From a virus: a stretch of DNA of 33,635 nt. Both the position numbers and the translations under genes were made by a program. The stretch covers positions 1-33,635 of IMG/VR virus record IMGVR_UViG_3300037193_001246. One strand, written 5' to 3'. The notes beneath the pieces are model-generated. The model searched no databases, was not told where the DNA came from, and saw only the letters and a list, made by a program, of their open reading frames with translations. Shown here one piece after another: positions 1 to 33,635 of the stretch. The stretch's first letter is position 1; each line of letters starts with the position of its first letter.

Positions 1-4
1 CTTC

Positions 5-718
5 ATGGCGCAGGACAAGCTTCTCGAGCGTGAGGGATCGGCGACACGGACGTACCGGCTCAAGCTGACGGACACGGGCTTCGCGCTCGCGAAGGGCTAC
101 GGCTTCAAGAAGGGGAACTGGAAGCCGGAACCGCCGGCGTACCACCTGAACAAGAAGAAGTGCAGGTTCTGCAACAGGGAGATGTCGGGGTCACTGATCG
201 GTCGGCACGAGGCAGCGCATGAGAAGAAGGGTCACCAGCCGCTGAGGGAGACGGGCGAGAAGGAGTTCACCCCGAAGAAGAAGCAGGCGGCGAAGAAGAC
301 CATCGAGGCGCCGGCCATGCCGACGACGCGCGAGGACATCCAGGCCGTCGCCATGTACGTCTTCGAGCAGATCCTCGTGAAGCTGGCGGAGGCTCCGGCC
401 GGCGACATCAACGCGGTGGCAGAAGAGAACGCTGTGTTGTCGCAGCGACTGGCGACGGAGCGGGACTTGCGCCGGCAGGCGGACAAGAAGGTCGACGCTG
501 CGGAGAAGGAGCTGACGCGGGTGATCAACCAGCTCCAGCAAGCGGAGAAGAACATCGACACGATGAAGAAGAGGGTCGAGGAGTTCGCCTCCGAGAACGA
601 TCAGCTGAAGGCCAGGCTGAAGTCGCAGGAGAAGCACAAGGAGCCGCTGACGAGCCCGGTCGGCGACTTCCTGTCGGAGGAAGCCCGGCAGGGGCTGGGC
701 AACCTGTTCAAGAAGTAA
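5..718 (+). CDS. C2H2-finger coiled-coil protein, possibly 5'-partial
   Basis: The product is 237 aa from the ATG at 5, but the frame is open to the left edge, so the true start may lie outside the window. Residues 5-30 have a winged-helix-like turn ending in LTDTGFALAKG. C53, C56, H68 and H72 form a C-x2-C-x11-H-x3-H pattern, the layout of a C2H2 zinc finger. Residues about 90-100 are lysine-rich, and about 136-210 form a long charged coiled coil. This suggests a DNA-binding, self-associating protein. Function is inferred only from motifs. It ends 9 bases before the next ATG, in the same operon. Confidence 0.75.
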   Translation: MAQDKLLEREGSATRTYRLKLTDTGFALAKGYGFKKGNWKPEPPAYHLNKKKCRFCNREMSGSLIGRHEAAHEKKGHQPLRETGEKEFTPKKKQAAKKTIEAPAMPTTREDIQAVAMYVFEQILVKLAEAPAGDINAVAEENAVLSQRLATERDLRRQADKKVDAAEKELTRVINQLQQAEKNIDTMKKRVEEFASENDQLKARLKSQEKHKEPLTSPVGDFLSEEARQGLGNLFKK

Positions 719-727
719 GGAGGAACG

Positions 728-1078
728 ATGGTGAAGGTTAGCGATCTGCTGAGGAAGGCACGGGAGAGGATCGAAGACCCGAAGAAATGGATCAAGGGCG
801 CTCTCCATAGGTCGGGCGTGATCGACAGCAACGGGAAACAGACGTGGGGTTACTGCATGTTGGGTGCTCTCGAGTCCGCTGCGCGTCTTACCCGCGCGAA
901 CTCCAACCAGCAGAAACAAGCAGCGTTGGTTGTCACTCAGGTGATCAACGAGCAGTACCCAGAAGGGCGTGGTGAGTGGTCGATCCCGAGCTTCAACGAC
1001 AGCTACAAACGAACACACGAGGAAATCCTTCGGGTGTTCGAGAAGGCCGAGATCATCGCCATCGAGAAGGACCTGTAA
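728..1078 (+). CDS. Conserved small phage protein (DUF6197-like), copy 1
   Basis: This gene encodes a 116-aa soluble protein with an AAGGAGG site just before its ATG. Its layout is an N-terminal helix, W-x-KGA, a central GYCMLGALESA segment, then EQYP and a C-terminal VFEKAEIIAIEKDL helix. From memory this matches a small phage/actinobacterial family annotated DUF6197, whose function is unknown. The next gene is a clear paralogue sharing the same landmarks, so the pair arose by tandem duplication. No catalytic residues or membrane segments are visible. Confidence 0.8.
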   Translation: MVKVSDLLRKARERIEDPKKWIKGALHRSGVIDSNGKQTWGYCMLGALESAARLTRANSNQQKQAALVVTQVINEQYPEGRGEWSIPSFNDSYKRTHEEILRVFEKAEIIAIEKDL

Positions 1079-1088
1079 GGAGGGACAC

Positions 1089-1478
1089 ATGGCAAGAACA
1101 CAGATCGCAGTAGCGGACGTGTTGGAGCACGCACTGCAGCTACTCCGCAGACGCGGCGGATGGGTGAAGGGGGCTTCGAGGATCGACCGTCCGGAGGCTC
1201 CTCAGGGGTCTGCGAAGGTTCAGTTCTGCGCGGTTGGCGCCCTGAGCGAAGCAGTTCATCAGATGGTCGGTACCACCTTCGCAGCAGGCGCCAAGGAGGA
1301 CAAGGTACGGATCGTTGCCGGCGCCCTTCTCCTGCACACCATGCAGGAGCAGTACCCGGAGCTTGACTTCCACGACATCGTCGACTTCAACGATGCCGAC
1401 CGTACACGCAAGCAGGATGTCGTCCGCGTCTTCGAGAAGACCTACCTCGAGGCCGTCGAGAAGGACATCCGCATCTAA
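1089..1478 (+). CDS. Conserved small phage protein (DUF6197-like), copy 2
   Basis: The product is 129 aa. The ATG at 1089 is chosen because an AAGGAGGG site sits 5-8 bases upstream; an in-frame start at 969 would run deep into the preceding gene. Shared landmarks with the upstream neighbour are a W-x-KGA motif, FCAVGALSEA, M-x-EQYPEL, FND and VFEKTYLEAVEKDI. The copies have diverged substantially, so the duplication is old. Function is unknown. A strong inverted repeat follows the stop codon. Confidence 0.8.
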   Translation: MARTQIAVADVLEHALQLLRRRGGWVKGASRIDRPEAPQGSAKVQFCAVGALSEAVHQMVGTTFAAGAKEDKVRIVAGALLLHTMQEQYPELDFHDIVDFNDADRTRKQDVVRVFEKTYLEAVEKDIRI

Positions 1479-1485
1479 CCGTCGT

Positions 1486-1534
1486 GCCGGCCCTCGGGCA
1501 GGCTTCTTCCCACAACCCTCGTCCGAGGGCCGGC
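1486..1534 (+). terminator. 12-bp perfect inverted repeat, terminator or attenuator
   Basis: GCCGGCCCTCGG at 1486-1497 pairs perfectly with CCGAGGGCCGGC at 1523-1534 across a 25-base loop. It lies just after the second paralogue and just before the ribosome site of the ATPase gene. No U-run follows, so it is not a classical intrinsic terminator. It may attenuate, stop RNase decay, or separate expression of the two genes. Confidence 0.5.
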
Positions 1535-1556
1535 GTCCTTTCGTAGGAGGTGAAGC

Positions 1557-2675
1557 ATGGCTGAAGCAGGTGTCAGGTTCTATGTCGAGTCGAGCAAGAC
1601 CGACGCCTTTGCATCCGAACTCGCATGGAAGAAGGGGTACCACCACGTCGCCACGGAAGACTGGTCGACGGAGGGTGAAGGGATCGACATCCCGCAGCTG
1701 GAGGAACTCGAGCTCATGCGTTCAACGAGTCGGTTGAACGACTCCTTCGAGGCGGTGTATCTGGGCAACGGTCTGTTGGTGAGGATCGACCGCCGTTCGT
1801 TGTTCAAGATCAGGGTGTACGTGTACTCACTGGAGTATCCCGCTCCGATAGACGTGATCAACCAGGTCCGGAAGATCTTCCCGCCAGCGGAAGAGAAGGA
1901 TGATCCAAACGTCCTGAACGTGAACTTCTGGTCCAACACGAACCAGGGTCCACAGATGCTCGTCCGGACGGTGGGCATCATCCAGTGGAAGGAGTACTTC
2001 GCGAACTACCCGCTGCCGGTGGCGGAGCAGCTGGGGTGGCTGATGAAGCATGACTTCGATCTCGAGACGCAGGGGAAGCTGGTCCTGTGGACGGGGATGC
2101 CAGGGACGGGGAAGACGTTCGCCTTGCGCGCGTTGGGGGATGCGTGGCGAGGGTTCGCATCCGTCGACTACGTGATCGACCCTGAGGCGTTCCTGGGAGA
2201 TCCGACATACATGATGCAGGTGCTGATGGGCAAGCACGAAGGTCGGTGGAACCCGAAGAAGGAGGAATACGAGTCGCAGGACAACCTGGCGAGACTGCTC
2301 ATCCTCGAGGACACGGGAGAACTGCTGTCGCAGGACGCGAAGGATCGGACGGGACAAGGGCTGGCGCGGTTGTTGAACTCCACGGACGGACTGATCGGTC
2401 AAGGGTTGAAGAACATCATCCTCATCACGACCAACGAGGAGATCGGCAAGCTGCATCCAGCGGTTGGGCGGCCGGGGCGGTGCCTGTCGCACGTGAAGTT
2501 CCAGAAGTTCGACAAGGAGCAGGCGAACGCATGGTTGGAGACGATGGGCAGCGAGGAGAGGGTGGATCACTCGATGACGCTCGCCGAGCTCTACGCGAGG
2601 CTCTTGGGGAATACCAACGGCGGGCACTCGCTCGCATCAGCCTCCGCAAGTGGGGAGGTGGGGTTCAAGCCGTGA
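1557..2675 (+). CDS. AAA+ ATPase
   Basis: This 372-aa protein starts at an ATG preceded by TAGGAGGTGAAGC. Residues 1-165 form an uncharacterised N-terminal region. The AAA+ core carries Walker A GMPGTGKT at 180-187, Walker B LLILED at 247-252, a sensor-1-like ILITTNE at about 288-294, and an HPAVGRPGR arginine-finger region at 300-308. AAA+ proteins of this type use ATP to remodel protein or nucleic-acid partners. The ILITTN and GRPGR features resemble the BCS1/FtsH-type clade more than helicase loaders, but the substrate cannot be told. The last four bases overlap the next start as GTGA. Confidence 0.88.
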   Translation: MAEAGVRFYVESSKTDAFASELAWKKGYHHVATEDWSTEGEGIDIPQLEELELMRSTSRLNDSFEAVYLGNGLLVRIDRRSLFKIRVYVYSLEYPAPIDVINQVRKIFPPAEEKDDPNVLNVNFWSNTNQGPQMLVRTVGIIQWKEYFANYPLPVAEQLGWLMKHDFDLETQGKLVLWTGMPGTGKTFALRALGDAWRGFASVDYVIDPEAFLGDPTYMMQVLMGKHEGRWNPKKEEYESQDNLARLLILEDTGELLSQDAKDRTGQGLARLLNSTDGLIGQGLKNIILITTNEEIGKLHPAVGRPGRCLSHVKFQKFDKEQANAWLETMGSEERVDHSMTLAELYARLLGNTNGGHSLASASASGEVGFKP

Positions 2676-2911
2676 CCGAGGAAATGGCCGAGCCGGAGAA
2701 GCGGGATGAGCCGGAGGGCATGCGGTGTGACTACTGCGGCTACAAGTTCGCCGGCGACAAGATGACGATGCTCGTCTTCCCGAACGGAGTGACGAAGTTC
2801 GGGTGCGGCTATAGCTGCAACCTGCAGTTGGTAGCCCACCCCCCGTATCCAAACAACCCGCCCTTGTCGGAGAAAAAGGTCAGGCGGAAGGCTTCCAGGA
2901 AAAAGTCGTAA
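2672..2911 (+). CDS. Small zinc-ribbon-like protein
   Basis: The protein has 79 aa from a GTG overlapping the ATPase stop (GTGA); an alternative in-frame ATG lies at 2684. Residues 19-22 give CDYC and a second pair appears in GCGYSC, a likely C-x2-C / C-x3-C zinc-binding fold. The C-terminus is basic (KKVRRKASRKKS), suggesting nucleic-acid contact. Coupling to the ATPase suggests co-expression and perhaps a joint task. No family name is recognised. Confidence 0.7.
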   Translation: MTEEMAEPEKRDEPEGMRCDYCGYKFAGDKMTMLVFPNGVTKFGCGYSCNLQLVAHPPYPNNPPLSEKKVRRKASRKKS

Positions 2912-2946
2912 AAGGCTACATATTCTGGAAGGGTGCAGGATTTTTT
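2892..2946 (+). terminator. Weak terminator-like element
   Basis: CTTCCAG at 2892-2898 pairs with CTGGAAG at 2925-2931, and a T6 run lies at 2941-2946. The 26-base loop and the 9-base gap before the T-run make it weak. It marks the end of the preceding small gene and an AT-rich break before the structured element. Confidence 0.3.
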
Positions 2947-2952
2947 GGGCGT

Positions 2953-3035
2953 GGGGAGGTTCCGGCATGGTGCCTGGGGAGATCCCAGGACAGGGGTAGC
3001 TCCTGATCCCCCGAACGAAACACCGGAACCTCCCC
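2953..3035 (+). ncRNA. Structured RNA element directly upstream of the tRNA
   Basis: A perfect 13-bp outer stem joins 2953-2965 (GGGGAGGTTCCGG) with 3023-3035 (CCGGAACCTCCCC). Inside it, CCTGGG at 2973-2978 pairs with CCCAGG at 2984-2989, and GGGG at 2993-2996 can pair with CCCC at 3008-3011. The result is a closed multibranch fold of about 83 nt that ends 4 bases before the tRNA. There is no coding sequence here. It could be a small RNA, a processing signal or an attenuator; the fold matches no riboswitch I can name. Confidence 0.5.
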
Positions 3036-3039
3036 TCAA

Positions 3040-3114
3040 CAGCGGGGTGGTGTCAGTAGGTCGACACGCGTGGTTGTGGCCCACGAGGTAGGGGTTCGAG
3101 TCCCCTCCCGCTGA
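3040..3114 (+). tRNA. tRNA-His-like (anticodon GTG)
   Basis: The acceptor stem is CAGCGGG (3040-3046) with CCCGCTG (3107-3113), followed by A3114. The D arm has stem GTGTC/GACAC (3050-3054/3063-3067) around AGTAGGTC. The anticodon arm is CGTGG/CCACG (3069-3073/3081-3085) with loop TTGTGGC, giving anticodon GTG. The variable loop is AGGT and the T arm is AGGGG-TTCGAGT-CCCCT. CCA is not encoded. Oddities: two extra bases between acceptor and D stem, C1:G72, A at -1 and A73. Bacterial HisRS normally wants G-1 and C73, so charging as His is not assured. Confidence 0.82.
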
Positions 3115-3117
3115 CGA
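3103..3117 (+). repeat. 15-bp direct repeat, copy 1 (tRNA 3' end)
   Basis: CCCTCCCGCTGACGA covers the 3' strand of the T stem, the 3' acceptor strand and the discriminator of the tRNA. An identical copy lies at 4179-4193. The repeats frame 3118-4193, which holds three genes. This resembles the att duplications left by insertion at tRNA 3' ends, though both copies also sit directly before a ribosome binding site. Confidence 0.6.
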
Positions 3118-3128
3118 AGGAGGGACGA

Positions 3129-3224
3129 ATGCGATACGGGTGGTGGCTGGTGCTTGTGGTTCTGATCGGCATGTCCATCGACTGGGCTCGCATAGCGTGG
3201 CGCCGGCACCGGCGGTGGAGATGA
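3129..3224 (+). CDS. 31-aa single-span membrane peptide
   Basis: The ATG at 3129 follows a GAAGGAGGGACGA site. The peptide begins MRYGWW, has a hydrophobic helix at about residues 5-16 (WWLVLVVLIGMS) and ends in a very basic tail rich in R, H and W. Its TGA (3222-3224) overlaps the next gene's ATG as ATGA, supporting real translation and coupling. Topology would be one inner-membrane span with a positive tail in the cytoplasm. Function is unknown; phage membrane peptides of this size can act in lysis control, superinfection exclusion or membrane-protein inhibition. Confidence 0.65.
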   Translation: MRYGWWLVLVVLIGMSIDWARIAWRRHRRWR

Positions 3225-3832
3225 CGACGGAGTTTCCGACGTGGGAAGAGCTGAAGCAGGACCCGGTGGGGAAGGTGTACGTGCTCCGGGTGGGGGACGG
3301 GATCGCCTGGATGGTGAGGCGAGGAACGATGTCGTTGTGTGCCTACGTCGGGTTCCCTCCGGACTCCCCGTTCTACGGGCACGGCTCGGAGTGGGCGGAC
3401 GAGATCGCGGAGGTGCATGGGGGGTTCACCTTCCCGAACTGGAGCATGGCGTACAAACAGGCGTGGATGGAAGCGACGGGGGCCTTCAACACCGATGGCG
3501 ACGTCTACGGCTGGGCCGAGAGAGCTGAAGCCTTCAAGGCAGAGAACCCCGAGGAGTGGGAGGGGCGCGTAGCTCAGTGGGAAGGACCGACGACCCCCGA
3601 GGAACTCAAGCCGTACAAGGACTGGTGGTGGTACGGCTGGGATTACGGACACGCGTGGGACGCACCGCTATGGGTGAACAACACCGGGCTGGAGCTACCG
3701 GCTCTCGAGCGATCGGAGAGGGAGGATAGGCGGTGGACGCTCGAGATGGTCATTCCGGAGGCTGAGGAGGCCGCCAGGGCGTTCTCGAAAGCCGTGAGGG
3801 AAGCGATGCTGAAGGGAGAGGTCAGTGGCTGA
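3221..3832 (+). CDS. Tryptophan-rich protein of unknown function
   Basis: The protein has 203 aa from the ATG overlapping the upstream micro-gene stop. An upstream in-frame start at 3140 is rejected because it would read through the micro-gene and lacks a binding site. It is acidic and aromatic, notably the KDWWWYGWDYGHAWDAPLW region near 125-145. The C-terminal third is a charged helix. No membrane span or catalytic motif is recognised. It lies within the segment framed by the 15-bp repeats. Confidence 0.75.
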   Translation: MTTEFPTWEELKQDPVGKVYVLRVGDGIAWMVRRGTMSLCAYVGFPPDSPFYGHGSEWADEIAEVHGGFTFPNWSMAYKQAWMEATGAFNTDGDVYGWAERAEAFKAENPEEWEGRVAQWEGPTTPEELKPYKDWWWYGWDYGHAWDAPLWVNNTGLELPALERSEREDRRWTLEMVIPEAEEAARAFSKAVREAMLKGEVSG

Positions 3833-4172
3833 ACCGTGGGAAGACAAGCACGTCCTCGTGGCTGTGCCGGCGGACGAGGAGCCGGGCGTGAGCTCGGTGA
3901 AGGGGAAGTGCGGGATGTGCGAGCAGGAGGTCTGGCTGTCGCCGGCGAGCGACACGTTCCTCCGCGCGCACCCCGGTGAGGTGTTCGTGGTCTGCATGCC
4001 CTGCGCGCCGGGGCTGGTGGAGCTGAGGGGGATGCCGGAGTCAGTGGAGATGGTGCCCGGGCAGGTGGGGGAGCTGAGGCGGGCGGGGATGTCGGACGAG
4101 GACATCGCCGGGGTGATGAAGTACGCCGAGGTCTACCTCGAGACCGAGAAGGGGAAGCGCCAGGCGAAGTGA
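3825..4172 (+). CDS. Small protein with two CxxC pairs
   Basis: This 115-aa product starts at GTG 3825, overlapping the previous gene by 8 bases, with GGGAGAGG upstream. CGMC (about 29-32) and CMPC (about 57-60) form a probable four-cysteine zinc site. The C-terminal half is helical and acidic (MSDEDIAGVMKYAEVYLE). Function is unknown. It is the last gene before the second copy of the 15-bp repeat. Confidence 0.7.
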   Translation: MAEPWEDKHVLVAVPADEEPGVSSVKGKCGMCEQEVWLSPASDTFLRAHPGEVFVVCMPCAPGLVELRGMPESVEMVPGQVGELRRAGMSDEDIAGVMKYAEVYLETEKGKRQAK

Positions 4173-4178
4173 CAGCTT

Positions 4179-4193
4179 CCCTCCCGCTGACGA
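4179..4193 (+). repeat. 15-bp direct repeat, copy 2
   Basis: The sequence is identical to 3103-3117, the tRNA 3' end. No tRNA body precedes it: the upstream bases are the end of a coding region and lack D and anticodon arms. The next gene's ribosome site follows directly. Confidence 0.6.
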
Positions 4194-4208
4194 GAGAGAG
4201 GAGAGACG

Positions 4209-5165
4209 TTGGACAAGCTACCGGACATGCACTTCATCCAACGGCAGATCGACTGGCTGAAGCCGGGGAGCCTGCTGAACCGCCCGCAGCGGACGGAGAT
4301 CCAGGCGAGCTTGCGGAGGCTGCAGCTGTTGTTGGTGGAGTTGTTCGATGAGGAACTGGAGCGGGGTGGTCCCAGACCTGGGGATGCCGAGGGTGAAGCC
4401 TCTCGTGGTCCCGATATACCTACGACGGCGCTGGGGCCGCCCGCTCCTTCAGCACCCGTTGCCAAGCCGATTCCACCTGACGCGATGTGCGTCTGTGGTC
4501 ACAACGGGTTCCACCACGCCCTGCACGGCGAGTGCGATGCCAGCCGAGGCGGCATCCGACTGGACGACTGCACCCACTTCCGGCCTGCCGATGTCGGTCC
4601 AGAAGTTGACGACCCAGACGACAGTTGCGTCGAGTGTGGTGGTCATAAGCGCGACGTGGGAGAGCTTCACATCGTCGGCGGTGGGTTCTTCTGTGCCGAG
4701 TGCGACCCGCCCGAGCAGTACGGGGACTCCAAGCCCATCCTGCCGACCTCCGGTCACGACGTAGGAGAGGACAAGCTGGACGCCGCTGCTGAGTGGCTGG
4801 CCGAGTTCATCGAGTCACGGCTAGAGGACGCCGAGGGCTACCTGGGATCTACCGCGTGGGACAACCTGCGGGGCGAGAGTCCGAGTTACTTCACGAAGTG
4901 CGATCGTGAGGCCGTGTGGCTGTTCGTGGCACACACGCTCCAAACAATCCGACACCCCGCCTCGATGCCCGGCTCAACGGATAGCGCACCCATTGACAAG
5001 AAGGGCGCAGAAGCCATCGAACTCCTACGAGCCGTCCTATGGGTCGAGCAGCATCGGGGCGTGTTGTCTAACGAGCAGGTCGAACGGCTACGGGCGTGGG
5101 ACTTGGCCGACCGGGGGCTGAAAGCAACTTCCTCTCGGACAGTTGCGGAGGGTTCCGATGGCTGA
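4209..5165 (+). CDS. Cysteine/histidine-rich protein of unknown function
   Basis: A TTG at 4209 preceded by GAGAGAGGAGAG starts a 318-aa protein. The N-terminal 60 residues are helical; 70-95 is a Pro/Ala linker. Around 93-125 a CVCGH...C...C-T-H-F pattern looks like a zinc knuckle, followed by C-V-E-C and C-A-E-C pairs at about 138-168. The C-terminal 140 residues are predicted helical with conserved-looking Trp and Glu. Third-position GC falls a little below the neighbours, perhaps a recent gain. No family is recognised; zinc-dependent nucleic-acid binding is possible. Confidence 0.7.
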   Translation: MDKLPDMHFIQRQIDWLKPGSLLNRPQRTEIQASLRRLQLLLVELFDEELERGGPRPGDAEGEASRGPDIPTTALGPPAPSAPVAKPIPPDAMCVCGHNGFHHALHGECDASRGGIRLDDCTHFRPADVGPEVDDPDDSCVECGGHKRDVGELHIVGGGFFCAECDPPEQYGDSKPILPTSGHDVGEDKLDAAAEWLAEFIESRLEDAEGYLGSTAWDNLRGESPSYFTKCDREAVWLFVAHTLQTIRHPASMPGSTDSAPIDKKGAEAIELLRAVLWVEQHRGVLSNEQVERLRAWDLADRGLKATSSRTVAEGSDG

Positions 5166-5442
5166 GGGAGTCATCGTCAAGGGTTTCTTCTACGGCCACG
5201 CTAACCGCGAGTGCGGCGAACACCGCACGGTCGGGGCGCACCGGGCTTGGTGCTACGACTGCCAGGAGTGGTGCTACCCGTCCTCAGACGGCTCGTGCCG
5301 GGGCTGTACGACGGCAGCGGTGTCGAACACCGGAGTACCGACTGCGTGCCCGACGTGCGGACAGGAAGTTGTCAAGGCGGAAACTCCTGACCACCCAGAG
5401 CGTCCGGATTCCCACTCGAGTGATCCTCCTTCTCCTATATAG
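5158..5442 (+). CDS. Multi-CxxC zinc-ribbon protein
   Basis: The start is ATG 5158, with GGAGGG spaced 4 bases upstream and 8 bases of overlap with the previous gene. A TTG at 5143 is a weaker alternative. The 94-aa product carries CYDC, C-x2-C (CRGC) and CPTC pairs plus further Cys and His residues, consistent with one or two zinc ribbons. The C-terminus is Pro/Ser-rich and disordered. It ends the leftward accessory operon; an AT-rich intergenic region follows. Confidence 0.7.
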   Translation: MAEGVIVKGFFYGHANRECGEHRTVGAHRAWCYDCQEWCYPSSDGSCRGCTTAAVSNTGVPTACPTCGQEVVKAETPDHPERPDSHSSDPPSPI

Positions 5443-5472
5443 GATGCTTTGCATCGTAACGCCTTTTTTTTT
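5443..5472 (+). terminator. Hairpin plus T9 run, probable terminator
   Basis: GATGC-TTT-GCATC (5443-5455) is a short hairpin and a T9 run occupies 5464-5472. The 8-base gap is longer than ideal, but this is the strongest T-run in a GC-rich window and it closes the accessory operon just ahead of a new promoter. Confidence 0.45.
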
Positions 5473-5516
5473 CTGAAACACGTAACCACGTAACAAGTAA
5501 ACCGTTACAGGTTACG
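5456..5516 (+). promoter_or_regulatory. GTAAC half-site array (operator or iteron cluster)
   Basis: GTAAC occurs at 5456, 5482 and 5490, and its inverse GTTAC at 5504 and 5511. CGTAACC (5481-5487) and GGTTACG (5510-5516) form an outer inverted repeat, and GTAAC (5490) with GTTAC (5504) a nested one. The array ends 28 bases before the -35 box of the repressor promoter. It is a natural binding site for the adjacent XRE or ribbon-helix-helix protein; origin iterons are an alternative. Confidence 0.6.
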
Positions 5517-5544
5517 ACCTGAGTTCCCTGTTCGATCAACCGGC

Positions 5545-5573
5545 TTGACACAGTTGCCGGGAGGGTGTAGTGT
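5545..5573 (+). promoter_or_regulatory. Sigma-70-type promoter for the XRE gene
   Basis: A perfect -35 TTGACA (5545-5550) is followed by 17 bases and a -10 TAGTGT (5568-5573). Expected initiation is near 5579-5582, essentially at the GTG start codon at 5583, implying a leaderless or nearly leaderless mRNA, a common actinobacterial arrangement. Confidence 0.75.
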
Positions 5574-5582
5574 TCCCCTCTC

Positions 5583-5801
5583 GTGACTGATCAAGTCGGT
5601 TTTTCTTTGCGCGGTCTGCGCGAACTCTCAGGCCTCTCCCAAGAGGCACTCGCCGACCAGATCGGCTGCAGCTCCCGCACGTATGTCCGCTGGGAGCAGG
5701 GAGTCGTCAACCCCTCCGCGAAGTTCCTCGCTCCGCTTGCGCGTGCCCTGGGAGTGCCTGTGAGCCTGGTGCTCGATGCACTACGGGTGCCGGCGGCATG
5801 A
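5583..5801 (+). CDS. XRE-family helix-turn-helix regulator
   Basis: The product is 72 aa from GTG 5583. It is almost entirely one HTH_XRE fold: LRELSGLSQEALADQIGCSS places the helix-turn-helix at about residues 13-32, followed by YVRWEQGVVNP (recognition helix plus the W-E-x-G motif) and a C-terminal helix. Such proteins are Cro/CI-like DNA-binding repressors. No ribosome site precedes the start, fitting the leaderless promoter. The GTAAC array just upstream is a plausible autoregulatory operator. Its TGA overlaps the next ATG as ATGA. Confidence 0.88.
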   Translation: MTDQVGFSLRGLRELSGLSQEALADQIGCSSRTYVRWEQGVVNPSAKFLAPLARALGVPVSLVLDALRVPAA

Positions 5802-6364
5802 CGAAGGAGTACCTGGGAGGCGGCAAGGCGGTCGGACCATCGGAGATGGAGGACGGCCGCGAGAAGCACAGCTACTCCGAGGGGAACTTCTACATCGCGA
5901 GCACGGATCGCCACCACCAGTCCGGGACGGTACGGTGGGAGGTTGGGAGGCTGCCGCGATGGCTCATCGCTGAGGTCATGCGCTGGATCGACAGTGACCT
6001 GACCCCTTATCGGACGATCCCTGACCTGGTGAGGGACGCGATCTATCACCGAACGCACCAGCTCCGAGAGTTCGAGGCGGACCCCAGCTTCGACTGGGGG
6101 GCGTATGAGACTCACCAGCGGATCCTCGAGCGGGCCCGGAAGACCCAGGAGTCCGACGCCCAGATCAAGGACATCGAGCAAGCCCTGACGTCCACGCTCT
6201 CAGCCGGCGACGTGGACGGGTACAAGGAGATCCTCGAGGACGCCACGAGGATGGTCCCCACGCTCCGCGAGCCCTTCGCGGGCCGGCTCCGTGCCACGGT
6301 CAACGCGGCCGAAGAGCACCTCTCGAAGATCCTCCACCTGCCCAGGTACCCCCAGAACGGTTAG
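5798..6364 (+). CDS. Probable ribbon-helix-helix DNA-binding protein
   Basis: The ATG overlaps the stop of the XRE gene, so the two are co-translated. In this 188-aa protein, residues about 46-86 read as a beta-strand (VRWEVGRLPRWL) followed by two helices ending YRTIPDLVRDAIYHR, the classic ribbon-helix-helix order. Residues 100-188 are helical and charged. It could act as a second regulator or a replication accessory protein. The call rests on pattern only. Confidence 0.65.
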   Translation: MTKEYLGGGKAVGPSEMEDGREKHSYSEGNFYIASTDRHHQSGTVRWEVGRLPRWLIAEVMRWIDSDLTPYRTIPDLVRDAIYHRTHQLREFEADPSFDWGAYETHQRILERARKTQESDAQIKDIEQALTSTLSAGDVDGYKEILEDATRMVPTLREPFAGRLRATVNAAEEHLSKILHLPRYPQNG

Positions 6365-6366
6365 CC

Positions 6367-7950
6367 ATGACCCAGCTTGCGCTTGACCTGCCCTGGTTCC
6401 GTGGCTTCAGGGACGCCCAGGAAGAGACGATCGAGAGGATCGTGCGGGCGTTCGAGTGGAACGACCTGGTGGTGCTGGATGCGCCGACGGGGGTGGGCAA
6501 GACCCTCATCGCTGAGGTCGTGCGGCAGCGCCTGCAGACCAGGGGGCTGTACCTGTGCAGCGACCTGACCCTGATGGATCAGTTCATCCACGACTTCCCG
6601 TATGCGATGGCGCTGAAGGGGAGGTCGAACTACACCCCGCTGGATCCCTCGCCGGACGCATGGGGACACAAGCCGACGTGCGCGGACTGCGACAAGTACG
6701 AGGACATGTGCAGCTTCTGCGACCCGACGTGGGCGTGCCCCTACGAGCAGGCGAAGATGGGAGCGTCCAGGGCGGAGCTCGCCTGCACGAACATCCAGTA
6801 CTTCCTGACTGAGTGCAACCTGGTTAGGCAGAGTAAGTTCTCGGGTCACCCGTTTGTGATACTTGACGAGTGTGATATGCTGGAGTCTCACCTGATGAAC
6901 TTCGTGGAAGTGAGTGTGACGACGAGGATGCAGAAGTACCTCGGGATCACCTGGCCCAGGAAGAAGACGGTGGAGGGGAGTTGGCCGGAGTGGTTCGAGA
7001 CCAACGTCCCCAGGGTGGAGAAGCGGTTCCAGGCCATGCCGGCTCGGAGCCTGCCCGAGAGGCGCTTCAGGACGGCTGTGGGGCGTCTGCTGCAGAGGAT
7101 GAAGGCGGTGCAGGCCACGATCGAGGACGGAGGCTGGGTGTACACGGGCTACGACCAGGGACGAATCGAGTTCCGGCCGGTGACGGTGGAAGGGATCGGT
7201 CACCCGAACCTGTGGGCGCACGGGAAGAAGTTCCTGGCGATGAGCGCCACGGTGCTGAGCCCCGAGGTGTTCGTGGAGAGCCTGGGGTGGGAGGGGAGCT
7301 GGGAGTACGTGAGCGTGCCGAGTCCGTATCCGAAGGAGAGGCGGCCGGTAAGGGTGGCGCCGGTGGCGACGATGACCCACAAGACGAAGGAAGAGGCTTG
7401 GCCGAAGATGGCGGAGGGCGTTGCGAAGGTGCTCGAGCTGCACCCGGACGAGAGGGTGCTGGTCCACACGCACAGCTACGCCCTGGCCAACTACCTGTTC
7501 AACGAGGTTCCGCTCCCTGATCGGAGGGGGTTCGTGTACCTGGACGCCGGCGAGAGAGAGGAGGCGATCCGAGGGTTCGAGGCGACAGATGCCGCTGTCC
7601 TGTACGCGAGCTCCCTCGATCGGGGATACGACGGGAAGGATGACCTGGTGAGGGTCATCGCCGTGTGCAAGCTGCCGTTTCCGAACCTGGGGGACCGGCA
7701 GGTGCAGAAGAGGCTGTACGGGACGCCTGGGGGGCAGATGTGGTACGCGACCCAGACGGCCAGGAGTCTCGTGCAGATGGCTGGAAGGGGGATGAGACAC
7801 CGAGAGGACGGGTGTGTGACGTACCTGCTGGACGGCCAGTTCATGAAGTTCTGGCGGGACTGGCGGAGAGGGCAGAAGCACAAGCTGCTGCCGGACTGGT
7901 ACACGGAGGCGCTCGAGTGGGGCGGCCCGTGGAGAAGGGAGATCGGATGA
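6367..7950 (+). CDS. XPD/DinG-like superfamily 2 helicase with Fe-S cysteines
   Basis: This 527-aa ATP-dependent 5'-3' type helicase begins 2 bases after the previous stop. Walker A APTGVGKT lies at 39-46 and the DEAH-like DECD box at 167-170. Cysteines 105, 108, 115, 118 and 124 between motifs I and II fit the 4Fe-4S domain of XPD/DinG, followed by the family-typical CPYEQAK segment. SATVLSPEVF marks motif III/IV and QMAGRGMR (470-477) is motif VI. The length is near that of compact phage members. It is the probable replicative or recombinational helicase of the operon. Confidence 0.9.
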   Translation: MTQLALDLPWFRGFRDAQEETIERIVRAFEWNDLVVLDAPTGVGKTLIAEVVRQRLQTRGLYLCSDLTLMDQFIHDFPYAMALKGRSNYTPLDPSPDAWGHKPTCADCDKYEDMCSFCDPTWACPYEQAKMGASRAELACTNIQYFLTECNLVRQSKFSGHPFVILDECDMLESHLMNFVEVSVTTRMQKYLGITWPRKKTVEGSWPEWFETNVPRVEKRFQAMPARSLPERRFRTAVGRLLQRMKAVQATIEDGGWVYTGYDQGRIEFRPVTVEGIGHPNLWAHGKKFLAMSATVLSPEVFVESLGWEGSWEYVSVPSPYPKERRPVRVAPVATMTHKTKEEAWPKMAEGVAKVLELHPDERVLVHTHSYALANYLFNEVPLPDRRGFVYLDAGEREEAIRGFEATDAAVLYASSLDRGYDGKDDLVRVIAVCKLPFPNLGDRQVQKRLYGTPGGQMWYATQTARSLVQMAGRGMRHREDGCVTYLLDGQFMKFWRDWRRGQKHKLLPDWYTEALEWGGPWRREIG

Positions 7951-8150
7951 AGCTGTTCGAGTACGTGATGATCCTGCACCCGAGCGAGAAGGAGCAGGAG
8001 GACGGGAAGCAGAGCACGCTGCTGAACGGGGGAGTGGAGCACGTGCTGGCCAACGATGAGCGGGCGGCGCTCATGCTGGCTGGCCGGCACATCCCCGAGG
8101 AGCACCTGGACAAGCTGGACCGGATCGAGGTGGCGGTTCGCCCTTTCTGA
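7947..8150 (+). CDS. Small conserved phage protein ending in RPF, frame 0 product
   Basis: ATG 7947 overlaps the helicase stop as ATGA. The 67-aa product starts MKLFEYVMI and ends EVAVRPF, with a DERAALMLAGRHIPEEHLD helix; it is probably a small alpha/beta protein. The last two sense codons, CCT TTC, lie in a C-CCT-TTC slippery heptamer (8141-8147) just before TGA. A -1 slip there would join a 58-codon open frame that ends on the next gene's start. Function is unknown, but the MKLFEY...RPF shape recurs in actinophages to my recollection. Confidence 0.8.
   Translation: MKLFEYVMILHPSEKEQEDGKQSTLLNGGVEHVLANDERAALMLAGRHIPEEHLDKLDRIEVAVRPF
8141..8147 (+). promoter_or_regulatory. Candidate -1 frameshift slippery site
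   Basis: The zero-frame reading is C CCT TTC followed directly by TGA, fitting the X-XXY-YYZ rule. A purine-rich AGGTGG lies about 9 bases upstream, the usual place for an anti-SD stimulator in bacteria. The -1 frame is then open to 8323. Confidence 0.55.
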
Positions 8151-8323
8151 GGGAGCCGACGAGGAAGGAGCTAGCTGAACAGATCTACGACGAAGGGATC
8201 ATACGGAAGCCAGACCGCTACACGTTCGCCGGCGTAACAGACAACGTGGCGTGGTCGACAGGCAACACGACGGCAGCGACGTACTACCCGGCAACATCAG
8301 TGACGACGACAAGGAGTCTGTGA
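8147..8323 (+). CDS. -1 frame extension of the preceding gene (or small separate gene)
   Basis: From CTG 8147 the -1 frame is open for 58 codons and stops at TGA 8321-8323, overlapping the next ATG as TGATG. There is no ATG, GTG or TTG near its beginning; the only internal start is a GTG that would leave about 25 residues. The sequence looks coding (LAEQIYDEGIIRKPDRYTFA, then a Thr/Ser/Tyr-rich end). The simplest reading is a 125-aa fusion made by -1 frameshift at 8141-8147. Alternatives are CTG initiation or a decayed gene. Confidence 0.55.
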   Translation: MREPTRKELAEQIYDEGIIRKPDRYTFAGVTDNVAWSTGNTTAATYYPATSVTTTRSL

Positions 8324-8991
8324 TGGCTTGGAAGGACGATGACCTCAAGGGTCAGGGTGGAGATTTCGAGTACGTCTTCTCCATCCACAAGAGCTACGCC
8401 GGCTACACGGAGTACAACGACGGGAAGACCTGCCTGCTGATCCTGGAAGGCGAGAAGGAGTACCCGTCGGGCAAGGTCGAGGACAGCCACATGTGGATCG
8501 GCGTCCCCGACAACCAGGAAGGGACCTTCGAGCCCAGGGATGGCGAGGGGACCGGGTTCCTGCACACGAGTGGTGACCCGGACAAGCGGTTCAGCCCGCA
8601 GTCGAAGATCCAGAAGTTCATCCGGTCTGCAGTGGAGGTCGGAGTGCCGCTGGAAGAGCGGGGAGACAGCTCCCTGGACGCCAGCATGTGGGCCGGGCTG
8701 AAGCTGCGGATCAAGGAAGAGCGGCAGGAAGCGAAGGTCAGGGGAGAGTCGAGGGCGTGGAACCAGCCGCTGGTGGTCGAGTACCTGGGGGAGCTCCAGG
8801 GCGGATCCACATCAAGCTCAGCGCCCTCGAGCACGAGCAATGGCTCTGGGGACGTGGAGGCTCAGGCGAGGGAGATTGCTAAGGCCGCCAACGACCCCGT
8901 GGAGTACCTCGAGCGGGCGAAGAAGGAGCTCGGCGTGGACCTGGGTCACCCGGTCATGACGAGCGAGTTCTACGCGAAGGCGAACGCGTAG
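8323..8991 (+). CDS. Recombination-operon protein, possible ssDNA-binding
   Basis: ATG 8323 has AAGGAG 6 bases upstream and overlaps the preceding -1 frame stop. The 222-aa product has an aromatic, beta-rich first half (FEYVFSIHKSYAGYTEY, LLILEGEKEY), a central helical part, a Ser/Gly-rich linker at about 165-185 and a helical C-terminus. Position between a helicase and a Cas4-like nuclease with a Sak4 ATPase suggests a single-strand-binding or annealing-associated role, but no family motif proves it. Confidence 0.8.
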   Translation: MAWKDDDLKGQGGDFEYVFSIHKSYAGYTEYNDGKTCLLILEGEKEYPSGKVEDSHMWIGVPDNQEGTFEPRDGEGTGFLHTSGDPDKRFSPQSKIQKFIRSAVEVGVPLEERGDSSLDASMWAGLKLRIKEERQEAKVRGESRAWNQPLVVEYLGELQGGSTSSSAPSSTSNGSGDVEAQAREIAKAANDPVEYLERAKKELGVDLGHPVMTSEFYAKANA

Positions 8992-9926
8992 TGAGCAGCA
9001 GGCCCGACGTCTACAGGGACGACTCGGGAACGTGGGTGTACCGAGCCTCGTCGATCGGGGGATGCACGAGATCCCTCGTAGCGGCGAGGCTCGGGATCCC
9101 ATCGGCGCCGCCGCCGGAGAGGCTGCAGGCCACGTTCGAGGAAGGCCACCGGCAGGAGGGGTTGATCGAGTCGTACCTCGAGTCGCGTGGGATGCCGGTG
9201 ATGGAGAGCCAGAAGACGGTGAGGTTTCGGGTGGACGACGACGTACTGATCGTCGGACACGTGGACGGGTTCGTGAACTTCCCCGGGCACGGGAAGTGCG
9301 TCATGGAGGGGAAGGGTCTGGGGAAGAACTACCTGCAGCAGTACGACGAAGGTGGGTTCGAGGCGATGGGCGTCGTAGGACGGAAGTACAAGTGGCAGGC
9401 GGCGATCTACATGCACGCGACGGGCCTGCCGATGGTGTACGTGGTGAGGAGCAAGATCACCGGGGAGTCGCGGGTGACGGTGATGACCGTGCCGCCGGTG
9501 AGCGAGGAAGAGATCTACTTCAAGCTCGGGCAGATCGAAGCCTTCGCCAAGAGAGATGAGTTCCCGCCGTGTGATGCGGGGTGCAGCGCGTGGACGAGCT
9601 TCTACTGGGACATCCACGACCCGGACGAGGACGTCGTGGAGGCCCCGGAGCTCGAGCCGATGCTGGATACGTACCTGAAGCTGAAGGAGGCACTGGAGGC
9701 TGATCAAGAGGTGCTCAAGCAGCTGGGGGACGAGCTCAAGAAGAGCATCGGCAAGGGGAAGACAGCGGCAGGCCCGTACACAGCGACGGTGAGTCACCGG
9801 ACCCAGCGCCGGCCGGACGTGAAGAAGCTGAAGGCAGCGCTGGGTGAGGAGTACGAGAACTACACCTACGAGACGTCGAGCACCAGCTTGACCGTGAGGA
9901 GGAGAGATGCCGCTGGTACCCCCTGA
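8991..9926 (+). CDS. Cas4/RecB-like PD-(D/E)XK nuclease
   Basis: GTG 8991 shares its G with the upstream TAG. The 311-aa protein has the nuclease motifs in order: EGHRQE (51-56), GHVDGF with D92, E106-G-K108 and Q136-x3-Y140. Together these define the RecB/Cas4 exonuclease fold acting on DNA ends with a divalent metal. C25 and the pair in PPCDAGCSAW may bind an Fe-S cluster as in Cas4, though the full four-cysteine set is not clear. Residues 225-260 form a helical hairpin. It likely works with the next gene's ATPase in recombination. Confidence 0.85.
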   Translation: MSSRPDVYRDDSGTWVYRASSIGGCTRSLVAARLGIPSAPPPERLQATFEEGHRQEGLIESYLESRGMPVMESQKTVRFRVDDDVLIVGHVDGFVNFPGHGKCVMEGKGLGKNYLQQYDEGGFEAMGVVGRKYKWQAAIYMHATGLPMVYVVRSKITGESRVTVMTVPPVSEEEIYFKLGQIEAFAKRDEFPPCDAGCSAWTSFYWDIHDPDEDVVEAPELEPMLDTYLKLKEALEADQEVLKQLGDELKKSIGKGKTAAGPYTATVSHRTQRRPDVKKLKAALGEEYENYTYETSSTSLTVRRRDAAGTP

Positions 9927-10659
9927 GGGAAGCCCTCGGGAGAAGATCCTGGTCTACGGACCGCCGAAGGTGGGGAAGACGAGCGCCCACCTGTCGATCG
10001 CTGAGATGTACCTGGCGACGGGAACGCCGGGGAGGTTCTTCGTGATCGACACCGACGACGCGATGGAAGCGATGTTGGTGGGGAGGGACCTGCCGAACGT
10101 TGAGGTGCTGACCGCGAACGAGTGGCCGGAGTACAAGGAGGCTGCGAGCAAGGCGGTCGCGCAGGCAGAGAAGGGCGACTGGATCGTGGTGGATTTCGTC
10201 GACCGCGCATGGACTGAGGTGCGGGACTGGTACATGCGTGAAGTCGCGGAGACCAACTGGGAAGAGGACGTGGTTGAGCGGGCGAGGCAGCTGAAGGAGG
10301 AGGGGAAGCTCGACAAGAAGAACCGCATGCGGCTGTACGAGGGGCTGAACTGGGACGTGATCAACCCGCAGTACAACAGCTTCATCAAGCCGCTGGTGAT
10401 CCGGACGCAGGCGAACATCTTCCTGACCTGTGAGGAGAAGGAGGTCTGGAAGGACGGGAAGCCGACGAACGAGACGACGCCTGGTGGGCAGAAGGGGCTG
10501 TCGTATCAGGTGAGGACGATCCTGAAGCTGGACAAGCTGGCGAGGGGTCGGATCATCAAGACGCAGGGGGACAGGGAGAGACCGGAGCTCAACAACGAGA
10601 CGTACGACTCGTTCGCGATGACGTACCTGTGCAAGACGGCGGGGTGGAAGATCGCATGA
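9907..10659 (+). CDS. Sak4-like RecA-fold ATPase
   Basis: The protein has 250 aa and overlaps the nuclease by 20 bases. Walker A GPPKVGKT is at 18-25, IDTDDAMEA follows the second strand, and Walker B IVVDFVD is at 93-99. The compact RecA-like core with a late ILKLDKLARG strand fits phage Sak4/AAA_24 ATPases, single-strand-annealing recombinases. Partnership with a Cas4-like nuclease is typical for such phages. Its stop overlaps the next ATG (ATGA). Confidence 0.82.
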   Translation: MPLVPPEGSPREKILVYGPPKVGKTSAHLSIAEMYLATGTPGRFFVIDTDDAMEAMLVGRDLPNVEVLTANEWPEYKEAASKAVAQAEKGDWIVVDFVDRAWTEVRDWYMREVAETNWEEDVVERARQLKEEGKLDKKNRMRLYEGLNWDVINPQYNSFIKPLVIRTQANIFLTCEEKEVWKDGKPTNETTPGGQKGLSYQVRTILKLDKLARGRIIKTQGDRERPELNNETYDSFAMTYLCKTAGWKIA

Positions 10660-10871
10660 CCGACGTGATCAAGTTCGTCTTCCAGGTGCAGAGGGATGCC
10701 TTCAAGGACGTCCCGGACGAGAACCTGATGGAGGTGCTGGCGCGCTCCCTGATGCCGGAGTGGATGGCGATGGTGAGGGAGCTCACGGCACAGGAGAAGG
10801 AGCTGAGGGAGGAAGAGCGTGAGCGGGAGTACGAACGAAACGGTAAGCCTAATGGAGCAAAGGATGAGTGA
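10656..10871 (+). CDS. Small acidic helical protein
   Basis: ATG 10656 overlaps the Sak4 stop; an upstream in-frame start at 10629 is rejected. The 71-aa product ends in a long charged helix (LTAQEKELREEEREREYERN) that may be a coiled coil. No family is recognised. It probably belongs to the recombination operon. Confidence 0.65.
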   Translation: MTDVIKFVFQVQRDAFKDVPDENLMEVLARSLMPEWMAMVRELTAQEKELREEEREREYERNGKPNGAKDE

Positions 10872-11016
10872 CCTGTTCAGCGGGCTCGTGGCGCACCAGG
10901 ACCATCAGCTCGAGGTGCAGTTCGTGAACTCCCACATCGTGGACCTGTGGTGCGGACAGTGCGGGATCAAGATCACGACGGTGGTGGAGCCGACGTGGCT
11001 GGCGATGCTGACGTGA
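10864..11016 (+). CDS. Small CxxC protein
   Basis: ATG 10864 has GGAG 6 bases upstream and overlaps the previous stop by 8 bases; ATG 10852 is an alternative. The 50-aa product has one CGQC pair in a beta-like VDLWCGQCGIKITTVVEPTW stretch, half of a zinc ribbon, and might dimerise around zinc. Function is unknown. Confidence 0.6.
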   Translation: MSDLFSGLVAHQDHQLEVQFVNSHIVDLWCGQCGIKITTVVEPTWLAMLT

Positions 11017-11093
11017 CGGGACTGTGGGTGCTGTTCTGGATCGTTCTCGGTATCGGACTGTCCATGCTCATCGCCCTGTGGTTCATGAGGTGA
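11013..11093 (+). CDS. 26-aa membrane peptide
   Basis: GTG 11013 overlaps the previous stop (GTGA) and its own TGA overlaps the next GTG (GTGA). The peptide is a single hydrophobic helix (LWVLFWIVLGIGLSMLIALWF) ending MR. Coupled overlaps on both sides make translation likely. Function is unknown. Confidence 0.6.
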   Translation: MTGLWVLFWIVLGIGLSMLIALWFMR

Positions 11094-11803
11094 GCGGCTT
11101 CCTCGTATCCCCGACCGAGCCGGCCATGCTGCGCGCGATGGGCCAGGTGAACGGGATGCCGGAGAGCTTCGGCGCCGACGTCATCTGGATGAGCGATCGG
11201 CACGGCTTGGCGGGGGTGCAGAGGAAGACGGTGAGCGACCTGATCGGGAGCGTGAGAAACGGGTTGCTGGGCCGGGAGCTCAGCGTGATGGTGAGCCGGC
11301 TGAAGTTCTCCGCCCTGGTGATCGAGGGACAGCCACGGTGGTCGAGGGATGGGGTGCTGGCGGACCAGTATCAGAACTGGACGATCGAACAGCAGGCGGG
11401 GGTCGAGTGGTGGGCGCAGAGCCAGGGCGTGTGGGTGAGCTGGACGAGAGACACAGCGGAGACGGTGACGCGGGTGGAGCACCTGAGGCGATGGCTGGAC
11501 AAGGAGAAGCACGGGAGCCTGCTGCAGCGGCCGAACGCACCGAGGAGTGAGTGGGGCACGGTGGACGATCGGACCACGGCGGTGTGGCTGATGAGCGGGA
11601 TGCCGGGGATCGGGACAGAGCTGGCGGGGAGGATCTTCGACCACTTCGGGAGGCTGCCGATCGGGTGGCTGGTGGAGTACGACGAGCTGCTGGGCGTGCC
11701 GGGGATCGGACCGAAGAAGGCTAAGCAGCTTTGGAGCGTCTTAGGGCCACCCACCAGCACACCGGCCACCCCGAACGGGAACCGGGAGACGTCCTTTGCT
11801 TGA
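11090..11803 (+). CDS. ERCC4/XPF-type nuclease with tandem HhH
   Basis: The start is GTG 11090, overlapping the 26-aa gene stop; the longer frame from 11024 would bury that gene. In the 237-aa protein, QRK at 44-46 with D50 matches the ERKxxxD active site of XPF/Mus81 nucleases with Gln for Glu. Two helix-hairpin-helix motifs follow at about 168-187 (MSGMPGIGTELAG) and 199-219 (LLGVPGIGPKKAK). These enzymes cut branched DNA, suiting recombination or fork processing. The last 83 bases overlap the convergent Rpf-like gene. Confidence 0.85.
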   Translation: MSGFLVSPTEPAMLRAMGQVNGMPESFGADVIWMSDRHGLAGVQRKTVSDLIGSVRNGLLGRELSVMVSRLKFSALVIEGQPRWSRDGVLADQYQNWTIEQQAGVEWWAQSQGVWVSWTRDTAETVTRVEHLRRWLDKEKHGSLLQRPNAPRSEWGTVDDRTTAVWLMSGMPGIGTELAGRIFDHFGRLPIGWLVEYDELLGVPGIGPKKAKQLWSVLGPPTSTPATPNGNRETSFA

Positions 11804-12206
11804 CAAGGCGCGTGGCCCACAGGATGGCTCGGGAGCGCTGGTGCTCGTAGGAGCCCTTGGGACCGCCGCCTGTAGCCGCCCAGGTGCCTGGGGCGAACTG
11901 GAAGTAGCCTACGTAGACGACGACGCCACGGACGACCTTGTCGCTTCCGTCAGCGGACTCACAGTTCGCGAGGGCGCGCCAGAAGGCGGGAGAGGTGGGG
12001 ACAGCAGGGTGGGATGGAACCTCTGCAACGTGCGCCGGTGGCGGCTTGAGAGTGGGTTTCGGCGTGGGGACGGGCGTCGGCTTGGGCGTGGCGACGGAGA
12101 CCTTGCCGGTGATGAGGCTCGCCTGAACAGGACCTTCGGTCTGCCTGACCGGAGCGGCCACCCACGCGATGAACGCGAGGACGATCGTGACCACAGCAAG
12201 GACCAC
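11721..12206 (-). CDS. Membrane-anchored Rpf-like transglycosylase
   Basis: This 161-aa protein runs against its neighbours. GTG 12206 is the only start after an in-frame TAG. Residues 1-18 form a membrane anchor or signal, 38-70 a Pro/Thr/Lys linker, and 74-150 a resuscitation-promoting-factor domain: FWRALANCES with catalytic-type E83, YVGYFQFAPGTWAATGG, and GWPVC. C82 and C150 are placed like the Rpf disulfide. It should cleave the glycan of actinobacterial walls outside the membrane, for exit or host-wall remodelling. No ribosome site or promoter is obvious. Confidence 0.75.
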   Translation of the reverse strand: MVLAVVTIVLAFIAWVAAPVRQTEGPVQASLITGKVSVATPKPTPVPTPKPTLKPPPAHVAEVPSHPAVPTSPAFWRALANCESADGSDKVVRGVVVYVGYFQFAPGTWAATGGGPKGSYEHQRSRAILWATRLVKQRTSPGSRSGWPVCWWVALRRSKAA

Positions 12207-12398
12207 AGGGGTTCTTGTTGGGATCCAGAGACGCTAGCAGGAGCACGCACCGGATTCAACCTCGGTCGCTGCGCTCCCTCGGCCCCAGACCCCGAGGAGG
12301 GAGGGGGCGGACCCGAGCAACTCCGTGTTGCCGGTCCCCCTCTCCTTTCCGGGAAGTAGTTGTGTAGCCGACGGATACAGGCGTTTGCTGAATCGGGT
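12207..12398. other. Intergenic region with hairpins
   Basis: No gene is seen in this stretch. GGACC (12309-12313) and GGTCC (12333-12337) enclose GCAAC-TCCGT-GTTGC (12317-12331), an interrupted 10-bp hairpin, and a CCTCGG/CCGAGG hairpin lies just before it. The region separates the divergent Rpf-like gene and the next plus-strand operon and may insulate their transcription. Confidence 0.5.
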
Positions 12399-12428
12399 TT
12401 GACATACTCCTGGTTGGTATGGTATGGT
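12399..12428 (+). promoter_or_regulatory. Sigma-70-type promoter
   Basis: TTGACA (12399-12404), 18 bases, then TATGGT (12423-12428). A strong AGGAGG at 12443-12448 and an ATG at 12452 follow. It would drive the small-gene and UDG operon. Confidence 0.7.
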
Positions 12429-12451
12429 GGGTTATTCGACTAGGAGGAGTT

Positions 12452-12679
12452 ATGGCCGAGAAGCTGAAGGAGTTCAAGTTCCAGACGCGGGGCCCAAGGA
12501 AGTACGACTGGGATCAGTGGATGGATGGCGAGATCTGGCGCGTGAGTCAGGGGCAGGACTTCGACCCACCCCCGAGGAACTTCCTGTCGAGCCTGCACAA
12601 CATGGCGAAGCGGAAGGGGATGAAGGTGCGCGCGAACGTGGAGGGTAACTCGGTGGTCTTCCAGTTCTACGCCGCCTGA
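12452..12679 (+). CDS. Conserved small phage protein
   Basis: The product is 75 aa; ATG 12452 is chosen over an upstream in-frame start because TAGGAGGAG lies just ahead. The pattern WDQWMDGEIWRVSQGQDF, a central helix pair and a final VVFQFY strand are typical of a widespread small actinophage protein of unknown role. It is first in its operon and so probably well expressed. TGATG couples it to the next gene. Confidence 0.75.
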   Translation: MAEKLKEFKFQTRGPRKYDWDQWMDGEIWRVSQGQDFDPPPRNFLSSLHNMAKRKGMKVRANVEGNSVVFQFYAA

Positions 12680-12849
12680 TGCAGCTGTGGTTGACGAAGC
12701 ACGAGCTACAGCTCGCCGGGATGAAGGTGAGCAACGACGGGCTGCTGATCGAGGTGGAGAAGGGCTACCGGAGGGACGTGCTGAAGCTGCTGCGGAAGAT
12801 CATCCGGGTCCTGGTGACGCCGGATCAGTGGGAGAAGGAGGGGACGTGA
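12679..12849 (+). CDS. Small basic protein
   Basis: ATG 12679 overlaps the upstream TGA (TGATG) and the final GTGA overlaps the next start. The 56-aa product is an alpha/beta peptide beginning MQLWLTKHELQLAGMKV and containing a basic helix (YRRDVLKLLRKIIRVL). Function is unknown. Confidence 0.65.
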   Translation: MQLWLTKHELQLAGMKVSNDGLLIEVEKGYRRDVLKLLRKIIRVLVTPDQWEKEGT

Positions 12850-13163
12850 CCGACGTGTACATGCGCCTGGACTACCGGGCGTACAAGCATCTGGAGGACC
12901 AGCTGAAGCGGTGGAAGGAGCTCGAGACGGTGCACACGACCGTCAGCGGCTACTACCACAAGGCGCTGAGGGTAGAGGTGGGGGACCTGACGATCGAGTT
13001 CCAGGGGCCGGCGGTACGGGAGCCGGTGAAGGAGGACGCGAAGAAGAAGGAAGCCGACATCCCGACCAAGCACTGTGGAGATCGGTTCGCTCACAGACCG
13101 CACTACCACGGGACGCCGCCCATCCCCTCGTACTGCGGGGGCCACGCCTATGACCGAACATGA
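12846..13163 (+). CDS. Small protein with C-terminal Cys/His cluster
   Basis: This 105-aa product starts at GTG 12846 (GTGA overlap). An N-terminal helix (YRAYKHLEDQLKRWKELE) is followed by a small beta unit and a tail with KHCGDRFAHRPHYHG and YCGGHAYD, a recurring phage Cys/His tail likely to bind metal. It overlaps the UDG gene by 14 bases. Function is unknown. Confidence 0.7.
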   Translation: MTDVYMRLDYRAYKHLEDQLKRWKELETVHTTVSGYYHKALRVEVGDLTIEFQGPAVREPVKEDAKKKEADIPTKHCGDRFAHRPHYHGTPPIPSYCGGHAYDRT

Positions 13164-13860
13164 GTTCGACGGAGTCCTTCGATATCGGGAAGATCTTCGG
13201 GCCTGCACTCGGTGCGCTCTTCACAGAGTTGGACGAGGGCCGATCCCGTGGTCAGGTGGGGTCGGCCGAGATGTGGTCTGCCTTGGCGAAGCTCCTGGAA
13301 GAGTGGAGGACTCGGACGGAGCACCTTTCCTTGGACCAGCAGGTTCTCTGCTTCGCTCACTTCTACGTGATCGTGGTATCGAACCTGAGCAGACGGGGTT
13401 CGTAAACTCAGTCTCGTGCTACCCGAAGGGAACACCTACGGAGGCCCAGGTCGAGGCGTGTCGGCCTCACCTAGCGGCCCAGCTGGGAGCGCTCCGACCA
13501 AGGTTTATCCTTGCCTTCGGAGTGACTGCCCTCAGTGCGCTCCTGCCCACGAGGGAGCTCAAGTTAGGCGAGGTCCGAGGACGACCTATCTGGCTCCCTA
13601 CCGTGGGAGAGGCGTGGCCGGTCTGGTGGCGGACAGCGGCGGAGGTGTGGCCGACCTACCACCCGGCAGCGGCTCTGAGGAACTCGAGCTACCGCCGGAA
13701 GATTGAGGAGGACCTGGATGAGTTCGTCCGGTGGCGGGAGGGCGGGGACATCTACCCGTTCACCTGCGTGCGGTGTAAGGGGGAGGCGGAGCTGTACGAC
13801 GACAACGGGATCGCCTGGTGCCAGAGGCACGCGGGCCGGCAGCTGTCACTCCTGGGATAG
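13150..13860 (+). CDS. Family-4-type uracil-DNA glycosylase with extra zinc site
   Basis: ATG 13150 starts a 236-aa protein. Motif A LGEAPGRVEDSDGAPFLG spans 45-62, and C19, C22, C90 and C104 fit the 4Fe-4S ligands of family 4 UDGs. YHPAA at 170-174 is the catalytic-loop HP motif. It removes uracil from DNA. Residues 200-236 are an addition with C206, C209, C224 and H227, probably a small zinc finger not found in the minimal family. The KRRIH loop of UdgX is not seen. It is the last gene of the plus-strand half. Confidence 0.87.
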   Translation: MTEHEFDGVLRYREDLRACTRCALHRVGRGPIPWSGGVGRDVVCLGEAPGRVEDSDGAPFLGPAGSLLRSLLRDRGIEPEQTGFVNSVSCYPKGTPTEAQVEACRPHLAAQLGALRPRFILAFGVTALSALLPTRELKLGEVRGRPIWLPTVGEAWPVWWRTAAEVWPTYHPAAALRNSSYRRKIEEDLDEFVRWREGGDIYPFTCVRCKGEAELYDDNGIAWCQRHAGRQLSLLG

Positions 13861-13862
13861 AA

Positions 13863-13892
13863 GAGAGCCCCCTGCACGGGAAGGGGGCTCTC
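13863..13892. terminator. Bidirectional hairpin between convergent operons
   Basis: GAGAGCCCCCT (13863-13873) pairs perfectly with AGGGGGCTCTC (13882-13892) over an 8-base loop. It sits between the UDG stop and the end of the minus-strand late operon. It lacks a strong U-run on either strand, as is usual in GC-rich actinobacteria. Confidence 0.75.
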
Positions 13893-13916
13893 AGAGGGTG
13901 TGACCGACACCCGGAC

Positions 13917-14066
13917 CTAGAGGTTACGTTCGTACGGCCCGCCTGACAACACCCATGCCGCCAGGCCGGCGAACAGGAAGAACATCTGCTCGATCGCGAC
14001 GCCGTCCACGAGGGCGAAGACCGCCCCGAGGATGAAGAAGATCGCTGCCAGTAGTCGGAACATCAT
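13917..14066 (-). CDS. Small two-span membrane protein
   Basis: The start is the first of two ATGs at 14066, with AAGGAGG upstream. In the 49-aa product, residues 3-20 (FRLLAAIFFILGAVFALV) and 26-41 are hydrophobic, giving a short hairpin topology. It is last in the late operon, downstream of the endolysin and holin candidate, so it may assist lysis. The stop of the upstream gene overlaps the start. Confidence 0.7.
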   Translation of the reverse strand: MMFRLLAAIFFILGAVFALVDGVAIEQMFFLFAGLAAWVLSGGPYERNL

Positions 14067-14212
14067 GCCTCCTTCTGTGGGCCGGGAGTCACCTTGCTGA
14101 CCTCCCGGTAGAGCTTCTCGAGTACGCGGAGCTGCCGCTGTGTCACGGCGGAGTACCAGGCGACGAGCGCGAGGGTAGCGACCGACGCGACGGTGCCGAG
14201 CCACTCAGCCAC
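14063..14212 (-). CDS. Small single-span membrane protein
   Basis: GTG 14212 begins inside the upstream TAG junction. The 49-aa product has a hydrophobic N-terminal span (about 4-22) and a basic, helical tail (QRQLRVLEKLYREV). Its TGA overlaps the next ATG pair. It could be a lysis accessory or an i-spanin-like piece, but there is no proof. Confidence 0.62.
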   Translation of the reverse strand: MAEWLGTVASVATLALVAWYSAVTQRQLRVLEKLYREVSKVTPGPQKEA

Positions 14213-14383
14213 CTACGCCGGCGGCTTGTTCGGCACAGCCCAGACGAGGATCGCCGTGATGACATGCGACCCCGCCAGGTACCAGTTGACCGGCTCGTTC
14301 GTCGCCAGGGCCCCCGCGACGTACGTCAGCGGAGCGGCGAACAGGGCGACGATCGCCTTGGCGTAGTGCGTGACCGGTGCCAT
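14213..14383 (-). CDS. Holin candidate
   Basis: The start is ATG 14383 with GGAAGGAGGTAGCA. The 56-aa protein has two hydrophobic segments (about 9-26 and 38-52) joined by a polar turn, ending VWAVPNKPPA. Small two-span proteins with an ending like VVPN are typical of actinophage holins, which form the membrane holes that release endolysin. It sits in the lysis cassette with the M15 endolysin. Another cassette member could be the true holin. Confidence 0.65.
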   Translation of the reverse strand: MAPVTHYAKAIVALFAAPLTYVAGALATNEPVNWYLAGSHVITAILVWAVPNKPPA

Positions 14384-14385
14384 TG

Positions 14386-14655
14386 CTACCTCCTTCCGAG
14401 AAGCTCCGCGAGCAGGGCGATGACCCCGCTGGCTGCCAGTGTTCCGAGGATCCCCATGAGCCACTTGACGAGGTTGAGCTCCCGTCGGGTGGCGAAGCGG
14501 TTGTCTAAGGACTCAACCTTGGTGTTGAGGGCCTGGACCTTCGTCGAGGTATCGGAGGCCTGCTCCGCCATGAGCCGGGTGCGCTCATCGAGTCGACCCA
14601 GCAGCGCCATGACGTTGGGGTCGATCTCGTTGGGGGAGCTGTGCATGGTGCTCAT
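14386..14655 (-). CDS. Coiled-coil, C-tail membrane protein (XhlA-like)
   Basis: ATG 14655 overlaps the upstream stop as ATGA; longer readings into the upstream gene are rejected. The 89-aa product has a coiled coil at about 14-57 and one C-terminal membrane span at 63-85 (VKWLMGILGTLAASGVIALLAELLG), the plan of hemolysin XhlA and phage lysis-associated proteins. It may cooperate with the holin. Confidence 0.7.
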   Translation of the reverse strand: MSTMHSSPNEIDPNVMALLGRLDERTRLMAEQASDTSTKVQALNTKVESLDNRFATRRELNLVKWLMGILGTLAASGVIALLAELLGRR

Positions 14656-15041
14656 CCCTGGTAGATCCTGAACGCCTTCCAAGCGGTCCACGTGAGGACG
14701 AAGGGGATCGAGACGAGGATCACTAGCGTGACGATAGTCCGATAGACCGCCTCCGTTGTCAGCACCCCCGGGGGGAAGTCGGTATGTGGTTCGTGGAGTG
14801 ACCAGATCCCCACCGCGAGCAGGAGCAGACACAGGATCCCCTTCACCAGGGCGAGACGCTCGAACGCCTTCAGGATGTCTGACACGGGGGTCTTCTCTTC
14901 TGTGATCGCCTGGAGCCGGCGGCGTGCCCAGCTCGTGCGGTAGAGGAGTCGGCCGATCACTGCTAGGGCTAGGACGCATCCCAGCGACCACGCTTCACTC
15001 GACCACTCACGCAGGAGGTTGAGAAGGTCAAGTGCCGTCAT
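14652..15041 (-). CDS. Three-span membrane protein
   Basis: This 129-aa product overlaps the endolysin end by 14 bases. Likely membrane spans are at 17-34, 67-82 and 101-121, with a basic loop after the first span. Placement directly after the endolysin suggests a role in lysis, possibly as a second holin or antiholin. No family is recognised. Confidence 0.7.
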   Translation of the reverse strand: MTALDLLNLLREWSSEAWSLGCVLALAVIGRLLYRTSWARRRLQAITEEKTPVSDILKAFERLALVKGILCLLLLAVGIWSLHEPHTDFPPGVLTTEAVYRTIVTLVILVSIPFVLTWTAWKAFRIYQG

Positions 15042-15672
15042 CGGCCGGCCCGTTGATATTGAAGTGCTTGACGATGCGGTAGAGGTTGGACATCACGCCT
15101 CCGGTGGAGCGGCCGGTCGCCTCCTTCACGGCAGCGTCGTCCTTAGCTGCGATGGCTACGTGGAGGGTGCGGACCTTCTCCAGGAGCTCCTTCTGCTCTG
15201 CATCTGTCAGTGCCATGAACACTCCCTTCGGTTTGCCCAGGTTCTTCTTGGCGAACTCGGTGAAGGCGGCTGCATCTCGAGGGGTGCCCATGAACTCGAA
15301 GTGCATGTCGTCCGCACGTCCAGAGTAGTCCCCTCCCCAGCGGAACCCGTAGTTCTTCCACAGGGCGATGGCGGCGGGGTAGCGGCGGATGCGTCCGTTG
15401 CGCGGGCCCATCGGGTTCTCGGGAGCGTTGAGATCGACGGCCAGGCCCCATGCGTGGTTGGACCAGGTGGATGAACCACGGATCTTCCGGCAGGCGTAGC
15501 CCCAGCACCAGCCGGCGCGGAGGTCGTAGCCCTTGGCCTCGGTGGCGTCGCAGAGATAGGCGACGAGGGCAGCGATCTCCCGACGGACGGGTAGGCGGAC
15601 ACCATCAGCGCGCGTGAGGGTCACGATCGACCCACTGCATGGTGCCCCCCAGCCCCTAGCCTGCGCGCTCAA
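15028..15672 (-). CDS. M15-family peptidase endolysin
   Basis: TTG 15672 overlaps the previous stop (TTGA). The 214-aa protein has SNHAWGLAVD at 71-80 with metal ligands H73 and D80, and DDMHFEF with H124, the zinc site of M15 (VanY/L-Ala-D-Glu) peptidases. It should cut peptidoglycan stem peptides at lysis. Residues 150-214 form a helical C-terminal region (LTDAEQKELLEKVR) common in actinophage lysins. There is no signal peptide, so export relies on a holin. Confidence 0.87.
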   Translation of the reverse strand: MSAQARGWGAPCSGSIVTLTRADGVRLPVRREIAALVAYLCDATEAKGYDLRAGWCWGYACRKIRGSSTWSNHAWGLAVDLNAPENPMGPRNGRIRRYPAAIALWKNYGFRWGGDYSGRADDMHFEFMGTPRDAAAFTEFAKKNLGKPKGVFMALTDAEQKELLEKVRTLHVAIAAKDDAAVKEATGRSTGGVMSNLYRIVKHFNINGPADDGT

Positions 15673-15779
15673 TCGTCGTCGTCGCCCTCTGCGCCGTCGC
15701 AGTCGTCAGTGGTCCCCTCAGGCGCTTCGTCCCCGGGGTCGTACTCCTCGATCTCCCAGCCGTCAGGTAGGTCGGTCAT
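15669..15779 (-). CDS. 36-aa acidic peptide
   Basis: ATG 15779 begins just after the stop of the 1403-aa gene. The peptide MTDLPDGWEIEEYDPGDEAP... is extremely acidic and ends in DDDD, with no membrane span. Its TGA overlaps the endolysin TTG. It may mainly serve translational coupling or act as a small regulator of the endolysin. Confidence 0.55.
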   Translation of the reverse strand: MTDLPDGWEIEEYDPGDEAPEGTTDDCDGAEGDDDD

Positions 15780-15782
15780 GGT

Positions 15783-18700
15783 CTAACGGTACCGGTTAGC
15801 GATCGGTCCGGGAAGTAGCGGTGCACCCAGAGTGTCGGCCAGACGAGAGGGGAAGCGGCGGCGTGACGCACCCCCGAAACCGAAGCCGGCAAGGAGACCC
15901 CCTTGGCGCTGACGGGGTGGGAGAGGGAGGCCCTCGGCGACCTGCTGCTCCTGCTGAGCCTGGCGCTGCTGGAGGCCAGCGAACTCCTCGCCGGAGTAGC
16001 GGCGGATCCCGAAGGCTGAACCGGGGGTGAGGAGGGGCTGATCGGGGCGAGGGTCGGTGACACCCTTGAGGACACCGCCGGCAGCGGAGGATCCGACGAG
16101 CTTGAGGAGCTCGGTGGCGATGTCCGGGCGGCCCTGGGCGTAGCCGAACGGTCCCTCTTCCTTCGGGCCGAACGGGGTGCCCTGGTCGCGGAAGGTCCAC
16201 TTGCGGGCGATCTCGAGGAAGGGGTTGAGTGCAGAGGCAATCCCCTGGGGGGTGAGCAGGGCCGGCGCGTCGGTGAAGGGGTTCATTCCCCGGGTGTTGA
16301 GGTAGCTGCCACCGGGGAGTCCGACCAGGCCCTGGTAGTACTCGGGGAGGGTCTCCTTCTCCTCGTCCCACAGGTCGCGGTTGATGCGGCCGACGAGGAT
16401 GGTGAGCTGCACGCGGGCCGGGTGGTCGATCGCCAGGCGCGTGCCGTTCTTCAGCATCCCCTTCTGCCAGGCGTAGAACGGGAAGACGGTGCGGACGATC
16501 GTGCGCTCGAAGGGGGAGAGGTCGGAGTAGTTGACCAGGGCCTTGATGGCGCGCTGGGTGGCGGCCTCGGGGGAGAGCCCCTTCTTGTCCACGTAGAACT
16601 GCTTGACGGACTCGCGGGCGAGCTCGTCCACGATCTCGTTCACACGCTGCATCCGCTCGTTGAGGGTGCGGACGAAGGGCTTGTTGTACATGCGGGCAGC
16701 GCCGGTGCGGTACTGAGCGGACTCCGCACCTTCGCGCCGGGCCTCGCGGAGGGTACGGGTGAAGAACCCCTGCTCGAGCTCGGAGGGACCGGGGACCTCA
16801 GCCGGGAGACCGATCCGCTGGAAGTCGGCGGTGACGTCGCGGCGGGCGAACTCCGGAGTGAAGATGTTCTGGAACCCGCCGATGTCCTTCTTCAGCTTCC
16901 GCCATTGCTTGTACCAGCCGACGACGGCGTTCTTCGGGCCGATCTCCGCCGAGGTGAGGATCATGTTGCCGATCGTGTTGTAGACGTACCAGCGCGGGGA
17001 GTAGGTGAGGGTGGCCGTCCGCCAGGGGTCGGTGATCTTGGCGACGGTACGAGTGACCGGGTTGTCGTAGGAGCGGTTCATGGCGCGGAGGGCCTCAGCG
17101 GCGCCCTTGGTGATCATGTACTGGGTGGCGGAGGGGTCGATGTCGGTGCCCTGGAGGAAGGCCGAGAACTCAGGGTGGCCGAGCTCCTTGGTGGACAGGC
17201 GGTAGGGGATGTGGGTGCCGGAGAGGATCGCGGCCGGGTCGATGGCGGAGATGAACCGGTTCTCGGTCAGGTAGTCGATGATGTTGTTGGAGTGAACCTC
17301 CCAGGCAACCTCGCCGGCCTCAGCCACCCAGGCGCGGAAGCCCCGCTCGACGTCCTTGGGAGGGATGAGACCGCGCCGGTTCTTGCGGGTGCCGGCGGCT
17401 TGGAGCTTCATGGGGGACAGGCGGAAGGTCTCCCGAGCGAAGCGCTCGGCGTGGTCCTTGGAGAACTGCCGCATGTGGACGGGGGTGAAGTCCCGCTCGG
17501 CAGCGCGGCGGACCAGAGCCGGCCAGGTGAGCTGGTTCTCCGCCATGAAGGCACGGATCTCCGCGCCGGTGAGGGCCTGGCCGTTCAGACCAGACATGGC
17601 CTTGAGGTTGTTGTAGAGCTCCTTCTGCCCGCGAGCGATGTCGTACCACTCGTCGGGCACCATCTTCGGATCGACGAACTCCTGGCCGCGTGAGGCCTGT
17701 TCCATGAGGCGCTCGGCCTGGCGCTGAAGCCGCTCTGCGACACGGAACTGGGCGAAGTTCTCAGCGGGGCCCTCGGCTGCTGCGCGGAGGTTGGTGGCGG
17801 CTGCGCGTTCCTGGACGGCGCGGCGGCGCATGGTGTCGACCATCTGCTTGGCAGCACGGAGCTTGGCTGCAGCGCGCTCCTTGTTGACGGCCTCACGGAC
17901 GGCAGCGCGCCGGACGTCGGTCTCGCCCGGCTTGACCTTTCCCTCCTCGACCTGGGTGATCAGCTTGTTCCGGGAGTTCTGGACACGCTTGATCTTGTCG
18001 CCGAGTTCCTTGACGGAGTCCTCGAGCTCGTCGATGCGGACGACCTGCTCGTCGGTGAGGTTGTCCTCCCCGATGGCCTTGAGGCTGTCGAGCTCAGCCT
18101 GGGAGTCAGCCAGCTGCTTGCTGAACTGCTCCTCCCGGACCTCGTAGCGGCCAAGGCGGAGGTCCTGCTTGCGGGTGAGGAGGGCCTCAGGAGAGACCTG
18201 CTCGTACTCGAAGTCGACGTCGGCGAACTCGTCAGCGCGCTGGGCTGGGCGGTAGGGGACCTCGGGATCGAGGGGGTTGACCCGGTAGACCTTCTTGACC
18301 GTGCCGTCAGCCATCGTGACCATCTGGCCGGGGAGGATGTTCTCGAGCTCAGCGGCCTTGGCCTCCCAGACGTCGGCGGCCTGGTGGCGTTCGGCGGACT
18401 GCTCGACGAGGATCTTCCGTTCGCCGAGGACGCCCTCTACACGGGCAGCACGGGCCTGGTACTGAGCGCGCATGCCGCGCCCCATCTTGATGAGCTCGCG
18501 CTTCTTGGCGGTGACGTAGGTGCCGGGCTTGCCGGGCTCGATCCCAAAGAGGCCGAGGGGGGACTCGGTGGCGAGGCGGTTGACCTTCTTGGTGTTGAGC
18601 TGTTCCTTGAGGGCGCGGAGGCGGAGGACTTCCTTCTGGAAGCGGGGGTCGGGGATGACCTCGTCCTCGACGAAGCGGCGGATGTCGGGGTCGAGGGACT

Positions 18701-19994
18701 GGAGGGTCTGACGGTGGCCCTCAGGGACGAAGCCCTGCAAGCCGATGACCTCCGGCTTACGTGCGGCAGCGGCAGCCTTGTTCGCTGCAGCAGCTGCCGC
18801 CTCGCGTTCCTTCATCAGCTGGTCGATCTGCGCTCCGATCGCAGGGTCCTGAGTCCGGGAGTACCGGAAGTTCAGTGCTGGGAGCTGTTGGTTGATCTCG
18901 ACCAGACGCATGGCTTCAGGCGTCGTATTCGCCGGATCCCGCATCGGTAGGGACACCTCGCCGGTATTGGCGACCTCGGCTTCTCGGCCCTTCTGTTGAT
19001 AGCGGGGGACTTCGCTGATGTTCTGGCCAGTGAGGCGGTTGAACTCCTCGATGTACTCCTTATCGGTCCACACACCACGGCGGTGGCGGTCAGCGATCTG
19101 GCTGAGTCGGTACTCGAGTTGCTCGGGGTTCATCTGCTCGGGCACGTTGAAGACGTCGTCGATCGTCGCCCGGTAGTGCACCTCCTCCTGGAAGAGGTCC
19201 TCGATCTGCTTGACCCCCAGCCGGTCACCCAACCGCTCCCGGAGGAAGTTCATCCCGTCCAGGCCTTCCTTCTCGATGATGGCGCGGGTCTCACGGGCGG
19301 AGGCCTGGGCCTGGCGGGCCTGCTCCTTGTTGAACTGCTTCAGCCGGTGCTCATCCAGGCCCTTGAGGATGGGGGAGGCCACGCCGCTGAGACGAGACTC
19401 CGGTCCCACTGTCCGCAGCTTGCCCTCAGCAAGGCGTCCAGCCGACCTGTAGGGGCTGCGGCCGGCCTGGGCGGCACGCATGAGTCCAGAGCCTTCCGCG
19501 AGCCCTGCGGCCTTCCCAGCGGCTGCCACACCACCGGAGACGAGAGCGATGTTCCCGATGTCCTCGAACATGGCGGGGAGGATCCCCCGTCCCTCGAGGT
19601 AGCGCTCTCCGGGAGAGGTGGGGCGGATCTCCTCAGGGAGGAACTCCAGGAGCTCCTTGAAGTCGTCGGAGCCGAGGGCTGACTCGAGGGGGGACAACGG
19701 GAGCAGGGCGGTGGAGAGGATGGACTTCGTCATCCCCTGACCGAACTGAAGGAGGGTCTCGCCGCCTTCCTGCAGAGCTTCCCCTGGCTCGAGCCCACCG
19801 GGCGCCAGGGAGATCAGCGGCTGCACGATCGCCTGGTTGGCGATGTGCGCCAGCCCCGGGATGATGTTGGCTAGGTCGCCGAGGAGCTCCTTGAACCCCA
19901 GGATCGGTGAGCCGGGTGCTTCAGGTGGCTCGTAGGCGCTGCCGCCACCCCGCTGCTTGGGGAAGCCGAAGCCGCCTATGAACGCGCCGCCCAC
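15783..19994 (-). CDS. Giant internal virion / ejection-protein candidate
   Basis: GTG 19994 shares a base with the upstream TAG. The protein is 1403 aa. The N-terminus is Gly-rich with hydrophobic patches (about 30-170); about 220-500 is helical; about 500-800 is long charged coiled coil. Near 990-1040 TYSPRWYVYNTIGNM and near 1165-1185 LSPFERTIVRTVFPFYAWQ are aromatic segments reminiscent of large polyvalent phage proteins. By size and position it is an internal core protein ejected at infection. No muralytic motif is certain. Confidence 0.75.
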   Translation of the reverse strand: MGGAFIGGFGFPKQRGGGSAYEPPEAPGSPILGFKELLGDLANIIPGLAHIANQAIVQPLISLAPGGLEPGEALQEGGETLLQFGQGMTKSILSTALLPLSPLESALGSDDFKELLEFLPEEIRPTSPGERYLEGRGILPAMFEDIGNIALVSGGVAAAGKAAGLAEGSGLMRAAQAGRSPYRSAGRLAEGKLRTVGPESRLSGVASPILKGLDEHRLKQFNKEQARQAQASARETRAIIEKEGLDGMNFLRERLGDRLGVKQIEDLFQEEVHYRATIDDVFNVPEQMNPEQLEYRLSQIADRHRRGVWTDKEYIEEFNRLTGQNISEVPRYQQKGREAEVANTGEVSLPMRDPANTTPEAMRLVEINQQLPALNFRYSRTQDPAIGAQIDQLMKEREAAAAAANKAAAAARKPEVIGLQGFVPEGHRQTLQSLDPDIRRFVEDEVIPDPRFQKEVLRLRALKEQLNTKKVNRLATESPLGLFGIEPGKPGTYVTAKKRELIKMGRGMRAQYQARAARVEGVLGERKILVEQSAERHQAADVWEAKAAELENILPGQMVTMADGTVKKVYRVNPLDPEVPYRPAQRADEFADVDFEYEQVSPEALLTRKQDLRLGRYEVREEQFSKQLADSQAELDSLKAIGEDNLTDEQVVRIDELEDSVKELGDKIKRVQNSRNKLITQVEEGKVKPGETDVRRAAVREAVNKERAAAKLRAAKQMVDTMRRRAVQERAAATNLRAAAEGPAENFAQFRVAERLQRQAERLMEQASRGQEFVDPKMVPDEWYDIARGQKELYNNLKAMSGLNGQALTGAEIRAFMAENQLTWPALVRRAAERDFTPVHMRQFSKDHAERFARETFRLSPMKLQAAGTRKNRRGLIPPKDVERGFRAWVAEAGEVAWEVHSNNIIDYLTENRFISAIDPAAILSGTHIPYRLSTKELGHPEFSAFLQGTDIDPSATQYMITKGAAEALRAMNRSYDNPVTRTVAKITDPWRTATLTYSPRWYVYNTIGNMILTSAEIGPKNAVVGWYKQWRKLKKDIGGFQNIFTPEFARRDVTADFQRIGLPAEVPGPSELEQGFFTRTLREARREGAESAQYRTGAARMYNKPFVRTLNERMQRVNEIVDELARESVKQFYVDKKGLSPEAATQRAIKALVNYSDLSPFERTIVRTVFPFYAWQKGMLKNGTRLAIDHPARVQLTILVGRINRDLWDEEKETLPEYYQGLVGLPGGSYLNTRGMNPFTDAPALLTPQGIASALNPFLEIARKWTFRDQGTPFGPKEEGPFGYAQGRPDIATELLKLVGSSAAGGVLKGVTDPRPDQPLLTPGSAFGIRRYSGEEFAGLQQRQAQQEQQVAEGLPLPPRQRQGGLLAGFGFGGASRRRFPSRLADTLGAPLLPGPIANRYR

Positions 19995-21106
19995 TAGCCC
20001 TCACCGCCGCCGCCTCCGGCCTGGGCCACGCTGTTCATGTACTCGTAGAGGATCACCGAGGCGAGGCCGGGGTTCTCGAACTCCGCGCCGATCTGAGCGG
20101 CTGCCTGGAAGGGACCGATCTGCGCGGCGAGAGTGTTGAACTCCTGCAGCATCTTCGTGTAGTCGTCACCGGACTTCCAGGTCTTGATGTAGCCCGGCTT
20201 GTTCTCGACGATGTACTGGCCGTGGGCGAAGTCCACCCGCGCCCGTCCTTCGGGGTCGCGGCCGTAGTACTGAGCCGCGTCGGCGGGGTTGTCGAACTGG
20301 CTCCGGTAGCCCATCTGGTCCATGAGCATCTGCTGCTGGACCTGCGGAGCGATCATGCCGAGGATGAGCTCCTGACGACGGAGCTGGTTGGCGGCGTTCT
20401 GGGATCCGTACTGGGCGCGCTCCATACGGAGGCGAGAGAGGGACTCGGCCTGCTCTGCCTCGAGACCGGCACGCTGGGTGTTGATGAACTGGGTCGTGCC
20501 GAGGTCGAGCATGGGGATGTCAGCCATGCGGTCGGACTGCATGCCGGCGAGGGCTGCGTGGAAGGGGGCAGCGACGGACTCGTCGAACCCACCGGCTGAG
20601 ATGTCCTGGGGAAGGGCGTAGCCCTCGGGGGTCTCACCGGCGATGTCGTAGGCGCGGTTGACGCCTGCAGCGCCGGAGGTGTCACCCTCCGTGTAGATCT
20701 CCTCGTACTCCCCGGGCATGGCTCCCAGCGCAGCGTCAGCCTTCTGCTGGGTGTTCATCAGGATGTTCATGGCGTTCTTATAGCGCTGGTTGATCCCAGC
20801 CATCGCCTGGTTGTAGCCGACCTCGTAGTCGTGGGTCTCGTCGCCGGCGAGGGGCCCGAGGAGCTGGTCCCAGTAGGCGTACAGGGACTGCGGGGTCATG
20901 GTGCGGTTGGGCTGCGGGATCATCCCACCACCGGGAGGAGCGACAGGACCGATGAAACCCGGGTCACCCGGGTAGGCGTACTGAGGCAGCCCCTTCTGAC
21001 CGAACTTGAACGGGTCGCGCTTGGCCTTGCGTGTGCCCTCGTTGCCGGAGTACTGGCCGTAGCCGCCGTACTGGCTGAAGTCACCGCCGCCACCGAGAGT
21101 AGGCAT
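19994..21106 (-). CDS. Virion protein, Gly/Gln-rich, internal-protein candidate
   Basis: TAATG couples this 370-aa product to the upstream gene. The first 75 residues are Gly, Tyr and Pro-rich and disordered; about 90-130 and 215-260 are helical with Gln and Met clusters; the C-terminus ends GGGGGEG. There are no enzymatic motifs. Between a small structural gene and the 1403-aa gene, it probably belongs to the internal core. Confidence 0.7.
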   Translation of the reverse strand: MPTLGGGGDFSQYGGYGQYSGNEGTRKAKRDPFKFGQKGLPQYAYPGDPGFIGPVAPPGGGMIPQPNRTMTPQSLYAYWDQLLGPLAGDETHDYEVGYNQAMAGINQRYKNAMNILMNTQQKADAALGAMPGEYEEIYTEGDTSGAAGVNRAYDIAGETPEGYALPQDISAGGFDESVAAPFHAALAGMQSDRMADIPMLDLGTTQFINTQRAGLEAEQAESLSRLRMERAQYGSQNAANQLRRQELILGMIAPQVQQQMLMDQMGYRSQFDNPADAAQYYGRDPEGRARVDFAHGQYIVENKPGYIKTWKSGDDYTKMLQEFNTLAAQIGPFQAAAQIGAEFENPGLASVILYEYMNSVAQAGGGGGEG

Positions 21107-21414
21107 TAGAGCTGGATCCCCAGGCCGATGAGGAACTGGTTCCTCAGGATGTCAGCCAGGCCGGTGGAAGTGGCGAGCTCCGCCATCCCCTCGGTGGTGG
21201 TGAAGTCCTCTGCAGCGCGGGAGACCTTGTTCGTCGTCGCGCCGGAGTAGAAGGATCCCCTCGAGGCCTGGTTGTTCAGGATGTCGGGGATCGTCCGCGT
21301 CTCGTACAGCCGGCGGGCCAGAGCGGCTTGGAGAGCACGGTTGTTCCGCAGCTCCCCACCTCGCAGCCGCTCTGTTGCCTGCCCGAAGATCGGAGGGATC
21401 ATCATCTGCGCCAT
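21106..21414 (-). CDS. Small virion-operon protein
   Basis: The product is 102 aa with a mostly helical sequence (ERLRGGELRNNRALQAALARR) and an amphipathic end (LADILRNQFLIGLGIQL). It begins 2 bases after the adaptor paralogue stop. It may be an internal or assembly protein; the family is unknown. Confidence 0.65.
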   Translation of the reverse strand: MAQMMIPPIFGQATERLRGGELRNNRALQAALARRLYETRTIPDILNNQASRGSFYSGATTNKVSRAAEDFTTTEGMAELATSTGLADILRNQFLIGLGIQL

Positions 21415-21416
21415 GA

Positions 21417-22049
21417 CTAGATCATCCCACGCCTTGCACGCGGAAGGGGAACGAACTCACCGTGGACCGGCTCAGTCAGCTCGGAGACAGCCTCGGCGAC
21501 GAGCTCCTCGAACTGCTTGTCGTAGGAGGCGGCGACCTGGAGGTTCTGATCGTCGCGGTGGGCTTCTGCTGCAGCACCGAAGACGAGGGCCTCGTGGTAG
21601 CGGTTGGGGATGATCGGGATGTCGCCGTCGTCCTCGAGCTCGTCAGCCGGCTCGTAGTACCAGACGCGGAGGGTGACGGCACGATCGGTCACCGGGTAGA
21701 GGCGCACAGTGTTGCCGGTGATGCGGAAGTGGGTCGAGGATCCAGACTCGTCGAAGTCCGGGAAGATGTCGGTGAGCGCGCGCCAGGTGAGGAGCGGCTC
21801 GAGGGTCTCGTCGTTGGCGATGTCGTGGACCTTGAGGACGGAGAAGACACCCTCAGGGAGGGGCTGGGCGTCGTCGCCGGAGGAGAAGGAGATGTCGGTC
21901 GTCGACACCTCGAGGTTGTAGCCGGTCCGCATGAGGAACTTGTGGTAGGCCGCGTTGATGTGACCGTTCCAGATGGTGTCGGAGGTCAGGACGTTGCCGA
22001 TGTCGCGGACGCGGTACTTCACTCGCTCGCGGATCTGGCCGAGGTTCAT
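21417..22049 (-). CDS. Tail adaptor-like protein, paralogue 1
   Basis: ATG 22049 overlaps the upstream stop as ATGA. This 210-aa protein has the shared family signature: M-N-L-G-x-I-R-x-R at the N-terminus, W-x-x-H-I-N-x-A-Y near 28-36, and a C-terminal RYHEALVFGAAAEAHRDDQN helix. The helical ends with a beta centre resemble short-tail head-tail adaptor proteins. It is the shortest of three copies in the operon. Confidence 0.75.
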   Translation of the reverse strand: MNLGQIRERVKYRVRDIGNVLTSDTIWNGHINAAYHKFLMRTGYNLEVSTTDISFSSGDDAQPLPEGVFSVLKVHDIANDETLEPLLTWRALTDIFPDFDESGSSTHFRITGNTVRLYPVTDRAVTLRVWYYEPADELEDDGDIPIIPNRYHEALVFGAAAEAHRDDQNLQVAASYDKQFEELVAEAVSELTEPVHGEFVPLPRARRGMI

Positions 22050-22384
22050 CCGTGGATGATCCTGAGCAGGCGGTCGTTAGGAGCGAGGACGTCAAGAAGG
22101 GGATCCTGCCCGAGCCCCTTGAACCAGTCGTTGAAGCCGGTGGATCCGAACTGCGGCTGCTGACCCATCTGCTGGTAGTAGCTCGGGTCGACGTTCAGGT
22201 CAGGCCGGTTCTTGAAGAAGTGGAACAGGAACTGGTTGTAGCCCATCTGGGGGTTGCGCCGCTTGCGCCGCTGGAGGTCATCCCACCAGACAGGGACGCC
22301 GCCACCGGACGGCATAAGACCACCGGCACCGAGGGACCGGTTCATCCCGCCGCCCATCATGGCGCTGCCGCCACCGAGCAGCAT
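22046..22384 (-). CDS. Small Gly/Met-rich virion protein
   Basis: This 112-aa product starts at ATG 22384, overlapping the upstream TAA (TAATG). The first 30 residues are Gly and Met-rich and probably disordered; the rest has a basic helix (DDLQRRKRRN) and aromatic/Gln residues (YNQFLFHFF, YYQQMGQQPQF). It lies between two adaptor paralogues. No function can be assigned. Confidence 0.65.
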   Translation of the reverse strand: MLLGGGSAMMGGGMNRSLGAGGLMPSGGGVPVWWDDLQRRKRRNPQMGYNQFLFHFFKNRPDLNVDPSYYQQMGQQPQFGSTGFNDWFKGLGQDPLLDVLAPNDRLLRIIHG

Positions 22385-23100
22385 TAGTTCAGTCCCACGC
22401 CCCGGCGAGGCTCCTGCTGATCGAGAGTGCCGGAAGCCATACCGGCGAGCTTGGCAGCGCGCTCGTCCATCTGCAGCTGCAGGACGCCCTTGGGGTGGAG
22501 CTCCTTGAACGCCTGCTGCAGGATGCGGTTGAACTCCTCGTAGTAGGCGCCGGCCTGTTCGACGTTGCCGTCGTCGAGGTGAGCCTTGGCGACCGCTGCG
22601 GAGACGAGGGCGTCGTGGTAACGCGTGGGGAGGGGATCCGGTTCATCTGTGTCAGCGACCATCAGCGCTGGGTCTTGCTGCGCGTAGGAGATCCGGATGG
22701 TGTGGTCGATGTCACGCGGTGCCGGGAAGATGAAGATTTTCTCCCCAACGATCTGGTAGAAGATCGGCTCCGAGTCCTGGTGCTGCAGGAACAGCCACTC
22801 CCGGTACTTGATCTCGTCGGGGCGTGCGCCGATGTCGGGGGTGGGGAGGAGAGCTCGGTCCTGGGTCATGTCGTAGACATCGTTCAAGAACTCGAGCACG
22901 CCGATGTCGAGGTCGATGGAGTGGGTCCCTTGCGCCAGGGTCACCGACGTCTGGGTAAGGCGGAACGGCCAGCGTGCCGCCTGCCAGAACTCCCCCCACG
23001 CTGCGTTGATGTGCTCGTCCCAGGTGTCGTCCAGAACGAAGACGTTGTTGAGGTCACGGAACCGTCGCTTAGCGCGGGTCCTCATGGTCCCGAGATCCAT
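22384..23100 (-). CDS. Tail adaptor-like protein, paralogue 2
   Basis: ATG 23100 has TAGGAGG upstream; a longer frame to 23202 adds an unrelated Arg/Cys-rich leader and is rejected. The 238-aa product starts MDLGTMRTRAKRRFRD, has W-DEHINAAW near 27-35 and a C-terminal RYHDALVSAAVAKAHLDD helix, like the other two copies. The C-terminal 40 residues are unique (QLQMDERAAKLAGMASG). It is a probable component of the neck ring. Confidence 0.75.
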   Translation of the reverse strand: MDLGTMRTRAKRRFRDLNNVFVLDDTWDEHINAAWGEFWQAARWPFRLTQTSVTLAQGTHSIDLDIGVLEFLNDVYDMTQDRALLPTPDIGARPDEIKYREWLFLQHQDSEPIFYQIVGEKIFIFPAPRDIDHTIRISYAQQDPALMVADTDEPDPLPTRYHDALVSAAVAKAHLDDGNVEQAGAYYEEFNRILQQAFKELHPKGVLQLQMDERAAKLAGMASGTLDQQEPRRGVGLN

Positions 23101-23108
23101 CTGGCCTC

Positions 23109-23378
23109 CTAGACGGCAGAGTCGCCGACGACCAGGACGAACAACGTGTCGTCGGTCGCAGCGGCAACGTCCAAGGTGACGACGAGGGATGCCACAGCAC
23201 ACACGTCGCCGGTGGATAGCCCGCCGGCCGGGATCGACACAGCGGACTTCACCTTGCTGAACTTCGCCGACACGTCGATCGTGTCGCTCGTGTCGACGTT
23301 CTTCACGAGGTACAGGACGGTCTTCTCAGCCGACCCGGACTCGTATAGGACCGAAGCGTTAGCAGTTACGTCTGCCAT
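23109..23378 (-). CDS. Small beta-rich virion protein
   Basis: AAGGAGG precedes ATG 23378. The 89-aa product alternates hydrophobic strands (TVLYLVKNV, VVTLDVA, TLFVLVVG) with Thr/Ser/Asp loops, a compact beta sandwich. Similar small beta proteins follow the capsid gene, so this could be a decoration or tail-fibre-associated protein. The exact role is unknown. Confidence 0.65.
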   Translation of the reverse strand: MADVTANASVLYESGSAEKTVLYLVKNVDTSDTIDVSAKFSKVKSAVSIPAGGLSTGDVCAVASLVVTLDVAAATDDTLFVLVVGDSAV

Positions 23379-23389
23379 CTAAAGCCTCC

Positions 23390-23848
23390 TTACGGCTGCC
23401 GGTTCGGGTCTTCGCCAGGGACGACCCCGCCACCAGGGCCGGGGAGGTGACCTTCTGCTTGCTCGTCGCGGATCTCACGCCGCTCGTCTTCGATCTGAGG
23501 ATCGGCGGCGGTGGCCTGTGCGTTGCCGAGCGTTGCGGTCTCGCCGGTGGACGACTTCTTCTTCAACGCGTCGTCGTCAGCGGGATTGGGGGTGGGGCGT
23601 GTGTCGCGGTTGGCGTACTCAACGTCGTCGACGGCGAGGTTCTCATCGGACGCGATCGTGTTGTCGCCCTCGAAGGGCGTCTTCACGACCTTGAGCGACT
23701 CCACGCCGCCCAACATGTTGAACGTGACCTTCATCCCGCGCGCGGTGTGATCGACGCGCACGGAGTTCGGGTTACCCACCATCTCCACCTGCACGTTGTC
23801 GAGCTGGTCGTCGCGGGTGAACTCGGTGATGTTGTCTTCGTGTGCCAT
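23390..23848 (-). CDS. Virion-operon protein with disordered acidic tail
   Basis: The gene encodes 152 aa from ATG 23848, after CAGGAGGTAGGC. Residues 1-65 are beta-like (VQVEMVGNPNSVRVDH, MKVTFNMLGG); from about 80 it is Pro, Asp, Lys and Thr-rich and likely disordered. The function is unknown; it sits between adaptor paralogues 2 and 3. Confidence 0.65.
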   Translation of the reverse strand: MAHEDNITEFTRDDQLDNVQVEMVGNPNSVRVDHTARGMKVTFNMLGGVESLKVVKTPFEGDNTIASDENLAVDDVEYANRDTRPTPNPADDDALKKKSSTGETATLGNAQATAADPQIEDERREIRDEQAEGHLPGPGGGVVPGEDPNRQP

Positions 23849-23850
23849 GC

Positions 23851-24549
23851 CTACCTCCTGTCAGCCGATAGGCCCGTGTCCTCCAGCGGGAGGCTCGTAG
23901 CCGCCATCATGTTCACAGCTTCAGTTTGCCCCGGAATCAGTTCCGCAACCGCCTGGGCCACGATCTGGTCGAACTCCTTCTTGTACTTGTCGGCGGATTC
24001 GCGGTTCTGATCGTCCTCGTGGGCCTTAGCTACGGCACCGGTGACGATGGACTCCTGGTAGCGGAGGGGGATGACGGGGACATCGGCGTCGAGGGTGAGC
24101 TCCGGCGGGTCATCGAAGTAGTAGAAGCGCAGGGTGACCGAGGTGATCGGGGGCGGGACGAGGACGATGTCGGCCCCGACGACCTCCCAGAAGGCCGGCT
24201 GGCCGGGGGACTGGTTCTCCAGGTGGCGGCGCAGGCGCCAGGCCATGCCTCGGACGGGGAAGGGCTGGACGAGGGTGTCGTCGGTGATGTTGTAGATGTT
24301 CTCGAGGCCGGAGAGGACCTCAGCTGCATCGGGGGGGCCAGCGCCGAGGAGGGACTCCAGGTCGACGCGCCTGGTGCCTGCGTTGACGTCGAGGTCCTCG
24401 TAGGCGGTGGTGAAGGGCCAGCGCCCTGCACGGAGGAACTCACGGTAGGCGAAGTTCAGGTGCTCGTTCCACGTGGTTGTGCCGATGATGAGGCCACCGG
24501 TGTCACGGAAACGCTGCTGTGCGCGGTCTCGCAGTTGACCCAGGTTCAT
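23851..24549 (-). CDS. Tail adaptor-like protein, paralogue 3
   Basis: ATG 24549 is chosen because GGAGGT sits 5 bases upstream; the frame continues far upstream in unrelated Arg/Pro-rich sequence antisense-like to the tail gene. The 232-aa product shares MNLGQLRDRAQQRFRD, W-NEHLNFAY and RYQESIVTGAVAKAHEDDQN with the other copies. A central FYYFDDPPEL segment is typical of beta strands in this group. It is probably part of a connector ring below the portal. Confidence 0.78.
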   Translation of the reverse strand: MNLGQLRDRAQQRFRDTGGLIIGTTTWNEHLNFAYREFLRAGRWPFTTAYEDLDVNAGTRRVDLESLLGAGPPDAAEVLSGLENIYNITDDTLVQPFPVRGMAWRLRRHLENQSPGQPAFWEVVGADIVLVPPPITSVTLRFYYFDDPPELTLDADVPVIPLRYQESIVTGAVAKAHEDDQNRESADKYKKEFDQIVAQAVAELIPGQTEAVNMMAATSLPLEDTGLSADRR

Positions 24550-24569
24550 GTGACCTCCATTGTGAGGCG

Positions 24570-26051
24570 TTAGCCCGTTCTCAGCAAGTGTCCCTTTAGA
24601 ACTCCGACACGGATGGACTCGATGGATGGGGCCTCGACGGTGTTCGAGCCGGAGTCCATCTCGATGGTGATGTCGAGCTGGCCGTCCCGCTCCCGGAACA
24701 TAGAGGGGACCACGATCCGGCCCTGGGTGAGGTTGTTGGTCGTGCGGGTGACCCCGTTGACGGTGACCTCGCAGGACGAGGCGGTGTTGTAGGTCTTGCA
24801 GACGACATGGACCTCGCCGATCTCGATCTGCCGGCCGGAGTCGTCGTGGAAGGGCGGGGACTGGTAGCGGTAGGAGCGCTTGCGGTCCATGCCGGACTCG
24901 AGGGGGCGGAGGGTGCGGAGGGTGGCAGCGGCGCCGGAGGAGGGCTCGATCGCGGCGATGAGCAGGTGGGAGGACCGGTGCTTGTTGGCGACCAGGGCGA
25001 AGGCGGACTGGGCGGTGGTCCAGTCGGTGATCCGGAACCAGGCCTGGGTGCGGGTGTCGAAGATGTGGCCGGAGGGGGTGAACAGCCAGTTGTCGAGGTA
25101 GGCCAGGGAGCCGGGCTGGGAGACGAGCTCGTCGCCGACGTCGCCCCAGAGATCCTCCACGGAGATGGGCTCGGAGAGCTTGGTGAACTGGGCCCCGTCT
25201 GGGGTGGCGTAGACCCCATCGAGGATGGCCTGGAAGACGATGCCGGCGTCGGTCTCGCAGGGGATCTGGCGGGAAGCAGCGTGGCGGACGTTGCCCATCG
25301 AACGGATGATCGGGTCGGTGAGGTCGTCTTGGACGAGGAACCACGGCGCGCCTCGAGTGGCGACGAGGAGGTCGTTGGGGCGGAAGGGGTGCATGAAGGT
25401 GATGGTTGACAGGCGGTAGGACGAGGCCACCTCGATGAAGTTCGTGTCGCCGATGGTCTCGACGCCGGGGTTGGTGAACCAGATCTGGGAGAACTCCTCG
25501 GCGATGACGAGGCGGTCCTGGTGGACGCAGATAGGGCCGGTGAGGGTCGCGGTGGTCGTGGCGGTGGTGGTGATGGTTGGACGGGAGACGACGCCCGTGG
25601 AGTAGTGCACGCGCCACAGGCCCTTGTCGGAGCCGGTAGCACCGATCGTGAGGTAGATGTGCGGCTCGGTCTCGGCGGCGAGCTGGTAGGAGGCGAAGTA
25701 CGCCTGGGCGGAGTACTCACCGGTGAGGGTGAAGGTCTTGAGGGCGGACCAGGAGGTGGCGCCGGCGGACTCGTTCATGCGGTAGAGCTTCTGGGCTGTG
25801 CCGGTGTTGGTGATGAGGAAGTAGTCCGATCCGCCGACGTGGTCCTCGACCCAGATGGCGATGGGTTCTTCGTCCACGGAGATGCCGGTGTTGGTGAGGG
25901 TGGAGAACCTACCGAAGGCACGGAGGCCGCCTTGGGGGAGGGGGTAGCAATCCTCGAGGAGGGCCGCACCGTTCTGGGGAACCTGCCAGTCCTGGGAGGT
26001 CCACATGCCGCCTGAGAAGTCCGCCATCTCGACCCAGGTGTAGTGATGCAT
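24570..26051 (-). CDS. Tail nozzle / P22 gp10-like beta protein
   Basis: This 493-aa protein starts at ATG 26051 after GGGAGGG. It is beta-rich throughout. The segment CETDAGIVFQAILDGVYA followed by DGAQFTKLSEPI (about 265-300) is typical of the P22 gp10/nozzle superfamily, which closes the short tail. Repeated W-F and Thr-rich strands support a propeller or large sheet fold. It is probably the tail-tip hub. Confidence 0.75.
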   Translation of the reverse strand: MHHYTWVEMADFSGGMWTSQDWQVPQNGAALLEDCYPLPQGGLRAFGRFSTLTNTGISVDEEPIAIWVEDHVGGSDYFLITNTGTAQKLYRMNESAGATSWSALKTFTLTGEYSAQAYFASYQLAAETEPHIYLTIGATGSDKGLWRVHYSTGVVSRPTITTTATTTATLTGPICVHQDRLVIAEEFSQIWFTNPGVETIGDTNFIEVASSYRLSTITFMHPFRPNDLLVATRGAPWFLVQDDLTDPIIRSMGNVRHAASRQIPCETDAGIVFQAILDGVYATPDGAQFTKLSEPISVEDLWGDVGDELVSQPGSLAYLDNWLFTPSGHIFDTRTQAWFRITDWTTAQSAFALVANKHRSSHLLIAAIEPSSGAAATLRTLRPLESGMDRKRSYRYQSPPFHDDSGRQIEIGEVHVVCKTYNTASSCEVTVNGVTRTTNNLTQGRIVVPSMFRERDGQLDITIEMDSGSNTVEAPSIESIRVGVLKGHLLRTG

Positions 26052-26063
26052 CCTAGCCCTCCC

Positions 26064-27521
26064 TCATAGGTACGGTCTCATCTTAGGGGTTGATGAGGCA
26101 CCACCGACGAAACTGTTGGTCGCCCATGTGCCCGCACGGAAGAGGCGGGAGGTCACGCCGGAGAGGTCGTCGTTGGTGATCATCGCGACGGTGCCTTCCT
26201 GGTTCCACTCGCCGCCGTTGACGAACTGAGAAGTCTCTGCACGGGTGTGTTGCAGAACGATGGCCTGGTCGTAGAACACGGTGTCGTCGTTGTCGAAGCG
26301 TGAGCCGATCAGGTAGTCGGCAGCAGGGCTCATGGCAGGGCCGACGAACTCGGTAGACGTGGCGGTCCCGCTGCCCACGACCGTCCAGTCCGAGACGCGA
26401 TAGATGCGGGTGTCGCCTCCGCTCCCGACCTCGAAGGCGAGGTACGCGCTGTCGTCGGAGAACTGCAAGAGGTAGTCCACGTCGGAGGTAGCGACGGCAG
26501 CGGAGAGAGAGAAGACCTCAGCGCCGGACTCGCGATCGAACACCTTGTAGAAGTCGCTGCCACCGTCGAGTGCGAGTGCCAGCCACAGACCGTCTGAGGA
26601 GAAGCGGTATCGACGGATGTGGCCGGCTGAACCCATCACGTCGGCATGCGTGATCGTCTGCGTGGTGTCGGCGTCGCGGTCGTAGATCTTGAGGACGATC
26701 CCCGACACCGAATCCGGGACCAGGTAGGAGAAGTAGCGACTACCGTGCGGGACGTAGCGGAGACTCCTTGGCGCTGACGTGTAGGAGTACGGACCATCGA
26801 CATCCGACATCGTCCATGACGCTGCGGTGTCGCTGGACGTGTCGATCTCACAGAGGTAGAAGTCGTCAGGGGTCGGGGTGGTCTCAGTGCGCCAGGTGCA
26901 GAAGAGGTTCTTGTTCTCGTCCCAGGAGCCGATGGCGGGGCCGCTGCCGGAGTCGGTGATGGGGATGGCTGTAGCTGCGGTGGCTGTGAGAGCATCCTCG
27001 TCCAGCGTGAAGAACGACACACGGCCTGTCGCGCCGCCGGATGCGAACCGGCGCTTGATGGCGAAGAACGGACGGAAGAGCGTGCACTGACGGAGGTCGT
27101 TCATCGCCGCCTCGATCTCCATCAGGTCACGGGAGAGCTGCCAGCCGATCAGTTGCCCCCTCGAGTCGTAGGGGCGCGAGAACGGGACACGGAGCTTGCA
27201 CTCCGGGCAGCAGAGTTGGATAAGCCGGGTAACGCGCTGCTCGGCTTCCTGGAGGTTGCGGACCAGACGGTCGGCTTCGTCCTTGGGGGTGGCCCAGTCG
27301 CGGAAGGGGACGCGGAACCGGACGTCGGCGTAGTTCCCACCGAGGTCGTTGATCTGGGCGAAGCGCGCCTCGAGCTCCGTCCAGTCGCGGTTGATGAGTT
27401 CGGGGGTGAGCTCGAGATCTGCGAAGGGTGCGATGTAGGGGAAGCGGAAGGGCTCTTGGAAGATGGCCGCCCCGGACCGGGTACCTGGGACGGGCAGATA
27501 GCCGTCCGGGATGGCGGCCAT
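26064..27521 (-). CDS. Tail protein with beta-propeller domain
   Basis: The product has 485 aa; its ribosome site is weak (AAGAAGT) and it starts 3 bases after the upstream stop. Residues 1-160 include helices and a CCPEC pair near 104-108 that may bind metal. From about 165 onward, repeated strand units such as SSDGLWLALALDGG, FSDDSAYLAFEVGSG and MSPAADYLIGSR mark a WD40-like propeller. It probably forms an accessory tail or receptor-contact ring. Confidence 0.75.
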   Translation of the reverse strand: MAAIPDGYLPVPGTRSGAAIFQEPFRFPYIAPFADLELTPELINRDWTELEARFAQINDLGGNYADVRFRVPFRDWATPKDEADRLVRNLQEAEQRVTRLIQLCCPECKLRVPFSRPYDSRGQLIGWQLSRDLMEIEAAMNDLRQCTLFRPFFAIKRRFASGGATGRVSFFTLDEDALTATAATAIPITDSGSGPAIGSWDENKNLFCTWRTETTPTPDDFYLCEIDTSSDTAASWTMSDVDGPYSYTSAPRSLRYVPHGSRYFSYLVPDSVSGIVLKIYDRDADTTQTITHADVMGSAGHIRRYRFSSDGLWLALALDGGSDFYKVFDRESGAEVFSLSAAVATSDVDYLLQFSDDSAYLAFEVGSGGDTRIYRVSDWTVVGSGTATSTEFVGPAMSPAADYLIGSRFDNDDTVFYDQAIVLQHTRAETSQFVNGGEWNQEGTVAMITNDDLSGVTSRLFRAGTWATNSFVGGASSTPKMRPYL

Positions 27522-27524
27522 GTA

Positions 27525-27965
27525 CTACTTCTTGAAGATCGGGGAGTCCCCGTACCCCGCTTGACCGTGGAAGGTCTTACCGTCTTCGAGCTCTGTCTCT
27601 AGGCGCGTGTAGTGCTCGAGCATCGCCATGTAGACATCCTCGAACTTACGGGAGGCATCGCGCTCGCGTTCGGCGTCTTGGCGCTCGAGCTTGTCGATCG
27701 TCTCCACGTGGCCGGGGGTGTTGCGATCGAGCATCGCCATCTCCTGCTCGATCATGTCGACCTCGTGGGGGAGGAACCGCGCAACGAACTGGTTCTTCCA
27801 CCACACCTCGTACTGCAGGATGCGGCTGCGCTTGGGCCCACAGAACGCCCGGATCTCCAAGGAGGGGTCTCGTTCCTGAAGACGCCGGGCGATCTGTGGG
27901 ATGCGCGAGTCGATCCACGTCCCCTGGATGGGGACGAGCATCTCGGACCGGGAAGGCCCCTTCAT
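27525..27965 (-). CDS. Virion-operon protein with C-terminal coiled coil
   Basis: The ATG overlaps the upstream TGA (TGATG). The 146-aa product has an N-terminal alpha/beta part (residues 1-70, including FCGPKRSRILQYEVWW) and a charged helix at about 72-130 (DKLERQDAERERDASRKFED). The order portal-capsid-this-tail suggests a head-completion or neck protein. No motif is decisive. Confidence 0.65.
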   Translation of the reverse strand: MKGPSRSEMLVPIQGTWIDSRIPQIARRLQERDPSLEIRAFCGPKRSRILQYEVWWKNQFVARFLPHEVDMIEQEMAMLDRNTPGHVETIDKLERQDAERERDASRKFEDVYMAMLEHYTRLETELEDGKTFHGQAGYGDSPIFKK

Positions 27966-28204
27966 CAGATGACTCCGGCAACCAGAACGTTGGTCGGCCC
28001 AGTTGCCGTGGGCAGCGTGATGACGTTGTCTTCCCAGGTGATCAGCGCGGTGGCTCCAGTGGCGTCTGTCGCCGATGCGAAGTAGATCACCCGGAAGTCC
28101 GTGGTGAGCGTGTCGGCAGCTGTGGTGTCGTCAAGGACGTACACCCGCCAGTCGACCTTGGTGTTGACGGGGGAGCGGCTAGAGAGCGGGGTAGCCTCCG
28201 CCAC
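27965..28204 (-). CDS. Small beta-rich virion protein
   Basis: GTG 28204 overlaps the upstream TAG. The 79-aa product consists of beta strands (WRVYVLDDT, DFRVIYFA, ALITWEDNVITL) with Thr and Ala loops. It resembles small decoration or head-surface proteins downstream of the capsid. Assignment is by context. Confidence 0.65.
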   Translation of the reverse strand: MAEATPLSSRSPVNTKVDWRVYVLDDTTAADTLTTDFRVIYFASATDATGATALITWEDNVITLPTATGPTNVLVAGVI

Positions 28205-28488
28205 TAGTACCCCTTGATGCTCAGCCTGCCGGCGCGTGCTGTGCCGGCGAGCTGCAGAACGACGGTCGCCCACTCGCGCGGGACGGTGGAGTCGGCCTGC
28301 AAGACCTCGATCGCGACTGAGTCCGCTGCCACCGTGGAGGCATCCGTGAACGTCCAGTTCGCTTCCACGATCCTCTTGAAGCGCGTACGGATCGTGTCGC
28401 CGTCGGCCCAGCCGGAGGCGATGTCGTAGATGTCCTCGCGATACTTCCCGGCGGTGTTGGGGCTCCGGGAGTTCACTGTGATCGTCAT
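28204..28488 (-). CDS. Small beta-rich protein following the capsid
   Basis: ATG 28488 has AGGAGG 5 bases upstream; a longer frame into the capsid gene is rejected. The 94-aa product is predicted as a beta sandwich (FKRIVEANWTFTDA, SVAIEVLQADS, WATVVLQLAG). Its place directly after the capsid hairpin suits a head decoration protein. Confidence 0.68.
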   Translation of the reverse strand: MTITVNSRSPNTAGKYREDIYDIASGWADGDTIRTRFKRIVEANWTFTDASTVAADSVAIEVLQADSTVPREWATVVLQLAGTARAGRLSIKGY

Positions 28489-28509
28489 ATGTCCTCCTGA
28501 AGGGGAGAT

Positions 28510-28539
28510 CGGGGAAGGGGCGCTGAGGCCCCTCCCCCG
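28510..28539 (-). terminator. Strong hairpin after the capsid gene
   Basis: 28510-28521 pairs with 28528-28539 in a 12-bp stem with one A/C mismatch and a 6-base loop. It starts 12 bases past the capsid stop. It lacks a U-run, so it is probably a partial terminator or RNA stabiliser setting high capsid mRNA levels. Confidence 0.65.
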
Positions 28540-28550
28540 AAGCCTGGCCC

Positions 28551-29846
28551 CTACGCAGGCAGCTCCAGAACCACGCGGACGTGCGAGTTGCGGTTCGCGA
28601 CACCCAGCGTGTGCATCCCGAAGTAACGCGCTTCGTATGCCAGCTGGTTCGACGTCTTGAACAGCACCTTGCCGTCTTCCTGGTCCCACTGGAAGTCCTC
28701 AAGGACGAACCACAGGAGCTGCTTCCAGTTGACGCCGAACAGGTCCCGCCCAGGGCAGTACCGCTCGGCGATGAACGTCCCACGCGCCAGATCCAGACCG
28801 TCGAAGCCGGCGACGAGGCGACGCATCCGCCCGTCGAACCGCTTCTGTGCCTGGAGTTGGTTAGCGAGGGTGCGCCGCTGCTCGATCGGGCCGAGGAAGT
28901 CGGTGATCCCCTCTCCGTCACCGTCGGTGAGGACGGCGTCGAAGGCCTCGTCGATGATGATCTCCGAGATGGGGGTGGTTGTGGAACCGACCACCTGCGA
29001 CTGCCACAGCGGCTCGGTGGCAGAGGACAGACCGTGCACGGGGACCGTGTTGGTTCCGTCCGGCTTGTCACCGGTGTTGTCGTTGATCAGGACGCGCAGA
29101 CCGGGGAACTCGTTGTTGTAGTTCCCGTGGACGACGATCCAGTCGTTGTCCGCGACTCCGGTGGCATCGGAGACCGTGATCGTGCGCGCTGCGAAGTCCA
29201 GCGCTGTGATCTCCATGCCGTCGGTGGCTTCCGGGGTACCCGTCTGTTCGACGGATCCGTCAGCCGGGTCGATGGCGTCCAGCTTCATGCCGACGAAGAA
29301 GTAGCGCATCTCGCCGTCGGTGAGCGACTCGGCGACACCCGAACGGATGTTGTCGAGCGTGATCACGTTGCCGGCGGGGGCTCCTGCGACGTTGGCGATG
29401 ACGCCCGTACGAAGGGTCGTCGTGGAGTCGGTCTGCTGACGACCCTGGCCGTAGATCATCCGGCCGTACTGGTTCTTCAGGTCGACCTCAGCTCCGCGAG
29501 ACTCAGCGGACATGGCGTTGACGAACGCACCCATCGAGCTGCGCGAGGACGCGATGACCTCACGAGACAGCTTGATGGTGTGGATGACCGTCCGGGTACG
29601 TTCGCGAACGCTGTCGTACCCCTGGCGGTCGGGATCAGGCACGGTACCGAGCTCAGCACGGGCTCCGGTGGAGTTCGACCGGCGGACGTGCACGGCCCAG
29701 ACCGCTTCGCGGCCCTGGAAGTTCACTCGGTCAGCGCGCCGCGTAGCCTCCTGGAGAACGAAAGACGTCTCGTTGATGGCGTTGCGAAGGCCGACCTCGT
29801 AGAGCTCCTTCAGGGCGTCGTCGAAGTTGGTCCTCGACTGTGGCAC
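28551..29846 (-). CDS. Major capsid protein, HK97 fold
   Basis: GTG 29846 follows GGAGAGAGGAGCC. The 431-aa protein has the N-arm and spine helix (ALKELYEVGLRNAINETS), RVNFQGREAVW strands, an inserted beta domain at about 150-260 (NVITLDNIRSG..., ALDFAARTITVSDATG, WIVVHGNYNNE) and a C-terminal P-domain end with QLAYEARYFGMHTLGVANRN. Together with the upstream scaffold-like gene and portal this is a confident major capsid call. Confidence 0.88.
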   Translation of the reverse strand: MPQSRTNFDDALKELYEVGLRNAINETSFVLQEATRRADRVNFQGREAVWAVHVRRSNSTGARAELGTVPDPDRQGYDSVRERTRTVIHTIKLSREVIASSRSSMGAFVNAMSAESRGAEVDLKNQYGRMIYGQGRQQTDSTTTLRTGVIANVAGAPAGNVITLDNIRSGVAESLTDGEMRYFFVGMKLDAIDPADGSVEQTGTPEATDGMEITALDFAARTITVSDATGVADNDWIVVHGNYNNEFPGLRVLINDNTGDKPDGTNTVPVHGLSSATEPLWQSQVVGSTTTPISEIIIDEAFDAVLTDGDGEGITDFLGPIEQRRTLANQLQAQKRFDGRMRRLVAGFDGLDLARGTFIAERYCPGRDLFGVNWKQLLWFVLEDFQWDQEDGKVLFKTSNQLAYEARYFGMHTLGVANRNSHVRVVLELPA

Positions 29847-29847
29847 C

Positions 29848-30672
29848 TTAGGCTCCTCTCTCCTGCTTGGACAACCATTCCTCTAGGGCTTGGGTCGCCT
29901 CTGCGGAGTTGCGCGGTTCCTTGGGGAGCTTGAACGTCGGAGCGCCCGACGAGTTGCCGAGTGATGCAGGTGCGCCGGCAGCCTCGCGCTTCTTCTCGCG
30001 ATAGTTCTTCGCCATGAGTTCAGCATCCTTGTTGAAGTCCTCGTAGCCACGGCGGACCGCAGCAGCAAGGACTTGCGGGTTGAACTCATCGGGTGTCCCG
30101 GCCTCTGGCATGTACTCGGCCACGTACCGCATGACGCGCTTCTTGTCGTCCTGCGCCGTGATGTCGAGATCCTCCAGCGTCTCGTGGATGACTCGGGCGC
30201 CCTGCGCCGCGAGGTCCTGTGCACGCTGTTGGGACAGAGGCTTGGCGATCTCCTCCTTGAGTCGCGCCTCCAGTTCACGAAGTTGCTTCTTCGTGAGAGG
30301 CGTTTCGTCATCGTCGTCGTCCGTGTCGCCTGCCAGAGGCTTGACCGTCGAGGCCGGGTCGGACTTGCCTTCGAGCATCGCGCGCAGCGCGTCCTCAGAA
30401 AGGCCGAACGACCGGCCAGCCTCGAGGAAGAGCTGTGCGACGCCTTCGGACGTGCGTGTGGCGGTGATGAGCCGCTCCACGTAGTCGCGGCCGCCAAGGC
30501 CGTCGACAAACTGCTTGAGGTCGTTGCGCTCGGTGCGGTACTTGGCGGCCTGCTTGCGCGCCTTTTCCACTACCTCGCGGGGGAGGGAATCCCCCTCGGG
30601 GATCTCGAGCTCTTCGTCCTCTTCGTTGCCCTCCTGGGGCGTTTCGGTCTCCAGGACCGGTTCGTCAGCCAC
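29848..30672 (-). CDS. Scaffolding protein
   Basis: GTG 30672 follows AGGAGGTAACGC. The 274-aa protein is highly charged and helical: an acidic N-terminus (residues 1-40), a KARKQAAKYRTERNDLK coiled coil, a DDDDDE stretch, and a basic C-terminal tail. This is the composition of phage scaffolding proteins, which guide procapsid assembly. It directly precedes the capsid gene. Confidence 0.8.
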   Translation of the reverse strand: MADEPVLETETPQEGNEEDEELEIPEGDSLPREVVEKARKQAAKYRTERNDLKQFVDGLGGRDYVERLITATRTSEGVAQLFLEAGRSFGLSEDALRAMLEGKSDPASTVKPLAGDTDDDDDETPLTKKQLRELEARLKEEIAKPLSQQRAQDLAAQGARVIHETLEDLDITAQDDKKRVMRYVAEYMPEAGTPDEFNPQVLAAAVRRGYEDFNKDAELMAKNYREKKREAAGAPASLGNSSGAPTFKLPKEPRNSAEATQALEEWLSKQERGA

Positions 30673-30682
30673 GCGTTACCTC

Positions 30683-30850
30683 CTAGTAGCCGGCCTTAGA
30701 CAAGGCGCGGTTCTTCTTCCGCTTCTTCTTGTGTGCTCCCTTGATGGTGCCTTTGTTCTCCGATGCGTAGAACACCTGCTTGCCTTTCTTCTCGCCATAC
30801 TCACGCTGCATGTTGCGGAGGATCTTGCTGCCCTTCTTGGTGAGTGGCAT
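30683..30850 (-). CDS. Small basic conserved phage protein
   Basis: ATG 30850 encodes 55 aa: MPLTKKGSKILRNMQREYG, then GKQVFYASENKGTIKG and a KKKRKKNR tail. This K-rich small protein pattern (M-x-L-T-K-K-G ... V-F-Y-A-S-x-N-x-G-T-I) recurs beside portals in many phages. It may bind DNA or assist packaging; function is unproven. There is no clear GGAGG at its start. Confidence 0.75.
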   Translation of the reverse strand: MPLTKKGSKILRNMQREYGEKKGKQVFYASENKGTIKGAHKKKRKKNRALSKAGY

Positions 30851-30886
30851 GTGCACAGAGTAACGCGCTGAGTGGGGAGCGCAAGG

Positions 30887-33016
30887 TCATTCGCCTATCG
30901 CACCGGCCTGGAGGTCGGTTGAGACGCCGGGAACCTTGCCGGGCCGACCGGCTCTGCCACCGATCTGGGCGAAGTCCTCGAGCTGCGGGGAGTTGCCGGC
31001 AGGGGGTTGGCCGTTGGGCTGCATGGGGCCACCGCCGGGAGGAGGTTCGGCGCCGGAGACGCCGGTGGCCTGGGCGCCTTGCTGGGCCTGGAGGCGGGAG
31101 CCGAGGATCGCCATGTGGACCTGGATGTGGGCGTCGTGAGCTTCCTTAGCGGCGTCCGACATGTACTTCCATTCCTCGGACTTGCGCCGGTCGTTGTGGA
31201 CCTTCACGTGGATCATGTGCTCGTCGAGCTCGTGGACCTCGGGGACGCCGACGACGGTGCGGGTCTTCTGGGTGACGGGCTTGCCATCGAAGTCGACCAT
31301 CGGCTGCTGGTCGAGGGGGGACAGGACGGGGGTTTCGACGGTGTCGTGGCGGGCGTGGGCGATCTCGTCGTTCTCGCGCTCGGCCTGGCGGATGTCGGTG
31401 TCGAAGTGCTGGGCGATGACGTCGGTGGGAGGGAGGTCGAGGATGCGGACGAGCAGGCCCGGGTCGGTGATGATGCCCTTCTCGTACAGCTGGAAGAAGA
31501 GCTCGATCCGGCCGGCCTTGGAGCGGGGCATAGCGGACTCGGTGACGACGTGGACGTCGAGCTCCCGGTTGATGTCGGCCTTGCGGAAGCGATCTACTTC
31601 CAGGCGGCCGGCTTCTGACCAGGTGCGGATGATCCGTTTCTCCTCCCAGTACTGGCGGACCAGCATGAGATGCTGCCATCCCATCTCCGCGAGGCCTCGA
31701 GCGAGCTGCTTAGCAGGAGTCGCAAGAGGCTCTGATGCAGCTTCTTGCTGAGCGAGGACGGTAATACCCGGTGAAGTACCTGCCAGGTCACCTTGCATAG
31801 CTTCATTGATGGACGCCCTTTCACCCATCTCCATGTCGGCACGGTTCATGCCGGCCTCGAACATGTTCATCCAGTTGACCGGGGTGTCAGTGAGCTTGGG
31901 CTCGAAGCCGTAGGCGGACTTGAAGAAGACGGTCTCGACCAGGTCGGAGTACCGCTCGGCGTCCACGGAGTTCTCGGCAGCGATCAGCTTGGGGACGAGG
32001 CGGTCGCGGATGTCGGCTTCTCGGGAGCGGAGGTGGTTGTAGTCCTGGTTGAGCTCGACCATGTCGTCGATCGGGGTGTGCCCCCACAGGCCGTAGGGGG
32101 AGGGGAGGTAGTTGAACTGCACGAAGGGCAGGTGGTTGTGGTCGTAGGGGAAGGGCTTGCGGCCCTTCAGGACGGTGTCGCCGACCCAGGTGAGGACCAG
32201 GCCCTCCTCGGCGGTGTCGTTCTTGCCCTTGGGGAGCCAGAACTGACGGACGGCGTACTTCTCGACGGTCTCGCGGCCGCCGAAGAGGTCACCGAGGGTG
32301 GCCATGTCGTCGTGGACGGTGGAGACCTTGGGGGCGTCCTTGCCCTCGCAGTCGTAGTCGTACATGTCGTAGATCTCTTCGGCGGTCATGGCGCGCGTGC
32401 GGATGCACCAGCGGGCGAAGGGGCCGGCGGTGGCGCCGGGGGCGAAGACCATCTCGAAGGGGGAGACGAGGTCGTAGCAGACGTTGCCGAGGTGGAGGGG
32501 GCCCTCGTCGTCCTCGTCGACGACTGGGCCGTCGTTGGGGTCCCACCAGGGGTGGAGAAACCCGGTGCGGCAGAGGATCACCCAGTAGTACAGGCGGGTC
32601 ATCAGGTCCGGGAGTTCGATTCGGTCACACTCAGCCGAGAGAATCCGGGTGCCCACTCGGGCTGCCGAGAGATCCTTCTCTTCGAGTGTGACCGGACGGG
32701 CCTCCGGGATCGGTAAGCCTTTGAGGACGCGGGCGACAAGGCGGTCGGCGAAGGGGCCGATCTTGTTGACGGTGACCATGACGCGGGACTTGGGATCGCG
32801 GGGGTCGTAGACGGCGCGGCGGAGGAGGGTGGTACCTGCCATACCGGCGACGGGGTAGATCCAGTGGTGCCCTCGGTAGAACGCGAGGTTGATGCGGTTC
32901 TGGTGGTCGATGGACTGACGGTCCTTGGTGAGGGTGTCAGCACGGTCCTCGAGGAGTTCGATCAGCTCCTCATCATCGGAGGGGACCTTCAGACGACCGA
33001 AGTTGTGCGTCTTCAC
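30887..33016 (-). CDS. Portal protein
   Basis: GTG 33016 overlaps the upstream stop (GTGA). The product is 709 aa, of the long podovirus (P22-like) portal class. Residues 1-60 have a helical wing; IDHQNRINLAFYRGHHW is the typical N-terminal region; MGERASINEAMQGDLAGTS and WEEKRIIRTWS are typical core segments; the final 70 residues are Pro, Gly and Gln-rich. It forms the dodecameric channel for DNA packaging. Confidence 0.9.
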   Translation of the reverse strand: MKTHNFGRLKVPSDDEELIELLEDRADTLTKDRQSIDHQNRINLAFYRGHHWIYPVAGMAGTTLLRRAVYDPRDPKSRVMVTVNKIGPFADRLVARVLKGLPIPEARPVTLEEKDLSAARVGTRILSAECDRIELPDLMTRLYYWVILCRTGFLHPWWDPNDGPVVDEDDEGPLHLGNVCYDLVSPFEMVFAPGATAGPFARWCIRTRAMTAEEIYDMYDYDCEGKDAPKVSTVHDDMATLGDLFGGRETVEKYAVRQFWLPKGKNDTAEEGLVLTWVGDTVLKGRKPFPYDHNHLPFVQFNYLPSPYGLWGHTPIDDMVELNQDYNHLRSREADIRDRLVPKLIAAENSVDAERYSDLVETVFFKSAYGFEPKLTDTPVNWMNMFEAGMNRADMEMGERASINEAMQGDLAGTSPGITVLAQQEAASEPLATPAKQLARGLAEMGWQHLMLVRQYWEEKRIIRTWSEAGRLEVDRFRKADINRELDVHVVTESAMPRSKAGRIELFFQLYEKGIITDPGLLVRILDLPPTDVIAQHFDTDIRQAERENDEIAHARHDTVETPVLSPLDQQPMVDFDGKPVTQKTRTVVGVPEVHELDEHMIHVKVHNDRRKSEEWKYMSDAAKEAHDAHIQVHMAILGSRLQAQQGAQATGVSGAEPPPGGGPMQPNGQPPAGNSPQLEDFAQIGGRAGRPGKVPGVSTDLQAGAIGE

Positions 33017-33273
33017 TGGTTGTCAGGGTACTCGTAGTGGCGCACGAGGCCAGTGGGGTCAGAGTAAACGCGGGAGGGCGGGACGTAAGGGGATTCCTCG
33101 GTATCGGGGTGGTGGACCTTGTACGAGACGAGGTCGGGGGCCTGGATGCGATCGAGGAGCTCGTCGATGGTCGCCATGTGCGTGGATGAGACCTGGAGTT
33201 GGGTGAACCAGGCGACACCGAGGATGACGGTGGTGCCGGCGAATAGGCCGGTGAGGAGGATCCAGATCGTCAC
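33013..33273 (-). CDS. Small N-anchored membrane protein
   Basis: GTG 33273 overlaps the stop of the upstream 20-aa gene. The 86-aa product has one hydrophobic span (about 2-24, ILLTGLFAGTTVILGVAWF) followed by a soluble tail with Tyr and Pro-rich end (YVPPSRVYSDPTG). Placed before the portal, it may be early membrane-acting or virion-associated. Family is unknown. Confidence 0.68.
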   Translation of the reverse strand: MTIWILLTGLFAGTTVILGVAWFTQLQVSSTHMATIDELLDRIQAPDLVSYKVHHPDTEESPYVPPSRVYSDPTGLVRHYEYPDNQ

Positions 33274-33332
33274 AGGAGGATCGCTACCAGGAGGATGATG
33301 AACAGGATGATGAGCAGGGTCTGGAGGCTCAC
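33270..33332 (-). CDS. 20-aa membrane peptide
   Basis: GTG 33332 overlaps the upstream TGA and its own TGA overlaps the next GTG (both GTGA). The translated peptide MSLQTLLIILFIILLVAILL is a single hydrophobic helix. The two coupled junctions argue for real translation despite the length. Function is unknown. Confidence 0.58.
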   Translation of the reverse strand: MSLQTLLIILFIILLVAILL

Positions 33333-33635
33333 GCTGCGGACTCAGGCTTCTTCTTCGGTGGAGCCTTCTTCAGCTGCTTCTCGATGAAGCCGGCCTGCTC
33401 GGTGAGGAGCTCTTCACGGTCGCGGAGGGCTTCTCGTTGGCCGGCAACGATGGCCTTGAGCTCCTCTGCGGTGTTGACATACTCGGTGTAGGTCTCGGCT
33501 GAGATGTAGCCGAGCATCCGGGCGATCTCCCCTCCAACGTGCTTGCAGAGGAAGAGCCGACCCTCGCCTTCGATCACGATATCGAGGTCGAGGAAGCCGC
33601 CGGTGTTCTTCAGGCAGTGGTAGCACCCTGCCTTC
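33329..33635 (-). CDS. Zinc-finger-like protein, 5'-partial
   Basis: The frame is open to the right edge, so the start lies outside; an internal GTG at 33577 would give 82 aa but drops the first cysteine pair. The visible part (about 102 codons) includes CYHC near the edge and LCKHVGGEIARMLGY further on, a C-x2-C ... C-x-H zinc pattern, then a helical region (AEELKAIVAGQREALRDREEL) and a KKAPPKKKPES tail. It may be a DNA-binding or packaging-accessory protein. Confidence 0.7.
   Translation of the reverse strand, partial: KAGCYHCLKNTGGFLDLDIVIEGEGRLFLCKHVGGEIARMLGYISAETYTEYVNTAEELKAIVAGQREALRDREELLTEQAGFIEKQLKKAPPKKKPESAA

Follow-up and report, generated by a model that had tools for sequence, protein, structure and literature searches.

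A small gene in the DNA-recombination region of an uncultured phage very likely undergoes programmed -1 ribosomal frameshifting, on comparative evidence alone and without wet-lab data, so that a fraction of ribosomes would extend a 67-aa core protein with a second, conserved tail to give a 125-aa form. The same arrangement recurs in about 60 related viral sequences, nearly all from uncultured phages, and appears to constitute an undescribed family of recoded phage genes. The window analyzed here is a stretch of 33,635 nucleotides (IMG/VR record IMGVR_UViG_3300037193_001246), and all of its features described below are on the plus strand unless otherwise stated.

The initial annotation of a candidate -1 frameshift yielding a 125-aa fusion was confirmed at the sequence level. 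The 0-frame gene (7947-8150) encodes 67 aa, ends in IEVAVRPF, and its ATG overlaps the stop codon of the upstream helicase gene (ATGA). Its last codons, CGC CCT TTC TGA, contain the heptamer C_CCT_TTC in the correct register at 8141-8147, directly followed by the TGA at 8148-8150. The -1 frame is open for 58 codons (8147-8320) and stops at a TGA (8321-8323) that overlaps the ATG of the next gene at 8323 (TGATG). The first ATG, GTG or TTG in the tail frame is codon 34, thus there is no usable start near the junction. An open frame of 58 codons is weak evidence by itself, as 12.5% of dinucleotide shuffles of this region stay open, but the codon usage is gene-like only in the -1 frame (log-odds +8.4, versus -36.6 in frame 0, -19.7 in frame +1, and -12 to -33 antisense).

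To establish whether the arrangement is conserved, we collected 60 non-redundant homologues (loci designated L followed by a number). The first relatives, L001 and L002, the latter from a 735-kb metagenomic phage, both end CGC CCT TTT stop with an open -1 frame, and a back-translated C-terminal pattern gave about 20 more. In 55 of the 60 the tail lies in the -1 frame, four have the tail in +1, and one is fused in-frame. Because the C-terminal pattern selects for the VRPF-stop ending, the search was repeated with only the N-terminal part of the protein, in two rounds giving 24 and 28 loci. Excluding queries and duplicates, 33 loci were found this way, of which 30 have the -1 layout, one is +1 (L046, also found earlier by pattern), one is fused in-frame (L083), and one (L081, 3998-4425), which ends VKSFG with one extra codon before the stop, has an open tail frame but an unclear slip site. 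The remaining 27 loci are queries or were collected with a pattern naming the C-terminus, and the pooled counts are therefore partly biased; the 33 N-terminal-only loci are the fairer sample, and they show the same picture. The homologues are related, so none of these counts represents independent events.

With L081 set aside, the stop directly follows the Phe codon of a slippery heptamer in the 54 remaining -1-class loci. The heptamers are CCCTTTT in 26, CCCTTTC in 22, TCCTTTT in three, and GCCTTTT, GTCTTTT and AAATTTT in one each. The codon pair CGC-CCT occurs in 48 of the 54, where 2.05 are expected from each contig's own codon usage and 20,000 simulations never exceeded 9. L149, a relative in which RPF was replaced by KNF, is telling in that its DNA reads A_AAT_TTT, another canonical heptamer. 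An open -1 tail of 46 or more codons is present in every -1-class homologue whose contig does not end inside it, as L144 does.

The four +1 relatives (L014, L032, L039 and L046) end CCC TTT TGA; in these, the -1 frame closes quickly and the +1 frame is open for 36-90 codons. A DNA-pattern search for further members of this class found none beyond these four. The +1 tail of L046 and the -1 tail of L047 are clearly homologous (79 codons, shuffle z 42, dN 0.25, dS 0.58), and the +1 forms sit in three places in the core tree, although the tree rests on only 67 columns. L083 (1794-2189) and L084 read straight through CGC CCT TTT GAC into a tail of the same kind, with a collagen-like linker, and are natural frameshift-free variants. 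Reaching the same kind of tail by three decoding routes is hard to explain unless the core-tail fusion is a selected product. Between L046 and L047 the surrounding DNA is unrelated, while similarity starts near the core start and ends at the tail stop, so core and tail travel as one unit.

Complete tails are 36-188 codons and share a C-terminal motif with the family consensus of about T-Y-[TY]-[ST]-A-S-S-L-L, which in the window is TYYPATSV (8279-8302). In a leave-one-out test, from which L002, L081 and L088 were left out, the best match among six frames was in the predicted tail frame in 34 of 38 loci, the window included, and in 15 of 18 later loci scored with a matrix made from the earlier ones. 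The window's own tail gave no BLASTP alignment to the L001 tail and is placed by motif and codon usage. A scan for the motif elsewhere in the window found no other convincing bearer. The linker preceding the motif evolves faster than the core; in L140, L141, L143 and L147 the cores are nearly identical in protein sequence, while some linkers differ strongly in sequence and length with the C-terminal motif kept. A few linkers are collagen-like (L002, L036 and L083). The tail of L002 (2192-2755) is 188 codons, with a long Gly/Ser/Thr, collagen-like stretch and no typical C-terminal motif, and the -1 tail of L088 (4207-4389) is open but lacks the motif that its close relatives L086, L089 and L093 have, possibly because of an indel in the tail.

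We considered whether recognizable stimulators accompany the slip site. The initial annotation proposed AGGTGG, about 9 bases upstream, as a possible anti-SD stimulator; it lies at 8128-8133 (GAGGTGG at 8127-8133), with a 7-nt spacer to the heptamer. Across the family, the upstream sequence pairs with the anti-SD better than synonymous recodings do (mean -5.7 against -3.6 kcal/mol; pooled z 4.6), but the loci are related, and this modest family-wide trend is not significant in the window alone (p 0.13). Downstream RNA structure is slightly stronger than in shuffles across the family (mean z -1.3) and absent in the window (z +0.4), and no conserved downstream structure was shown. The stop codon abutting the heptamer may itself supply the pause.

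The most reasonable interpretation is that most ribosomes terminate at the TGA at 8148 and make the 67-aa core, while a fraction slips back one base on C_CCU_UUC, with tRNA-Pro re-pairing from CCU to CCC and tRNA-Phe from UUC to UUU, probably helped by slow decoding of the stop codon. The conservation of the slip site, of the tail frame and of the core-tail linkage is established by comparison, whereas the ribosomal mechanism and the minority status of the long form are inferred. For the +1 class, we infer re-pairing of CCC to CCU and of UUU to UUU one base forward at UUU_UGA. The suggestion in the initial annotation that the product is a regulated isoform is unproven, as two products are inferred but not any regulation of their ratio.

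Other explanations (ALTERNATIVES) fit the data much less well. The genes are tightly packed with overlapping stops and starts, and three loci have a TTG overlapping the stop, so the tail might be a separate small protein made by termination-reinitiation. This is very unlikely, however, as 27 of 36 -1 loci have no ATG, GTG or TTG within ten codons of the junction and only two have an ATG, the heptamer codons are conserved far beyond codon usage, and L083 is fused in-frame. Transcriptional slippage on the CCCTTT(T) run could give both -1- and +1-frame products from one site, but it too is very unlikely: the T runs are only 3-5 bases, apparently short of the long homopolymer runs usual for polymerase slippage, and slippage would not need the conserved register of X_XXY_YYZ relative to the reading frame or the conserved preceding CGC codon. 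A chance open frame, a decaying gene or an assembly error would have remained open for a lone window, given the shuffling result above, but is effectively refuted by the same layout in dozens of independent contigs, by the tail motif in the right frame, and by fewer nonsynonymous than synonymous changes in the tails, both between L046 and L047 and between L141 and L143 (dN 0.18, dS 0.54).

The function of either form is much less certain. The core is predicted by AlphaFold2 with high confidence (pLDDT 96.3) as a small alpha/beta domain whose last strand ends at the slip site, while the tail is predicted to be mostly disordered; in the natural fusion L083, it is mostly low-confidence beyond a short helix. 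No Pfam or PHROG match was found for the window core and tail, no match of substance was found for the 40 cores in PHROGs and NCBIfam, and fold searches gave no significant relative. Identifiable neighbors are mainly replication/recombination genes. In the window, consistent with the recombination operon proposed in the initial annotation, these are an upstream DNA helicase gene (6367-7950; PHROG 2488, E 2e-84; Pfam Helicase_C_2) and the genes for a RecE/Cas4-like exonuclease (8991-9926; PHROG 434, E 4.5e-18) and a Sak4-like ATPase (9907-10659; PHROG 124, E 2e-09; Pfam AAA_24). The 222-aa gene between the tail and the exonuclease gene (8323-8991) has no Pfam or PHROG match, and a 506-aa open frame antisense to the helicase gene (6361-7881, minus strand) is probably a by-product of high G+C at third codon positions rather than a gene. 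Elsewhere we found primase in L088, DNA polymerase in L082 and L091, UvsX-like protein and SSB in L039, and a primosomal protein in L089, with terminase in L027 and portal in L097 as exceptions, and no partner gene is constant. It is a tentative guess that the compact core is a subunit of a replication- or recombination-associated assembly, and that the long isoform carries a flexible linker ending in a conserved docking peptide that tethers a partner, in the manner of gpG/gpGT. An alternative about as tentative is that the long form is a fiber- or decoration-like virion or surface protein, as suggested by the Gly-X-Y stretches in the tails of L002, L036 and L083 and by the frameshifted C-terminal extensions known in capsid and tail proteins (PMC5009743), although most tails lack Gly-X-Y repeats and the identifiable neighbors point mainly elsewhere.

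The family is almost absent from cultured phages. A tblastn search of seven cores against 50,697 phage records found only LR756501 and LR756503, the two entries of the one 735-kb metagenomic phage. A protein search of genome contigs found none, a DNA-pattern search found one true homologue (L097, from an Elusimicrobia MAG), and a search of 199 genomes of that phylum found only that genome. We found no report of the family among the open-licence papers searched. Annotation pipelines would cut the protein short, and the VRPF-stop ending together with an out-of-frame TYTSAS tail offers a ready marker for finding more members. The -1, +1 and in-frame solutions at one junction make the family a natural experiment on how frameshift sites evolve and whether the isoform ratio matters. 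It is possible, although we consider it somewhat less likely than not, that this is a horizontally moving module under selection for a low-abundance isoform whose docking peptide acts in DNA replication or recombination, which would be a non-structural, non-chaperone use of programmed frameshifting widespread in uncultured phages.

Among known systems, the core model resembles a model of a DpnD/PcfM-like viral protein in fold only (Foldseek TM-score 0.66), but the E-value of 0.4 is not significant, the core has no Pfam match, and no frameshift is known there. The dnaX tau/gamma -1 frameshift seems likewise to give two isoforms from one gene in DNA replication, with an SD-like upstream stimulator (only suspected here), but there the frameshift would make the short form, while here it makes the long form, and no homology was seen. 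The phage frameshifts reviewed in PMC5009743 serve tail assembly chaperones or structural extensions. Like the gpG/gpGT-type tail assembly chaperones of dsDNA phages, which are -1 in most and +1 in some viruses, the present family pairs a short protein with a frameshifted form, inferred here to be the minority, that carries additional sequence. However, the slip site abuts the stop codon, there is no sequence match to chaperone families, and no tail or tape-measure family was found among the families listed for neighbors, the gene lying instead in a replication/recombination region. The frameshifted extensions of phage structural proteins (T3 capsid, Lactobacillus A2, Listeria PSA/A118/A500), which are often Ig-like domains, similarly extend a fraction of a protein and are reached by -1, +1 or in-frame decoding, and the Listeria tsh +1 site is CCC_UGA. 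The protein described here is not known to be structural, however, and its tail is predicted to be a mostly disordered linker plus a short motif, with no Ig-like fold found in the window and L083 tails, the two examined. Core and tail also stay together as one module, whereas Ig-like domains occur on different proteins.
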